IMG/VR virus record: IMGVR_UViG_3300034110_001257
Coordinates: 1-54,258 of that record
From: a virus
Length of the DNA: 54,258 nt
Direction: 5' to 3' (one strand)
Program-made: the position numbers and the translations under genes
In this document: positions 1 to 54,258 of the stretch, in pieces
Position numbering within the stretch: the first letter of the stretch is position 1
How the letters are laid out: each line of letters starts with the position of its first letter
The notes under the pieces: generated by a model
Database searches by the model: none
Told to the model about the DNA's origin: nothing
What the model saw: the letters and a program-made list of their open reading frames with translations, nothing else

Positions 1-345
1 ATGGATGTGAATGTTTACGACTTGGATTCTGTAACTGACGAACACATTGGGATGAAAATCCGTGCTCGTGAAAGCTTCGTGCTTGAGTGCCCGAACTCGA
101 CAAAATTCACAATGGCCGTCGAGAAGCTCGAAAAAATGATCGAATCTCAAGGGATGACGTGTCGCATCTATACCATCGGTCGGGTGGCGGCGATGGGAGC
201 AGCTGCCTGGACAGGCTGGGGAACCGTTATTGCAGCCGGCGCTGGTATTGCAATGGCCGCGCACAACATTGCTACGTGGTCCCCGGACTACGAGATCGGC
301 AAGCTCATGACAGGCTCTAAAATTTACGTAAATTACAAAAAGTGA
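1..345 (+). CDS. Small protein with Gly/Ala-rich hydrophobic segment, unknown function
   Basis: The frame encodes 114 residues and opens with an ATG at the first base of the window, so the true start could lie upstream and no ribosome binding site can be judged. The N-terminal half is polar. Residues about 60-90 form a Gly/Ala-rich hydrophobic stretch that could insert in a membrane, followed by a polar tail ending in YVNYKK. I do not recognise a family. It lies outside the leftward phage operon and on the opposite strand, so it may be a host gene, a moron or part of a neighbouring element. Confidence 0.5.
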   Translation: MDVNVYDLDSVTDEHIGMKIRARESFVLECPNSTKFTMAVEKLEKMIESQGMTCRIYTIGRVAAMGAAAWTGWGTVIAAGAGIAMAAHNIATWSPDYEIGKLMTGSKIYVNYKK

Positions 346-423
346 GCTCGTCCGTATTTCTCTCGTTGCTCGAGATGGAATAAAGCTTCCAGTAATGTAG
401 CAGTAGCGTGAGATTCGGGCCTC

Positions 424-444
424 AGGCCGCGCCACAAGCGGCCT
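424..444. terminator. Intergenic hairpin
   Basis: AGGCCGC and GCGGCCT form a perfect 7-bp stem around a 7-nt loop between two convergent genes. There is no T-tract on either side, so a terminator role is plausible only from its position. Confidence 0.3.
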
Positions 445-533
445 GTGCACCGGCCTTGTCTAATACAGTTCCGCCAGTTTCAGCGACTTTCACCCAGTAA
501 AACCGAGAAGCTTTCGAGCAGTTTTAGACAGCA

Positions 534-839
534 TCAGCACCCCCACCCTGGCGTTCTGCCAACGATGATCCGTCCCGGCTCGTCACTCCCCATACCCTCC
601 CACGATTCGTACTTGAACAGGCCGATGTGATAGGCCTCTTCGAACTCCATCAGCGCCCAGTAACGAGCAGCCTCGGTCAGCTCCAGCATGTCGACCAGGT
701 TCTCCGAACTGACTTCACGCCGGCGGTGAGCGGCATAGGCCATCTCATCGAGCACAGCGGCGCGGCCGTCTGGATCGGTTATCAAAGAGAACTGGTCGTT
801 CAGCTCATCCAGCCATGCTTTCGGGATCCCGGCCATCAT
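534..839 (-). CDS. Hypothetical protein, second gene of SOS-box operon
   Basis: The product is 101 residues, acidic and mostly helical in appearance, with no recognised domain. The start is placed at the ATG that overlaps the stop of the preceding gene (ATGA), which implies translational coupling. A second ATG directly follows. Together with the gene at 836-1129 it forms a two-gene leftward operon behind a LexA box, at the far left end of the late region. Function unknown. Confidence 0.65.
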
Positions 840-1129
840 TCTGCCCTGCACCACCAGGACTGCGCGTAGAGCACGCCGTCGACCTCCTCCACCCCGTTGA
901 TGTTAATGCCGAGCTGGGCCATGCCGTTGACCTTGGCATCGTGCAGCCGCGGGATGATGTCCGGCCCAGGCGAAGGGTTAAACACCCAAGCCTGTGTCGA
1001 TACCCGGCCCAGCGGCTCACTGTGATGATCGCCCATGTGGATGTCGGCCCGAATGGGCGTGATCTTGCCGAGCTGATTCGTAGGGATGGCCACGCCATTC
1101 ACGCGGCGGCGAACGAGGAGGAAGTACAT
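836..1129 (-). CDS. Small protein behind a LexA box, unknown function
   Basis: The gene encodes 97 residues starting [14 protein letters not shown] and ending WWCRAE, with no recognised domain. The chosen ATG lies 10 bases from a near-perfect LexA box (1142-1157), so transcription is probably SOS-induced. The frame extends further upstream, but through the LexA box and the preceding gene, so the longer form is unlikely. It overlaps the next gene by ATGA. From memory a small prophage gene (PP_3901) has been reported in the LexA regulon of P. putida KT2440; whether this is the same family cannot be decided here. Confidence 0.65.
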
Positions 1130-1141
1130 AGGGCACCAATA

Positions 1142-1157
1142 CTGTATGGATAAACAG
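1142..1157. promoter_or_regulatory. LexA (SOS) box
   Basis: CTGTATGGATAAACAG matches the CTGT-N8-ACAG LexA consensus, and the flanking bases (ATA before, TAT after) extend the dyad. It sits just upstream of the leftward gene starting at 1129. On the minus strand TTGCCC and TATACG, 15 bases apart, could serve as -35 and -10, with the box over the transcription start. Confidence 0.8.
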
Positions 1158-1202
1158 TATCGTATAGGCGGGATTGGTTGCGGGCAATTGCCGATCAGCG
1201 GA

Positions 1203-1427
1203 TCAGTGAAGAGGTGGCAAATCCTTGCCTCTGGCCTTGGCGATGACGCGGAGCTGGTAATCGGACACAGCCTGGAACAGCGACTCGGCCAGCAGGCGCA
1301 ACCGCTCGATCTCTTCCGCCGGCGCACCGCGATCCTGGGCCTGGTGATACTCCCGCAGGGCGTCGACAGCCTGCTGAATCAGCGGCTCGCCGGCTTCGAC
1401 CATCCCGATGAAAGTCCGCTCATCCAT
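1203..1427 (-). CDS. Small helical phage protein, unknown
   Basis: The product is 74 residues (MDERTFIGMVEAGEP...), rich in Glu, Ala, Leu and Gln, and probably an all-helical or coiled-coil protein. The start is supported by GGAG seven bases upstream. A longer in-frame form exists but lacks such a site. It lies between the acyltransferase and the SOS pair, on the same strand. No family is recognised. Confidence 0.55.
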   Translation of the reverse strand: MDERTFIGMVEAGEPLIQQAVDALREYHQAQDRGAPAEEIERLRLLAESLFQAVSDYQLRVIAKARGKDLPPLH

Positions 1428-1567
1428 TCCTAAGCTCCAGGCAGGAATGATATTGAAAGGTTTGGTAAATAACCAACGTTGAAGCCTCATCAAGCGTGAA
1501 ACCTCCAGAGCTAAGATTAGGCTGCTTCAAAGAAAAAACCAGCAAGCAGCCTAATGGCGTGATCACT

Positions 1568-2623
1568 CTAGTGCTGAACTTCAATAGCTGGGCCGGCCTT
1601 GAGGGATGAGCGTGAAATCATTTTTGCTAGCTTCAGCAGATATTTCTCTACAAGAATGTAGCATATAATTCCGCCTAGCAGCCCAGCAGTCACAGCGCCT
1701 ACCGCGTACCAGACTGCCATCGCAAGGCTGGATATCTTCCCAAAAGTCGTTACAAATAGCACATACCAGATTCGTTGAGAAATTGGATGCGACAAATACA
1801 GTGAATATGATGCCTCCCCAAACAACAAAGCGACCCTATTAATATTTGACCGAATGTACTTCTCAATCGAAATGAATCCTGCGACTAAGAAAAATGCCGG
1901 GACGCCGTATACTAAAGACCGAGTGAATATGGTGAAATCAGCTAATACTAACGCCACACTACTAGTGCCAACCAATAGGATTGTCGGCAACAACCCGATA
2001 CTTACCCAGCGCTGTCTGGTGACCCCTAGCAAGACGCCAAGCAGAAATTCAATGATGATCGGGCTTGTGTAGGTTTTGCCCAATGGACCTTCTGGAGCCA
2101 AAGCAGAGCCAACGATAGCAAGCGTAACTATAACTGCAGCTATGAACAAAAGCCTCATTCTTAGGTTTTGCAGTGCTAAGGAGAGACCGAATATCGCGTA
2201 AAAGAACATCTCATATGTGAGGGTCCACCCAATGGTGTATACAGGTGTGATATCACCAACATCGGGGTTTTGGGCGGGAATGAAAAACAGTGACTTAAGC
2301 AGGAATACTGGATCGACTCCCCGAGAGTTGAAAAACAAGCTTGGCATTAATAGCGCAGCAGCGACAAGTACAAAGGTGAACAACCAGTATAAAGGCGCCA
2401 CTCTCAATATCCGCGAAACCCAAAACTCTCTTATACCTTTACTCTTACCTTCTGTGGTTACCCACATTACGAAACCGGATATGACAAAGAATATATCTAC
2501 GCCAAAATCACCCACCGGGTTATCGAAGTATGGTGCTACAGCAATCATCACCATGGAATGGTAGATGATAACTAGCCCAGCTGCGATGCCTCTCAAGTAT
2601 TGTATTCCGTAGAATTTTTCCAC
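1568..2623 (-). CDS. Acyltransferase family 3 membrane protein, probable O-antigen/LPS acetylase
   Basis: This is an integral membrane O-acyltransferase of the OafA/NodX family (Acyltransferase 3), which acetylates surface sugars from the periplasmic side. The N-terminal signature YLRGIAAGLVIIYHS carries the family's Arg and catalytic His, followed by FGVDIFFVISGFVM and about ten hydrophobic segments. The C-terminal SGNH domain of OafA is absent; at about 351 residues it is the short, membrane-only form. I chose GTG (MEKFYGIQYLRG), but a TTG at 2641 is possible. It is visibly AT-richer than its neighbours, a sign of recent acquisition. Such enzymes are classic lysogenic-conversion genes that change the O-antigen receptor. 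Confidence 0.85.
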   Translation of the reverse strand: MEKFYGIQYLRGIAAGLVIIYHSMVMIAVAPYFDNPVGDFGVDIFFVISGFVMWVTTEGKSKGIREFWVSRILRVAPLYWLFTFVLVAAALLMPSLFFNSRGVDPVFLLKSLFFIPAQNPDVGDITPVYTIGWTLTYEMFFYAIFGLSLALQNLRMRLLFIAAVIVTLAIVGSALAPEGPLGKTYTSPIIIEFLLGVLLGVTRQRWVSIGLLPTILLVGTSSVALVLADFTIFTRSLVYGVPAFFLVAGFISIEKYIRSNINRVALLFGEASYSLYLSHPISQRIWYVLFVTTFGKISSLAMAVWYAVGAVTAGLLGGIICYILVEKYLLKLAKMISRSSLKAGPAIEVQH

Positions 2624-2718
2624 GCGTACAGTCCATTGCAAATTTGTGAGATTAATTTGCCATTATCGCTGGGTACGTGGCATTTCTCAATATCTTGAGA
2701 GGCTGAAGTCTGAGATGA

Positions 2719-3255
2719 CTATTTTCGCCCGAGTGCGTCATAGGACGCTTCGCACTGATGACCGGCTATTCGTGCCCGGTCATAAGCCTGCGCCAACTCT
2801 CCCGCTCGTTCATCAGCCCGTGAGAGCAGCTCGGAGAGCACCATGGCGGCGCGGGTGGCTGCCTCGCGTCGGTCGATAGCGGCGGTATCCGGGCCGGGGC
2901 AACTGACGGTGGAGGCGAGCTTGGCGGCGTCACTGCGCAGCCGCTGGCCAGCAGCATCGGCACCAACAGCGCCAGCATCAGCAATCGTCCGTTCTTCTTG
3001 GGCATGGGCTCTCGCCTCCTCCTGCGCCTCGGCGCGTCGTTGTTCTTCTTGCCTGGCCTGGGCTGCGGCGCGGCGGTCGCGCTCGGAAACCTCCAGGCGG
3101 TAATCGGCCAGGGTCTTTTCGGTCTTGGCGGTTTCCGCACGTGCACCAGACGCAGCCCCATCAGCAACCACCAACCGGTACTGCTGGCCACCGGCAACCA
3201 GCATCAGGGCGATCAGCCACCAGCACCAGGTCGGTACCGCGCCGAGCCAGTTCAT
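2719..3255 (-). CDS. Rz-like inner-membrane spanin (DUF2514 type)
   Basis: The protein (178 residues) begins MNWLGAVPTWCWWLIALMLVAGG, an N-terminal signal-anchor. A long periplasmic Ala/Arg/Glu-rich coiled coil follows, with a conserved-looking C-terminal end. This is the i-spanin layout; it would pair with the embedded Rz1 lipoprotein to fuse inner and outer membranes after endolysin action. Its start overlaps the endolysin stop as ATGA. The family resemblance is to DUF2514 proteins of Pseudomonas phages. Confidence 0.8.
   Translation of the reverse strand: MNWLGAVPTWCWWLIALMLVAGGQQYRLVVADGAASGARAETAKTEKTLADYRLEVSERDRRAAAQARQEEQRRAEAQEEARAHAQEERTIADAGAVGADAAGQRLRSDAAKLASTVSCPGPDTAAIDRREAATRAAMVLSELLSRADERAGELAQAYDRARIAGHQCEASYDALGRK
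2766..3005 (-). CDS. Rz1-like outer-membrane spanin lipoprotein, embedded in Rz
   Basis: In another frame inside the Rz gene, a 79-residue product begins MPKKNGRLLMLALLVPMLLASGC. This is a lipoprotein signal peptide with lipobox LASGC, followed by a proline-rich stretch (TPPSSPPPSVAPARIPP) typical of Rz1 proteins. AGGAGG lies upstream of the ATG. A fully nested Rz1 is known from lambda and relatives. It should be lipidated, sorted to the outer membrane and bind the Rz coiled coil. Confidence 0.85.
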   Translation of the reverse strand: MPKKNGRLLMLALLVPMLLASGCAVTPPSSPPPSVAPARIPPLSTDARQPPAPPWCSPSCSHGLMNERESWRRLMTGHE

Positions 3256-3740
3256 GCGAGCGCCCCTCCGAGCTTCTGCCACTGAGCCAGCAGCGCGCCC
3301 AAGGCTTTGGGATTCTGGTCATAGTTGTTGCCCGGGAAACTGGCCCATTCGTTGGCGCACTTGGCTATTGCCTCGCGGATCTTTCCATCCTTGATCAACT
3401 GCAGCGCACCACGCTCGCCCAATCGCTTGATGGCTGCCAAGTCCTGCGCCTCTGGCGTGAAGCGCCCCTTGAATCCGTAGCGCTTCACCAGTTCGTCCCA
3501 CGTACCGGCAAGAAACTGGTAGCGGCCTGCCGCGCTACTGGTGATCGGCTTGCCATTGGAGAGCCGGGTGATCTTCTGGCGAGGGTGATCGACATACCCC
3601 TGAAACAGGCCTTTGCCGAACAGAACGTTGTAACCGTCATCGCTACCTTTCACGGCTTGGGTGCCCTCGGCGAAGGCGATCAGGTCCAAAAACCGGAGGA
3701 CGTTCACGCCTCCGGCCTGGGATTCGGTGAGTCTGGCCAT
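3252..3740 (-). CDS. Endolysin, lambda R-type lytic transglycosylase
   Basis: The product (162 residues) follows the lambda gpR pattern: FLDLIAFAEGT with the catalytic Glu at residue 25, DGYNVLFGKGLFQGYVDHPR, SAAGRYQFL, RLGERGALQLI and a C-terminal ANEWASFPGNNY block. It cleaves peptidoglycan glycan strands. There is no signal peptide, so a holin is needed for release. The MARLTESQ start has GGAG five bases upstream and is preferred over MPGDN five codons earlier. A hairpin with T-tract precedes the ribosome binding site. A degenerate second copy lies at 4416-4748. Confidence 0.9.
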   Translation of the reverse strand: MARLTESQAGGVNVLRFLDLIAFAEGTQAVKGSDDGYNVLFGKGLFQGYVDHPRQKITRLSNGKPITSSAAGRYQFLAGTWDELVKRYGFKGRFTPEAQDLAAIKRLGERGALQLIKDGKIREAIAKCANEWASFPGNNYDQNPKALGALLAQWQKLGGALA

Positions 3741-3753
3741 GTTGTCTCCAGGC

Positions 3754-3778
3754 AAAAAGAAGCCCGCACGAGGCGGGC
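3754..3778 (-). terminator. Hairpin/T-tract directly upstream of endolysin RBS
   Basis: Read leftward, GCCCGC-CTCGT-GCGGGC is followed by TTCTTTTT and then the CTGGAGA ribosome binding site of the endolysin. It looks like an intrinsic terminator set immediately before a gene and is one of a series of such blocks. Confidence 0.7.
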
Positions 3779-3841
3779 ATGGATGTGTCTTCTGTGATAC
3801 TTAGTCGTCCAATCTGTATTAACCGATGCACGAGGCTGGCT

Positions 3842-4048
3842 ATGAAAAACGGATTTTTTGCAGTTGGAATAGTGACTTGCTTGCTTACCGGATGCTCCCA
3901 CTTCTCCAACAGCTCTTATGGGAGCCCTACCAGTCCTCACAAGATCGCGTGCGATGACACCCCGCCGAATCAACCAGGCTGTTACAACCGCCAGCACCAA
4001 GAAGGCATTCTCAACAAACTGGTGGATTCCATTCGTGACGGACGTTGA
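3842..4048 (+). CDS. Small lipoprotein A (CDxxPxNQPGCY type)
   Basis: The product has 68 residues: MKNGFFAVGIVTCLLTGC is a lipoprotein signal with lipobox LTGC, followed by SHFSNSSYG and a conserved-looking CDDTPPNQPGCY block. GAGG lies upstream of the ATG. It is divergent from the endolysin and is a clear paralogue of the lipoprotein at 4857-5066 (CDASPANQPGCYE). The two cysteines of the block could form a disulfide. Likely an outer-membrane-anchored phage moron; surface masking or exclusion is possible but not shown. Confidence 0.7.
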   Translation: MKNGFFAVGIVTCLLTGCSHFSNSSYGSPTSPHKIACDDTPPNQPGCYNRQHQEGILNKLVDSIRDGR

Positions 4049-4105
4049 TGGCTGCTCTAGCCTTCACAGTGATGGGCTTCGAGGTCTGCAAGACAGGAGG
4101 CTGAT

Positions 4106-4459
4106 ATGAGGTTGTGGATAGGATGTGCGCTGGCGGTAGCACTGAGCGGGTGCGGGACGATGCGCACTGTGTCTAATGAAGAAAAGGCCGTGGACGACCT
4201 AGCGAAATGGGATTCCTACTGCCCAGAGATCCCTCGGATGTATAGCGGCGTTGCGTATCAGTTTTGCAACTTAACTGGGCCGGAAAGAACGGGAGTACAT
4301 TCAGATCCATACGCAATCCTGATCGACATGGCAGCGTCTGGCATTGCTGATACCGTTGTGCTGCCCTACACCAGTTATCAGCAATACAAGCACGGCAATA
4401 TGGTAATACCAAGCTTCAGCCCGCAGATGCCTCAGGCACCGGCTCAGTCGGATCTTTAG
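4106..4459 (+). CDS. YceK/YidQ-like lipoprotein
   Basis: The 117-residue product starts MRLWIGCALAVALSGCGTMRTV with lipobox LSGC, and has a YSGVAYQFCNL region and a later DTVVLPYTSYQQY segment. The order resembles the YceK/YidQ (DUF1375) lipoprotein family, whose function is unknown. AGGAGG lies five bases before the ATG. It sits on the plus strand among leftward lysis genes, between the two copies of the duplicated lipoprotein/endolysin block, as a moron would. Confidence 0.65.
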   Translation: MRLWIGCALAVALSGCGTMRTVSNEEKAVDDLAKWDSYCPEIPRMYSGVAYQFCNLTGPERTGVHSDPYAILIDMAASGIADTVVLPYTSYQQYKHGNMVIPSFSPQMPQAPAQSDL

Positions 4460-4748
4460 ACGTAATCGAGACCCTGGCGCTGCAATCCTTCAGCGCCTGC
4501 GTGGTGAATACCTGAGCGGCGAAAACTGGTTCAGGATCGCATAGCCGCGAGCGTAACTCTCGAGCAACCGGTACCGGCCGACAGCGGTGCTGGTGATCGG
4601 CATAGCCTTGGAACTGGCCGCCATCGTACAGCACGCTGTAGCCATCATCGCCGCCTTTGCCGGTCGAGGTGCCCTCTGAAAAGGCGATCAGGTCAAGGAA
4701 CCGGAGCACATTCGCACCTCCGGCCTGGGATTCGGTGAGTCTGGCCAT
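4416..4748 (-). pseudogene. Degenerate endolysin copy fused to the 3' end of the 73-aa tail-region protein
   Basis: The first about 45 codons (MARLTESQAGGANVLRFL...FSEGT...GYADH) repeat the intact endolysin. After that a deletion shifts the frame; in a second frame one can read PITSTAVGRYRLLES, matching the endolysin block PITSSAAGRYQFL. Next, AILNQF and then, in the first frame, ALKDCSARVSITS match the C-terminal half of the protein at 5159-5380. The result is a broken mosaic of two neighbouring genes. It keeps its own hairpin and ribosome binding site, so a short non-functional product could still be made. Confidence 0.75.
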
Positions 4749-4762
4749 AGTTTCTCCAGGCG

Positions 4763-4782
4763 AAAAAATCTGCTTAAAGCAG
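4763..4782 (-). terminator. Hairpin/T-tract upstream of endolysin remnant
   Basis: Read leftward, CTGC-TTTAA-GCAG is followed by ATTTTTT and CGCCTGGAGA before the ATG at 4748. It is the duplicated but diverged equivalent of the block at 3754-3778. Confidence 0.5.
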
Positions 4783-4856
4783 GCTGTGATGAGCGGGGCT
4801 ATACCCTCCGCCACCGCTAAGCGATACGATGCTGCGGTCTATAGAAGGGATTTCTT

Positions 4857-5066
4857 ATGAAGCGTATTTCGGCATTACTCATGTTTTCCGCGCTGGCGGC
4901 CTGCTCTCACTATGGCTCGAGCGGCGATATCAAGGAGGTAGGCTCAAAGGGATACACCGTTCGGTGTGATGCCTCGCCTGCTAACCAGCCCGGCTGTTAT
5001 GAGCCACCTCCGTCTTTCAACTGGTGGCCAACCGAGAAACTGAAGTTTCAAATCGGCAGCAAATGA
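4857..5066 (+). CDS. Small lipoprotein B, paralogue of lipoprotein A
   Basis: The 69-residue product begins MKRISALLMFSALAACSHYGSS, a lipoprotein signal with lipobox LAAC, and carries CDASPANQPGCY. The +1 to +3 residues after lipidation (CSH) match lipoprotein A. Its distance to the divergent endolysin remnant start (about 110 bases) is nearly that between lipoprotein A and the intact endolysin. Both therefore come from one duplicated divergent gene pair. Confidence 0.7.
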   Translation: MKRISALLMFSALAACSHYGSSGDIKEVGSKGYTVRCDASPANQPGCYEPPPSFNWWPTEKLKFQIGSK

Positions 5067-5116
5067 GAGACACCGCCACTTACGCATGAGGCTCTTCAGA
5101 AAGGAGCTCGACAGGC

Positions 5117-5138
5117 GAAAAAAACCGCGCGGGGCGGT
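5117..5138 (-). terminator. Terminator-like hairpin after the 73-aa gene
   Basis: Read leftward, ACCGC-CCCGC-GCGGT is followed by TTTTTTT and CGCCTG. It ends the gene at 5159-5380. The trailing CGCCTG without GGAG suggests a decayed copy of the hairpin/RBS block. Confidence 0.6.
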
Positions 5139-5158
5139 CTGGCGCTGGACTAGGTCGG

Positions 5159-5380
5159 TTAAGCGGCCGGGGCTTCCGGCTCCGGCGCTGCTGCTGGCTC
5201 CCTCGCAGTGATCGATACCTTGGCGCTGTAGTCCTTCAGCACCTGAGCCACGCTGACCTGGGCAGTCGGGAACTGGTTCAGGATCTCTCGGGCGCGGGCG
5301 TCAGCTTCCTCCTGAGTGGCATAGCGGGTCTTATTGGCAACGTCGTAGTCATTGCTCAGATTGATGGCAACAAATGGCAT
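5159..5380 (-). CDS. Small tail-region protein, unknown
   Basis: The product is 73 residues (MPFVAINLSNDYDVANKTRYATQEEADARAREILNQ in two pieces, then a Pro/Ala/Glu-rich tail). The EEADARA...ILNQ segment is likely helical. GGAG precedes the ATG, and a hairpin plus T-tract lies before that. It follows the tail-tip genes on the same strand. Its 3' half is duplicated inside the endolysin remnant at 4416-4748. No function is recognised. Confidence 0.65.
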   Translation of the reverse strand: MPFVAINLSNDYDVANKTRYATQEEADARAREILNQFPTAQVSVAQVLKDYSAKVSITAREPAAAPEPEAPAA

Positions 5381-5395
5381 GGGTTTTCTCCAGAC

Positions 5396-5421
5396 AAAAA
5401 GAAGCCCGCTCGATGGCGGGC
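5396..5421 (-). terminator. Hairpin/T-tract directly upstream of the 73-aa gene RBS
   Basis: Read leftward, GCCCGC-CATCGA-GCGGGC is followed by TTCTTTTTGTCTGGAGA and the ATG at 5380. It is nearly the same sequence as the block before the endolysin. Confidence 0.7.
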
Positions 5422-5440
5422 ATTGGGTAGTGGCTTGGGT

Positions 5441-5611
5441 TCAAGCCTTGGGGTATTGCTGCTTGATCTGCTGCAGGGTCGAGAAGAACGGCTCAGCCTT
5501 GGGTATATGCCCTTCATTCATGGCATGCCACAGCATGTCCAGTTGTTCCTCCACCGGCGGATACTCGGCCGCACGGCGCTTGGAGTGGTCGCACTTATGC
5601 TGAATTTTCAA
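5441..5611 (-). CDS. Small tail-region protein with TTG start
   Basis: The 56-residue product (LKIQHKCDHSKRRAAEYPP...YPKA, first codon read as Met) has the look of small proteins found after J in Pseudomonas phages. These have a Pro-Pro followed by a helical LDMLWHAMNEGHIPKAEPFF segment. The TTG start has AGGAG seven bases upstream and overlaps the end of the previous gene by 17 bases. No ATG is available in frame without running far into that gene. A tail-fibre assembly role is only a positional guess. Confidence 0.6.
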   Translation of the reverse strand: MKIQHKCDHSKRRAAEYPPVEEQLDMLWHAMNEGHIPKAEPFFSTLQQIKQQYPKA

Positions 5612-5975
5612 CGGTGAACTCCTGATCGCGGTAGGGCCAAAGGCTGATCGTGACGGTGTAGGTGCCCGGCGCCGAGAATCCCAGCTCGATATCACTGCCG
5701 TCAGCGGTGTAGGTTTCGCTCTCGATGTTGACGGCGGCACCTTCGTGGACCCCCTTCAACCAGCGCCCTTGGAGAACCGCGCCCATCTGAGGGCGCTCCT
5801 TGAGCATTTGCCCCATCACCAGGTGGTCAGCAGTCCTTGCCGGGGTGGGCACTTGGATGTAGGGCCGGTCGGTGTTGAGCCTGATGATTTTCTTCCCGTG
5901 TTCGGGCGGGCAACTGACGGCAAACACGATTCGTCCGTCTGTCTCATAGGCTGCATAGTGCTCAATGCTGCTCAT
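5595..5975 (-). CDS. Tail-tip associated protein, unknown
   Basis: The protein (126 residues) starts MSSIEHYAAYETDGRIVFAV and ends in a beta-rich block, FSAPGTYTVTISLWPYRDQEF. This could be a small Ig-like or fibre-binding fold. It overlaps the end of J by ATGA, so it is translationally coupled to it. Position just after J is where fibre or fibre-chaperone genes lie in lambdoid phages. The family is not recognised with certainty. Confidence 0.65.
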   Translation of the reverse strand: MSSIEHYAAYETDGRIVFAVSCPPEHGKKIIRLNTDRPYIQVPTPARTADHLVMGQMLKERPQMGAVLQGRWLKGVHEGAAVNIESETYTADGSDIELGFSAPGTYTVTISLWPYRDQEFTVENSA

Positions 5976-8900
5976 CGTTTGGTTCCCATTGCATAGAGGG
6001 TATGGTTTTTAACGCTCACACCCGAGTTTTCCCCCCACCACTTCACGGTGATGACGAAGTAACCCGGTCCTACACCGATTGAGCCCATTAGGTTGGGGAA
6101 GCCATCAGCCCAATCCCCGCCACCCTCAGCGATTACCAGGCCATTTAATTCCATCCGGAACTGGTACTTACGGATACCGCCGCCAAATCCTTGATAGCAG
6201 CTGTACTGCGCCGTGATGTAACCCGCCTCATCCATCTGCACACCAATGGCAATCAAGTCTCGCCATTGCCCTTCACCGGCACCGTACACGACCCCTGCGC
6301 TGGACGCAGAAACCGGAACCGTGACCGCATTGCCACGGATGCGCAGGGTGTCGATCTCCGCAACCCCTATCTTTGCTGACGTGATCGCGGCATTGGCGAT
6401 TTTGGCATTCGTGATGCTTGCGTCACGAATGAACGCATCGTTCATGAACACCTGGCCGCCCTGAATCGCGAACGGACTGACGTAACCATTGCCGGCGGCG
6501 TTGATTACCGCGAACTGGTCCGCCAGAACGGCCACTACCGACTGCAGCACACCACTCTGGTTCTGGATGCCGACCCCAATCCCGCCGAGGGCATACACTC
6601 CGTTTTGGGTAACTGCCACCTTGACCGAATACTGAGCGTTGACCCGATTATTCAATCCGGTCTGCGCCGTACTGATCTGCTGCACCGAAGCATTGGTAGT
6701 ACCCAAAGACGACTGCGTGGTTTGAATCTGCTGGCTAAGTGCGTCGTCAGCATTGGCCCGCGCCGTGGCTTCGTTCTGAATCGCCGCGTTGGCATCGCCC
6801 ACCGACGTGTACAACCCGTCGATGCGCTGTGTCTCTGCAGTGAGCTTGCCGCCTTGCTGCGTGACAGTAGCGGTGAGGCTGCTGACGGCGCTGGCATTCG
6901 ACGCTTCGGCATCAGAAACCCTGCGCGCCGCGATGTTGCACCACAGCGTCCGCCCGGTGCCGTCCGATGGTTCCAGGCGAGTGACGAAGCGGGCCGAGAC
7001 GGCGCCTGCCGGCGCAGTGATGCGGCCTGTGTAGGTCTTGAACGTATTCAGTCCTGCGGGCAGTGCAAACGCATCGAGGTAGCTGATGCTTGCCCCAGCT
7101 TTGTCGAAGAACTGCATCTGGAAGCGCGCTATCTGTCCAGTGGACATGTAGCCAGCCCAAATGTCGGCCGACAGGTCGAACTGCTCGCCGCCCTTGGTCA
7201 ACACTGTGCGTTCAAGGCCGCAGAAGCTGTTGCCATAGAACGTAATCGCCTTGCTGGCCGAAGGGTGCGCCGAGACGCCGACGATTACCGGGCCGGCTGT
7301 CCATGGGTCCGAGACTCCATCCTCGAAAGCCCCCCTCAGGATGAGGTTGTCAGGTTGTTGCCCCATCGAGGCCTTGAGCTGGGTGAGCGATGTCGCTTGG
7401 CTGTTCAGCTGGGCCCCTTGCTGCGAGACCGTGGAGCCCAGGGTCTGCAGAGCCGAAGCATCTGCCTTCGTTGCCACCTGGACGAGCGCCGATTGCGCAG
7501 CTGCAGCCGCGTCAGCAGCTACCTTGTCCGTCACCACCACCCAGGCTGTTCCGTTCCACCGTTTTGGCGTATTGGCGTTACCAGTGGTGTCAATCCACAG
7601 GTTCTGCGTCAGGCGGTCCGCCGCAACCGGCGCGGTCGACTGATACAGTACCTTTCCTTTGGTCCCGGCCGCGTCAGACGCCGCCTGAGCCGCTTGCTGC
7701 GCCGTCGTGACATTGCCGTTGGTAGTGGTGAGGCTGTTTTCCAAAGAGGTGGTCTTGCTCGACACGCTGGCCAGGTCGCTGCCCTGTTGCGTGACCTTGG
7801 AGCTAAGCGAGTCCACAGCCGCTGAAGTCGCCGCCTGCTGAAGCGCCACAACCTGGCCGTTGTCACGCCACCCGGTAGCCCGCGTACCAGCCTCCAGTTG
7901 GTATTGATCCGCCTCGATGAAGCCGCTGGTTGCAGTGGCTCCTCCGTAAACGACCACGGACGGATACACAACATCAGTAGCCGCATCGACGGTGAAGGTG
8001 TGCGTCAAGCGAGTCCACGCCTCACCCGCATCCGTTCTCGAAGATCCCCAGGAAGTGGTGCTGCCGCCAGCTGCGTTCACGCCGTAAACCTGCAGCAGTA
8101 TGCGCAGCCCCGCAGTGCCCCGCATGTACACCGAAGCGGTGTAGGTCTTGCCAGGGGTCACTTTGAACCGCCGTGTTGATTTCACATACACCCGGGCCCA
8201 CGTGCTTGGGCCGAGCCCGGTCACGTCAAGTCTCTGAGCAAGCCCAGGGGCAGCGGTCGACGGTACCAAGCTTGGGACGCGGGTACCGGCGCTGCCGTCA
8301 TACCACCATTCGTCTGCAACCCCAGGCGTTGTGCTCTCCTTCTCGAACGATGAGTTGTACACCAGGTTCTCGCCGCCCACTTCACCGATGCTGTTATTCA
8401 GCTCAGTCAGTTGGTTGGAGGCGCTGGTGATCCCTGATTCATTGGCGCCGACACGCCCAGTAAGCGCCGAGGTAGCCTGGGCGTTGGCGGCAGTGTCAGC
8501 TTTCACCTGAGTCAGCGAGGCATCGATTCGGGTGATGGCCTGGCCGTCCGCGGCGAGCTGCTGCCCCTGTTGCGTGACGTTGTTGGTCAGCGCCTGAACC
8601 GAGGAGGCGTCGGCTTTCGTCGCGACCTGCGACAGCGCGGATTGGGCTGCAGCCGCTGCATCGGTCGCCACCTTGTCAGTCACGGCGACCCAGGCAGTAC
8701 CGCTCCAGCGTTTCGGCGTGTTCGCATTGCTTGTGGTATCGATCCACAGGTTCTGCGCTTGGCGATCCGCCACGGCCGGCGCTGCGGACTGATACAGCAC
8801 CTTCCCCTTCCCGCCTGCCAGATCAGAAGCGGCCTGAGCTGCTTGCTGAACTGCTGTGACATTCTGGTTGGTGGTGCTCAATCCGCCTTGCAGGCTGACG

Positions 8901-11900
8901 ATGGACTGCCCGTGCGAGCTGATCGCGCCTTCATTGTTGGTGGTGCGACTACTCAGGTCCTGGAGCGCTGAAGCCTCAGCCTTGGTCGCCACCTGACTCA
9001 GCGCCGATTGCGCAGCAGCAGCCGCATCCGTGGCCACCTTGTCGGTCACCGCCTGCCACGCCGTGCCAGTCCAGCGCTTCGGCGTGTTGGCATTCCCTGT
9101 CGTGTCGATCCACAGGTTCTGGCTCAGGCGATCCGCCGCAGCCGGCGCGGTCGACTGGTACAGCACCTTGCCCTTGGCGCCGGCCGCGTCGGCAGCGGCC
9201 TGGGCAGCCTGCTGCGCCGTAGCGACGTTGCTGTTGGTAGTGGTCAGGCTGTTCTCCAGGCTGGTGGTCTTGCTCGACACGCTGACCAGATCGGTACCCT
9301 GTTGGGTCACCTTCGAGGCCAGCCCATCCACCGCGCTGGACGTGGCCGCCAGGTTGGCCGCGTCGAGCTGGCCATTGTCCCGCCAGCCGGTGGCGGTCGA
9401 CCCGCCCTCCAGCTGCACCCTGTCTACCTCAACAAAGCCGCTACCGACTGTCGTGCTGCCATATACCACTGCAGCAACGTACACCGCCTCCGTGTCCGAT
9501 TGCGGTGTAAAGGTCACACTCAGGCGCTGCCAGTCCCCGGTTGCATCGGCCCGGGTTGGCCCCCAGTTGGTCGAAGCACTACCCGCTGCGTTAACTCCGT
9601 ACACCTGCGGCCGAACCTGCAGGCCTGCCGTGGCGCGCAGATACAGCGATGCGGTGTAAGCGGTGCCCACTTTGACCTTCACCCGCTTGTCCGACTTCGA
9701 GTAGATGCGGAACCAGGCGGTGGTGGTCAATCCGTCAATCACGGCACGTTGCGCCAGCCCTGAAGCCATCGAGGACGCCACCAGGCTCATCACCCGGGCG
9801 TCGCCCGTGCCGTCATACCACCAACCCTCGGCGACCCCGGGTGTGTCGCTGACCTTCTCGAACGACGGATTGAAGATCAGGTTTTCGCCCCCCGCCTCGC
9901 CCAAGCTGTTGCCCAGCTGCACGACCTGACCGGACACGCTGATCAGGTTGTTTTCGCTGGCAGTGACGCGCCCTGACAGCCCTGCGGTAGCGGAGGCGTT
10001 CGCCGCGACATCCCCTTTCACCTGATTCAACGAGGTGTCGATTCGGGTGATCGCCTGGCCATCGGCGGTGATCTGCTGGCCATGCTGCGAGACCGTGGAG
10101 TCCAGCGTTTGCAGCGCCGAGGCGTCCGCCTTCAGCGCCACCTGGGTGAGCGCCGATTGCGCCGCTGAAGCCGCATCCGTGGCCACCTTGTCCGTCACCG
10201 CCGCCCAGGCTGTTCCGTTCCACCGCTTCGGCGTGTTGGCGTTGCCGGTGGTGTCAATCCACAGGTTCTGAGCCAGGCGATCCGCTGCAGCCGGCGCGGT
10301 CGTCTGGTAAAGCACCTTGCCCTTGGCGCCAGCAGCATCGGCAGCAGCTTGGGCAGCCTGCTGCGCCGTAGCGACGTTGCCGTTGGTGGTGGTCAGGCTG
10401 TTTTCCAGTGAGGTGGTCTTGCTCGACACGCTGGCCAGGTCGGCGCCCTGTTGGGTCACCTTGGCAGACATGGCATCGACAGCGGCCGCTGTGGCCGCCT
10501 GGTTACCGGCCTCGACCTGTCCATTGTCACGCCAACCGCTTGCTTGGGAACCCTCCTCCAGCTGGTACTGGTCAACCTCGATAAACCCGGCCGTGACCCC
10601 GGCCCCACCATAGACAACCGCCGCTGGCCAGACGTCGACGGTCTGGTCGGTGGCGGTGAAGGTCACCGATACGCGTTGCCATGTCTCGGCAGCATCGTAA
10701 CGCGTGCCCGCCCACGAAATACCGTTGGCCCCCGCAGCATCTCGGCTATAGACCTGCGCCAAAATCCGCAGCCCTGCGGTGCCCCGCATGTAAACCGAGG
10801 CGGTGTAAACGGCGCCCGGCCGGACTTTGATCGCTTTGAGCGATGCGCGCACGTAAACCCGGGCCCAACCGTTGGTGGGAATGTCGGTGACATCAAGGCG
10901 TTGCGCGACACCCGCAGCCAGCTTCGAGGGGACCAGCGACGGCGCACTGCTACCGACGTTACTCGACCGGTCGTGCCACCATCCCTGGGCAACGCCATTG
11001 TTATCGGTTTGCCGCTCGAACGAGGGGTTGTAGACCAGGTTCTCTCCGCCCATCGTCGGCAGCGCAGCATTGATGCTGAGCAGTGCCTGGCCCTGCGCGG
11101 TGAGGTCTTGCCCCTGCTGGTTGACCAGGTTGCTCAGGGCCTGCACGGTCGCGACTTCGGCCTTCTTGGCCACGCTGTCGGTGAGCGAGACGATGGCAGA
11201 ACTCTGCGAGCTGATCTGCTGGTCTTGTGTGGCGTTCTTACCTTCGGTCGCGGTGACACGGCTGGTGACCTGCTGCAGGGCGGCCGAGGTCGCCTTGCCG
11301 TCCAGGCTGGTCTGCATGCCATCCAGCCGCTGACCTTCGGCCACCAGCTTGCCCTCGGCATCCGAGACGCGCAGGGTCAGGTTGTTCACCACCGTGGCGT
11401 CAGCCTTGGTCTGGGCCAGCGCCAAAGCGCTCGCGGCCGCCGCCGCCGCATCCGTAGCAGCCTTGTCCGTGACCGCCACCCAGGCGCTGCCACTCCAGCG
11501 TTTCGGCGTGTTGGCGTTGCCCGTGGTATCGATCCAGAGATTCTGGGCCAGACGATCGGCAACCGCCGGGGCCGCTGCCTGGATGATCACCTTGCCCTTG
11601 CCACCTGCCAGCGTGTTTGCCGCTTCAGCTGCCTGCTGCGCGGTGGTCACGTTCTGGTTGGTGGTGCTCAGGCTGGTCTGCAAGCCACTGAGCTGCGTGG
11701 CCTGGGCAGTCGTCTTGCCGTCCAGCGTGGTCACGTCGGTTTCGACCTTGGACACACGCGCAGCGGTACCGGCCGCCGTGACGATGGCCTGGCCAACATC
11801 CGTCCAGTACGTCGCGTTTGGCGGTGGGTTGTTCTTCGGTACCGCCTTCAACGCCTGATACAGCTTGCCGTCGGCGCCCAGCACGCCCTGGTTAATGCTG

Positions 11901-14749
11901 TAGGCCTTGTCCTTGTTGTACGGCAGCGAGCCGGCCAGCACGGACACGCTGTTGATCTGCTGCTGCAGGTCTGCCTTGGCAGCATCAACCTCCTGATCAA
12001 CCGCAGCAATCTGCTGTCCGAGTGCAGTTTTGGCGGCCTCGACCTCTTGGTCTACCGCATTGATCTGCAGCTGCAAATCATCCCGCGCGGCCGTCACCGA
12101 GTCATTGACCGACTGGATGGAGGTATTGACCTCGGCAATCTGTTCGTTGAGCTCGTTGCGGACCTCACCAACGCGTTCATTAACCGAGCCGGGTCCATTC
12201 TTGTCGACCAGGTCGATACGGCTGGTCAGTTCTTTGCCCAGTTCGCTCTCGGTGATCTGATCCTTAATCTGCTCAAGAATCGCTCCAGCGTCTGCGCTGG
12301 CCATCCCGGCAACCACCGTCGGTGCTACCGGAAAGAATGGGCCAAGGTTACCGGAACGATCGACCAGGCGAGCCCAGAAATAGAACTGTTGGCCCGCGCG
12401 CAAGCCCTGCATGACGTACTCGTTCTGCGGGTAGGCCAGGTCGGCCAGCTTGGTGGCCTGGTCCAAGTCTGTACCTTCGCTGTACCACAACTCGGTACGC
12501 TGGGTGTCACTGGAGCCAGCAGGGAAGCCCCACTTGATGCCGATGCCGAACAGCAGGCTTTCGGTATCCAGAAAGGTAACGGCCGGCGGCAGGCCTTCCT
12601 TGCCATTCAGCTGAGTCAGGGTCGAGCTTTTCCAGATCGACGTAATCTCGAACGAGCTCACAGCGCGTACGCGTGCAAGGTAGGCACCCGCGTAAATGCC
12701 GACCACGTCTACCGATGTTGCGCCGGTGCGCTGCAGGCGAACCCAGTTGCCGTTGTCCTTGCGCCACTCCACGTCATAGGCGACAGCGCCCTCCACCGCC
12801 GGCCAGGCGATAGTCATCGTGCTGACCGCGATACCCTGGTCGATCATGTGGGCGGACGACAATGTCACGCTTGCCGGGGGCTGCACGGTGGTCACCGGGA
12901 TAACACTAATCGGGCGCTCGTCCAACTTGGCGCCGGTGTCGATCGCCGCGAACTTGCTCGGGTTGAACTCGAGCGCGGTGATCTCGTACTCGCCCTCTTG
13001 GGTGCGCGTTGTTTTCAGCACCCGGAACAGCTGCACCGCCAGGTCGTGGTAATCGATTGCCCACTGCAGTTCCGGCTCGGGCTGCACGCCATACGCGGTG
13101 GTTACCGTCACCGCGCGGCCGGCGACCGACTGCACCGTGCGTGCCTGGGCGGTGCCGTTCGGCAGGTTCAAGATCAGCCGGTCGCCAGCCTTGATCGGCG
13201 TGTCACGGTCCAAGGTCACAACGCGGCCGGCAGCCGCCGAAATCCGGCCGCCGTTTGGACGGCCGGCAACCAGTTCGTCTGCGACGGGAATGACGTAGCC
13301 AGGCAGCGGAATGCGCCCCTCCATGCCGGTCTTGAAAGTGACGGTGCGGTCCTGGCTGTTACTCAGCAGCGCCCACTTGCCGCGACGCTGAGCCTCGGAC
13401 GCTCGAGTGCAGCCGATGGCCGAAATCTCCACCGGACGGTCCCGGTACCGGCGCTGGAGAGCGTTGTCGGTGACCGGGATGACATCGGTGTCGTAGTTGT
13501 TGGCCGGATTGTCGTAGCTGACCAGGGCCCGGCTGTAATGGGTGTTCCGCTCGGCGCCGCCGTACACGAACTCACCGTCGATGACATTGGCCCGGGTGAA
13601 TACGTAGTCGATATCCTGGGCGCGCGGCATGTCTGCCTGCATGAACAGAGAGCCGTGAGCCCAGTACACCATGCCCCGGTAAATCGCCGAGAGGTCGCGC
13701 AGCAAGGTCCAGGCTTCGGCGCGGCCCTGGAGATTCATGTCGCACAGGAAACGCGGCTCCTGATCGCCCTGCCCGTTCGGCACCAGCTGGTCGCAGTACT
13801 GGGCGATGCGGTACATCTCCCACTTGTCGACCATCCACGGCTTGATGCGCTTACCCAGGCCGAAACGATCCTCGACGCACAGGCCGTAGGTCACAAAGGC
13901 CGGATTGTTGGTCCAGGCCTGCTTGAAGGTGCCATCCCATACGCCGGTATATGTGCGTGCAACGGGATCGTAGTTGGTCGGCACCGGCCAGCGCTTGGCC
14001 TTGCACTTCACGGTTACCGCAGGGATGTTCTGGAACTGCTGGGCGTCAAACTCGATGTACAACAGTGCAGTGTTCGGGTAGCGCAGTTTCTGGTCGATGA
14101 TCTCGGTGTAGCCAGCGATGGTCATCGTGTCGGCCACGGTGCCGCTGTTGGCATTCGGAGTGATACGGCGCACGCGCAGCATCCAGCCGGAGGTTGCTTT
14201 GGGCAGGTTCACGCGCACCGAGCGCTGGTAGCCGTTAGTGGTCTTGCCGTCCACCGCCCCCAGGTGCGCCTCGACGTAGGCGCCACCATCGGTGGCGATA
14301 TCGATGGCGTACTCAATGCGGTAGCCGTTCGTATTGCCACTGCTGTCCTGCTGCGCCAGGCGCGGCCAGACCATTCGCACGCGCACAGCCGAGAGCTGGG
14401 TGTTGCTCAGGGCACGGGCAAATGGATTGTCGCTGCGCAGCTCGACATTGACGGTGGTCTCGTTCTCGATGGCAGGAATGCCTTGGATGTAGTCCTGCTC
14501 GACCGAGCCTGAGCGCCACTCCCACCGCACCCCAGGGAAATTCACGCTGCCGCTGGCATCCATGATCGGGGTGTTATCAAGGTAGATGTCACGATCCGTC
14601 GGCTCACCGTCGAACTCACCCTCCCCCACCGCAATCAGAATCTTGCCGATGTTGGTCGACTGCAGGCTATCGGGCGCCTCTACAGGCGTTTTCGGCTTGC
14701 TGCTGCCGCCCTTGGCGCCAGTGATATCCACGTGATCTGCTGGACCCAT
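5972..14749 (-). CDS. J: Giant tail-tip/host-specificity protein J with repeated binding modules
   Basis: This 2925-residue protein is the central tail tip (lambda gpJ, about 1130 residues) enlarged by repeats. The first about 900 residues are J-like (GKILIAVGEGEFDGEPTD, NGYQRSVRVNLP), including fibronectin III-like segments. A coiled coil follows, then a small aromatic binding-like module (PYNKDKAYSINQGVLG). The middle has five copies of an LWIDTTGNANTPKRW module and three copies of a GGENLVYNPSFE...GWRDNGQ jelly-roll-like module, plus a divergent fourth (DNLILRGAFEDG). The C-terminus resembles DUF1983 of J proteins. GGAGG lies before the MGPADHVDITGAKGG start. It should determine receptor binding; the repeats probably bind surface sugars. 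Confidence 0.9.
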   Translation of the reverse strand: MGPADHVDITGAKGGSSKPKTPVEAPDSLQSTNIGKILIAVGEGEFDGEPTDRDIYLDNTPIMDASGSVNFPGVRWEWRSGSVEQDYIQGIPAIENETTVNVELRSDNPFARALSNTQLSAVRVRMVWPRLAQQDSSGNTNGYRIEYAIDIATDGGAYVEAHLGAVDGKTTNGYQRSVRVNLPKATSGWMLRVRRITPNANSGTVADTMTIAGYTEIIDQKLRYPNTALLYIEFDAQQFQNIPAVTVKCKAKRWPVPTNYDPVARTYTGVWDGTFKQAWTNNPAFVTYGLCVEDRFGLGKRIKPWMVDKWEMYRIAQYCDQLVPNGQGDQEPRFLCDMNLQGRAEAWTLLRDLSAIYRGMVYWAHGSLFMQADMPRAQDIDYVFTRANVIDGEFVYGGAERNTHYSRALVSYDNPANNYDTDVIPVTDNALQRRYRDRPVEISAIGCTRASEAQRRGKWALLSNSQDRTVTFKTGMEGRIPLPGYVIPVADELVAGRPNGGRISAAAGRVVTLDRDTPIKAGDRLILNLPNGTAQARTVQSVAGRAVTVTTAYGVQPEPELQWAIDYHDLAVQLFRVLKTTRTQEGEYEITALEFNPSKFAAIDTGAKLDERPISVIPVTTVQPPASVTLSSAHMIDQGIAVSTMTIAWPAVEGAVAYDVEWRKDNGNWVRLQRTGATSVDVVGIYAGAYLARVRAVSSFEITSIWKSSTLTQLNGKEGLPPAVTFLDTESLLFGIGIKWGFPAGSSDTQRTELWYSEGTDLDQATKLADLAYPQNEYVMQGLRAGQQFYFWARLVDRSGNLGPFFPVAPTVVAGMASADAGAILEQIKDQITESELGKELTSRIDLVDKNGPGSVNERVGEVRNELNEQIAEVNTSIQSVNDSVTAARDDLQLQINAVDQEVEAAKTALGQQIAAVDQEVDAAKADLQQQINSVSVLAGSLPYNKDKAYSINQGVLGADGKLYQALKAVPKNNPPPNATYWTDVGQAIVTAAGTAARVSKVETDVTTLDGKTTAQATQLSGLQTSLSTTNQNVTTAQQAAEAANTLAGGKGKVIIQAAAPAVADRLAQNLWIDTTGNANTPKRWSGSAWVAVTDKAATDAAAAAASALALAQTKADATVVNNLTLRVSDAEGKLVAEGQRLDGMQTSLDGKATSAALQQVTSRVTATEGKNATQDQQISSQSSAIVSLTDSVAKKAEVATVQALSNLVNQQGQDLTAQGQALLSINAALPTMGGENLVYNPSFERQTDNNGVAQGWWHDRSSNVGSSAPSLVPSKLAAGVAQRLDVTDIPTNGWARVYVRASLKAIKVRPGAVYTASVYMRGTAGLRILAQVYSRDAAGANGISWAGTRYDAAETWQRVSVTFTATDQTVDVWPAAVVYGGAGVTAGFIEVDQYQLEEGSQASGWRDNGQVEAGNQAATAAAVDAMSAKVTQQGADLASVSSKTTSLENSLTTTNGNVATAQQAAQAAADAAGAKGKVLYQTTAPAAADRLAQNLWIDTTGNANTPKRWNGTAWAAVTDKVATDAASAAQSALTQVALKADASALQTLDSTVSQHGQQITADGQAITRIDTSLNQVKGDVAANASATAGLSGRVTASENNLISVSGQVVQLGNSLGEAGGENLIFNPSFEKVSDTPGVAEGWWYDGTGDARVMSLVASSMASGLAQRAVIDGLTTTAWFRIYSKSDKRVKVKVGTAYTASLYLRATAGLQVRPQVYGVNAAGSASTNWGPTRADATGDWQRLSVTFTPQSDTEAVYVAAVVYGSTTVGSGFVEVDRVQLEGGSTATGWRDNGQLDAANLAATSSAVDGLASKVTQQGTDLVSVSSKTTSLENSLTTTNSNVATAQQAAQAAADAAGAKGKVLYQSTAPAAADRLSQNLWIDTTGNANTPKRWTGTAWQAVTDKVATDAAAAAQSALSQVATKAEASALQDLSSRTTNNEGAISSHGQSIVSLQGGLSTTNQNVTAVQQAAQAASDLAGGKGKVLYQSAAPAVADRQAQNLWIDTTSNANTPKRWSGTAWVAVTDKVATDAAAAAQSALSQVATKADASSVQALTNNVTQQGQQLAADGQAITRIDASLTQVKADTAANAQATSALTGRVGANESGITSASNQLTELNNSIGEVGGENLVYNSSFEKESTTPGVADEWWYDGSAGTRVPSLVPSTAAPGLAQRLDVTGLGPSTWARVYVKSTRRFKVTPGKTYTASVYMRGTAGLRILLQVYGVNAAGGSTTSWGSSRTDAGEAWTRLTHTFTVDAATDVVYPSVVVYGGATATSGFIEADQYQLEAGTRATGWRDNGQVVALQQAATSAAVDSLSSKVTQQGSDLASVSSKTTSLENSLTTTNGNVTTAQQAAQAASDAAGTKGKVLYQSTAPVAADRLTQNLWIDTTGNANTPKRWNGTAWVVVTDKVAADAAAAAQSALVQVATKADASALQTLGSTVSQQGAQLNSQATSLTQLKASMGQQPDNLILRGAFEDGVSDPWTAGPVIVGVSAHPSASKAITFYGNSFCGLERTVLTKGGEQFDLSADIWAGYMSTGQIARFQMQFFDKAGASISYLDAFALPAGLNTFKTYTGRITAPAGAVSARFVTRLEPSDGTGRTLWCNIAARRVSDAEASNASAVSSLTATVTQQGGKLTAETQRIDGLYTSVGDANAAIQNEATARANADDALSQQIQTTQSSLGTTNASVQQISTAQTGLNNRVNAQYSVKVAVTQNGVYALGGIGVGIQNQSGVLQSVVAVLADQFAVINAAGNGYVSPFAIQGGQVFMNDAFIRDASITNAKIANAAITSAKIGVAEIDTLRIRGNAVTVPVSASSAGVVYGAGEGQWRDLIAIGVQMDEAGYITAQYSCYQGFGGGIRKYQFRMELNGLVIAEGGGDWADGFPNLMGSIGVGPGYFVITVKWWGENSGVSVKNHTLYAMGTKR
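7851..8377 (-). repeat. Jelly-roll-like module C of J
   Basis: The module runs from GENLVYNSSFEKESTTPG to ATGWRDNGQ and keeps the alternating hydrophobic pattern of a carbohydrate-binding beta sandwich. It is the third, most C-terminal full copy. Confidence 0.75.
9361..9893 (-). repeat. Jelly-roll-like module B of J
   Basis: The module runs from GENLIFNPSFEKVSDTPG to ATGWRDNGQ. It shares YTASLYLRATAGLQVRPQVYG and the WRDNGQ end with modules A and C. Confidence 0.75.
10511..11050 (-). repeat. Jelly-roll-like module A of J
   Basis: The module runs from GENLVYNPSFERQTDNNG to ASGWRDNGQ and is the first of three full copies. The spacing to module B is about 1.15 kb, and from B to C about 1.5 kb. 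The larger gap holds an extra LWIDTTGNANTPKRW module. Confidence 0.75.
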
Positions 14750-14763
14750 GCTTTCCTCCGGGC

Positions 14764-14787
14764 AATAAAAAACCGCCCGGAGGCGGT
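14764..14787 (-). terminator. Hairpin/T-tract directly upstream of J RBS
   Basis: Read leftward, ACCGCC-TCCG-GGCGGT is followed by TTTTTATTGCCCGGAGG and the J start codon. It is an intrinsic-terminator shape placed about 15 bases before a start codon. Confidence 0.75.
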
Positions 14788-14805
14788 CTGCTTGCTGAAT
14801 CGGCC

Positions 14806-15402
14806 CTAGGCCTTGTCTTGCGCCTCGATCGAGGCTGAGATGATCGCCCCGCCCCAGCGGCGTTCGCCGATGCAAATCGGGACGGGGTTACCGCTGGCCG
14901 TAGTGTTCTTGGCGCTGCCGAAGGCGTACGACGGCAGGTTTTCAGGGGCGGCGCTCTGGGATAGTCCCTTAGCCTGGGGACTGAGCATCTGGATGACTCC
15001 GCCCAAGGCCAGCGATGCACCGAGAGACTGCCCCCACCCTTGCATCCCAGGAACGAAAAAAGACGCAACGAAGATTATGGTACCAATGATCGTCTGAAGA
15101 AGACCTCCGCGCTTGCTCCCGCCAATGACAGGAACGATGCGAATCTCTTTGGTCCCACGGCGCCCTAAGTCATCGGCGCCCACGTTTCTTCGGTTGCGGA
15201 AGACGGCAAAGCGCACCCCCTGAGCATCAAGCCGTCTGATTTCCTCCACAAATCCGGGGAGAGTTACGCGCAACGCTTTGAATGCCTCCCAGCCCTCTCC
15301 ACTATCCAACTGGCGGCGATGCGCCCGGCCAAATTTCTGGGCCAGCGAGCCGGAAAGCTTGATCGTTGTCATCTGCGCGTAATGCGCTACCGTTGCAGCC
15401 AT
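14806..15402 (-). CDS. Tail assembly protein I
   Basis: The 198-residue product has the lambda gpI arrangement: an N-terminal ubiquitin-like part (TTIKLSGSLAQKFGRAHRRQL) and a Gly-rich hydrophobic middle (LLQTIIGTIIFVASFFVPG). The C-terminus is NPVPICIGERRWGGAIISASIE. GGAGG sits five bases before the MAATVAHYAQ start, preferred over the internal MTTIKLSG. It lies between K and J as in lambda and is needed for tail-tip assembly but absent from the finished tail in lambda. Confidence 0.85.
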   Translation of the reverse strand: MAATVAHYAQMTTIKLSGSLAQKFGRAHRRQLDSGEGWEAFKALRVTLPGFVEEIRRLDAQGVRFAVFRNRRNVGADDLGRRGTKEIRIVPVIGGSKRGGLLQTIIGTIIFVASFFVPGMQGWGQSLGASLALGGVIQMLSPQAKGLSQSAAPENLPSYAFGSAKNTTASGNPVPICIGERRWGGAIISASIEAQDKA

Positions 15403-15414
15403 ACTATCCTCCAG

Positions 15415-15441
15415 GCAATAAAAAACCGCCCGAAGGCGGTT
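15415..15441 (-). terminator. Hairpin/T-tract directly upstream of I RBS
   Basis: Read leftward, AACCGCC-TTCG-GGCGGTT is followed by TTTTTATTGCCTGGAGG and the ATG at 15402. The stable TTCG loop and T-tract make it the strongest terminator-like member of the series. Confidence 0.75.
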
Positions 15442-15457
15442 GATAGGCGGCGCTACG

Positions 15458-15808
15458 TCAAAGGCACGATCTTACTGCGCCCTCTATCGCGGAGCGCCCG
15501 ACACCAGGCATCCATGGAACCCGTTGGTAAAACACGACCAAACTACCTGTGTCTGTCTTCGAGACCTCGAGTAGTTCGTCTGTCAGGTTCATCGCAGCAA
15601 TGACAAGACGGTAGCCATTCTGATTTTCTGACATGGTCGCTTCAGATCGAGCATCCTGCCACTGAGGGAACACACATAGCGCGTACTCCTTGGGTGATTT
15701 CTTGGTAACGGCTGTGGTCGTTGGGGAGTTGCCTTTCAGGTCGCTAGGCGACACGCACCCTGCCAGCAACGCCAGCCCCACTGCACAGATAAGAATTCGA
15801 GTGATCAT
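15458..15808 (-). CDS. Lipoprotein of the tail region, unknown
   Basis: The 116-residue product starts MITRILICAVGLALLAGC, a clear lipoprotein signal with lipobox LAGC. A soluble domain follows (EYALCVFPQWQDARSE...SLVVFYQRVPWMPG). It lies between K and I on the same strand, a place where phages often carry morons. Lambda has Lom-like and Bor-like surface proteins elsewhere, but no homology is seen. Envelope or superinfection role is inference. Confidence 0.7.
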   Translation of the reverse strand: MITRILICAVGLALLAGCVSPSDLKGNSPTTTAVTKKSPKEYALCVFPQWQDARSEATMSENQNGYRLVIAAMNLTDELLEVSKTDTGSLVVFYQRVPWMPGVGRSAIEGAVRSCL

Positions 15809-15849
15809 AGTCCCCACTCAAGAATGGCGCACCTTAGCTTAAGTGGCAT

Positions 15850-16464
15850 CTACATCACCATGTCTAAAATTCGGGCCTCTAGAGTGCCCCTTGCGTAGCA
15901 AGTCAAGCCTGGGGATTCGTATGGACTCTTGGTCAAGAAATCAATTGTCGTAGGGTTTACTGCCGCCGATGAACCGTCGAAACCAAAGATTTTTGCGTTG
16001 ACGGTAAAGACGTACTTGGTATTAACGGAGATATCTGTCCCGCCTTTTCCTGGAGCGACGTAGATATTTACGCGCCCTTCTAGCTTCGTTTCTCGGCTGA
16101 CATTGAATGCAGCATTTTGGTTTGTCATCGCAAATTTTGACGAATCTGCCGTGACGTAATTATAAACTTGCTCCCCTCTCGCGTTATTGAACTTTCGTGA
16201 GGTGGACCCACAATCCACATACTCAGAAGGTCGTGACGTTGAGAAGCTGACGTTAATCAGCCGAGAGCTTTTATCAATATTATTGATAACGAAGAAGTCC
16301 GAGCTGAGCTGACGGACGAGATCATCCCAAGACTTTTCAAAGTCCGTAGAAACGCTTCTAGTGTTGGCGACTGCTATTGGCGTTGGGGGCCTGTAGTCCA
16401 TTGAGGATGTTGCGCAACCAGCCAGAGTGCCAACAGCCAAGAGCAAAACTACCTTTTTATACAT
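15850..16464 (-). CDS. Lipoprotein of 204 residues, unknown
   Basis: The N-terminus MYKKVVLLLAVGTLAGCATSS is a lipoprotein signal with lipobox LAGC. The mature part begins with an extended region, then FEKSWDDLVRQLSSDFFVINNIDKSSRLINVSFS, which recalls small alpha/beta lipoproteins of the BamC type only in general shape. AGGAG precedes the ATG. The gene is AT-richer than the surrounding tail genes and interrupts the K-I gene order, so it is probably a later-acquired moron. Function unknown. Confidence 0.7.
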   Translation of the reverse strand: MYKKVVLLLAVGTLAGCATSSMDYRPPTPIAVANTRSVSTDFEKSWDDLVRQLSSDFFVINNIDKSSRLINVSFSTSRPSEYVDCGSTSRKFNNARGEQVYNYVTADSSKFAMTNQNAAFNVSRETKLEGRVNIYVAPGKGGTDISVNTKYVFTVNAKIFGFDGSSAAVNPTTIDFLTKSPYESPGLTCYARGTLEARILDMVM

Positions 16465-16602
16465 GCCACGCTCCTTAAATGAGCGCGAAAAAATATCATA
16501 GAGCCATCCACCAGCGATAGCATAATGATGGCAAGAGTATTCCAGGTCCGCGACCGTCTCGTCGAGCCGACCGGTAGCGTTTAGCGCCTTCTGATCACCG
16601 CC

Positions 16603-17358
16603 TCACTTCGCACCCTGATGCCGTAACACAAGGCGCCTCCGGTCATGCCAGGGACCGCCGAACACGATGATTTCTGATGGCCTGCCGAGTAGGTGGTGTA
16701 GCATGAATGGACCAGGGCCGAATACTTGGGCGCGTTCCTCGGGCAACTGCGCATCGGCACCTAGATAGATGCCTGCGTGGTTGGGATGGGCGGTGCGACC
16801 CACAGCCATGACGATCATATCGCCGCGCTGCGGCTTGCTTACCTGGTAAAAACCGGCCGCTTCGTATGCCTGTTCATACAGGCTCGGGCCGTCCGTCTGT
16901 TCCCACCACCCCTCTTCGCGGGCGTAGATTGGGAACTCCAGCCCCCACTCGCGCTTGTACCAGTCTGCACAGACCTGCCAGCAATCCCAGGCGCCATGCA
17001 CGAACGGTCGGCCCAGCAGTGGTGTATGACCGGTCGGAGTAATGCTCCTAAGATCGCCCTCCGGCCATGACAGGATGTGCCACGGCAAGCCGGTGGCCTC
17101 ACACATGGCCAGGTCACTCGGTGAAGGTCTGCTGGTGGCGTCCGGATGTGAGTGCACAATGCCGATCACCTCGCCCTTGTCCTCGGCCGCCGCGTAGTCT
17201 TCCGGCGAGATACGAAACTCCTCGGCGGGATCGGTGGCGGTGTTATCGCATGGGATGTAGCGGTGTGAGCGGCCAACGGCGATGATCATCCCGCAGCACT
17301 CGCGCGGGTATTCTGCAGCAGCGTGCGCTTGCACGGCGTCGAGGATGTGTTTGCGCAT
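16603..17358 (-). CDS. Tail assembly protein K, JAMM + NlpC/P60 domains
   Basis: The protein (251 residues) has two hydrolase-type domains as in lambda gpK. The first is an N-terminal JAB/MPN domain with Glu20, His69-x-His71 and Asp82 in the exact HxH-x10-D spacing of active JAMM metalloproteases. The second is a C-terminal NlpC/P60 domain with GAWDCWQVC (Cys126) and a later NHAGIYLG His. The second domain could cut peptidoglycan peptide bridges during DNA injection. MRKHILDAVQ was chosen as start because it follows directly after L. It lies two bases after the L stop. Confidence 0.9.
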   Translation of the reverse strand: MRKHILDAVQAHAAAEYPRECCGMIIAVGRSHRYIPCDNTATDPAEEFRISPEDYAAAEDKGEVIGIVHSHPDATSRPSPSDLAMCEATGLPWHILSWPEGDLRSITPTGHTPLLGRPFVHGAWDCWQVCADWYKREWGLEFPIYAREEGWWEQTDGPSLYEQAYEAAGFYQVSKPQRGDMIVMAVGRTAHPNHAGIYLGADAQLPEERAQVFGPGPFMLHHLLGRPSEIIVFGGPWHDRRRLVLRHQGAK

Positions 17359-17360
17359 GA

Positions 17361-18110
17361 TCAACTCCGTGCGATCAGGGATACAGCCGGGAAGCCGCCA
17401 AACGGCAGTTGGTTGCCCTGCCCGTGGCGAACAGTACACCCAGTGTCGAGGCAGCCATTGCACTGGTCCTTGACCGGGTCGTCGGTGGGATTGCCGTCAA
17501 GGTCGAAGTAAGGGCCGGTGTAGCCGCAGTTCGGGCCACGGTAGCCGGCGGTCATTGCCCAGTGGCACAGCTGGGTCATCTGCCGGCCAATCGTCTCCCC
17601 GCCGACATCCCCGGGACTGGCAAGCTCCCAAGCCACTGTGGTGCCGTTCTCGGACACCTTCTGATCGATATACCAAACCTCGATCGCTTCCTCTGCCGGA
17701 TCGGCCTCCGCGTTACCCGAGGGGAAGTTTGCTGCGTCCAGGTAGCGCGCCATGGTGTGGCGAATCGTCAGTTTGAACTCGAGTAGGTTGTCAAAGGCCA
17801 GGCATAGCGCCGTTATCCTGCCGTTGACGTTACCAACAGTCAGCGTGGGCCGAACGGCGGTGCCGTCCGAGTTCGCCTCGATGCCGTCGATCTGCATGGG
17901 CCAGGCACCATATTCGTTGCCCTGCCACCAGATCGACTTGGCCGGCAGCTGGTCGGCGTTCGCGCCAGCAGCGGCCAGTTCCTGTGCAGTGTGCGGTATT
18001 GCATGCCCATGGAACCGCAGCATGTCGGCGCCAAAGTCCGAGCCATCCAGTTCGAACAGCAGGATCTCCGCGCCCGGTTCAAGCTTCTGCAGCTGTGTGA
18101 TCAAGCTCAT
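17361..18110 (-). CDS. Minor tail protein L
   Basis: The 249-residue product matches lambda gpL in layout, with a folded N-terminal part and a Cys-rich C-terminal domain (LCHW, NCGYTG, QCNGCLDTGCTVRHG). In the lambda family this domain coordinates an iron-sulfur cluster, and the needed cysteines are visible here. It overlaps the end of M by four bases and is followed by K, the lambda order. It is part of the tail tip. Confidence 0.88.
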   Translation of the reverse strand: MSLITQLQKLEPGAEILLFELDGSDFGADMLRFHGHAIPHTAQELAAAGANADQLPAKSIWWQGNEYGAWPMQIDGIEANSDGTAVRPTLTVGNVNGRITALCLAFDNLLEFKLTIRHTMARYLDAANFPSGNAEADPAEEAIEVWYIDQKVSENGTTVAWELASPGDVGGETIGRQMTQLCHWAMTAGYRGPNCGYTGPYFDLDGNPTDDPVKDQCNGCLDTGCTVRHGQGNQLPFGGFPAVSLIARS

Positions 18111-18445
18111 GGGTGATACGCCCTATCAAAGGTGGCGGTGAGCAGGAGCACGGCGCCCGGCTTACGCTGCTGACGGAAGGATTCACACCGGTATAAACCG
18201 AGCACGCCTTCGGGATTGATCCATAAGAATGACTTGGCACCGCGATGGCGACGGATGAAAGCCAGAATGGGCGCGATCTCGTCAGCCAAGCCGCCGAACG
18301 ACAGCGACCAGCTATCTGATTCGGCGTTCAGGCCATCGGTGGACACCTGTGCATAGTTGTCGCCAAACTGGGACTTCCGCGTCCGGAGGGTGCTGTCGCC
18401 ACCGGCTTCATCGTCAGGTGTCCAGGTGAAAGTTTCGATCGCCAT
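18107..18445 (-). CDS. Minor tail protein M
   Basis: The 112-residue product (TFTWTPDDEAGGDSTLRTRKSQFGDNYAQ, here cited in outline) shows the RxxxFGDNYxQ pattern of phage minor tail protein M, plus ILAFIRRHRGAKSFLWINPEG. It overlaps L (ATGA) and touches the tape measure stop. It acts at the tip end of the tail together with L. Confidence 0.85.
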   Translation of the reverse strand: MAIETFTWTPDDEAGGDSTLRTRKSQFGDNYAQVSTDGLNAESDSWSLSFGGLADEIAPILAFIRRHRGAKSFLWINPEGVLGLYRCESFRQQRKPGAVLLLTATFDRAYHP

Positions 18446-21400
18446 CAGTGCCTCCCATTACTGTTTCGATGGCTCAAACCCCCGGCTCGCCAGGAATCGG
18501 AAATAGCCCGTTCCGCTACTCCTCTCATTTGCCGCTCCATGTTCTGCTGCAGCGCGGCGCTGTCCAACTCCATGCCATCCCCGCTCCGATCTTCCAAAGT
18601 CACGGCAACCGGAATACTGAGTTGAAGCACTGTCGAACCACCGCCGGCGCCGCCGACCATCTGCACACCAAGAGACCCATCGGGACCCCGCGCCAGTGGC
18701 ATGATTGCCTCCGGCCCATCTTCACCAGCGACGCCAAGTCCACCGTTGCCCATGCCGAACATCGTCGGGGTGTTGAGAACGGAATTAGTAGCGAACCCTG
18801 CGCCCTTGGCGAAAAGCTGCACACCGTCAGACCAAGCACCGCCCAATGCCTGCGGAAAATACGCACTGCCATAGCCAGCTTGTGACGCACCAAGATTCGA
18901 CGAGACGGCGCCTGCAGACCCCGGAGCCATGCCGTTACCCCCACCACCGCCGAAGTAGCTCCCCACCGCAGATACGCCCAGCCCGACCAACCCACTTAGC
19001 AGCGAGCTAGCTGCCTGCTGGCTCGCAATCCTGGCCATGTCGGAGATCACACTTACGGCGAAGCTCTTGAAGTTGGCCTTACCAGTCATGGCGAACTCGG
19101 CCACAGCATCGCGAGCCGAATTGAAGCCGGTGGTGAGCATGTCGTCGGTTGCCCCCGCCACGTTCGCGGCGTCCGACTGGATGTTCGCCCAGGCGCGTTT
19201 GGCGCCGTTGCGATAGTCGCGCTGAGCCTCAAGGCGGGCCTCGAAGCCGTCGACCTCCATTTGCAGTTCCCGTGCCTGGTAGTCGGCGAGATCGGCCAGC
19301 CGCTGCTGATAGGCGTCCTGGCTGAGCCGACGCGAGACATCCTCCTGCTGTTCCTCCAACTGGCGGCGTGACTCGGCATACTTTTGCCGGACCGCGTTCA
19401 GCCGATCGGCCTCCTCGCGCTGGTCGTCGCCCATGCCGACGCCGGACACGTCTGCGTCGATGGCGTCTTGCCGGGTCTGCAGCACCACTTCCATAGCCTT
19501 GCGATAGGCCTCCGCGCTGTTCCGGCGGATCTCTGCAAGCTTCTTCTCCTCCTCGGCACGCTTCTGCAAAACCGGGTCGGCATAGGCCGTGTTCAGGTTC
19601 TTGATGCCAAGTTCCATCTCGGCGGCGGTGATCTTGCCCGCGGCTTGCGCCTTGCGCAGCCCCTGCACACCCTCCGCCAGATCCTCCAGCCGCTTTTTCT
19701 CCGGCAACGCGCGGTCGATGATGGCGTCGAGGGCCTTGATCTCATCCTTCAGCGCCTTCGTGTGGTCCTTGGTGCCCTCAGTAGCATCCTTGTTGGCCTT
19801 CTTCTGCGACTCGATCGCGCTGGCCGCCGAAAGAATCGCCTGGCGATCCGTGTCGGTGAGGTCGGCATTTTCCTCGATATAGCGGTTGGCGATCTTGGTG
19901 GCATCGCCGTTGTCTTGGAGGCCGGCCAGCTGCTTCTGCAGTGTCTCCAGGTAGGTCTGACCCGCCGAGCTCATGCCAACCTTCGCGGCGTTGTTCGCCT
20001 GGGTGGCCGAGGTGTTTTCTTGGGTGACGCCGGTGAGCACCCGCAGCGTTTCGGCGATCAGGTTCGAGCGTTGGTCGGCGTCGCTGACCGCACCGGCCTG
20101 GGTAATCCACTGCTGCACCGTGCTGGACGGCAGCTGAAGACGGTTGCCGACCTCTTGCAGGATCGGTGAAAGCCCTTGGCCCGCCGTGCGCGCTTCGTTG
20201 AGCCGATCAACCAGGCCTTGGTACTCAGCCAACTGCCGGTTGTACTGACCACCGGAGTCACGCGCCGGCGCAGTGACCATGGCAGAGCGGATGGACTGGG
20301 CTAGGTCGCCATACGCATCCTTGACCTTGTCCGCCGAGGAGATCTGTTCCTGCTGCCACTTGACCAGCGATGCTTCGCGCTGGTCCTTGTTGAGCTTTGC
20401 GAATTCCTCCCGAAGCTGGGCGACCGGCTTGCGCAGATCCTCCAGGCTAACGCCTGCCTGATCGGCGTTGTTGCTCAGTAGCAGGAAGCTGGCAGCCGCC
20501 GTGCCGGCCAACAGGGCAAGCCCCATCGGACCGCCCAGGACGCTGAGTAGGCCTGCACTGACTGTCCGAAGGCCGGCCTGTGCGGTTGCTACCGCGGTGG
20601 TAGCGGCTGCTTCGCGCTGCCGCGCCTGCGCCAGCTGGATGGACATTTGGGTCTGTACAGCAGTGCCACGCGCCGCCACTGCTTCGCGAGCTGCCAGGAT
20701 GGTAGCGGTTTCGGCTTTACGCTGATCGGCTAAGGCCGCCTGCAACACCGCTTCGGCCTGGGCGATACGCGCGGCACGGTCGGCCAGGGCCGCTTTTACG
20801 GCAAACCCAGACTTAGCGACGTAGTTGGTCAACGCGGCCACGCCAGCTCCCCCCATGGCCACGGCCACAAGGTCGACGTTGTCGGCCAGCGCAATCAGCA
20901 CATTCGACAGGCCTGCTACGGCGCCGGTCTGCTCTTCCATGCCTCCGAGGAAGGTCTGGACGGCGTTGCCGATGTTCACCAAGGAGTCCTGTACGCTGGT
21001 GGACATATCAGCCGCAGCCTTACGGTTGGCCTCAACGGTGCGCAGCAGCCCGGTGTTGATGTCGTCAAGCGATAGCTTGCCCTGTACCCCCAGCTTGCGG
21101 ATCTCTTCAGCGCTCTTGCCGGTGGCGTTGGCGATAGCCGTGACGATCGTCGGCATGGCCTCCTGAATGGACACCCAGCCATCGGCCTCGACTTTGCCGG
21201 TTTGCAGCGCTTTCGAGTAGGCATCCAGCGCTGAGCCTGCCTTGTCGGCGGCGGCGGCGTTGGTCACCAGCAGGAAGCTGAAGCTGTCGGTGATGTCGAG
21301 CGTCTGCTGGGTGTTGAAGCCCAGGCTGCGCATGACATCGGCAGTGCGAATGTACAGCTCTTGGGCCTCGGCCAGGGGACGGTAGGTTTCCTGGGCCGTG

Positions 21401-21735
21401 CGCAGCAGGTGTTCCTGCACCATCTGGTATTCGCCAGCACTGCCGGCGGCAGCCTTCATCCGGTCCGACATCTGCCCGTAGGCGTCGACCTGCTTGATGA
21501 TGCTGCCGATGATGCCCGCACCGGCCACGGCGGCAAAGGCGCCGCGGATGAGCACGCCAGCCTGTTGGGCCGCGCAACCTGCGCTATCAAACGCGGAGTC
21601 GACTTGGGCCAGATTGCGGTCGATCGAATCAGTGGTGCGGGCCACCACCTGGTCAGCACTGGCCAGCTCCCGGCGCAGCTGAGCCGTTGTGGCCTCGATC
21701 TGGACCAGCATCCCCTGGACTTGTTGGTCGGCCAT
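18445..21735 (-). CDS. Tape measure protein (lambda H-like)
   Basis: The 1096-residue protein has long Ala/Gln/Glu-rich helical stretches, a hydrophobic middle (LRTVSAGLLSVLGGPMGLALLAG) and a Gly-rich C-terminal part typical of lambda-type tape measures. The start MADQQVQGM has GGAG upstream. Tail length scales with tape-measure length at about 0.15 nm per residue, so a tail near 160 nm would be expected (inference). It lies directly after the G/GT chaperone genes and is preceded by a hairpin/T-tract block. Confidence 0.92.
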   Translation of the reverse strand: MADQQVQGMLVQIEATTAQLRRELASADQVVARTTDSIDRNLAQVDSAFDSAGCAAQQAGVLIRGAFAAVAGAGIIGSIIKQVDAYGQMSDRMKAAAGSAGEYQMVQEHLLRTAQETYRPLAEAQELYIRTADVMRSLGFNTQQTLDITDSFSFLLVTNAAAADKAGSALDAYSKALQTGKVEADGWVSIQEAMPTIVTAIANATGKSAEEIRKLGVQGKLSLDDINTGLLRTVEANRKAAADMSTSVQDSLVNIGNAVQTFLGGMEEQTGAVAGLSNVLIALADNVDLVAVAMGGAGVAALTNYVAKSGFAVKAALADRAARIAQAEAVLQAALADQRKAETATILAAREAVAARGTAVQTQMSIQLAQARQREAAATTAVATAQAGLRTVSAGLLSVLGGPMGLALLAGTAAASFLLLSNNADQAGVSLEDLRKPVAQLREEFAKLNKDQREASLVKWQQEQISSADKVKDAYGDLAQSIRSAMVTAPARDSGGQYNRQLAEYQGLVDRLNEARTAGQGLSPILQEVGNRLQLPSSTVQQWITQAGAVSDADQRSNLIAETLRVLTGVTQENTSATQANNAAKVGMSSAGQTYLETLQKQLAGLQDNGDATKIANRYIEENADLTDTDRQAILSAASAIESQKKANKDATEGTKDHTKALKDEIKALDAIIDRALPEKKRLEDLAEGVQGLRKAQAAGKITAAEMELGIKNLNTAYADPVLQKRAEEEKKLAEIRRNSAEAYRKAMEVVLQTRQDAIDADVSGVGMGDDQREEADRLNAVRQKYAESRRQLEEQQEDVSRRLSQDAYQQRLADLADYQARELQMEVDGFEARLEAQRDYRNGAKRAWANIQSDAANVAGATDDMLTTGFNSARDAVAEFAMTGKANFKSFAVSVISDMARIASQQAASSLLSGLVGLGVSAVGSYFGGGGGNGMAPGSAGAVSSNLGASQAGYGSAYFPQALGGAWSDGVQLFAKGAGFATNSVLNTPTMFGMGNGGLGVAGEDGPEAIMPLARGPDGSLGVQMVGGAGGGSTVLQLSIPVAVTLEDRSGDGMELDSAALQQNMERQMRGVAERAISDSWRAGGLSHRNSNGRH

Positions 21736-21751
21736 GCAAATCTCCAAGCAC

Positions 21752-21772
21752 AAAAAAACCGCCCGGCGGCGG
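21752..21772 (-). terminator. Hairpin/T-tract directly upstream of tape measure RBS
   Basis: Read leftward, CCGCC-GCCG-GGCGG is followed by TTTTTTTGTGCTTGGAGA and the ATG at 21735. Same arrangement as before J and I. Confidence 0.7.
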
Positions 21773-21780
21773 CACGCTAT

Positions 21781-22017
21781 CTACTGTTTAGGCCTCCCCC
21801 GCAGGAAGTTCTTGAGCTTTTCGGCGACGCTCTCCCGCTTCTGGGGCGCAGTTTGGGCTTGTCCTTGGCCAGCCTGCCCGCGCCCTGTCCAGTCGAGGCG
21901 GGCATCGAGCGCCAGCATGATCTGCGGGATGGGGGTCTGCCACGCGGTGTCAGGCGGCCAGCCAAGCCAGCCGGTGGCCACGCCGAATAGATAATCGACG
22001 TAGCTGCCGTTCTTCAC
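21781..22017 (-). CDS. Tail assembly chaperone T part (GT frameshift extension)
   Basis: This frame lies -1 relative to the preceding G gene and corresponds to lambda T. It is probably made as a G-T fusion of about 192 residues by slippage at GGGAAAG (22041-22047). A GTG at 22017 overlapping the G stop would give a 78-residue separate protein (MKNGSYVDYLFGVATGW...), but lambda T is made only as a fusion. The fusion recruits tape measure and tail-tube subunits during tail assembly. Confidence 0.75.
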   Translation of the reverse strand: MKNGSYVDYLFGVATGWLGWPPDTAWQTPIPQIMLALDARLDWTGRGQAGQGQAQTAPQKRESVAEKLKNFLRGRPKQ

Positions 22018-22358
22018 TGCGCTGTGCTGGCCGCCTCGTCCTTTCCCCGGGCGGCAACGCTAGGCGGCACCGGGTTGAGTAGGACAGTGATGAACTCGGT
22101 CAACTGGCCGGACACTTTGGCTACACCTGAGTGGAATACTTCACCGGCGATGGCCGGGTGCTGATCGGGCTTTAGGTCGGCGCCGGCGATGACGATGTCT
22201 GCGCAAGCAGCAATGCTCATCAGGCGCATGGACTCCAGGGCTGCGCGCAACCCGCCAAAGCGGGCCTCAATGCGCAGTGCCGCATCCAACGTAGGCTTGA
22301 GGGTGTAGCTGCGCGCACCGATCACCAGCTTGACGGTGCCATGCAAGGCTTCGCTCAT
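22014..22358 (-). CDS. Tail assembly chaperone G
   Basis: The 114-residue product (MSEALHGTVKLVIGARSYTLKPTLDAALRIEARFGG in outline) has the pattern of phage tail assembly chaperones: a small N-terminal beta domain, then helices. It lies between the tube protein and the tape measure. It is made in excess over the frameshifted G-T form in lambda. Near its end codons CGG GGA AAG hold the slippery heptamer. Confidence 0.85.
   Translation of the reverse strand: MSEALHGTVKLVIGARSYTLKPTLDAALRIEARFGGLRAALESMRLMSIAACADIVIAGADLKPDQHPAIAGEVFHSGVAKVSGQLTEFITVLLNPVPPSVAARGKDEAASTAQ
22041..22047 (-). promoter_or_regulatory. Programmed -1 ribosomal frameshift site GGGAAAG
   Basis: Read leftward in the G frame, the heptamer is G GGA AAG, the X XXY YYZ slippery form. 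It is, to my knowledge, the same heptamer lambda uses. Slippage leads straight into the open -1 frame that contains 21781-22017, giving 106 residues of G followed by 86 of T. Confidence 0.85.
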
Positions 22359-22398
22359 TGGGGTTCTCGCAACGAAGGAAGGGGCTCAGCCCCTTCGG

Positions 22399-22899
22399 TC
22401 AAGGGACTGCCGGGCCGGCAGGGATTTCAATGATGTCGGTGTTGATCGCGAACGTCATATTGCGACGCACCACGTTATCGGCCGCACCTGGAGCCACGGT
22501 GTTGTTCATCACCCTCACCCCGAAGTAGAAGGTGGTGGGCAGGATGACAGGGCTTGCATCTGGGTCACCATCGTTGAGCGTGACCTTGACGTTGTAGTTG
22601 CCCTTGGAGCGGTCCTTGTGCGCCACCGACACGGCTTTTTGACCAGCATCGCCACTGTCCAGGCCCACGGTCATGGTCATGTTCCCCGCGTCGGCGGTGC
22701 CCTTGTACTTGCGCACGCGGCCATCGCTCAGGGAAGTGAAGTTCACGGCGCTGAAGGTGTCGCCAAATTCGCCCAGGTCTTCGATCTCACCCACCTGTAT
22801 GTACGTGTCGGCCTTGTACTTGGTTTCGCTATCGGCACCGGTCTTTCCGCCGATGGCAAGGCGGCAGCCGGCGGCTGTGTTGAGGTTGTCGTCGGCCAT
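22399..22899 (-). CDS. Major tail tube protein
   Basis: The 166-residue product (MADDNLNTAAGCRLAIGG..., LSDGRVRKYKGTADAGNMTMTV) has the order and beta-rich character of siphovirus tail tube proteins of the lambda V/HK97 type. GGAGG lies seven bases upstream of the start. It polymerises into hexameric rings around the tape measure. It sits between the tail terminator and chaperone genes. Confidence 0.85.
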   Translation of the reverse strand: MADDNLNTAAGCRLAIGGKTGADSETKYKADTYIQVGEIEDLGEFGDTFSAVNFTSLSDGRVRKYKGTADAGNMTMTVGLDSGDAGQKAVSVAHKDRSKGNYNVKVTLNDGDPDASPVILPTTFYFGVRVMNNTVAPGAADNVVRRNMTFAINTDIIEIPAGPAVP

Positions 22900-22953
22900 G
22901 AGGGTTCCTCCAAAGGCACATTGGATAAAGCCGCGGCGCGGCAGATGGGTAGT

Positions 22954-23340
22954 TCAGTGGGTAGTGATCACGCGGACGGTGATCGAGCCCTGGTAAGTAA
23001 TGCCGTCGGCGTCGCGCTGAGCGTCGGCCTGCTCCACCCGGATAGATACCGCGCGCCCCACCTCCAATGGGAGGCGACGCTCGTCCAAAGCGGCGATGAC
23101 TTCGCCGTTGATGCGCTTAACCTCGGCCTGACCCACGGCATCGGACCAGACGGACAGGTACAACAGGCGCGTTTCGCGCTTGCGGCCCGCGATTGGGCTG
23201 CTGTTGACCGATACCTCCCGGTCGATGGATACGTAGGGCATTTCAGCATTCAAGGGCGCGCCGTCGTATATCGGGCAGCTGACCTCGGCCTGAAGCCTGG
23301 CGAAGATGGCCTCCTGCAGTGCCACAGATGGATCAGCCAT
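22954..23340 (-). CDS. Tail terminator / completion protein (DUF3168-like)
   Basis: The 128-residue product begins DPSVALQEAIFARLQAEV and has PIYDGAPLNAEMPYVSIDR and RRLPLEVGRAVSIRV. This is the DUF3168 pattern of lambda U / SPP1 gp17-like proteins that cap the tail tube and join it to the head. It overlaps the gp10-like gene by eight bases, and AGGGGG precedes the ATG. Confidence 0.8.
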   Translation of the reverse strand: MADPSVALQEAIFARLQAEVSCPIYDGAPLNAEMPYVSIDREVSVNSSPIAGRKRETRLLYLSVWSDAVGQAEVKRINGEVIAALDERRLPLEVGRAVSIRVEQADAQRDADGITYQGSITVRVITTH

Positions 23341-23908
23341 TGCCTACCCCCTGGCTTGCTTTACGCAGCGTTCGGCGGACTGCTTCCTGCAAATCGGCCA
23401 TCACAAACTCGCGGTTTACATCCAAAGACGGCCGCAACCATGGGTGCGCCGGCCTCGCTGGTATGTCCGGGTACTTGCCGAAGAAGTGCTGCCCATCGGA
23501 CTTGTTCTTCGTGTCGCGCTGGCGTATCGAGTTGCGCCGCCCTTTCAGTTGCGACTTGTCGCGGTTGTTGGTGTGCACGCCGCCGATCGCGTTCCGGTCA
23601 GCTCGCTGGTACATGCTGCCGGAATAGCCCTTGGTGCCGTACTCAAGGAACCGCAGGTAAAAGAATCGGCGATTGTCTCGCTTGCCCCGTATGCCCACCT
23701 GAGCATCCAGCCCGCTGCGGGTGACGTAGACACGCAGGGCGGCTGCAGCAGCGCCGGTATCCTTGGGGATCAGCTGTCGCTGGGTTTCGAGTACCCGCGC
23801 GGCTGCTTTGGCCATGGCAGGCTGCAACTCGTTGTCCATCGTCTTGTGGATGTTGCGCAGGGTCCGGCGTAGCCGGATGTCACCGCGAAGGCTCGACCGG
23901 CGCGCCAT
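23333..23908 (-). CDS. HK97 gp10-like head-tail joining protein
   Basis: The 191-residue basic protein has a helical N-terminus (MDNELQPAMAKAAARVLETQRQLIPKDTG in outline), then VGIRGKRDNRRFFYLRFLEYGTKG and AHPWLRPSLD. The FLEYGTKG and PARPAHPWLRPA-type blocks are typical of HK97 gp10-family proteins, placed at the neck. An insertion rich in Asn, Arg and Lys (about residues 108-145) is longer than usual. AGGAG precedes the ATG. Confidence 0.8.
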   Translation of the reverse strand: MARRSSLRGDIRLRRTLRNIHKTMDNELQPAMAKAAARVLETQRQLIPKDTGAAAAALRVYVTRSGLDAQVGIRGKRDNRRFFYLRFLEYGTKGYSGSMYQRADRNAIGGVHTNNRDKSQLKGRRNSIRQRDTKNKSDGQHFFGKYPDIPARPAHPWLRPSLDVNREFVMADLQEAVRRTLRKASQGVGNG

Positions 23909-23911
23909 ACC

Positions 23912-24082
23912 CTACTCCTTGGCCGGATCAGCCTTTGCGGGCTTCGCGGCCTTGTCGGTGACCGCTTCGGCGTACCCCCGGGCAATCAGGCCTTCGCCAT
24001 AGGCCTTGTCGACCTCGAACTCTTCGCCCTTCTCACGCTCACCAGATGCGCCCGTCAGCGGGCCTAGTGCTCGAATTTTCAT
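23912..24082 (-). CDS. Small phage protein of 56 residues, unknown
   Basis: The product reads MKIRALGPLTGASGEREKGE, then a GYAEAV...KPAKADPAKE end. It has a short beta-type head and a Lys/Ala tail. GAGGTG lies six bases before the ATG, and a second ATG directly precedes it. It is tightly packed between head-closure and gp10-like genes, with only a few bases to the next start, which supports it as a real gene. Similar short proteins with a 'GLIARGYAE' segment occur in head modules; function unknown. Confidence 0.7.
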   Translation of the reverse strand: MKIRALGPLTGASGEREKGEEFEVDKAYGEGLIARGYAEAVTDKAAKPAKADPAKE

Positions 24083-24090
24083 CATTCACC

Positions 24091-24417
24091 TCATGGGTTA
24101 GGTACCGATGAGCAGAGAAGCCTCATCAAGGAGTTTTCGTTGTCCGGCAAAACGGCCTCAACCTGGTAGGTGATCCCCCGGCGTGACAGGCGCGATCCTG
24201 CGACGATATCTGGGCGCGGCCTGCCGATGATTTCGGCGGTTACAACAGCACTCAGCTTTTCAGCAACCGCAATGACCCGACCGCTTGGGGTACGAATCTC
24301 ACCCCACATTTCAGGGCGAGCAGCTGGCAGCCACGTCACTGTGGCGCCCCCGGATTTATTCCTCTCCTCGTGTCGATGAGCCACCTGCAGCCGATGACGC
24401 AGCGGACCGGCCCTCAT
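24091..24417 (-). CDS. Head closure / head-tail adaptor protein
   Basis: The 108-residue product begins MRAGPLRHRLQVAHRHEERNKSG and has WGEIRTPSGRVIAVAE and GITYQVEAVLPDNENSLMRLLCS. This is the pattern of SPP1 gp16/HK97-type head-tail joining proteins, which sit below the connector and close the head. The chosen ATG overlaps the stop of the connector gene (ATGA). Confidence 0.85.
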   Translation of the reverse strand: MRAGPLRHRLQVAHRHEERNKSGGATVTWLPAARPEMWGEIRTPSGRVIAVAEKLSAVVTAEIIGRPRPDIVAGSRLSRRGITYQVEAVLPDNENSLMRLLCSSVPNP

Positions 24418-24755
24418 ATGCCCCACCCGATACGATGCGGCGTCAGGAGCACCTTCGAACCTTGCGGCAGTTCGGTGGCGATGGTCCCGATCACAACGTC
24501 CTCGCGGTTGGCGTAAAGGTGGCCGAGGATCAGCAAGCAGGCAGCCTTGATCTGCTTATTGCAGACCATGGGGGACTCGCCGGCATCGTCGGCAGCGACA
24601 GCTTCGTCCAGCGCTTGCTGATCTGCGTAGAAGCGACGGTTCAGATAGTCCATAGCCTGCCCTTCTGCCGCCTCGATCAGGAGCTCCAGGTATTCGTCAT
24701 CATCGTCGGGATCTCGGAGATGATGCCGGGCAATGGTCAAGCTGATGACCGACAT
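24414..24755 (-). CDS. Head-tail connector (HK97 gp6-like)
   Basis: The 113-residue, mostly helical product shows ARHHLRDPDDDDEYLELLIEAAEGQAMDYLNR in outline and KAACLLILGHLYANRED, the typical HK97 gp6/SPP1 gp15 connector pattern. It forms the ring below the portal. AGGAG eight bases upstream comes from the end of the previous gene. Overlaps the adaptor gene by four bases. Confidence 0.87.
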   Translation of the reverse strand: MSVISLTIARHHLRDPDDDDEYLELLIEAAEGQAMDYLNRRFYADQQALDEAVAADDAGESPMVCNKQIKAACLLILGHLYANREDVVIGTIATELPQGSKVLLTPHRIGWGI

Positions 24756-24759
24756 ACCC

Positions 24760-25302
24760 TCACTCCTTCAGCGGTTCGAGCGATGCCAGATTCCGCTGCA
24801 CCAGTTCCTCCGCATGCCGGCGCGGGACCGAATAAGCAGGCCCGCCACGACGACGAAGCTCGCCTTCATCCATGTAAGAGCGCAGCGGATAAATCTCAAG
24901 AGTCGCAGGGTTAGGGTTGACCTGGCCCTCTTGTGACAACTGATCAGCGCTGGTGCTGCTATCAGCCAAGGTTGAAGCGGCCTGACTGGCGTCTTCGGAT
25001 AACGCAGCATCAGTAGCGGCGATGCCGGAGCTAGCACCCTGATCGCCCGTGACGACATCCGAGCCAGTGCCAGCGACTGCTTGTCCTTCTGCCGGCACAA
25101 CGCCCGAGCCTTCCGCTGGAGCTGGAGCGGTTGCAGGAGCCCCCGAGTCGCCCGAATCGCCCGGGTCACCGCTTGCTGGAGGGTGTGCCGCGGCCGGCGA
25201 AAGAAGCGAGTCACCTTCAGGCGGGCCATCAGTGGAGTCAACGGTCGAGACCGGATTCTTCGCATCAGCCGTGGAGGCTGGTGTTTCCTGTTTACGTGCC
25301 AT
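24760..25302 (-). CDS. Head-region protein with disordered Pro/Ser/Ala-rich part
   Basis: The 180-residue product starts MARKQETPASTADAKNP. The first 130 residues are low-complexity (Ala, Ser, Asp, Gly, Pro), and the C-terminal part is folded (IYPLRSYMDEGELRRRGGPAYSVPRRHAEELVQRNL in outline). It lies between capsid and connector. Only the C-terminal block looks conserved. It may be a decoration or connector accessory protein, but this is not established. GGAG supports the start. Confidence 0.65.
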   Translation of the reverse strand: MARKQETPASTADAKNPVSTVDSTDGPPEGDSLLSPAAAHPPASGDPGDSGDSGAPATAPAPAEGSGVVPAEGQAVAGTGSDVVTGDQGASSGIAATDAALSEDASQAASTLADSSTSADQLSQEGQVNPNPATLEIYPLRSYMDEGELRRRGGPAYSVPRRHAEELVQRNLASLEPLKE

Positions 25303-25350
25303 TGGATTACTCCATTGCGGCGCCATTTCTGGCGCCGATCTGCGGGATGT

Positions 25351-26532
25351 TTAAGGCGTGACCAACGGGCCAGTAACGAACGCTTCGTCGCGATAGATGG
25401 CAAAGGCCAGGCGCTCTTCAGCACGAATCGTTGCCATGTTTTTCTCGAAGTCATCACTGTTCTCGGTCGAGATCAACACTTCGATTTCCATGCGGTCGAA
25501 GATCTGAGCGCCGAGCTTGAAGGCGCCAACCAGGAAGTCGTTCTGGGTCATGGCCTGGGTGGAAACCACCGGACGATTCCACAGCTTCGCGTTGGTGCCT
25601 TCTTGCGGTTGGCCGATGATGTAGCGGCCTTCCCCGTCCTTAGTCAGCTCAATGGCCGCCCAGTCGATCGGGTTGAGCACGATGCCGTCGGATGGAAACT
25701 CAGCCAGTTCGGCCTGCAACAGTGCCAAGCGCAGGCGGTCAATGCGCTGCTCGCCCACTACAGCGACGCCAGACGGGGCGGCGTACAGTTGAGCAACGGT
25801 CATGAGGCCCTGTAGGTTCACACCAGTGCCGTTGCCGTAAAGCAACTGAGCCTCTTCAGCCATGTTGAGGCCGTAGCGTGCACGACCGTCGATGTAGCTC
25901 TGCAGGGCCTTGGCATCGTCCAGCATCTGGCGGCTGGCCTTGAACAAATGGGCGATGGTTCGCACATTCGCAGTGGTCAGGCCGAAGGTCAGGTCGGAGT
26001 ACGGCTTGGCAGTGGTCTCCGCCACGGTGCGGGCGTTGTTGGTGAAGCCAGTCTCACGGACGTACTCGATGGAGTTCGATTCGGTGGTACCCGGCGCGAC
26101 CAGGTCGCGAACGGTCAGTCGGCGTTGAGCTGGGGCAATAATCCCCGGCAGGCGCTGAGTCTGCACCAGGTCACCGCCGGTTGCGGTGGTGATGGCCGCA
26201 CGCGGCACGGAGACACGACGAGAGCCGCGGAAGGATGAGTTCATGTCCTTCATTTCTTCGCTTTCGATCACGAGGGCGCCTACCGATTTCTGCGGCTCCT
26301 CCTGATGGTTGCGATCCCGGCTTGCGTTCACGAGCTTTTGCTCGGCCTCGCCCAATCGCGCCTGAAGCTCGCCCTGCTTGGTCAGCAGTTCATCAACCTT
26401 GGCGCGGGTTTCGGTATTCATTTCGCCGGAGGCCTTGATCTGCTTCTCGGTCGCCTCGGCCTGGCTTTTGATCTGATCGCCAATACCCTTGAGGCTGGCG
26501 TTGAGTTCCTTGACTTGGGCTTCAAAGTCCAT
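25351..26532 (-). CDS. Major capsid protein, HK97 fold
   Basis: The 393-residue precursor has an N-terminal coiled-coil delta domain (about residues 1-95, acting as internal scaffold), followed by the HK97 fold. The fold shows TESNSIEYVRETGFTNNA, LFKASRQMLDDAKALQSYI and GFKL-like FLVGAFKLGAQIFDR in outline. The adjacent ClpP-type protease should remove the delta domain, probably near MNSSFRGSRRV. ATG at 26532 has AGGAA upstream; a GTG two codons earlier is possible. No separate scaffold gene is present, as expected for this type. Confidence 0.92.
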   Translation of the reverse strand: MDFEAQVKELNASLKGIGDQIKSQAEATEKQIKASGEMNTETRAKVDELLTKQGELQARLGEAEQKLVNASRDRNHQEEPQKSVGALVIESEEMKDMNSSFRGSRRVSVPRAAITTATGGDLVQTQRLPGIIAPAQRRLTVRDLVAPGTTESNSIEYVRETGFTNNARTVAETTAKPYSDLTFGLTTANVRTIAHLFKASRQMLDDAKALQSYIDGRARYGLNMAEEAQLLYGNGTGVNLQGLMTVAQLYAAPSGVAVVGEQRIDRLRLALLQAELAEFPSDGIVLNPIDWAAIELTKDGEGRYIIGQPQEGTNAKLWNRPVVSTQAMTQNDFLVGAFKLGAQIFDRMEIEVLISTENSDDFEKNMATIRAEERLAFAIYRDEAFVTGPLVTP

Positions 26533-26534
26533 GG

Positions 26535-27392
26535 TCACTTTCCTTTCAGAGAATTGAGGAGATTGGTTGCCGCGCTCAGAGAGGCGGAGAGGTCTGGCGC
26601 GACAGCGCGGGGCTTATCGGGCGGGGCAGCGTTGTGCGTACCCCCGCCGGTAGCGCGAGGCATACCGGACTTGAAACTGGCGAATAGTTCGCGGCGCTCG
26701 GAGCGAGGCATTCCACCCTTGGCCAGCGCTACATCCATGGCCTTGAGCGCATTGGCCTGCGCGGCGTCTTCGGTTTCGCGCTCGGTTACTTCAGTGGCCG
26801 ACAACAGCCCGGTGGCCAGGCCAAGCTCCACGGCACGCTTGCCGCGGATGTAGGTTTCGTCGTCCATCAGCTCGGCCATGTCTTCTGTCGACTGGCCACT
26901 GGTCTCGGCATAGAGGTCTGCCATCGCGGCGTCGAACTCCTCCATGTCGTCAGCGATATCGCGCAGGTAGTTGCGATTGCCGGCGAGCCAGGTCCAGCAG
27001 TTGTGGATCATGAGGAAGGCGCTGCTGGCCACCTCACGCTTTTTGCCAGCCAGGAAGACAATCGAAGCAGCGCTAGCCGCCATGCCGAGCACCTTGGTGG
27101 TGACCTGATGGCTGTGCTCCTGCAGGCGGTTGTAGATAGCAATGCCTTCAAACATGTCGCCGCCTGGCGAGTTGATGTAGACGGTGACATCTCGCTCGCC
27201 GATGGCCCGCAGAGCGGCATCGATTCGTTTCAGTGTGACGCCTTCGCCATACCAGTCTTCGCCGATCACTCCGTAAACAGTGATGGTGTCCGAGGTGTTC
27301 TCGACGGCCGCCTGGATCGCGGGATTCCATTTTTCGAGCGCGCGCGGGCTCATCTCGCTGCGCACGCCGCGAGACTGGATCTTGTGCTTCAT
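26535..27392 (-). CDS. ClpP-like prohead protease (S14)
   Basis: The 285-residue protein is a serine protease of the ClpP/S14 type that matures the prohead. YINSPGGDMFEG forms the oxyanion region, GMAASAAS holds catalytic Ser107, and MIHN holds His130. The Asp lies in the ELMDDETYIRGKRAVELGLA region. The C-terminal about 60 residues are low-complexity and may act as a built-in assembly tail. It is placed between portal and capsid, as usual. Confidence 0.92.
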   Translation of the reverse strand: MKHKIQSRGVRSEMSPRALEKWNPAIQAAVENTSDTITVYGVIGEDWYGEGVTLKRIDAALRAIGERDVTVYINSPGGDMFEGIAIYNRLQEHSHQVTTKVLGMAASAASIVFLAGKKREVASSAFLMIHNCWTWLAGNRNYLRDIADDMEEFDAAMADLYAETSGQSTEDMAELMDDETYIRGKRAVELGLATGLLSATEVTERETEDAAQANALKAMDVALAKGGMPRSERRELFASFKSGMPRATGGGTHNAAPPDKPRAVAPDLSASLSAATNLLNSLKGK

Positions 27393-27408
27393 GGATTGCT
27401 CCCGTGAT

Positions 27409-28713
27409 TTACTTTCCCGGCTGTTGGAGCCAGTTCATCAATGCGGCCCTTGCGGCCTGGCTATCGTTTTGCTTGCCCAGCTGGTCAAGTGGCACCAGGT
27501 TGGATTGCACGGTCAGTACATCGCCACCCGGCATGCTGGGAAGGTTTTCTTTCCGCCGGCCCTCGTTTCGGGTCATGTAGCCGTTCTGCCCCATCGTGCT
27601 GAGATAGGCCGCGCGACCAGCGCTGTCCGCACGCAAGAACGCTTCAAGTGAGTACTCTGCGTAGAACTTGATCCGGTCAACAGCCGTCATGCACCACTTG
27701 TTTACGCACTGCTCGATAGGCGCCGTGAAGGACATGATGCAGTAGGTGAGAAACGCGATCTGCTGCTGTTCCAGGCCAGTGCCCCAGTTGCTGCCCTTGT
27801 CGGTCTTCATCACCATCCAGGGTGGGACGCCGAACCAGCGGCAGATTTCCTCGATGCTGTGTCCTCTCGACTCCAGCAACTGCGCATCAGCAGGGTTGAT
27901 GCCGATCATTTCCGGCTTCACGCCTTGCTCGAGCACAGGGCTCTTGCCGGCATTCAACGCCCCGGAGATCGTCTTCACGTACTCACGAAACTCAACGCGC
28001 TGGGCCGGGTTCAGCGTCTTGTCGACCGAAAACGCGACCGTGGGCATCATGCCGTTACGGAAGGTGCTGTTGGCAGCATCATCTGCAGACATCGCAGAAC
28101 CGAACACATCTGCTCCGTACCGAATAGCAGAAAGGCCGACTCGACCATCCAGGGTAAAGGCTGGGATGTGCAGCATGTCCTGCCGCTGAATCTCTCGACG
28201 TGCGCCCTTACGGGGCCTGAAGAAGTATCTGAGTCGTCCGTCATCGTCGAACTCGAGGTCGACTCTCGACGGCATCAGGAAGTCCAGAGCGATGACCCGA
28301 CCAGCAGATCGGTGGATCTCGCAATAGGCGTTCCCCCAGAGCAGCATCGAAGCGACGACTGCCTGCCAAAAATGGAAGGCGGCCATATCCTCGTTGGGGC
28401 TGTTATGCACAACGTCGTACAGCGGGAAGTCCCGGGCACTTTCCCGGCTTCCGTCCGGCATCCGCCGGTAGATGCTCAACGGCAAGCCGGCCACCGAGGT
28501 CGAGATAATCCGGACGCATGCCCACACTGTGGACAGGCGCATGGCCTTGTCGACGCTGACTGACTTCCCACTACTGGACTGGGCACCGTTGAAAGCGCTC
28601 CAGAAACCTCCATCCGACAGCTTGATGGTCTTGCCGAGCCATTCACTCATGCTGGCTGAAGGCTTGGTGACAGCAGCCCCCAATGCCTGGGATAGAGATT
28701 TAATCACTGACAA
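27409..28713 (-). CDS. Portal protein, HK97 family
   Basis: The product (about 434 residues) carries MRLSTVWACVRIISTSVAGLPL, LLWGNAYCEI, ICRWFGVPPWMV and NEGRRKENLPSMPGGD in outline, all standard for HK97-type portals. It forms the dodecameric ring through which DNA passes. The start is uncertain: TTG at 28713, or GTG at 28707 with AGAGGG seven bases upstream, which I find slightly better. It overlaps the end of the small membrane protein gene. Confidence 0.92.
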   Translation of the reverse strand: MSVIKSLSQALGAAVTKPSASMSEWLGKTIKLSDGGFWSAFNGAQSSSGKSVSVDKAMRLSTVWACVRIISTSVAGLPLSIYRRMPDGSRESARDFPLYDVVHNSPNEDMAAFHFWQAVVASMLLWGNAYCEIHRSAGRVIALDFLMPSRVDLEFDDDGRLRYFFRPRKGARREIQRQDMLHIPAFTLDGRVGLSAIRYGADVFGSAMSADDAANSTFRNGMMPTVAFSVDKTLNPAQRVEFREYVKTISGALNAGKSPVLEQGVKPEMIGINPADAQLLESRGHSIEEICRWFGVPPWMVMKTDKGSNWGTGLEQQQIAFLTYCIMSFTAPIEQCVNKWCMTAVDRIKFYAEYSLEAFLRADSAGRAAYLSTMGQNGYMTRNEGRRKENLPSMPGGDVLTVQSNLVPLDQLGKQNDSQAARAALMNWLQQPGK

Positions 28714-28861
28714 GCCCTCTGCGGATGAAGCCGGCGATGCAGAAAAAGCTCAGCGATCCCGCGAGCAAAGCCCAGCCGGTACCAGCCAGCATCCAGACGC
28801 CCCCGCATGCCAAGCAGAAAGCGACCACTGAGCAGGCGATGAAAATATGAAATGCGTTCAT
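28700..28861 (-). CDS. Small two-helix membrane protein between terminase and portal
   Basis: The 53-residue product (MNAFHIFIACSVVAFCLACG, GVWMLAGTGWALLAGSLSFF, CIAGFIRRGLVSD) has two predicted membrane helices. Its ATG overlaps the terminase stop (ATGA), and its end overlaps the portal start, so it is a coupled member of the operon. Small membrane proteins at this place occur in several Pseudomonas phages; the role is unknown. With a two-helix topology it could in principle act as a holin, but position argues for nothing in particular. Confidence 0.7.
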   Translation of the reverse strand: MNAFHIFIACSVVAFCLACGGVWMLAGTGWALLAGSLSFFCIAGFIRRGLVSD

Positions 28862-30537
28862 GCGATCAGTGGATCCCGAATGCCTGCCATGAAGTTGTCC
28901 ATTCCCCCGCGGCCTTCAGGATTGAGGCTGATCAGAGAAACGGCGTTGAAAGTAGCCATGAGCGGATCGATCTTGGCCGTGCCCGAGGCCTGCTTGGTGA
29001 TCAAGAAGGCGTTGGCCGACGGGACGCCTTTGGCGTTCCCGCACGACCAGGCCATGAGCGGCTGGCCGCAGTGCAGCAGCGTGCCCTCGGCAAGCTTGCG
29101 CTCGGTCGTCTTAATCGCGCCGGTGAGCTTCCAGCCCTGGGAAATGCCAACAATCTTGTCTTCCTCGACACCGGCATCAGCCAGGGCGTCGAGAACAGAA
29201 CCGATTCCCGCGGGGTCGAGGCCGACCTTGTCCAGCAGCCCCGTCTCGTTGATGCGCTTGACGATGGCTGCGAACTCCTCGACGTCGTCGCCTATCCGCT
29301 TGACGATGGTCAAATCGCCAATCGATTCGAGATCCTTGAGCCTGGGTGCTTCGGACTTGCGCCGCTCAAGCACCGAGGGGTGGGCCCAGGCATGCGCCCA
29401 GTGGAACCACCGTCGCGTACCTGTCTCTCGGCCTATGACGGCAAGCCCGAGCAAGTCGTCCAGGCCGCCGCCGTCACCGCCCACATCAATGACCTCGCAC
29501 CGCTCAAGGATCTGCTCCAGGTTGAGCCAGGTAACCGCCTGTGGCTCCCAGAACTCTGCGCCTACCCAAGCGTCCGACATCAGGGCTAGGCCGATCTCGA
29601 TGTTGAGGTGCTTGGCTAGGAAACCACGCAGCTCCGCTTCGCCGTCGATCTCAGCCTGCATGAACAAACGCTCAAGCGTGGGGCGATCTACCGAGAACCC
29701 CATGTTAGGGTTCACCAGGTGGAAGTTCTCGGGCTTGCGCGCGGCGCCACTGTCGATCATCTCTTTCGAGAATTCGTAGATGATCGGCAGGAAGCGATTG
29801 TCGTTGATGCGGCCATCACGCACGCCGCGGGCATAATTCAGTTTCGACCGGAACACCCCGGCCGGTGGCTCGTTCGATTGGGTGGTCAACCAAATGACGA
29901 AGCCTTCAGGTCGGGACAGCAGGCCACCGGTGGCCTCCCGAATCATGTCAGCGGCTTTCGGGTTCTTGCCGAACAGCCAGGCCTCGTCGATCAGCACGCC
30001 AACGGCCTTCTTGCCGCCCACCACGTCGCTATCAGCGGCGACGACCTTCAGCGTGGCACCCGTCTCGCGATGAGTGATCAGCCGAAGGTGTGGCTGCACG
30101 TGCAGCAGGTCCTTCAGCTCTTCGTCGTTGTTGACCATGTCCTTGGCCGGGACGAAGGCGTTGTCGGCAATCTCTTTGGTCGGCGCGAGGATGATGAACT
30201 CAGCCGACTTACGCCAGTTGCGGACCAGTGCAGTCAACATGATCGCAGCAGCAATGGTCGACTTGCTGTTCTTCTTCGGGATGCAGAGCATGAATTCCCG
30301 AATCAGGCGTTCGCCTGTCTCGCTGTTATAGCTGCCGAAAACAGCCCCTGCGAAAGCCAGTACCCATGGAGCACATGCACTTTCAATGGTTGGGCTACCT
30401 GGGGCATCGACAATGCGCAGCCCCTTGAAAACCTCAAGACTCTCCTCTGCTTCCTGGGGGAATAGCGGTTCGGGGATGATTGATTCGCTGGCAGCCAGGC
30501 GCCGCCACCAGTCAGGGCAGGCCGTGGTCCAAAGCAT
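28858..30537 (-). CDS. Terminase large subunit
   Basis: The 559-residue protein is the DNA-packaging motor ATPase and nuclease. A Walker A-like CIPKKNSKST is at residues 85-94, the Walker B VLIDEAW is at 181-187, and LTTQSNEPPAG is the coupling motif region. The C-terminal nuclease acids are in VIDVGGDGGGLDDLLG and VGLDPAGIGS. It belongs to the HK97/P-type terminase group usually paired with an HNH gene, and cos-type ends are therefore likely. It follows the small subunit by three bases. Confidence 0.92.
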   Translation of the reverse strand: MLWTTACPDWWRRLAASESIIPEPLFPQEAEESLEVFKGLRIVDAPGSPTIESACAPWVLAFAGAVFGSYNSETGERLIREFMLCIPKKNSKSTIAAAIMLTALVRNWRKSAEFIILAPTKEIADNAFVPAKDMVNNDEELKDLLHVQPHLRLITHRETGATLKVVAADSDVVGGKKAVGVLIDEAWLFGKNPKAADMIREATGGLLSRPEGFVIWLTTQSNEPPAGVFRSKLNYARGVRDGRINDNRFLPIIYEFSKEMIDSGAARKPENFHLVNPNMGFSVDRPTLERLFMQAEIDGEAELRGFLAKHLNIEIGLALMSDAWVGAEFWEPQAVTWLNLEQILERCEVIDVGGDGGGLDDLLGLAVIGRETGTRRWFHWAHAWAHPSVLERRKSEAPRLKDLESIGDLTIVKRIGDDVEEFAAIVKRINETGLLDKVGLDPAGIGSVLDALADAGVEEDKIVGISQGWKLTGAIKTTERKLAEGTLLHCGQPLMAWSCGNAKGVPSANAFLITKQASGTAKIDPLMATFNAVSLISLNPEGRGGMDNFMAGIRDPLIA

Positions 30538-30540
30538 GCG

Positions 30541-31041
30541 TCACCCCTTGACGACAGTAAGGGGCGGCTTGCTTTGGGAATATTTGCCCTTGCCGGCCTC
30601 TTTCGCGGCCTCCGCCTTCTGCTCTTTCTTGCCCGCCTCGGCCTTCTTCCCGTGGATATACGGCACGGCGGTCTGCGCAGCGTTGCGCCGGTCGAAGACT
30701 TTCGCCCGGGGTTCGTTCATCAGCGCGAGCAGCCAGACCAATGGATCATTGGTTGAAGGCAGGCAGCTAAGGAACTCTCCGTCGGCCTCGTTCATCTCGA
30801 CGGGGGCTTCATTGGCTTCATCGGCTTTCGCTTTGCTGCGCCGTTTTTTCGGCTCAGGGTTAACACTGAGCTCTGCTCTACGAGCCAGAATTGCGGATGC
30901 GATCTTCGGATCATTGGCCCAGCGCGAACCAGCTGCGGCAGCCGTCGAGGGCTTACTGCCCGCGGCTTCCGCTGCTTCTTTGTTGGACGCGCCCCGGGCC
31001 TTAGCGTCAACAAACTGTCGCTGTTTGTCTGTTAACACCAT
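30541..31041 (-). CDS. Terminase small subunit
   Basis: The 166-residue product begins MVLTDKQRQFVDAKARGASNKEAAEAAG, a helix-turn-helix typical of small terminases that recognise the packaging site. A Lys/Ala-rich middle and a C-terminal block with FDRRNAAQTAVPYIHGKK follow. ATG at 31041 has AAGG nine bases upstream; a TTG two codons earlier is less well placed. It precedes the large subunit. Confidence 0.85.
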   Translation of the reverse strand: MVLTDKQRQFVDAKARGASNKEAAEAAGSKPSTAAAAGSRWANDPKIASAILARRAELSVNPEPKKRRSKAKADEANEAPVEMNEADGEFLSCLPSTNDPLVWLLALMNEPRAKVFDRRNAAQTAVPYIHGKKAEAGKKEQKAEAAKEAGKGKYSQSKPPLTVVKG

Positions 31042-31279
31042 TAACAAAAACCTTTAGGGGGGAGAAAAATGTCTACGTGGGGTCGGAGGCGGTCTAGCTA
31101 GATGAGAATCCATAGCTTTTGACCCCCCTACCCCATTTTTACGAGAATCAGTCTCATTACCGCCGATTCGTTCGGTTCAGCACCCCTTCCGAGGCCGTGC
31201 GCACCGATCCGGGGCGAAACGCGAATTCCTACAGCCCTCTTCATCAAATTTTTCTTAGAAAAATAAGTTTTTTATGGCG
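31042..31279. other. Intergenic region between terS and HNH gene, candidate cos site
   Basis: No convincing gene is visible in these 238 bases. It holds a C-rich run (GACCCCCCTACCCC near 31121), two direct repeats of GAGAATC (31104-31110, 31143-31149) and several short dyads. In HK97-type phages with an HNH-terminase cluster the cos site lies here, so this is the best candidate. The cut positions cannot be derived from sequence alone. Confidence 0.35.
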
Positions 31280-31615
31280 CTATAAGATTCCTGCCGCTTC
31301 CTCAGCCTGTTTGACGGAGTCATGGCAGGTCTTGCAGAGGCTTTGCCAGTTGCTCTGATCCCAGAAAAGAACCATGTCGCCGCGGTGAGCAATGATGTGG
31401 TCGACCAACTTGGCGGCGGTCGTACGGCCGTTCCGTTCACAGAAAACGCAGAGCGGGTGATCATTGAGGTACTGCTCACGCGCCTTCTGCCATCTGTAGT
31501 CGTAACCACGCTGGGAGCTGGTCATCCCGCTACGCCAGCTGCCAGGCGTGACCACCTTGACCCGAGAGCTTGCGCTCTCCTTGATGCGCGGTCCCAGCGT
31601 CTTGAGCCTAGCCAT
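31280..31615 (-). CDS. HNH endonuclease
   Basis: The 111-residue product starts MARLKTLGPRIKES and carries the zinc-binding and catalytic HNH pattern: CVFCERNGRTTAAKLVDHII (Cys pair, Asp-His), then DMVLFWDQSNWQSLCKTCHDSV (Asn, Cys pair, His). In HK97-type phages this enzyme works with the terminase in cutting at cos. The ATG overlaps the stop of the preceding gene (TGATG). It is upstream of the terminase pair, the usual arrangement. Confidence 0.9.
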   Translation of the reverse strand: MARLKTLGPRIKESASSRVKVVTPGSWRSGMTSSQRGYDYRWQKAREQYLNDHPLCVFCERNGRTTAAKLVDHIIAHRGDMVLFWDQSNWQSLCKTCHDSVKQAEEAAGIL

Positions 31616-31773
31616 CAGCGCACCTCGACCTTGATGCTGCGCTCTATCCAACGAAAGACGCGCTCCATATCCGGCTCTCGACCACTTACGTGGGACGCGA
31701 CGAGGACGCCGGCAAGGTAGTACTTCAGCCACCAGGCCTTCCGGCAGACGATCGTTGCATACACCTTGGCCAT
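31615..31773 (-). CDS. Small basic phage protein of 52 residues
   Basis: The product reads MAKVYATIVCRKAWWLKYYL and ends MERVFRWIERSIKVEVR. The hydrophobic, basic and aromatic content suggests an amphipathic or membrane-associated protein. It overlaps the HNH start and lies in a run of small coupled genes upstream of the packaging module. Such proteins recur at this place in Pseudomonas phages (impression from memory); no function is known to me. Confidence 0.65.
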   Translation of the reverse strand: MAKVYATIVCRKAWWLKYYLAGVLVASHVSGREPDMERVFRWIERSIKVEVR

Positions 31774-31785
31774 GGCCGGTGGTCC

Positions 31786-32010
31786 TCATCTCTTGTACCA
31801 AGTCAGCTGGTAGCACCGCGCATCACCCGGCACCTCGGCGATCGGCCAGCGCAGGCAGTTCATGTGCTTGCGCTCGGGGCGGGTTCGGCTGGCCCGAAGC
31901 GTCTGCACCAGATACGCCGAACCGGCAGCAGTAATGATGAAGTCACCGACCGCGATGCCTTCGGCCCCGTCCACGTAAAGTTTGCAGGGCGTGTACGGCG
32001 GGCGCTTCAT
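31786..32010 (-). CDS. Small beta-rich phage protein
   Basis: The 74-residue product (MKRPPYTPCKLYVDGAEGIAVG...YQLTWYKR) has alternating hydrophobic residues typical of a small beta barrel. The ATG overlaps the stop of the preceding gene (ATGA), indicating coupling. Function unknown. Confidence 0.6.
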   Translation of the reverse strand: MKRPPYTPCKLYVDGAEGIAVGDFIITAAGSAYLVQTLRASRTRPERKHMNCLRWPIAEVPGDARCYQLTWYKR

Positions 32011-32276
32011 TGCCAAGCTGGCTCGACGGTGACAGCGCCGCGCAGTCGGCGGGTGTAGATCAGCTCACGCTCCGGTCGCTTCGCTTTCACGGGGTGAGGT
32101 GCGTAGACGCATACCCCGGCAGCGGTATCGCACCAGAGCACGTTGCCGATCTGGTTGCCATTCACGAACACAATGCGGTTGCCGCGACCGTCGGCTGGAC
32201 GGTGGAATGTGGAGGGCGCAGGCATACAAGCTCCTCGCGCCACGAAGCGGCGCATGTAGATTTTGTGGCGCGGCAT
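32007..32276 (-). CDS. Small phage protein, unknown
   Basis: The frame from 32276 (ATG overlapping the previous stop as TGATG) gives 89 residues. A shorter form from 32225 (MPAPSTFHRPADGRG) has a stronger AGGAG site five bases upstream and may be the real start. The sequence has short beta-type segments (NRIVFVNGNQIGNVLW, ELIYTRRLRGAVTV). It is part of the small coupled gene run. No family recognised. Confidence 0.6.
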   Translation of the reverse strand: MPRHKIYMRRFVARGACMPAPSTFHRPADGRGNRIVFVNGNQIGNVLWCDTAAGVCVYAPHPVKAKRPERELIYTRRLRGAVTVEPAWQ

Positions 32277-32473
32277 CACGCCTCTCGACGCATGCCGACT
32301 TGGCTAGCGATATCGACAGCGCGCTCACGAACCTCCAGCACTTGGCCGTCAAACGTACGGACGATTGCGCAGATGCCGTGCCACTGGCTGCTGGCCCCTG
32401 CTTCGGTAACCGAAGCGATAGAGGCCGGGGCCAAGTAAATGGCGTTGCGGTTGATGCCGGTCAACTGGATCAT
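32276..32473 (-). CDS. Small phage protein, unknown
   Basis: The 65-residue product (MIQLTGINRNAIYLAPASIASV..., WHGICAIVRTFDGQVLEV) looks like a small beta-rich protein. It is coupled to the upstream membrane protein gene by ATGA and to the next gene by TGATG. Confidence 0.6.
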   Translation of the reverse strand: MIQLTGINRNAIYLAPASIASVTEAGASSQWHGICAIVRTFDGQVLEVRERAVDIASQVGMRREA

Positions 32474-32799
32474 GGCCAAGCCTCCGATTGGGTTCGACTC
32501 AAAGCTTCGTCAGCCTTGTCTGCCGCCTGGTTCGCGGTGGTTGCCGCCTTGGATGCCTTGGTCGCAGCGCTCTCGGCTTTGAGTGTCAATTCGGACAATC
32601 GCTTGTCGCGCTCAGCCATCGCGGCGTCATATGCATCTCGGATTTGCTTTACCTGGTTGGCCTGGGCGCTGGTCATGTCCCAATAGGCCGACTGCCAACC
32701 CAATACCGCTCCGCCGGCGATCAGTACTAGGGCGATGATCCAGATCTCCGCTCGGCGCCACCAGCGGCGAGCGATAAATTCAAGCGCGCATCTGTCCAT
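32470..32799 (-). CDS. Membrane-anchored coiled-coil protein (Rz-like shape)
   Basis: The 109-residue product has a basic N-terminus (RRWWRRAE), one membrane helix (IWIIALVLIAGGAVLGW) and a long charged coiled coil with an Ala/Lys-rich end. This is the shape of an i-spanin or a holin-associated protein. It directly follows another membrane coiled-coil gene (TGATG overlap). A separate Rz/Rz1 pair exists at 2.7-3.3 kb, so its lysis role is uncertain. Confidence 0.6.
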   Translation of the reverse strand: MDRCALEFIARRWWRRAEIWIIALVLIAGGAVLGWQSAYWDMTSAQANQVKQIRDAYDAAMAERDKRLSELTLKAESAATKASKAATTANQAADKADEALSRTQSEAWP

Positions 32800-33170
32800 C
32801 ACGCATCACCTCCAAGCTGAGCACGTAGCCGGGCGATCTCGGCGCTCTGGCTCGTCACCTTGTCGGTGAGCTGGGATACCTGCCCGGTGAGCGCTTCGAT
32901 CTTTCCCTCCATCCGGCCAACCGCGGCGGCGAGTTCATTCCGCTCCTTGGCGAATTGGTCGGCACGGGCCTCTGCAAGTTTGCGGGCCTCGCGCTCGGAA
33001 TCAAGTAGTTCGTTCAGTCGGCGGACGGTGCCGATATCGGCGTTGTCCATGGCGCGGTCGGCGGCATCCTTCGAGAGAAACTTGCGCAGCCATAAAAAGC
33101 CGCCCAGTAAGACGGTGCCCGTTCCGCCCAGCCAGGTGGCTGTGCCTGGGCCGAGGTCGGTCGGGTCCAT
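32799..33170 (-). CDS. Single-TM coiled-coil protein, possible holin
   Basis: The 123-residue product begins MDPTDLGPGTATWLGGTGTVLLGG with one Gly-rich hydrophobic segment ending FLWLRKFL. A long coiled coil follows (LNELLDSEREARKLAEARAD...). Start at 33170 has GGAG seven bases upstream. A hairpin/T-tract block precedes it. It is the best holin candidate in the window, because none is seen next to the endolysin, but a structural or regulatory role is possible. Confidence 0.55.
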   Translation of the reverse strand: MDPTDLGPGTATWLGGTGTVLLGGFLWLRKFLSKDAADRAMDNADIGTVRRLNELLDSEREARKLAEARADQFAKERNELAAAVGRMEGKIEALTGQVSQLTDKVTSQSAEIARLRAQLGGDA

Positions 33171-33183
33171 CCAAGATCTCCAG

Positions 33184-33210
33184 AAAAGAAAAAGCCCGCA
33201 CAAGGCGGGC
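33184..33210 (-). terminator. Hairpin/T-tract directly upstream of the 33170 gene RBS
   Basis: Read leftward, GCCCGC-CTTGT-GCGGGC is followed by TTTTTCTTTTCTGGAGA and the ATG at 33170. It also lies just after the pagL stop and can end that transcript. Confidence 0.75.
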
Positions 33211-33233
33211 AAGGGGAGCTATGCAAAAAAAGG

Positions 33234-33743
33234 TTAAATCTGGTGGCTGTAGAAGAGCGAGTACGATTCGATGCCGTCGTTCGGCTGCTTGATACCAGCG
33301 TTGGAGTAATGCATTGCTCGGATACCAACCTTCTGCGTGTCGCCGATCTTCAGGCCTGCGCCAATGCGGTCTTCGAAGTTGAAAGACGAACCAAAATTCT
33401 GGTCGCCCGCGGAAGTGCCTGAGAACACCGCCACACCGATACCGGCTTCGATGAAGGGCTTAACGTTGCCGTTGCCAAACTCGTAAACGAACACAGGGGA
33501 GAAAGACAGCGAATGGGCCCCACCGGAAGCGTCTCCAGCTTCCCAATAGGTGTAGCCAGCGTCCCAATAACCGGTTAGGCGGCCGGTGCTGGTTTCAAAC
33601 CAGCTCTTTTCCCAGTCAAACCCTACGGCAGCACGAGCGGTCAAACCTCCCTGGCTTGTCGCACCGATCGCACCGGACAGATCAGCGGCCTGTGCGCCGG
33701 TTGCCAGGAGGGAGAACACCGCAGCAGCGATGATTTTTTTCAT
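33234..33743 (-). CDS. pagL: Lipid A 3-O-deacylase
   Basis: This is an outer-membrane beta-barrel enzyme that removes the 3-O-linked acyl chain of lipid A. A 19-residue signal peptide (MKKIIAAAVFSLLATGAQA) is followed by a 150-residue mature protein. The C-terminal AMHYSNAGIKQPNDGIESY holds His145, Ser147 and Glu159, which become 126, 128 and 140 after signal removal. As I recall, these are exactly the catalytic numbers of P. aeruginosa PagL. The gene lies between the early genes and the lysis/packaging run and is flanked by hairpins on both sides, as in a moron. It would remodel the lysogen's LPS. Confidence 0.9.
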   Translation of the reverse strand: MKKIIAAAVFSLLATGAQAADLSGAIGATSQGGLTARAAVGFDWEKSWFETSTGRLTGYWDAGYTYWEAGDASGGAHSLSFSPVFVYEFGNGNVKPFIEAGIGVAVFSGTSAGDQNFGSSFNFEDRIGAGLKIGDTQKVGIRAMHYSNAGIKQPNDGIESYSLFYSHQI

Positions 33744-33975
33744 GATCACGGAATCCTGATAGGTTTTTCTTAGCAAGCTATCAGAATCAGAGTGCCATCA
33801 AATCGTTCCGCGTGTTTTGAAAAATTCTGAAAAAAGCGAAGCCGCAAGCTGTGGCAGTCTTGAGGCCTTCTTCAGGCAATAAAAAACCCGGTTTTGGGGG
33901 CCGGGTTTCTTTATGTTTTCGCCATAGGCGAAATTATCACGATGGTGAAATAGTGCCAAAACACTCGCCAAATAG
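33744..33975. other. Intergenic region between pagL and the presumed late-switch gene
   Basis: No gene is visible in these 232 bases. They contain a bidirectional terminator (33881-33911) and an AT-rich stretch before pagL that may hold a leftward promoter; I cannot assign convincing -35/-10 boxes. In lambdoid phages the late promoter lies just after the antiterminator gene, the equivalent place. Confidence 0.4.
33881..33911. terminator. Bidirectional intrinsic terminator
   Basis: AACCCGG and CCGGGTT form a 7-bp stem with a T-tract on both strands (TTTCTTT rightward, TTTTTTATTGCCTG leftward). It separates the early genes from pagL and the late genes. Confidence 0.75.
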
Positions 33976-34647
33976 TCAAGCGGCTTTTTCGCGCTCTCTC
34001 ATGCGGTCTACAACCTGAGCGACGGGCCGCAGCGCCTGCCGGTCCAGCTTGTCGATATGAGAGCCCAACTTTTCCCAAACATCTGCCCAATCACGAGCCC
34101 AATGGCTGGGGTCCATTTTCACGCCGGTGCGCTCCTCCACAAAGATGCACACTGCTCCCGGCCCCCACCCTTCTCGGCCATGAACCATCTGCTTGTGCGA
34201 TTGCAGGGCTGCCATGGCCATCCAATAAGCGCGCTCCTTCTTGCGCCCTGAGAGATCATCCAGCCCACTACCAAGCCACGCCAGGCCATGAGCAATACTC
34301 AAATCATTGGCATTGCTGATCGGCGAATACATAAAATTGCCGAAGGTGCGCAGGGACTTGGGTAGCGTATCGATCGCTACCAGCATCATGCCGGCGGCCA
34401 GCATGTGTGCACAGCGTGCATCAGTAAGGCGGCGCCCAGATCGAGTTTCGTGCACACCCTCCGTGCGGATTTCGTAGACCTTGGCCACCTCTTTGCCTTC
34501 ATGGTTTTCCAACATCACCATCACCTTTCTCTCTCCTGGGCCGCCCTTCTTGCCAAGGGCTGCAATTTCCGCTGCGACGGCCAGAGCCGACGGGCGATCT
34601 TCGTGCATTGCGTCGTGCCAAGCTTGTCGAGCGCTGATTACTTTCAT
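33976..34647 (-). CDS. Hypothetical early protein in late-activator position
   Basis: The 223-residue product starts MKVISARQAWHDAMHEDRPSA and has a helical C-terminal half (IAHGLAWLGSGLDDLSGRKKERAYWMAMAALQ in outline, ending VVDRMREREKAA). It is the last gene of the leftward early operon, right before a terminator and the late genes. That is where lambda has the antiterminator Q. No Q signature is visible, so the role is a positional guess. Confidence 0.6.
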   Translation of the reverse strand: MKVISARQAWHDAMHEDRPSALAVAAEIAALGKKGGPGERKVMVMLENHEGKEVAKVYEIRTEGVHETRSGRRLTDARCAHMLAAGMMLVAIDTLPKSLRTFGNFMYSPISNANDLSIAHGLAWLGSGLDDLSGRKKERAYWMAMAALQSHKQMVHGREGWGPGAVCIFVEERTGVKMDPSHWARDWADVWEKLGSHIDKLDRQALRPVAQVVDRMREREKAA

Positions 34648-34658
34648 GGTTCTTCCCC

Positions 34659-34976
34659 TCAATCCCCGGTGTAGTTGGTGCCGCCAGCGCCGCGCTGGTT
34701 GCTTCCCTGATATGTCGCCTCAGGCCCGGATGCCTGAGGGTTCTTCAACTGCTCGATCTGCCGTGTCGCGGCCTGAAGCTTCAGGCTGAGCTGGGTCACC
34801 AGTTCATCTAGGGCCAGAGCCTTGCCAGTTGCAGCCTCTACCCAGCCGGAGCCGTTGCAGTGACCGCAGGGCATCTCGTAGAACATGCTCTTTGTGACCG
34901 CTCTCCCACGGCACAAAGGGCACTTCTCGAGCTCGATCACGGCCTTCTTGAAGGCTGGGCCGTGGCTCTTCTTCAT
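34659..34976 (-). CDS. Zinc-ribbon protein, DnaJ-like CXXC pairs
   Basis: The 105-residue product (MKKSHGPAFKKAVIELEKCP...) carries CPLCRGRA and, 15 residues on, CGHCNGSGW, two CxxC pairs with the CxGxG-like spacing of DnaJ zinc fingers. A helical part and a disordered Gly/Asn tail follow. Similar small zinc proteins act as early regulators or accessory replication factors in phages. The ATG overlaps the previous stop (ATGA). Confidence 0.7.
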   Translation of the reverse strand: MKKSHGPAFKKAVIELEKCPLCRGRAVTKSMFYEMPCGHCNGSGWVEAATGKALALDELVTQLSLKLQAATRQIEQLKNPQASGPEATYQGSNQRGAGGTNYTGD

Positions 34977-35140
34977 GCCTTCGAATCCTCGACTTTCTCG
35001 CAGCGGAACGTCTTGCTTCCCACATAAAAGCCGCCCAGGCGCTCGCACTCGGTAGCGACCGTGTAATGAGCGCGAACCCATCCGATGTAGTAGGCCAAGA
35101 GCAGGCCCGCGGCCTGGTACGCGAATTCAGCAATGCTCAT
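34973..35140 (-). CDS. Small single-TM early protein of 55 residues
   Basis: The product is MSIAEFAYQAAGLLLAYYIG, then WVRAHYTVATECERLGGFYVG and KTFRCEKVEDSKA. It has one membrane helix and a short soluble tail. Both ends overlap neighbours by ATGA, so it is a genuine link in the gene chain between the integrase and the zinc protein. No function recognised. Confidence 0.7.
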   Translation of the reverse strand: MSIAEFAYQAAGLLLAYYIGWVRAHYTVATECERLGGFYVGSKTFRCEKVEDSKA

Positions 35141-36435
35141 TTCGAATCCTCGCTAATTACAAATGCGGTAAGGTCGTTCGGCGCCACGGCTGCTGTGGCC
35201 TCTGGCGAATTCTGCGAAATTTCAAATAAGGCCTTGGTAAGGCCGTGAATGGCTGCAAAGCCGATCCGATCAAGCCAGGCATGCCACTTTTCCAACGCGG
35301 CGCGGCGCTGCTGCATGGCCTGGGTGTGGATGTAGGTGCTGGCGATCTTGCCCAGCTTGTGGTTCAGCAGCATCTCGCCGATGTGGCCGTCAATGCCGAG
35401 GTCGGTCCAGGTGCTGCGAGAGACCTTGCGCAGGTCATGACTGGTCCACTCGCCCTGCCCCAGGCGCTTGAACACGTTGCTGGCTTGCGTCTCGCTCAGG
35501 CACAGGCCCCGGCGATTCGGGAACAGGTAGACGCCCTCATAGCCCTCGGCCTGCTGGATGGCCCGGTACCGGGTCAGTAGCGCCTGCACCTGGGCGGTCA
35601 GCGGCAAGCGGTGCTCGGTGCGGGTCTTGGCATTGGCGGCCGGGATGAACCACTCAGCCGCAGCCAGCGAGATCTCGTTCCACCGCGCCATGCGGGTCTC
35701 ACCGATCCGGGTGCCGTGGGCCAGCATCATCAGGGCCAGCATGGCGTCGCCCGGCTCCTGCTCGAATGCCTGTGCCAGTTGCTGCATCAGCTCGGGCAGT
35801 TGCACGTCACGCAGGCGGGCTGCCTTGGGCAGGATCTTGGCCTTGGTGAAGTCGTTGAAGCGCATCCCGGCCATGGGGTTACGGTCGATCAGGCCAAGTT
35901 GCAGTGCCTGGCGGAAGGCGGTCAGCAGCAGCGCGAACATCTGCCGCAGGTAGGACAGCGACACCTCGGCCTGGCACGGCCACATCAGGTGCTTGTCCAA
36001 CGCATCGGCAGACACGTCAGCCAAGGCCACGTCATCCAGGCGCGGTTTCAAGTGCTGGGCAATGGCAGAGCGGGCGCCGGCCTTGCGCTTCGCCGACAGT
36101 GAGCGGTCGCGCGCCATGCGGTCTCCGTACCAGTCAAGCAACTGCCCCACGGTGGCCATGCCGGAAACCACCGGCGCCGTGGCCGGATCGCGCAGCAGGC
36201 GCTGACGCAGCGCGGGCAACTCAGAGATCACCGCCGCCACGGTCAGGTCAGGCCAACGGGCGACGGGCACCCACTTCTTGCCGCGCACCAGGTGCCAGGT
36301 GCCGCGCTCGCGGTTGCTCCAGAAGCGCAGGTACAAGCCGGGGTGACGCGGGTCCCGCAGGTCACGCACCGACTTGTCGGCGGCCTGCCGGCGAACCTCG
36401 GCCTCGCTCAGCTTCACCTCTCGGGTCGCGCTCAT
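35137..36435 (-). CDS. int: Tyrosine site-specific integrase
   Basis: The 432-residue enzyme has an N-terminal DUF4102-like part (DLRDPRHPGLYLRFWS), a SAM-like core-binding domain and a catalytic domain. All catalytic residues are present: Arg243 in AHGTRIGE, His333-x-x-Arg336 in HDLRK, His359 in LLNHKLG and nucleophile Tyr368 in STYIH. Unusually, it overlaps VRR-NUC upstream (ATGA) and a small early gene downstream (ATGA), so it is co-transcribed with replication genes. A longer upstream frame exists, but the MSATREVKLSEAEV start fits the overlap. Confidence 0.9.
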   Translation of the reverse strand: MSATREVKLSEAEVRRQAADKSVRDLRDPRHPGLYLRFWSNRERGTWHLVRGKKWVPVARWPDLTVAAVISELPALRQRLLRDPATAPVVSGMATVGQLLDWYGDRMARDRSLSAKRKAGARSAIAQHLKPRLDDVALADVSADALDKHLMWPCQAEVSLSYLRQMFALLLTAFRQALQLGLIDRNPMAGMRFNDFTKAKILPKAARLRDVQLPELMQQLAQAFEQEPGDAMLALMMLAHGTRIGETRMARWNEISLAAAEWFIPAANAKTRTEHRLPLTAQVQALLTRYRAIQQAEGYEGVYLFPNRRGLCLSETQASNVFKRLGQGEWTSHDLRKVSRSTWTDLGIDGHIGEMLLNHKLGKIASTYIHTQAMQQRRAALEKWHAWLDRIGFAAIHGLTKALFEISQNSPEATAAVAPNDLTAFVISEDSK

Positions 36436-36857
36436 GCAGCCACCGTAACGGGAAGGGCCAGGTAGGCTCTCAGGCACTCCATGGCGTCGAAATGCCCCTG
36501 ACACACAACGGCCAGGTAGCCTTGGTCGTTCAGTCGGCGAATGCATGCTTGCTGACTGGAAGAAACGGGCGCCGGATCAACCGTCGCCTTGAACTCGATG
36601 TACAGGCCGAAGTAGCCGCCGCGGGCCATGGTCAGGACCAGGTCGGGGATGCCGGCCTTCACGCCCTGGGCCTTGAGCTTCAGCGCCACGCCCTTGTGCC
36701 GATGGCCGCCATTCGGGACGTGGTAGATCAGCTCGTACACCTCGGGATAGCGCAGTTGAATCTCTTCGAGCAGGGCAGCCTGCTCCTGCCCTTCCCGGTC
36801 GACGGGCTTGGCACGGGCCGGCTTGGCCTTGAACGGGCGCAGGGCGGGTGCATTCAT
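36432..36857 (-). CDS. VRR-NUC domain nuclease
   Basis: The 141-residue product has the compact VRR-NUC (PD-(D/E)XK-type) pattern: Glu in EGQEQAALLEEI, HVPNGGHRHKG, then GIPDLVLTMA and YIEFKA with the catalytic Asp, Glu and Lys. Phage versions are thought to act on branched DNA. It sits between the integrase and a DUF1364 gene in the replication operon. Confidence 0.85.
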   Translation of the reverse strand: MNAPALRPFKAKPARAKPVDREGQEQAALLEEIQLRYPEVYELIYHVPNGGHRHKGVALKLKAQGVKAGIPDLVLTMARGGYFGLYIEFKATVDPAPVSSSQQACIRRLNDQGYLAVVCQGHFDAMECLRAYLALPVTVAA

Positions 36858-37150
36858 GCGATCATCACCCCTTCGTTGAGCAGCAGCGCCTGGGTGCGCA
36901 TAACGCCCTCGGCGTGGTACTGGCGAGCGGTCTCACGGTACACGGCACGACTGCGCCCATCGCATGCGTCGTGACAGGCGCTGCAGGACCAAGCGCCTTG
37001 CAGGTCGTGCGGCTTCTTGCCGACGCCGCAGGTGCCAGCCAGGCGGTAGTGCGCAAGGACGGTGGTCTCGGGGTTGCCGTTGCACACGCCAGGGATGCGC
37101 ACTTGGCACTCCCGGCCGCGGGCAGCCTTGGTCAGCTTCGATTGCCGCAT
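36854..37150 (-). CDS. DUF1364 nuclease-like protein
   Basis: The 98-residue product starts MRQSKLTKAARGRECQVRIPG and carries CNGNPETTVLAHYRL and WSCSACHDACDGR. These Cys/His clusters resemble an HNH-type zinc fold and match the DUF1364 pattern of lambdoid recombination regions. A longer frame upstream is less likely. It overlaps VRR-NUC by four bases and the next gene by 19. Confidence 0.82.
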   Translation of the reverse strand: MRQSKLTKAARGRECQVRIPGVCNGNPETTVLAHYRLAGTCGVGKKPHDLQGAWSCSACHDACDGRSRAVYRETARQYHAEGVMRTQALLLNEGVMIA

Positions 37151-37338
37151 GGGCTGTCTTCTCCGTGAAGATCGATGACGTAGTAGGTGCTCGGCCACAG
37201 GCGCTCACCGTGTGCCAGCGCGAATGCCTTCTCGCGGTAGAGGCAAATCGGCTGGGCCGGCTCATGGGATAGGCCAAGAAGATCGCTGCGGCAGTACAGC
37301 GCGTAGCGGTATTCGGAGACTTCAGGCGGCAGCAGCAT
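37132..37338 (-). CDS. Small early protein, unknown
   Basis: The 68-residue product (MLLPPEVSEYRYALYCRSDLL...YYVIDLHGEDSPCGNRS) starts at an ATG that overlaps the helicase stop by one base. It looks like a small alpha/beta protein. It is in the same coupled chain as helicase and nucleases. Confidence 0.6.
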   Translation of the reverse strand: MLLPPEVSEYRYALYCRSDLLGLSHEPAQPICLYREKAFALAHGERLWPSTYYVIDLHGEDSPCGNRS

Positions 37339-38735
37339 CAGAACCTCTCCCCTGGCTGGAAGTCGTTCAGCAGCGAGCGGGAGGACCTGCGAGCCGGTTG
37401 GGCGGCAGCCTGCTGCTGTTCACGCGTGCCGGCGTAGTTGGCGAATCGGGCAAACTCGCCTTGGTGCTGCAGAAGGCAGTGCCCAACAGGGGCGTGACGA
37501 TGCTTGACCGCGTCGATTTCGGTGACGCCACTCTGGCCCAGATCTGAATCGGCATCGCGGTGGGCGATCAGGATGATGTCGGCGTCTTGCTCGATCTCGC
37601 CTGAGTCGCGCAGGTCGGACATTTGGGGCTTCTTGGCGGAACGGGTCTCGATACCCCGGTTCAGCTGGGCAAGGACGATCACCGGCACGTCCAGCTCCTT
37701 GGCCATGGCCTTGATTCCTCGGCTGATAGCGCCAAGCTCAAGGTTCCGGTTCTGCTGGCGGCTGCCCGGCTCCGGCGCGATCAGGCCGATGTAATCGATG
37801 ACGATCAGGTCGAGCGGCTTGGCCTTGTGCTGGAACCGGGCGATATTGCGGATTCGGCTCATCGGCAGGCCGCCCTTCTGGCAGATACGCAGGTCGGCAT
37901 CACGCATGCGCCCGACGGCCGCAGTGATTTTTTGAATCTGCTCGCCGTCGCCCATGGCTTTGCCGGTATCGATGCTGCCGGTGGTGACCGACGAAGCCGA
38001 GGCGAGACTGCGCTTGGCCAGCTCCTTGCCGGCCATCTCCAGCGAGAACACCAGGGCAGACTTGCTCTCGCGAATGGTCAGGTACTCAGCGATACCAAGG
38101 CCCAGCGTGGTTTTCCCGGTGCCTGGGCGACCCGCGACGATGATGACGTGGGAGCCGCGAAGCCCCTGAATCAACTCGTCCAGATCGGTGAGGCCGGTGG
38201 AGAGACCGTTGATGCCCCGGCCGTTGAATCGATCGTCCATCTCGTCGATAACGGGCCCAAGCGCCTCAGCAAGCGTGATTACATCGGGCTCGTCGTCCTC
38301 GCTATTCAGCGACAGAGCGGCCTCCTGCACTTCGGCGATGATCTGGGCGATAGGCCTGGCCTGGGACGCCAAGTCGATGATGGTTTGGCCGAGGTTGTTG
38401 ACGACACGGGCCTTGGAGCGCTCGACGACAATCCGTGCGTACTCGTTGGCATTCGCCGCGCTGACGGTGTCGCGCATGATCTCGGCAGCACGCACCAGGG
38501 TTAGCTCGCCGCTGCTCAGCGTTGGCCGAATATCGGCAAGAGACACTGGATCAGCCGGACGACCTGCTGACCGTGCGGCAAGGATCATGCTGAACAGCTC
38601 GGCAGCGTCTTGCTGGTGGAAGTGCATCGGCGAGACCTTGGCGCCGATGGTTTCGATCAGGGACGGCTGGTGCATCAACGAGCCAATGACGCCGAACTCG
38701 GCTTCCTCTGCAACCAGTGGGCGAGTAGTGATCAT
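37338..38735 (-). CDS. Replicative DNA helicase (DnaB-like)
   Basis: The 465-residue protein is a hexameric 5'-3' helicase of the DnaB family. It has an N-terminal helical domain (EEAEFGVIGSLMHQPSLIE), the RecA-like core with Walker A GRPGTGKTT (202-210), LIVIDYIGLI as Walker B and a DnaB H4-type region (SDLRDSGEIEQDADIILIAHRD in outline). It carries its own helicase, so unlike lambda it needs no host DnaB recruitment by a P protein. It overlaps the O-like gene by ATGA. Confidence 0.9.
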   Translation of the reverse strand: MITTRPLVAEEAEFGVIGSLMHQPSLIETIGAKVSPMHFHQQDAAELFSMILAARSAGRPADPVSLADIRPTLSSGELTLVRAAEIMRDTVSAANANEYARIVVERSKARVVNNLGQTIIDLASQARPIAQIIAEVQEAALSLNSEDDEPDVITLAEALGPVIDEMDDRFNGRGINGLSTGLTDLDELIQGLRGSHVIIVAGRPGTGKTTLGLGIAEYLTIRESKSALVFSLEMAGKELAKRSLASASSVTTGSIDTGKAMGDGEQIQKITAAVGRMRDADLRICQKGGLPMSRIRNIARFQHKAKPLDLIVIDYIGLIAPEPGSRQQNRNLELGAISRGIKAMAKELDVPVIVLAQLNRGIETRSAKKPQMSDLRDSGEIEQDADIILIAHRDADSDLGQSGVTEIDAVKHRHAPVGHCLLQHQGEFARFANYAGTREQQQAAAQPARRSSRSLLNDFQPGERF

Positions 38736-39553
38736 TGCTGCGCCTCCAGCACCTTGAGCACGGTGGCTTCGCGGGTCAGAAACTCGATGTCGGCGGTCCA
38801 GCCGCGGTCATTGGTGCCGGTGTAATGCTTGACCGCCAAGCAGTCGGTGAAGTACGCAGCCCAGAATTCGCTCTTGCGGAAAGGGTGGACGCCATTGATT
38901 TGCAGATTCCAGCAAGCGCGGATGCGGGTGCGGCGCTTGTCATTGAGCTTCAAGCACTGAGGCAGCGCGTGGCCGCAGGTCTGGTTGTAGATTTCGACGA
39001 TGCGGGCATATGGGATCTTGTCGACTTTGGCGGCCTTAGGCTGGCCAGCCGGTGGGGCTGCCTTGTCGTTGCTGTGATCAACTTCACCGTCGCCGGTCGA
39101 TGCGTATGCGTCGACAACCAATGCGTTAGCATTGGTATTTGTATTTCTGTCTTTATTGTGTGGTAGAAACGCCACATTGGACGTGTCGGAAACGCCACAC
39201 TGTGGCACTTCTTTTGGCCTGTTCGGATGGGTGTTTTTCTTGTCAATCTTCCACTCTCCGACTGGTTTGAAGCCGATCGGGCTACGGCTACCGCCTTCAC
39301 GGCAAATCACACACTGGCGAAGCAGCTCCGAGATGGCTCGGGACACGTCCTCGCGACGAATGCCGGACATCTCGGCTATGTACGAAGCCGCGATAGTGGC
39401 CCTCTCCAGGTTGTAACCAGCGGTTTGGCGATGGATTGCCAGGGCGACACGAAGCTCGCGGCCTGACAGCTCAGCCCCGATAAGAGCCTCGTACAGGTCG
39501 TTGTCCATTCGGGTGAATCCGCTTTTCGGTTGGATGGTGGTGACGGTGCTCAC
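38732..39553 (-). CDS. Replication initiator, lambda O-like
   Basis: The 273-residue protein has an N-terminal winged-helix part (GFTRMDNDLYEALIGAELSGRELRVALAIHRQT in outline), the Phage_rep_O pattern that binds origin iterons. A linker and a C-terminal domain follow. The C-terminal domain (NLQINGVHPFRKSEFWAAYF) probably contacts the helicase. The start is GTG with GGAGG six bases upstream. The replication origin may lie inside the gene, as in lambda, but I could not pick out convincing iterons. Confidence 0.85.
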   Translation of the reverse strand: MSTVTTIQPKSGFTRMDNDLYEALIGAELSGRELRVALAIHRQTAGYNLERATIAASYIAEMSGIRREDVSRAISELLRQCVICREGGSRSPIGFKPVGEWKIDKKNTHPNRPKEVPQCGVSDTSNVAFLPHNKDRNTNTNANALVVDAYASTGDGEVDHSNDKAAPPAGQPKAAKVDKIPYARIVEIYNQTCGHALPQCLKLNDKRRTRIRACWNLQINGVHPFRKSEFWAAYFTDCLAVKHYTGTNDRGWTADIEFLTREATVLKVLEAQQ

Positions 39554-39738
39554 ACGCCACCTCCGCACAACGATGCCCGCAGGTGCTCGACACACTCACG
39601 GCGGAGCGCGGACTTCGAGGAGGCTGCGTACTGGAGACGAATCATTCGCGCGGCATGGAGTGCGGCGGATTTGTGGAAAGCTTTCTGGTGCGATGCGGCC
39701 AAAGGTGCGGTGTTGCTTGCATCCATTGCAGAGTGCAT
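39550..39738 (-). CDS. Small early protein before the O-like gene
   Basis: The 62-residue product (MHSAMDASNTAPLAASHQKAF...) is rich in Ala, Ser, Arg and His. The helix LHAARMIRLQYAASSKSALRR may bind nucleic acid. GAGG lies six bases before the ATG, and the gene overlaps the O-like start (GTGA). Confidence 0.55.
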   Translation of the reverse strand: MHSAMDASNTAPLAASHQKAFHKSAALHAARMIRLQYAASSKSALRRECVEHLRASLCGGGV

Positions 39739-39764
39739 AATGACCTCGTTATGTTGTTGAAGAA

Positions 39765-39788
39765 GCCGCCCTGCCAGGCGGTTTTTTT
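39765..39788 (+). terminator. Hairpin/T-tract upstream of 39876 gene
   Basis: CCGCC-CTGCCA-GGCGG followed by TTTTTTTATGCCTGG reads as a rightward terminator. Its tail resembles the TTTTTTATTGCCTGGAG tail of the leftward hairpin blocks. Confidence 0.6.
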
Positions 39789-39875
39789 ATGCCTGGAATT
39801 CAGGCGTTATGGGTGTCCGGCGCATCCGTGGTAGCTTTTTGCTTCCATACGAAAAGGCCATCGGAGGCCGGACAT

Positions 39876-40292
39876 ATGCGTTACGAGCAAAGTGCAGGGA
39901 AACTCCTTGAAGCCCTGGCGAACGGGGCCCCCAGTGGCATTCGTGAGATCAGTCGAGATCCGTTCTTGGGCGACCAGATCAACAAGCTCTACTACGCCTA
40001 CCCGTGGTTCTTGCTTGAGTGCCTTGACAAGCAGTTGCGAGCCAAGCTCTACCTGCCATGGGAAGACCCGGAACGATTCGAGCCCCTTCGGCTGCACTTG
40101 GCGATTACTCATCACTGGCGCCTTGAAGAGGTTCGCCTGCTGAAAGATGACGAGCTGCTGGATCTGCTTCGCCCTGAGCTGATGGCTCTCCAGCTCGAAT
40201 CCGCTGATGTGCAGAACATTCTTGAGCGGCTGGATGATCTGGTAGCCCAGCCAATCCATCAGGATCTTCAGGGGCGCATCCGGACCGAGTAA
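39876..40292 (+). CDS. Hypothetical protein, convergent in early region
   Basis: The 138-residue product (MRYEQSAGKLLEALANGAPS..., FLGDQINKLYYAYPWFLLEC) is helical and acidic, with no recognised domain. GGAGG lies about nine bases upstream of the ATG. It runs against the early operon and overlaps the 3' part of the opposite gene at 40105-40620 by about 190 bases. If both are real, the pair may interfere transcriptionally. Confidence 0.55.
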   Translation: MRYEQSAGKLLEALANGAPSGIREISRDPFLGDQINKLYYAYPWFLLECLDKQLRAKLYLPWEDPERFEPLRLHLAITHHWRLEEVRLLKDDELLDLLRPELMALQLESADVQNILERLDDLVAQPIHQDLQGRIRTE

Positions 40293-40620
40293 TCGCAGCC
40301 CGCTGCTTGGCGAGATCGAGAGCACGCTGGAGGTCACCGGCTCTGGCAAGCAAGCGCTCCATCTCGGCCTTGTGCCAGGCAGCTCTGTCCTCAATCGTCC
40401 CGAAACCATTCCCTTTGGGCCACAAAACCACCAAGGGGCCTTCAGGGCCGACATCCAGCGCTTCGATGCCCGCCAGGATCTGGTAGGCAGCCTCCACAGG
40501 AGTGCCCGTCGCTCGAGCCGCAATGGCTTGCAGCGCGATTTCCCGCTCCCGGTCGGAGAGAGGCGGCGGAGCATTGCGGATGGTCGCCTCAGTGAAAGTG
40601 CTGCTCTGTTCGTTGCTCAT
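40105..40620 (-). CDS. Early leftward protein, CII-like position, 3' part doubtful
   Basis: The frame encodes 171 residues. The first about 115 (MSNEQSSTFTEATIRN, PPLSDREREIALQAIAAR, WHKAEMERLLARAGDLQRALDL) look like a genuine helical phage protein. The rest lies opposite the plus-strand gene and has a shadow-like composition (Arg, Ala, Gly, His). It follows the Cro-like gene, where lambda has cII. No HTH is evident. The end may be mis-assigned if a frameshift is present. Confidence 0.55.
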   Translation of the reverse strand: MSNEQSSTFTEATIRNAPPPLSDREREIALQAIAARATGTPVEAAYQILAGIEALDVGPEGPLVVLWPKGNGFGTIEDRAAWHKAEMERLLARAGDLQRALDLAKQRAAITRSGCAPEDPDGLAGLPDHPAAQECSAHQRIRAGEPSAQGEADPAARHLSAGEPLQGASDE

Positions 40621-40664
40621 CCCCCGCTCCTACTGGTTACATTCACAGGTGTTTTGGTCATCTA

Positions 40665-40937
40665 CTAGCGATTGGCCACCCGATGCACAATTTGGTTCGC
40701 TCTAAGGCCTATCGTTGACAGCTCTGGCCAAATGGCCTGCCAGTCATCTGGCCGAAGCGATTGGCGGGTAATCAGCCCCTGGGTTTCCCGCTCAAGATTT
40801 GCCGCGACCATCGCCGAGGCCTGCTTGTTGCCGTAAGCAATCTGCTTCAGGTAGCCACGAGTGGTGCCGGTCCGCGCAATGGCTTCATCCGAAGCGGACC
40901 TGACCCAATCCAGCATTTGGGTGTTCTTGATTCGCAT
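40665..40937 (-). CDS. Cro-like YdaS-type repressor
   Basis: The 90-residue product starts MRIKNTQMLDWVRSAS and contains the HTH-like DEAIARTGTTRGYLKQIAYGNKQASAMVAANLER in outline, then GLITRQSLRPDDW. That last block is typical of YdaS/Cro-type regulators (recognition helix, then 'xxLRPDxW'). AGGAG lies seven bases before the ATG. It is divergent from the CI-like gene with operators between, the classic immunity switch. Confidence 0.85.
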   Translation of the reverse strand: MRIKNTQMLDWVRSASDEAIARTGTTRGYLKQIAYGNKQASAMVAANLERETQGLITRQSLRPDDWQAIWPELSTIGLRANQIVHRVANR

Positions 40938-40962
40938 CACGAATCTCCTATGTGACGAACCA

Positions 40963-40991
40963 ATTCTTACCCACGGGTAAGCATTAAGCAA
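40963..40991 (-). promoter_or_regulatory. Leftward early promoter (pR-like)
   Basis: Read leftward, TTGCTT (-35) is followed after 17 bases by AAGAAT (-10, extended TAAGAAT). The palindrome TTACCCGTGGGTAA lies between the boxes and partly over the -10, so a bound repressor would block it. It would drive the cro-like gene and the replication operon. Confidence 0.6.
40967..40980. promoter_or_regulatory. Repressor operator O1
   Basis: TTACCC-AC-GGGTAA is a perfect dyad with 6-base arms in the cI-cro interval. It overlaps the leftward promoter. Confidence 0.75.
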
Positions 40992-41004
40992 TACCCGCAG
41001 GCCA
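40991..41004. promoter_or_regulatory. Weak operator half-site O2
   Basis: ATACCCGCAGGCCA matches the TACCC...GG core of the other sites on one side only, lying between the two better operators. Confidence 0.35.
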
Positions 41005-41005
41005 T

Positions 41006-41019
41006 TTACCTATGAGTAA
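41006..41019. promoter_or_regulatory. Repressor operator O3
   Basis: TTACCTATGAGTAA is an imperfect dyad of the same TTAC...GTAA type, 22 bases before the cI start codon. It is well placed for autoregulation. Confidence 0.65.
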
Positions 41020-41040
41020 CGGAAAAGCATATTTGCTCGT

Positions 41041-41781
41041 ATGGATATGAACTTGATCAGAAAAGCGAACCTTCACCTGCTAATCGACCGCGAATACGGG
41101 ATTGGAAAGCATGGAGCGAAGGCTGAGTTCGCGCGCCGCCTAGAAAAGCAGCCCGATTACATTTCGCGCTGCCTTTATCCGCCAGGGAAGAAGGGCGGCA
41201 AGAATATTGGCGAAGATTTCGCGCGTGAGATCGAGCGAGAGTACCGGCTCCCTATCTACGCTATGGATCGCCCGCGCTTGGGGGCAGACAGTTCTGAGAC
41301 GATCAACGTTGATGGGCTCCCTGAGCCCTTGGCTCAGAAAATCAGGAGCTATAGGCCGCTCGTAGAGGTCCCACGCTACGAAATTGAGGGCTCCATGGGT
41401 CCGGGCACGGAGCCACCCGAAATGAACATGGTCATTGAGCATATGAGCCTGGATGCGAACTGGGTGCGCCAGAACCTGACCTACACCAAGCCGGAGAACC
41501 TGAAACTGATTTCGGGCCGTGGCGACAGCATGGCGCCGACGATCCGCAGCGGGGACGCAGTGCTGGTGGACGCCGGAGTCACCTCGGTCGAGGACGACGC
41601 GATCTACTTCTTCCTCATGCGCGGGAAGCTCCAGATCAAGCGAATTCAGCGCGACCTAGATGGCCTGAGGATCATCTCGGACAACACGCAGTATCCAGCG
41701 ATTGAGGTGCCGGGCGAGCGCGAGGATGACATCAAGATCCTGGCCCAGATCATCTACTGGTGGACCGGTCGGAGCTTCTAG
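41041..41781 (+). CDS. CI-like repressor with S24 self-cleavage domain
   Basis: The 246-residue protein has an N-terminal DNA-binding part (HGAKAEFARRLEKQPDYISRCL in outline) and a C-terminal LexA/CI peptidase domain with Ser163 (GRGDSMAPTIRSGD) and Lys200 (LQIKRIQ). The cleavage position is probably Met119-Gly120 in EGSMGPG rather than the usual Ala-Gly. There is no good ribosome binding site before the ATG (an alternative ATG lies two codons later), recalling the weakly translated cI of lambda. It should keep both early promoters off and be inactivated by RecA after DNA damage. Confidence 0.9.
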   Translation: MDMNLIRKANLHLLIDREYGIGKHGAKAEFARRLEKQPDYISRCLYPPGKKGGKNIGEDFAREIEREYRLPIYAMDRPRLGADSSETINVDGLPEPLAQKIRSYRPLVEVPRYEIEGSMGPGTEPPEMNMVIEHMSLDANWVRQNLTYTKPENLKLISGRGDSMAPTIRSGDAVLVDAGVTSVEDDAIYFFLMRGKLQIKRIQRDLDGLRIISDNTQYPAIEVPGEREDDIKILAQIIYWWTGRSF

Positions 41782-41783
41782 TC

Positions 41784-42035
41784 ATGCCACTAACCAAGCC
41801 CAACCAAGAGCTCCGCCGCGACCTCCAGGGCCTGGCCAGCGATCTCAAATGGTCGGCGGTCGAGCTGTTGCGGATTGCCGAGCGACTGAGCCAGGCCGGA
41901 AACGAGCATGACGCCCAGGCGGTGATCAGGATCTGCCAGGTAATGCAGGCTGGGGAGGATCGGTTGGCTGGGTATGGGGATGAGGTGAAGGCGGGGACGA
42001 TTGTGCGGATGAAGCCTCATAACGAGGATCAATGA
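41784..42035 (+). CDS. Small helical protein after cI
   Basis: The 83-residue product (MPLTKPNQELRRDLQGLASD..., AQAVIRICQVMQAGEDRLAGYG) is probably all helical. It starts two bases after the cI stop and would be expressed in the lysogen. No family recognised. Confidence 0.6.
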   Translation: MPLTKPNQELRRDLQGLASDLKWSAVELLRIAERLSQAGNEHDAQAVIRICQVMQAGEDRLAGYGDEVKAGTIVRMKPHNEDQ

Positions 42036-42050
42036 ACTAACGATCCTCGT
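42022..42050. terminator. Hairpin between cI operon and Rex-like pair
   Basis: ACGAGGATC and GATCCTCGT form a perfect 9-bp stem around an 11-nt loop. No T-tract follows, so it may attenuate rather than end transcription from cI into the next genes. Confidence 0.4.
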
Positions 42051-42128
42051 AATTAGATACGAGCTTGATGTTAAAAATTACAAAGTAGGCGATGACCTGG
42101 CCAACACCATCGATTTAGGATTTACAAA

Positions 42129-43121
42129 ATGCACCGGAATGCAACCTTTTACGACCTAAAAATTAGCGCGTACGGAGTATCTCGAGCAGAAGGGAACTTA
42201 GCTCATTTTGCTACCACTCCAAAAACAATGCTAGCTATAGCACTACAAATAAAACAATTGTTCGATACGGGAGATCGCCTACTTCAAAAGGGACGCGTCT
42301 CCACCTCTCCCAAATATTTCCTCTCGGACATCAACATTACAGAGGAGCGATTGATATTACTAGTTAATATCAGCGACCCCTCTGCTCCAGATGCAGTGTC
42401 ATCCGACCCAGAAAGCAAAAGCCGCGTAGTACATGCCAAGCCGCCCGGCCATGGCGGGGAACATTCGGCGCACGTTGTTATCAATCTTAACCCAGAGAAG
42501 GGTGACAACTATTACCTTTGTGTAGTAGAGGCAGTTTACGGATCAGGATTACATTTAACTAGCATTATAAAATTCTTAAAGCACGTCATACGGAAGTGCA
42601 AAAGTGAGTTCCCGAAGGAATATCTAATCCCTAACAACAATGGCGCCAGAGACTCCAAAGGGAGACCTCTCATGGTTCATTTACTGCATGAACTAGAGCT
42701 ACAGGGCCATCCATCTGACGACTTCCAAAAAGACTTAGAGGGCGGCACCCTTGCTGCCATCCAATTGTTGAATTTCTCAAAAGAAGGCGCTATTTGGGAC
42801 GAGCAAGGAGGTATAATCGAGAGACAGCGCACTGTCGACTTAAGGCCGAAGTCCGAGATGATAGGATCGTTAGGCTCTGCAATCCGAAAGTTACGGGCTA
42901 ATGTTACCCGAGCCGATGAAGAGTACAAGCACATCAGAATAAGATTTAAAACAGAGGCCGGCGTTGACAAAGATGCCACGATATCAACAACCACCGGAAA
43001 CTTGGTGGCGAGCGAGAAATATGTGAAGCGACACCCGATCGAAGCACCGTTGGTCAACACTAGTAGCTTTGAAAGCATCAACTCGCTTATAATCAGGGAA
43101 GTTATCACGCTTATGGAGTAA
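42129..43121 (+). CDS. Soluble protein of a two-gene module next to cI (RexA-like position)
   Basis: The 330-residue product (MHRNATFYDLKISAYGVSRA...) is predicted soluble, with alternating beta and helical segments (NITEERLILLVNISDPS, HVVINLNPEKGDNYYLCVVEAVYGSGLH in outline) and a C-terminal helix ending LIIREVITLME. I recognise no domain. AGGA precedes the ATG. It is followed after three bases by a multi-pass membrane protein, both AT-richer than the phage core and both expressed in the direction of cI. This copies lambda cI-rexA-rexB. An abortive-infection or exclusion sensor role is inference from this layout. Confidence 0.7.
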   Translation: MHRNATFYDLKISAYGVSRAEGNLAHFATTPKTMLAIALQIKQLFDTGDRLLQKGRVSTSPKYFLSDINITEERLILLVNISDPSAPDAVSSDPESKSRVVHAKPPGHGGEHSAHVVINLNPEKGDNYYLCVVEAVYGSGLHLTSIIKFLKHVIRKCKSEFPKEYLIPNNNGARDSKGRPLMVHLLHELELQGHPSDDFQKDLEGGTLAAIQLLNFSKEGAIWDEQGGIIERQRTVDLRPKSEMIGSLGSAIRKLRANVTRADEEYKHIRIRFKTEAGVDKDATISTTTGNLVASEKYVKRHPIEAPLVNTSSFESINSLIIREVITLME

Positions 43122-43124
43122 GCG

Positions 43125-43691
43125 ATGTTACTAGGACAATTGCTAAGACCATTTGGCTACCTTTCCATACAGCATCCTTACAAGTGGGTGGTGGACTGGT
43201 TATACCCGTCAACTTTGGCAATGGCACTTACGATCACCCTATTCCTATTAGACAGTGAAGCAAGCTACTATGCACCTGGAAACCTAATTTCCCTGATATT
43301 ATCATTTGTTCAGTCTCTCCCGGGATTCTACATTGCTGCATTAGCGGCTATTGCCACATTCGGCCGCTCTGACATCGACAATATAATCCCCGAGCCAACT
43401 CCAAAGGTGATTATAAGATTTAGAGGTTCCACGAACATTGTCGACCTCACTCGCCGAAAGTTTCTGGCTATGCTTTTTGCATTTTTGACTGCGCAGAGCA
43501 TCTTGGTGGTAATATTTTCAATTGCCATGATGACTTTCGGAAAGTCGATTTTCGACTCAACAATTGCAGGTCTCGCTTCTGGTGTTGTCTTCAGTTTCGT
43601 CATCTTGCTTTCATACTTTATCGCCTTCTTTCAGATGATAATAGCCACTTTTTGGGGCCTTTATTATTTAGGATACAAACTGATGGAATAA
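43125..43691 (+). CDS. Multi-pass membrane protein of the same module (RexB-like position)
   Basis: The 188-residue product has about four membrane segments: WLYPSTLAMALTITLFLL, LISLILSFVQSLPGFYIAAL, FLAMLFAFLTAQSILVVIFSI and a long FSFVILLSYFIAFFQMIIATF-like C-terminal one. Between the second and third is a soluble loop (FGRSDIDNIIPEPTPKVIIRF) that may face the cytoplasm and contact the partner. RexB of lambda (144 residues) also has four segments, but no sequence identity is evident to me. Terminators follow at 43776 and 43863. Confidence 0.7.
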   Translation: MLLGQLLRPFGYLSIQHPYKWVVDWLYPSTLAMALTITLFLLDSEASYYAPGNLISLILSFVQSLPGFYIAALAAIATFGRSDIDNIIPEPTPKVIIRFRGSTNIVDLTRRKFLAMLFAFLTAQSILVVIFSIAMMTFGKSIFDSTIAGLASGVVFSFVILLSYFIAFFQMIIATFWGLYYLGYKLME

Positions 43692-43775
43692 TGATGCAGA
43701 GTCTTGCCCACATGATCGCCACTCGACAGTCCACACCATTTTATGATTGCTGGAGGGGCGGCGCAGGTCGCATAG

Positions 43776-43797
43776 AGCCCGCTTCGGCGGGCTTTTT
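43776..43797 (+). terminator. Intrinsic terminator of the cI-rex-like operon
   Basis: AGCCCGC-TTCG-GCGGGCT followed by TTTT closes the rightward immunity operon. Confidence 0.85.
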
Positions 43798-43862
43798 CAT
43801 GTCTTCACGCTATTTTCACGCCCTACCCTGCACAGTAAAGGCTCATCCGATTTCCCTACGTT

Positions 43863-43891
43863 AGCCCGCCCTCCCCGGCGGGCTTTTCTTT
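43863..43891 (+). terminator. Second intrinsic terminator
   Basis: AGCCCGCC-CTCCCC-GGCGGGCT followed by TTTCTTT. With the previous one it forms a double terminator that isolates the DUF1654 gene from the immunity operon. Confidence 0.85.
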
Positions 43892-43956
43892 GCCTGCGCG
43901 CCAAAAGAGCACAAATGTGCTCTATACAGTATCGCGAGCTACCTCCAGATAAATTA

Positions 43957-43972
43957 CTGTTCATCCATACAG
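43957..43972. promoter_or_regulatory. LexA (SOS) box upstream of DUF1654 gene
   Basis: CTGTTCATCCATACAG fits CTGT-N8-ACAG, 18 bases before the start codon of the DUF1654 gene. A second half-site-like CTATACAG lies at about 43922. Confidence 0.65.
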
Positions 43973-43990
43973 AAAGCGGAGCGCTACGCC

Positions 43991-44248
43991 ATGGCCAAGC
44001 AGCAATCGAAATCTAAAGCCCCTACCCCGCCTACGCCCTACGAGATGATGGGTGCTCGCATCCAGAGAATCATCAATTCGCCGACAGCGCAGAAAGCCAG
44101 GTCGGCAGTGATCGAGAAAGCGCATAGCGAAGCCCAGGAAGACTGGGAGCGCTTCTTGGGTGAGGTGGCGGAAAACGACAACGTCACGCTCGACTACCGA
44201 GAGGGCGGATCGGTAAAGCTGACCTGGACTGTGCCCGCCGAAGACTGA
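43991..44248 (+). CDS. DUF1654 protein under SOS control
   Basis: The 85-residue product (MAKQQSKSKAPTPPTPYEMM, ARIQRIINSPTAQKARSAVIEKA, ERFLGEVAENDNVTLDY, VKLTWTVPAED) matches the DUF1654 family, common in Pseudomonas and its phages. A LexA box directly upstream, double terminators before and a terminator after make it an autonomous SOS-induced unit. The role is unknown; its conserved place beside the immunity region suggests a part in induction or DNA metabolism. Confidence 0.85.
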   Translation: MAKQQSKSKAPTPPTPYEMMGARIQRIINSPTAQKARSAVIEKAHSEAQEDWERFLGEVAENDNVTLDYREGGSVKLTWTVPAED

Positions 44249-44266
44249 TTTCAGATTCCCTCCATT

Positions 44267-44288
44267 GCCCGCCTTGTGCGGGCTTTTT
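44267..44288 (+). terminator. Intrinsic terminator after DUF1654 gene
   Basis: GCCCGC-CTTGT-GCGGGC followed by TTTTT. Confidence 0.85.
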
Positions 44289-44307
44289 AGTGCCCACGAC
44301 CACACAA

Positions 44308-44321
44308 TTACCTTTAGGTAT
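44308..44321. promoter_or_regulatory. Repressor operator in second control region
   Basis: TTACCTTTAGGTAT is a dyad of the same TTACC...GGTA type as the cI-cro operators. It lies just before the -35 box of a rightward promoter. Confidence 0.65.
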
Positions 44322-44350
44322 TGACTACATATATTACCCACAGGTATCTT
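44321..44350 (+). promoter_or_regulatory. Rightward early promoter (pL-like) with operator
   Basis: TTGACT (-35) and TATCTT (-10) are 18 bases apart. The operator TTACCCACAGGTAT (44334-44347) covers spacer and -10, so the CI-like or Cro-like protein should shut it off. It would drive the rightward accessory arm, the counterpart of lambda pL. Confidence 0.7.
44334..44347. promoter_or_regulatory. Repressor operator overlapping pL-like promoter
   Basis: TTACCCACAGGTAT differs from the cI-cro operator O1 (TTACCCACGGGTAA) at two positions only. Confidence 0.7.
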
Positions 44351-44568
44351 TTGTCTATCGAGGCGCTACAGCTCCTCGGGAGGTCTCAAGGCCGCCGCTC
44401 TTTACACAACCAGACGTGACCACCTCGACGCACCCAGGCCATCACCTGGGTCGGGACAAGCTAAGTCGTCGACCACGCAGCCTCTGGATAGCTGCCGGAC
44501 TCCCTCATGGGTGGACGCCAATCCATGCGAGCCACCTGATGCGTAGCCAGTAGCTGCAGCAGGCAGAG

Positions 44569-44739
44569 GTGGGGAAACCCGGCGACGAGCATGGTGCGGA
44601 TCAAAAACCACAGGAGGAAACAGCCAATGAAGTAGCAAGCCCAGCCGGAACGCGGACCGGCAACCCACGACGGACTGCCCCACTCAACGGGCCGCAGAGC
44701 TGCAGTCGGCAGTCGTGTAGCGAATACCTGACCCCATGA
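44569..44739 (+). CDS. Possible small protein in the pL leader
   Basis: Between the pL-like promoter and the next clear gene there are about 450 bases. A GTG-started frame of 56 residues (MGKPGDEHGADQKPQEETAN, GTRTGNPRRTAPLNGPQSCS, ending RQSCSEYLTP) has a protein-like composition. It lacks a strong ribosome binding site. The same stretch contains AGGAGG followed by ATG AAG TAG in another frame. The region may otherwise be an untranslated leader carrying antitermination signals. Confidence 0.3.
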   Translation: MGKPGDEHGADQKPQEETANEVASPAGTRTGNPRRTAPLNGPQSCSRQSCSEYLTP

Positions 44740-44804
44740 CCACCCCGCCAACGCCGATCGACGCGAGGTGATAGGGAAGCTCAAGGCCAACCGAATTAAG
44801 AGCA

Positions 44805-45158
44805 ATGCCGTCGGCGGCTGAACTCGAACGATCACTGCTAATGCAATACCCCGGCCTGACGCCAGTAGCGAGGCCGGGATTTCACCAGGTGCCATTCCGT
44901 GAGTGGCATCTGGGAAATCAACGGGAGGAATTCACGATTTTCAACATGGCAATCATGGCGGCTGATGAATGCCGCGAAGACGCTCAAGACCGCGCCTGGA
45001 ACCGCTGGATCGCAAAGGCTCGCCAGAGCCTCGGCCGCTACATCGTAGATGACCAGGGTGAAACTGAAGAATGGCTGCACGACTTGTACTGTGATGGCTG
45101 CGAGCCTTCTGAAGCTGTCACCGAAGTGCAGTGCCAGCTAGGTCTCATTGAGGCTTGA
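44805..45158 (+). CDS. Hypothetical phage protein, first clear gene of the rightward arm
   Basis: The 117-residue product contains PGFHQVPFREWHLGNQREEFTIFNMAIMAADECREDAQDRAWN in outline, a pattern I associate with small early proteins of Pseudomonas phages. The C-terminal part (DDQGETEEWLHDLYCDGCEP) is acidic. Start at 44805 is tentative; MQYPGLTP at 44841 is the alternative. No function recognised. Confidence 0.65.
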   Translation: MPSAAELERSLLMQYPGLTPVARPGFHQVPFREWHLGNQREEFTIFNMAIMAADECREDAQDRAWNRWIAKARQSLGRYIVDDQGETEEWLHDLYCDGCEPSEAVTEVQCQLGLIEA

Positions 45159-45166
45159 AGATTTCA

Positions 45167-45196
45167 CTGTCTGGCCTTGGCGACATGGCCAGACAG
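45167..45196. terminator. Hairpin between convergent phage gene and galU
   Basis: CTGTCTGGCC and GGCCAGACAG form a perfect 10-bp stem with a 10-nt loop just after both stops. There is no T-tract, but position suggests it ends both transcripts or stabilises their ends. Confidence 0.55.
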
Positions 45197-45218
45197 GAAA
45201 TCAAATGTAATGCGGCGA

Positions 45219-46055
45219 TTAGGCGATCCCGCGTTTATAGAAAGTCTCGAAACAGAAGTTAGTCGCATCGATGTAGCCTTCGGCACCACCGCAGTCGAAA
45301 CGCTTGCCTTTAAACTTATAGGCAATCACGCAGCCATCTTTGGCCTGCTGCAGCAGGGCATCGGTGATCTGGATTTCACCGCCTTTGCCTGGTTTGGTAT
45401 TGGCGATGATGTCGAAGATATCCGGGGTCAGGATGTAACGGCCAATGATCGCCAGGTTCGAAGGCGCGTCTTCCGGGGCCGGTTTTTCGATCATGTTGGT
45501 CACACGGAAGATGTCGTCGCGGATCATCTCACCGGCGATCACACCATACTTGTTGGTTTCCTGCGGGTCGACTTCCTGGATGGCGACGATCGAGCAGCGG
45601 TACTGTTTGTACAGCTTGACCATCTGCGTCAGCACGCCGTCTCCTTCAGGGTTGACACACAGGTCGTCCGCCAGCACCACCGCGAACGGCTCGTCGCCGA
45701 TCAGTGGGCGGCCAGTGAGGATGGCGTGGCCGAGGCCTTTCATTTCTGTCTGGCGCGTATACGAGAACGAGCACTCGTCGAGCAGACGACGAATACCGAC
45801 CAGGTATTTTTCCTTGTCGGTACCCTTGATCTGGTTTTCCAGCTCGTAGCTGATGTCGAAGTGGTCTTCCAGGGCGCGCTTGCCGCGCCCAGTCACGATG
45901 GATATCTCGTTCAGACCGGCATCCAGCGCCTCTTCAACGCCATATTGGATCAACGGTTTGTTGACCACCGGCAGCATTTCCTTGGGCATGGCTTTGGTAG
46001 CAGGCAGGAAGCGGGTGCCGTAACCAGCTGCCGGGAACAAGCATTTCTTAATCAT
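45219..46055 (-). CDS. galU: UTP-glucose-1-phosphate uridylyltransferase
   Basis: The enzyme makes UDP-glucose from UTP and glucose-1-phosphate, the precursor for LPS core, exopolysaccharides and trehalose. The 278-residue frame is intact and full length for the bacterial family: FPAAGYGTRFLPATKAMPKE (nucleotide-binding loop), VVNKPLIQYGVEEA, VLADDL (metal Asp), GEIQITDAL and RFDCGGAEGY. AAGGA lies six bases before MIKKCLFP. It runs against flanking phage genes and is bracketed by hairpins, so it appears to be a captured host gene. Normal chromosomal galU neighbours are not seen. Confidence 0.93.
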   Translation of the reverse strand: MIKKCLFPAAGYGTRFLPATKAMPKEMLPVVNKPLIQYGVEEALDAGLNEISIVTGRGKRALEDHFDISYELENQIKGTDKEKYLVGIRRLLDECSFSYTRQTEMKGLGHAILTGRPLIGDEPFAVVLADDLCVNPEGDGVLTQMVKLYKQYRCSIVAIQEVDPQETNKYGVIAGEMIRDDIFRVTNMIEKPAPEDAPSNLAIIGRYILTPDIFDIIANTKPGKGGEIQITDALLQQAKDGCVIAYKFKGKRFDCGGAEGYIDATNFCFETFYKRGIA

Positions 46056-46172
46056 CGGTAGTCCTTGAGATAAAAATTCCGTAGCCCGACAGTTTAAACA
46101 ATCGAGCGTGGACCAACAATTCAGCTCATTCCTAACACCTTGAAATATCCCCACTTCTTTACCCCTTAAATA

Positions 46173-46248
46173 GACTGCATCGGTCGTGACGTTCGCCCTT
46201 CCCTGGTCCGGAAGGTATGCGGCAGCGAGCGTCACGACCAATGCAGTC
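46173..46248. repeat. Long inverted repeat upstream of LuxR-type gene and galU
   Basis: Arms 46173-46196 and 46225-46248 are 24 bases each and match at 22 positions. The 28-base centre holds a further small dyad (CCTTCC / GGAAGG). It lies between the divergent galU and HTH genes. It could be a strong hairpin in RNA or a dyad bound by the neighbouring regulator. No T-tract follows. Confidence 0.8.
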
Positions 46249-46263
46249 CGCCGAGGACACTTC

Positions 46264-46647
46264 ATGGAAACGATCACTCGCGGCTCATGGATTGGCCAGC
46301 TCGGAAAGGCGCTGGCTCCCCGTGAACTCGAAGCACTGCTGTGGGTGGCTCAAGGCCTCACTACCAAAGAAATCGCCCGCCAGATGGCGGTCAGTCCGGG
46401 CACCGTGGCCAACCGCATAGAAGCCGTGCTGTTCAAACTGGAAGCCGGCCGCCGCATCGAAGCGGTCACCAAGGCCATGCGCCAACAGATCATCAGCCCG
46501 CTCTGCATGATGCTCGCCAGCCTCATCGCCATACACGCAGTGATAGACGACAGCGACCCGATGCGCCGCGACCGCCGCGCTCCGGAGCGCCGCACCGCCC
46601 AAGTTCGAATCGTTCGCAAGGCCGAGGCCTTCGAGCTCCACGCCTAA
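46264..46647 (+). CDS. LuxR-type HTH protein
   Basis: The 127-residue product has a GerE/LuxR HTH at residues about 17-75 (LAPRELEALLWVAQGLTTKEIARQ in outline, VSPGTVANRIEAVLFKL). A hydrophobic segment (IISPLCMMLASLIAIHAVI) and a basic tail follow. No receiver or ligand domain is present, so the HTH is at the N-terminus, the reverse of usual LuxR proteins. GAGG lies upstream of the ATG. It is the first gene rightward of galU and may bind the adjacent inverted repeat (inference). Confidence 0.75.
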   Translation: METITRGSWIGQLGKALAPRELEALLWVAQGLTTKEIARQMAVSPGTVANRIEAVLFKLEAGRRIEAVTKAMRQQIISPLCMMLASLIAIHAVIDDSDPMRRDRRAPERRTAQVRIVRKAEAFELHA

Positions 46648-46665
46648 ACCTACCGAGAACCGCCC

Positions 46666-46935
46666 ATGCACCCATCCATGCAACTGCGCATCAACAGCCT
46701 GGCTGACATGCGAGCACGCACGCTCATGGCTACCGCTGAGTTCTACGAAAAGATTGGGCGCCCTGCTCCGCCTCCTGGCCCGCGGTACCAGGCGGTTGCC
46801 AAGGGCAAGGCGTGGCACATCATTGAAATCGCCACCGGCAAGACCAAGGGCTTTTGCTTCAGTCATCAAGCGGCCATGAAGTTTGTAGACGCGATGGAGG
46901 CAGCCACGGCGAGCAAGCAAGGCAGCATGCAATGA
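46666..46935 (+). CDS. Small phage protein, unknown
   Basis: The 89-residue product (MHPSMQLRINSLADMRARTL, RYQAVAKGKAWHIIEIATGK, GFCFSHQAAMKFVDAMEA) has a compact beta-beta-helix look. A start at MQLRIN (46678) is possible. It overlaps the next gene by four bases. Confidence 0.6.
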   Translation: MHPSMQLRINSLADMRARTLMATAEFYEKIGRPAPPPGPRYQAVAKGKAWHIIEIATGKTKGFCFSHQAAMKFVDAMEAATASKQGSMQ

Positions 46936-47390
46936 GCAAGCGCAAGCCCCACAACATGCGGGCCAGGCTGGAGCGCACCTGCAGGGCCTTGGTATCGACC
47001 AACAACGCGGCCGTAGTGAATATCGATCCCAGCGGCCAGCAGGTGCTGATCAACTGGAAGAACCTCAAGCAGATCTACGTGCGGCAAGTCGTCGACGCGG
47101 TCTGCGACATCCCGCACCGCTGGACCATCTATCTCAGCGTGCTTTGCCGGACGGAGTTCGGGGAGCGGTACCACAAGTCGATTGAGGTCGCGCCCCAGGG
47201 TAACTACCGCGCCGAGCACCTGACCGACGTGATCGAAACGACCTACATGGACCTGCGGGCCACCGCCAACCCTAATCACCTGGTGGCGGCCGGCTGGATC
47301 GCCATACCTACAGACACAACGCTCGACGAAGCTGAGGCCGCAAAGGTCTTTGCTGCTGTCGGCGCCTGGAATCAGCAGAAAGCAGCATGA
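46932..47390 (+). CDS. Hypothetical phage protein, partially duplicated downstream
   Basis: The 152-residue product (MSKRKPHNMRARLERTCRAL, VNIDPSGQQVLINWKNLKQI, ATANPNHLVAAGWIAIPTDT) has no recognised domain. It is coupled to the previous gene by ATGA. Its C-terminal third (DLRATANPNHLVAAGWIAIP) recurs as an orphan fragment at 49345-49497, beyond an inserted gene. Confidence 0.7.
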   Translation: MSKRKPHNMRARLERTCRALVSTNNAAVVNIDPSGQQVLINWKNLKQIYVRQVVDAVCDIPHRWTIYLSVLCRTEFGERYHKSIEVAPQGNYRAEHLTDVIETTYMDLRATANPNHLVAAGWIAIPTDTTLDEAEAAKVFAAVGAWNQQKAA

Positions 47391-47476
47391 AACGCATCAC
47401 CGCGCGTCCGGCACGGCCGGCGCCAGCAGCACATAACTCTGCCGCCCAGCGGCATCGCCCATCAGGAGACGCAGCA

Positions 47477-47824
47477 ATGTCCAAGCCCACTGATACCACA
47501 GAGTTCCTGCAGGAGCTCAACGGCGGCGCCTTCGCCAGCCAAATCGGTCACGCCCTTTCGGAAGTAGCCGCAGGCGTTGTCGATCACGGTAAGGCTGGGA
47601 AGATCACCATCACCCTGGACTTCAGCCAGATCGGCGATTCCCACCAGGTGAAGATCAAGCACAAGCTCGACTACAAAGTGCCGACCAAGCGCGGCACGCG
47701 CAGCGAGAACACCAGCCTCGACACGCCGATGTACGTCGGCACCGGCGGGAACATCTCCCTCTTCCCTGAAAAGCATGACCAGCTCTTCAGCCGTGACGAA
47801 GCACCTGTGCACCCACGCACCTAA
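47477..47824 (+). CDS. Hypothetical phage protein upstream of DUF2303 gene
   Basis: The 115-residue product (MSKPTDTTEFLQELNGGAFA, SEVAAGVVDHGKAGKITITLD, MYVGTGGNISLFPEKHDQLF) resembles the small partner usually found in front of YfdQ-type genes. AGGAG lies eight bases before this ATG. An in-frame ATG at 47387 overlapping the previous stop would add an unlikely Pro/Ala/Arg-rich leader. Confidence 0.7.
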   Translation: MSKPTDTTEFLQELNGGAFASQIGHALSEVAAGVVDHGKAGKITITLDFSQIGDSHQVKIKHKLDYKVPTKRGTRSENTSLDTPMYVGTGGNISLFPEKHDQLFSRDEAPVHPRT

Positions 47825-47844
47825 GCACCTACAAGGAAACACGC

Positions 47845-48660
47845 ATGTCCCTCAGCAAAGAAGCTCTCGAACTTATTCAAGAAAATGCGGTAGCTGCAGC
47901 TGGCATCCAACTGCCGGCCCTCGGCAAAGTTGCCGTTGTTCCGCAGAACTTCAACGTGGTTGATCTGGAACGCTACCAGGCCGGCCGTAACCGCTTCCGT
48001 GGAACCTACTCCACCCACTCTCTGGCCGACTACAGTGCCTACGTCGTCGAGCGCGCCGTGCCAGCCGCCCGCGGCTTCATAGACCAGGACAGCATGAGCT
48101 GCATCGTGCTGTTCAATATTGGTACTGCTGAGGTGCCGGGCCACGCTGATGACCGCGCGGTACTGCGCCTCAAGGCTTCGGCTGCGTTCGCCGCCGTTCA
48201 GGCGGTGTGCGGCCAGAGCCTGGTGCAGAAGGCCATGAGCGACTGGATCGAAGACTGGAACCAGCACTTGTCGGCCACCGATGAGAATGGCCAGACCATG
48301 ACCATCGCCAAAGCGATCGCCGCAGTGCGCACCATCACCGTGAAGGCATCGTCCGAGAGCGACCACGCCGTGGGTGAAACCCGCGCCAGTCGCAGCACCA
48401 TGGACCAGATCGAAGCCAGCAGCAAAGAAACCCTGCCGGCCTGGCTGGACTTCAAGGTCGTTCCGTTCGAAGGCCTGAGCGAGCAAGTGATCCGCCTGCG
48501 TGTGTCCGTCATCACCGGCGGCTCACAACCCGTGCTGAAGCTGCGCTGGATCGGCGAGGAAGCCCAGCGCGAAGCCATCGCCCAGGAATTCAAGACGGTA
48601 CTCGACACTAAGATTGGCGCCGGTGCGAAGCTATCCTTGGGCACCTTTGACGCGAAGTAA
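47845..48660 (+). CDS. DUF2303 (YfdQ-like) protein
   Basis: The 271-residue product (MSLSKEALELIQENAVAAAG, ALGKVAVVPQNFNVVDLERY, YSTHSLADYSAYVVER, FRGT...) matches DUF2303/YfdQ proteins found in the early arms of many prophages. No enzyme motif is evident and the function is unknown. It has GGA before the ATG and is followed by a terminator. Confidence 0.8.
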   Translation: MSLSKEALELIQENAVAAAGIQLPALGKVAVVPQNFNVVDLERYQAGRNRFRGTYSTHSLADYSAYVVERAVPAARGFIDQDSMSCIVLFNIGTAEVPGHADDRAVLRLKASAAFAAVQAVCGQSLVQKAMSDWIEDWNQHLSATDENGQTMTIAKAIAAVRTITVKASSESDHAVGETRASRSTMDQIEASSKETLPAWLDFKVVPFEGLSEQVIRLRVSVITGGSQPVLKLRWIGEEAQREAIAQEFKTVLDTKIGAGAKLSLGTFDAK

Positions 48661-48671
48661 ACGATGGCCGT

Positions 48672-48696
48672 GCCCTCGCTTTGCGGGGGCTTTCTT
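48672..48696 (+). terminator. Terminator after DUF2303 gene
   Basis: GCCCTCGC-TTT-GCGGGGGC (one T-G pair) followed by TTTCTTC. Confidence 0.7.
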
Positions 48697-48711
48697 CAGC
48701 GATCAGCGCGC

Positions 48712-49212
48712 TCACTCAAAGAGAGCTGAAGGGAACCGACTCCTAGAGATGATGAGTTTGTCCCCTGCCACGTAACCCCTTGTACGAGCGGCGTTCATGT
48801 ATGCGCGAAGACTTTTGCCGTTGGGCATCGTTACCAATACCTGATAGATATCTTCGCTACCGCCAAAGGTTTCCGCCCTTGCGCGTACCATTTCATCAAA
48901 CTGCAAGGAGTCAATGCAGCAAATCTCCTGTCCTTCCACGCAAACCAAGCCAAGGAAAACCTTTTTATAGTGTTTTTTTGCGCTTTCTATCGCTGCAAGG
49001 ACATCCGATGAGAAGTTGAAAAGATACTCGGCATGAGTGCCATTTGGCTCTTGCCTGTACTTCAGGAAAAGACACGTATCAGCGTTGATTAAGAAAGCGT
49101 TGTTTACCTTCTTACCCTCGAGCCGTAAGGAGTTGATGGCTGTAAAGCGATCATCCTCAGCAATCTGCATTAATGCCGCACCCAAATTCTGGTGCTCGGT
49201 ACGAATTTTCAT
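48712..49212 (-). CDS. Orphan protein of 166 residues, unknown
   Basis: The product (MKIRTEHQNLGAALMQIAED...) has alternating strands and helices (NAFLINADTCLFLKYRQ, AEYLFNFSSDVLAAIESAKK, VFLGLVCVEGQEICCIDSLQ) and ends SRFPSALFE. The strand-rich core with LKYR and VEGQE could recall a degraded PD-(D/E)XK fold, but I do not claim it. It is AT-richer than its neighbours and reversed relative to the arm, and lies beside the TIR gene within the same insertion, so it may be defence cargo. Confidence 0.6.
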   Translation of the reverse strand: MKIRTEHQNLGAALMQIAEDDRFTAINSLRLEGKKVNNAFLINADTCLFLKYRQEPNGTHAEYLFNFSSDVLAAIESAKKHYKKVFLGLVCVEGQEICCIDSLQFDEMVRARAETFGGSEDIYQVLVTMPNGKSLRAYMNAARTRGYVAGDKLIISRSRFPSALFE

Positions 49213-49344
49213 TGTTGCTCCATAACCCGGCTCCATGCCGGCCTGACATCAAACACCAACCGATCTCAAAAAGCCACCACACCAAGGTCGCACCGGCCAC
49301 GGAGGGCAGCGCATGCAACGGAGACACCCTGATTGCACCAGACT

Positions 49345-49497
49345 GACCTGCGGGCCACGGCCCACTCCAATCACCTGGTTGCGGCCGGCTGGATCGCCAT
49401 CCCCGCTGATACAACGCTGGTCGAAGCAAGGGCCGCCGAGATTTACCTGCTGTCGGCGCATGGTTCCATTGACGTCAGCTCGATTTATCGTCCTTAG
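49345..49497 (+). pseudogene. Truncated duplicate of the 46932 gene 3' end
   Basis: In frame from 49345 one reads DLRATAHSNHLVAAGWIAIP, then ADTTLVEARAAEIYLLSAHG and a stop. This repeats the C-terminal part of the 46932-47390 protein. The rest of the gene is missing. The fragment lies at the junction of inserted genes and overlaps the end of the TIR gene on the other strand. Confidence 0.75.
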
Positions 49498-50302
49498 CTG
49501 AAGCTTTACGAGGCTTAACGACCGGAGTAAACGTGACCTTTCGATGCCTACTTAAGACATCTTGAACAAATTGCTGATCGACACCTAGATCATGTGATCT
49601 TTTCAATATTTCTTGAATGGTAACTTCATCATTAATCGCCATGTCAAAGATTATCTCTTCGGGAGACTTGTGAAACCGAGAGAATCCGGCGTGCGATTCC
49701 ATGGAAACCACTTGACGCTGCTCAAGGTCCCTCACTCGACTTGAGAGGGACCGGGTATTGGACAATATTTCCGCAAGAATGCTCTGCTCTGACCTAGGCT
49801 CCACATTTTCAGTTTGAGGGGTGCTTTTGATAGCTTCTTTAAACCGTTGATCAAACTGTGGCCAGTAAGTATCAAAAACTTGACGAAGAATTCTTTCATC
49901 AAGGCGACTCTGATCCAAGCAAGAGTTCAGAGAACAAATCAGCCCCCACATGGAGGTTCGCTCTGGAAAGGTGTGATTGAATTGTGCGAGGGGATCTTCA
50001 ATTTCGCTACTTTGCAAGTCAATCAAGAACGTGCAGACACGATTTGTGCTGAGACCTTTAGCTAATGCCCCAGTTTCAAACAAGATCCAAGGCTTATTTT
50101 TGTTTTCCTGTGTCAGACAAACAATTCCGGCGGCAGTATCTTTCAGCTGATCCGATATTTCAGAAAACCAAATAGCGCCTTTATCAATGTCACGCGTGGA
50201 TATCCATGGCTGCGAAGCCTGCAATACGCACTTAATCCAATCGCTAATCAATTCAGCAACAGCCTTGCTACGCTGGCCCGACCAACTAACAAATACCTTC
50301 AT
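49475..50302 (-). CDS. TIR-domain protein, candidate NADase defence effector
   Basis: The 275-residue product begins MKVFVSWSGQRSKAVAELISDW, a TIR-type first strand and helix. DIDKGAIWFSEISDQLKDTAAGIVCLTQEN and PWILFETGAL follow in outline; Glu76 is in the place of the NADase catalytic Glu. The C-terminal 130 residues are helical with a coiled-coil part (ILSNTRSLSSRVRDLEQRQV). Bacterial TIR proteins commonly act as NAD-degrading effectors of anti-phage systems. Here it stands alone, AT-rich, inside the accessory arm. The start could also be MRFRMKVF four codons earlier. Confidence 0.8.
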   Translation of the reverse strand: MKVFVSWSGQRSKAVAELISDWIKCVLQASQPWISTRDIDKGAIWFSEISDQLKDTAAGIVCLTQENKNKPWILFETGALAKGLSTNRVCTFLIDLQSSEIEDPLAQFNHTFPERTSMWGLICSLNSCLDQSRLDERILRQVFDTYWPQFDQRFKEAIKSTPQTENVEPRSEQSILAEILSNTRSLSSRVRDLEQRQVVSMESHAGFSRFHKSPEEIIFDMAINDEVTIQEILKRSHDLGVDQQFVQDVLSRHRKVTFTPVVKPRKASAKDDKSS

Positions 50303-50416
50303 ACGAAATCTCATCCAGTGGCTACCTAGCGAGTAATGTCGCACGGCCACCACTAAAAAATCTAGCACCGCTGCCCGCCAGCGCCTTCCCCTATTCAACG
50401 ATAACGCGTCCCAGCG

Positions 50417-50800
50417 TCAGGTCAGGTCGAGGATCAGAAGCAACAGCAAAGCATCCTCGATCGTGTTGATCCGCACCGCCCAGTGCTCATTCTGGGGGAG
50501 TGAGAAGCTGTCCGGGAATTGTGCTCGAACATGAGCCGCGCTGTATCTTTTTGCCCTAGTCACAGGCGGTCGCCATTGGAATGTCAGCCAATCCTGAGTC
50601 GGCATGAGGGCAAACCAGCACTCTCCATCAACTTCGATTCCTACTGAGCGCACTTCACCCTGACGCTTCCGGTAGCAGGTGACCGATTTCATGCAGACGA
50701 GGGTTCCGATCAGCAATGCGTACGCCTCTTTTGCGCACCCGTCACGGATGTAGTCGTAGTAATCACCTATCCATGCTGTGTCTTCACCGATCTTCAGCAT
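50417..50800 (-). CDS. Hypothetical protein, unknown
   Basis: The 127-residue product (MLKIGEDTAWIGDYYDYIRD, CYRKRQGEVRSVGIEVDGEC, WFALMPTQDWLTFQWRPP) is a mixed alpha/beta protein with a hydrophobic C-terminal end (DALLLLLILDLT). GGAGG lies before the ATG. It is oriented with the TIR gene, 100 bases upstream of it. No family recognised. Confidence 0.6.
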   Translation of the reverse strand: MLKIGEDTAWIGDYYDYIRDGCAKEAYALLIGTLVCMKSVTCYRKRQGEVRSVGIEVDGECWFALMPTQDWLTFQWRPPVTRAKRYSAAHVRAQFPDSFSLPQNEHWAVRINTIEDALLLLLILDLT

Positions 50801-50886
50801 CAGCTGCCCTCCAATCAACAGCTCAACTGTAGCCCAATCAGAACAGCGCCTCCTCGGCGAGGGCGGCGCCTGCAATGGAGATCCCC

Positions 50887-51270
50887 ATGAGCAACTACAA
50901 CTGCGACTACGTTCGTCGCACCTACGATGTCCCTGCCGAGGTTGGGCGCCGCGTGATCGCCAACGGCGAGCCTGGCGTAATCATGGCCGACCGCGGGCAG
51001 TACATCGGCGCAATCCTTGACAGCGACCCGAAGAAGCGCATTCGCAACTACCACCCGACTTGGGAAATGCAGTACGGCGAAATGGCTGAGAAGCTGCCGC
51101 TTAAACGCTACCAGGTGCTGGTGGCCGGATGGGACTGGTGGGACATCACCAATCGAACCATCGTCGATGTCTTCGCCAGCACGCCCTCGCAGGCCAAGTA
51201 CAAGGCCTACGAGCGATGCGAGTACCACGACATCGAGTGCATGTTCGGCTTCAAGGTGCGCCGAGCCTGA
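50887..51270 (+). CDS. Hypothetical phage protein
   Basis: The 127-residue product (MSNYNCDYVRRTYDVPAEVG, RRVIANGEPGVIMADRGQYI, YQVLVAGWDWWDITNRTIVD) is of a type I associate with Pseudomonas phage early arms. The N-terminal block resembles small SH3-like barrels. GGAG lies six bases before the ATG. It returns to the rightward direction of the phage arm. Confidence 0.65.
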   Translation: MSNYNCDYVRRTYDVPAEVGRRVIANGEPGVIMADRGQYIGAILDSDPKKRIRNYHPTWEMQYGEMAEKLPLKRYQVLVAGWDWWDITNRTIVDVFASTPSQAKYKAYERCEYHDIECMFGFKVRRA

Positions 51271-51325
51271 CCATCCGGCGCTGCCCGCCAGCGACTAATC
51301 TGCTCCGGCATTGGCCTATCTGATC

Positions 51326-51733
51326 TCAGTTCCGTTTATCGTCATCCGTTGGAGGGCTGTACATCCCTCTATCCTCGCTGAGTCGGTGAAAAGGCGACCG
51401 CTTCAGCCGAGGGATTGCGAAATGGTAAACAATCAACAGCGTTGCCCATCCAGCAAGGCAGAAAATCGAACGCTCGCTTGTGCTCAATGACAGGGCGAAA
51501 GAGATTGCCACTATCGCAAACATGATGCTGACGAAGAAGAATCCAGTCGCCAGGGCATTGACGAGGAAATTAAGCCTATGCCAACGATCTGGGATCAGTT
51601 CGAGGGGGCCTGTGGCGATCAGAGCAATTCCAAACGGCACAGAATAGCTGATCAACGAAGCAGATGGCTTTCCCAGCCAAAGAAACGCTATCCAAATCGC
51701 GAGCCCTATGAATGATGCCGTTCGGGTCTTCAT
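51326..51733 (-). CDS. Small multi-pass membrane protein
   Basis: The 135-residue product has about four hydrophobic segments (FIGLAIWIAFLWLG, YSVPFGIALIATGPL, FLVNALATGFFFVSIMFAIVAISFAL in outline, IFCLAGWATLLIVYHFAI) and a polar C-terminus. The start is MKTRTASF. Reversed relative to the arm and possibly an envelope or exclusion protein. Unknown family. Confidence 0.6.
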   Translation of the reverse strand: MKTRTASFIGLAIWIAFLWLGKPSASLISYSVPFGIALIATGPLELIPDRWHRLNFLVNALATGFFFVSIMFAIVAISFALSLSTSERSIFCLAGWATLLIVYHFAIPRLKRSPFHRLSEDRGMYSPPTDDDKRN

Positions 51734-51929
51734 CGCGGCAGCTCCTGATCTTGGCGATCTTCCTCGATCTCGCAACCCCATTACCACCATCCTTGTTTGG
51801 TGAGCGGCGAAGCATATCACCTGCCTGCTACATTCACCCAGACGGCGCCGCCCGCCAGCGCCTTCCCATATTCAACGACAACACTTCTCCGTAGGTGGCA
51901 GGATTGGAACACTCCAGCACGCGGCAGGG

Positions 51930-52199
51930 TCACCAGTTGAGATGCTGTCCTAGCAGATCAATCGCGACATCCTGAGCCTGGACGCTCACCTCAGCATTCC
52001 AGCCTTTGGTCGCGTTCCAGTAATTACATGATCCCGTAGAGGAGGGATCACGCCAGCACATGACATCGCCCTGCTCGATCTGGGCAGTCGACTGCAACGC
52101 AATGACGGTGTAGGCGCTCTGCTCCTCCACCCAGATTGCGATACGATCCTGGTTAATCCTTTCAACCACGCCAATAGTCAGCACTCCGGTTCTCTCCAT
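51930..52199 (-). CDS. Small hypothetical protein
   Basis: The 89-residue product (MERTGVLTIGVVERINQDRI, AIWVEEQSAYTVIALQSTAQ, EQGDVMCWRDPSSTGSCNYW) has a small beta-barrel look. AGG lies six bases before this ATG; upstream in-frame starts exist. Unknown function. Confidence 0.55.
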   Translation of the reverse strand: MERTGVLTIGVVERINQDRIAIWVEEQSAYTVIALQSTAQIEQGDVMCWRDPSSTGSCNYWNATKGWNAEVSVQAQDVAIDLLGQHLNW

Positions 52200-52288
52200 A
52201 GAAGGCCTGTGCAGCATCAAACACGATACGACATCAAAATGCCACCACCCGAAAGAGGGGCGCCCTCACCTTGGATAACACTAAGGGC

Positions 52289-52387
52289 TTAAGCGCCTCG
52301 GTTCCAATGGTATGCGACTGCCAGCACGGTGAATGCCAATACCGATTCGGCAACCAGGAACACGCCGTAGAAGTCTTCCGAAAACAT
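52289..52387 (-). CDS. Tiny single-TM protein
   Basis: The frame encodes 32 residues, MFSEDFYGVFLVAESVLAFT and VLAVAYHWNRGA, one membrane helix with a short positive end. Only a weak AGAG site precedes it. It lies among other small reversed membrane-protein genes. Confidence 0.4.
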   Translation of the reverse strand: MFSEDFYGVFLVAESVLAFTVLAVAYHWNRGA

Positions 52388-52492
52388 GACTGAATCTCTG
52401 AGAGGCCGCCTTGCCCTGTGCTTAGCGGGACTGGCTCAGAGCCATCAGGCTTCTCAGAAGTTCAAAGCTCTCATACTTCAGCTATCGGTGCC

Positions 52493-52690
52493 TTAGCGCT
52501 TGCCGCCAAGTACGGGTGGTAAAGCCGTGAAGAACCAATAGATCCCTGTTCCTAACACCAAGGTCCACCGGCTTTCGGGGTTGAGAAACATCCCGACTAC
52601 CCCAAGCGCGATCAGCATCACGCCTGACCACCGTCTGCGCTTCGGATTGAACCATAGCTGGAACGTTCGAAGCCTCTCACGCAAACGCAT
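52493..52690 (-). CDS. Small two-TM protein
   Basis: The 65-residue product (MRLRERLRTFQLWFNPKRRR, WSGVMLIALGVVGMFLNPES, WTLVLGTGIYWFFTALPPVL) has a very basic N-terminus and two membrane helices. GGAG lies seven bases before the ATG. Unknown function. Confidence 0.6.
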   Translation of the reverse strand: MRLRERLRTFQLWFNPKRRRWSGVMLIALGVVGMFLNPESRWTLVLGTGIYWFFTALPPVLGGKR

Positions 52691-52786
52691 CACCACTCTC
52701 CTTCTGGTAAGCGGCGAAGCATATCACCCCTATTCAACGATAACGCCTCCCCGGCAAGGGCGGCGCCTGCACGCAAGGACCACAAC

Positions 52787-53710
52787 ATGCCCACAGCAAT
52801 CGACCTCTTCGCCGGCCTCGGCGGATGGAGCACCGGCGCGCGCGCCGCAGGCGTCCAGGTTCTCTGGGCGGCAAACCACTGGCCGGTGGCCGTTGAATGG
52901 CACAGCGCCAACCACCCCGACACCCAGCATGTTTGCCAAGATCTGCACCAGGCGCGCTGGGAGCATGTTCCGGCGCACGACATCCTGTTGGCCTCGCCAT
53001 GCTGCCAGGGCCACGCCAAGGCCCGTGGCAAGAAGTCGGGCAACCCTGAGCACGACGCTTCGCGCTCCACTGCCTGGGCGCCAGTGTCTGCCCTTGAGTT
53101 CCACCGGCCACAGGCGGCAGTGATCGAGAACGTGCCGGAGTTCACCGACTGGGTGCTCTACCCGGCATGGCTGCAGGCGGTTCAGGCGCTTGGGTACCAG
53201 GCGGCGCCGCATATCGTCGACTGTGCCGACCTGGGCGTGCCGCAGCACAGGGTTCGATTGTTTATGGTGCTGACCCGCAGCAAGGCGCCGCTGATGCTGC
53301 AACTGCCGCAGGAACGGCACGTGCCGGCGGCCAGCTTCCTCGACTTCGACGCCGGGCGCTGGTCGCAAATCGAGAAGCCGGGCCGGGCCCAGGCCACCCT
53401 CGACCGCGTGCGCAACGGCCGCCTGCGGTTCGGCGACCGATTCATAATGCCCTACTACGGCAAGGGCTCCGGCACCACCGGCCGCGACATCAACCGACCG
53501 ATCGGCACCATCACCACTATGGACCGATGGGCACTGGTCGATGGTGACTGCATGCGGATGCTCAGCGCCAGCGAGGCGATGGCTGCCATGTCGTTCCCCG
53601 CTGACACCCTGCGTCCAGACAGCCACCGACTGACTATGCACATGGCTGGTAACGCAGTGCCACCGCTGGCTGGCCAGCGCGTTATCGAGGCCCTGTTGAA
53701 AGCCACATGA
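52787..53710 (+). CDS. DNA (cytosine-5) methyltransferase
   Basis: The 307-residue enzyme shows the ordered C5-methylase motifs: I DLFAGLGG (6-13, SAM binding), IV ASPCCQGH with catalytic Cys73 (PCCQ instead of PPCQ), VI IENV, VIII QHRVRLFMV and X GNAVPP. The target-recognition region between VIII and X is short. No restriction endonuclease gene is next to it, so it is an orphan phage methylase. It probably protects phage DNA from host restriction or alters expression. Confidence 0.9.
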   Translation: MPTAIDLFAGLGGWSTGARAAGVQVLWAANHWPVAVEWHSANHPDTQHVCQDLHQARWEHVPAHDILLASPCCQGHAKARGKKSGNPEHDASRSTAWAPVSALEFHRPQAAVIENVPEFTDWVLYPAWLQAVQALGYQAAPHIVDCADLGVPQHRVRLFMVLTRSKAPLMLQLPQERHVPAASFLDFDAGRWSQIEKPGRAQATLDRVRNGRLRFGDRFIMPYYGKGSGTTGRDINRPIGTITTMDRWALVDGDCMRMLSASEAMAAMSFPADTLRPDSHRLTMHMAGNAVPPLAGQRVIEALLKAT

Positions 53711-53817
53711 GGCTCCGCCACCGCTCCAACGCCAAGCCAATCAGGGGATGGAGAGCGAAGACGCGAGTTGTCCAAAGATCCAACATAGTCGCCAACTAAT
53801 ACGCGACACCTGCGCCG

Positions 53818-54177
53818 CTATAGCTGCGGAAAAGCTCTTACGAGAGAATCCTGAATAGTTTCCAAATTCGGCCGCGAATAGTTTCCAATGCACTCATCTA
53901 TTGACCAACTAGGATCCAATCTGATTTTTTTCGGCGTTACAGGGCATGCGCCATCAACTCCAACGCCAGAATAGTAATCATAAAACTTAAATTCCCAGTG
54001 GGGATTTCTTTCGATACACAACCACTGATTAGGAACCCCGTAAGAATCAGCAACAATCAGACCATGTAAACTAGTGGACAACACAAAATCACATGACCCT
54101 ATTTCCTCAAGAACCTGCCTAACAGGTGAATACACTGAATCGCCCCTGGTTTCGTAGACACCTCCAAGCCTCATAAT
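53818..54177 (-). pseudogene. Truncated polysaccharide pyruvyl transferase-like gene (3' part)
   Basis: The C-terminal about 115 residues contain RQVLEEIGSCDFVLSTSLHG and LIVADSYGVPNQWLCIE, the typical core of polysaccharide pyruvyl transferases that decorate exopolysaccharides. The reading frame runs on into the neighbouring transposase sequence, where it is only antisense shadow, so the 5' part is missing. AT-rich composition fits a surface-polysaccharide locus. This is probably host DNA beyond the prophage. Confidence 0.7.
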
Positions 54178-54258
54178 GAGGCCCAAATAGGAGGTGCCAT
54201 GAGTCGTCAGCGTTACCCCGAAGAATTCAAGATCGAAGCGGTCAAGCAAGTGACCGAG
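54178..54258 (+). mobile_element. Left end of an IS3-type insertion sequence with start of orfA
   Basis: From 54199 the plus strand encodes MSRQRYPEEFKIEAVKQVTE, the first 20 residues of an IS3-family OrfA (HTH transposase subunit), with GGAGG five bases before the ATG. The window ends inside it. The element border is placed near 54178, where the interrupted gene's similarity stops. The exact terminal repeat cannot be fixed from one end. Confidence 0.75.

Follow-up and report, generated by a model that had tools for sequence, protein, structure and literature searches.

The window, by which we mean the whole stretch of DNA that was analysed, is a 54,258-bp virus record. A CI-like gene, which would be the first gene of a lysogeny operon, is followed in the same direction by a small ORF and then by two genes, designated A and B here, that encode a soluble and a membrane protein (Table 1). 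The product of the divergent regulator gene also matched a PHROG transcriptional repressor (6e-09). The small ORF begins just past the CI stop codon, so that A does not directly follow CI; no strong terminator was found when the interval between CI and A was scanned. B lies 3 bp downstream of A on the same strand. In a Kyte-Doolittle scan, the hydrophobicity of A reached a maximum of 1.31, with no segment above 1.4, while B peaked at 2.43. The GC content of the pair is 45.0%, compared with 59.5% for the remaining window, and is below that of all 1054 scanned segments of 1563 bp, which makes the pair the most AT-rich 1.56-kb stretch. The first-pass annotation had described a 330-residue soluble protein and a 188-residue protein with about four membrane segments, encoded three bases apart in the same direction past a CI-like gene, followed by a double terminator and AT-richer than the phage core. 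All of this was confirmed, four long helices being present in the AF2 model of B.

Table 1. Coordinates of the repressor genes, the A-B pair and adjoining features in the window
Feature	Position	Strand	Basis
Cro/YdaS-type regulator, divergent from repressor	40665..40991	-	Pfam YdaS_toxin 7.1e-07, just under cut-off
CI-like S24 repressor	41041..41781	+	Peptidase_S24 1.6e-19; PHROG CI-like repressor 2.4e-26
Small ORF, 83 aa, in the CI-A interval	41784..42035	+	PHROG 6388, function unassigned
A, RexA-like (PDC-M53A), soluble, 330 aa	42129..43121	+	PADLOC; identity to L022 A; AF2 model
B, RexB-like (PDC-M53B), membrane, 188 aa	43125..43691	+	PADLOC; identity to L022 B; AF2 model
First intrinsic terminator after B	~43776..43797	+	Hairpin AGCCCGC-TTCG-GCGGGCT-TTTT, read directly
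Second intrinsic terminator	43863..43890	+	Stem of 8 pairs, T-rich tail

Elsewhere in the window, a gene on the minus strand (49475-50398) encodes a protein with a TIR domain (Pfam TIR_2 3.4e-06, exactly at the cut-off). GC is low here too (49.4% over 49-50 kb), making this a further AT-rich patch, and a part of the region matches DNA of phage mEp390; the gene may serve defence or exclusion as well. A gene close to the left end (1568-2641, minus strand) belongs to the Acyltransferase_3 family. Enzymes of this type alter sugars of the cell surface during lysogenic conversion, so that phage adsorption might also be blocked. A nucleotidyl transferase gene (45219-46277, minus strand), resembling a host-type UTP-glucose-1-phosphate uridylyltransferase (galU), is flanked by phage-like regions, and its neighbours are encoded on the other strand.

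Pfam and NCBIfam gave no domain above cut-off in A, B or their distant relatives, and PDB sequence searches with single sequences and with profiles gave chance matches only. In PHROG, A belongs to phrog_31143 and B to phrog_8257, neither of which has an assigned function. In PADLOC, A matched PDC-M53A over residues 1-330 of 330 (2.2e-153) and B matched PDC-M53B over residues 1-187 (1.1e-69), so that both proteins match the PDC-M53 models over their full length. PDC-M53 is a candidate two-gene defence system without a stated function, included in PADLOC version 2.0.0 of 2023, and a literature search on this label found no paper. The earlier statement that neither protein has a recognisable domain therefore holds for Pfam and NCBIfam, but PHROG and PADLOC assign each protein to a named family. 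Weak PADLOC matches of B to RTasSLATT and PDC-M18B, as well as Pfam matches to Fijivirus P9-2 and 7tm_7 in single relatives, were judged to be driven by composition and were set aside.

For A, AF2 gave a model (pLDDT 92.2) whose N-terminal domain contains multiple strands. Four long strands and two helices make up the middle domain, which is followed by a C-terminal helix. RexA has been described as a globular domain split around a dimerisation domain, and the predicted topology of A agrees with this layout. In the AF2 model of B (pLDDT 93.5) the four long helices span residues 20-42, 54-78 (with a break near residue 64), 110-144 and 152-185, with a hairpin at 94-107. Residues P28, G67, F68, A71, A72, L73 and R111 of B are invariant across relatives, and most of them fall in helix 2.

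Direct comparison with the lambda proteins was also performed. When profiles were compared with hhalign, A matched lambda RexA with P = 0.067 and collinear C-terminal ends, and B matched lambda RexB with P = 0.068; in both cases a nonsense cross-comparison was equally good. The PADLOC RexB model gave a weak match (0.0034) in one of 94 B relatives. Foldseek searches of the PDB with the models of A and B returned no match at E <= 0.001, and the RexA structure 8twq was absent from the best 50 matches of A. No sequence identity to RexA or RexB had been seen in the first-pass annotation, and neither of these profile tests was significant.

A related locus has been characterised in Pseudomonas putida. 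Genes PP_5643-PP_5644 of prophage P1 constitute RexABpp, a RexAB-type abortive-infection system, in which loss of either gene abolishes resistance to certain phages, so that both are needed (PMC12894663, January 2026). Deletion of PP_3897 or PP_3898, which lie between the repressor gene and rexAB, left the defence intact (PMC12894663). The soluble protein PP_5643 was matched to lambda RexA by HHpred (98.2%) and by Dali (Z 8.8 to 8TWQ), and its dimer is predicted to clamp DNA (PMC12894663). PP_5644 has four membrane helices, was modelled by AlphaFold as a pentamer, and had no RexB match in HHpred (PMC12894663).

Among the loci collected in this analysis, one record (L022) is a 52,459-bp prophage with the gene order described for P1, namely repressor, two small genes, A and B. 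Its A protein with six added histidines has a mass of 37.47 kDa, compared with the reported 37.5 kDa. Its B protein carries W25, F35, L55, S145, G153 and Y181, all of them residues of published rexB mutants, and T103, another of the seven published mutation sites, is displaced by one. Y181 is a loss-of-function site among these mutants (PMC12894663), and 93 of 94 B relatives have Y or F at this position. Based on the match in mutant residues, mass and gene order, i.e. on content, we identified L022 as the RexABpp locus of P1.

The proteins of the window are 54% (A) and 61% (B) identical to those of L022, and the two gene pairs are about 64% identical in nucleotides over the part that can be aligned. 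Given these identities and the syntenic position, the A-B pair of the window is orthologous to RexABpp. The relationship of A to lambda RexA rests on what HHpred and Dali showed for this ortholog (PMC12894663), not on the profile tests described above. The repressors of the two loci are only 24% identical, while the window and the L022 prophage have collinear blocks in common, with 79-88% nucleotide identity in the replication region. The two form a mosaic in which the repressor has been swapped around a retained exclusion pair. The 83-aa ORF of the window has the same MPLTKPNQELRRDL start and the same position before A as a 78-aa ORF of L022, and is its counterpart at the position of PP_3898; since deletion of PP_3897 or PP_3898 did not impair the defence, the ORF is probably dispensable for it.

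At the DNA level, only 10.7 kb, or roughly one fifth of the window, can be aligned with the P1-type prophage (L239-L241); the replication region is kept and the immunity region is exchanged.

Profile searches yielded 80 viral and 80 genome loci that carry B. Of 176 loci (some of which are repeats of one contig), 169 have A directly 5' of B in the same orientation. The seven exceptions comprise three contig ends (one of which keeps the tail of A), one masked locus, a locus in which A is interrupted by a transposase gene (L107), and two loci without A (L117 and L123). The pair is kept, with A directly before B, in 171 of the 173 testable loci, L117 and L123 being the only ones truly without A. 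The two genes are thus almost never split, and the separability in relatives that would have spoken against a functional pair was not found. In L107 (about 371-1363), from a Bathymodiolus gill symbiont, the transposase gene splits A while the B that follows is intact, which provides a natural B without a working A. In L123 (5288-5923), from Marinobacterium, B is preceded by a different, membrane-like protein of about 211 aa in place of A.

Of 299 Pseudomonas genomes, five contain A and the same five contain B, with one further, decayed B. Distances among A proteins correlate with those among B proteins (r = 0.70; 500 permutations gave values of at most 0.09), and the nearest neighbour is identical for A and B in only 45 of 109 pairs. 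The mean identity is 39% for B versus 26% for A, and of 400 random pairs, 398 show A to be the more divergent protein.

How the pair may act can be judged from the data on RexABpp. RexApp binds DNA non-specifically, and RexApp and RexBpp each self-associate, while contact between the two was not detected by two-hybrid (PMC12894663). Excess RexApp causes growth arrest only when rexB is present; under these conditions SYTOX and propidium enter the cells with no depolarisation, and suppressor mutations map to rexB (PMC12894663). The roles of sensor and effector are assigned to A and B from these data, and the window pair is expected to act in the same way. We consider it likely, with a probability of roughly 0.87, that A-B is a prophage RexAB-type superinfection-exclusion (abortive infection) module consisting of sensor A and membrane effector B. 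A and B would probably be co-transcribed with the repressor in the lysogen, presumably from the repressor promoter. A may be a dimeric, non-specific DNA-binding protein with the two-domain layout of RexA, serving as the infection sensor; the intermediate of the invader that it senses would probably be a DNA-protein complex of replication or recombination. A would then activate B, perhaps by direct contact. B, a putative oligomeric four-helix protein of the inner membrane, would in turn breach the membrane through a pore whose geometry we infer, and growth would stop before the invading phage multiplies. An exclusion module of a Rex-like sensor and a membrane effector had been proposed by the first-pass annotation, and the ortholog RexABpp, which blocks phages and requires both genes (PMC12894663), bears this out.

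The division of labour might also be the reverse. For gp30/gp31 of mycobacteriophage Butters, the discussion of PMC12894663 describes an arrangement in which, applied here, soluble A would be the effector and membrane B would restrain it until infection frees A. The greater divergence of A could then reflect the fact that A meets phage targets directly. However, RexApp overproduction is harmless without B and is suppressed by mutations in rexB, and RexABpp defence needs both genes (PMC12894663). It seems improbable, therefore, that B merely holds A in check.

The pair is not tied to one genomic position. The first-pass annotation had regarded it as locked to the CI repressor, a claim that was not upheld: of 109 distinct representative loci, only 15 have an S24 repressor gene in the same orientation in the 1 kb upstream, and those repressors are only about 22-32% identical to that of the window. 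In L008, identity to the window counterparts is 89% for A and 82% for B, while the adjoining CI is only 30% identical. The window pair is an ortholog of RexABpp with an exchanged repressor, an argument for a module that needs no one repressor in order to work. The nearest upstream genes also include DNA methylases, holins and antiterminator Q; among the downstream genes are antiterminator Q (9 of 102), DUF1654 and integrases. The pair was also found in other phage loci. In Shigella phage SfII it lies in the lysis region, with Q on one side and a holin on the other, and the SfII-type pair is present in 24 of 5,426 complete E. coli genomes; in the lysis region of Salmonella phage F1055 it adjoins the holin; and in two Vibrio Vinavirales (PM2-like) prophages it ends a long gene block that includes capsid genes. 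Judged by these varied settings, the pair is accessory cargo favouring lysogeny and lysis boundaries.

The settings also bear on the possibility that the pair mainly regulates its own lysis-lysogeny switch, with exclusion as a side effect. The pair does sit in the repressor operon, and lambda RexA needs no RexB for its effect on the switch (PMC11077077). However, activity of the P1 repressor promoter is the same without rexAB (PMC12894663), and relatives are located far from any repressor, in lysis regions or beside methylase genes, which makes a primary regulatory role quite improbable.

Kiwa consists of a membrane protein of about 190 aa with four helices (KwaA) and a soluble protein of about 320 aa (KwaB). 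Although Kiwa thus has the same two-part plan and similar protein sizes, kinship of A-B with KwaA-KwaB instead of Rex was rejected as highly improbable, because the PADLOC models of KwaA and KwaB had no match in 94 B or 97 A relatives, Pfam DUF4868 had none among A members, and HHpred and Dali of the ortholog point to RexA (PMC12894663).

Taken together, the pair is already known in two respects, as the ortholog of a published system and as a listed PADLOC family. The first-pass annotation had called it undescribed, which is not tenable, for PDC-M53 (PADLOC, 2023) and RexABpp (January 2026, PMC12894663) precede it. PADLOC is not mentioned in the RexABpp paper (PMC12894663), and the equation of PDC-M53 with RexABpp, drawn here, is new, as are the near-absolute linkage of A and B and the independence from the repressor. 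If PDC-M53 is the RexABpp family, more than 100 natural sensor-effector pairs from varied phages and hosts become available. With these, it can be examined which of the two proteins detects the invading phage and by what means its membrane partner stalls or kills the cell. A count made in 2026 gave five RexAB-like systems. We tentatively suggest, at slightly less than even odds, that PDC-M53/RexABpp is much commoner than these five and is one broadly mobile module, transferred as a unit between unrelated viruses and host chromosomes across Pseudomonadota, in which the more divergent A sets phage specificity and the conserved B is a distant relative of lambda RexB that causes leakage instead of depolarisation. 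Such a module would cover tailed prophages, at several sites, as well as PM2-like tailless prophages.

Lambda RexAB is among the first exclusion systems described, and to our knowledge its trigger is still not known. The window shares its cI-rexA-rexB layout, a soluble gene followed by a membrane partner, and the published fold match concerns the ortholog of A. In contrast, A has 330 aa versus 279 and B has 188 aa versus 144, and RexABpp causes leakage without depolarisation, so that a lambda-style ion-channel step would be speculative for the pair. That the pair works like Rex is well supported through its ortholog RexABpp. In the account of PMC12894663, gp44/43 of CarolAnn and gp30/31 of Sbash are described as RexAB-type systems in which both partners are needed; these belong to actinobacteriophages and are likened to the window pair by description. 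RexABpp itself differs from the window in having two genes, not one, in the CI-A interval, a repressor with the low identity given above (24%) and different phage structural genes, but the order and spacing of A and B, their place after a CI-like repressor, a GC content of about 45% and a related prophage backbone are the same.
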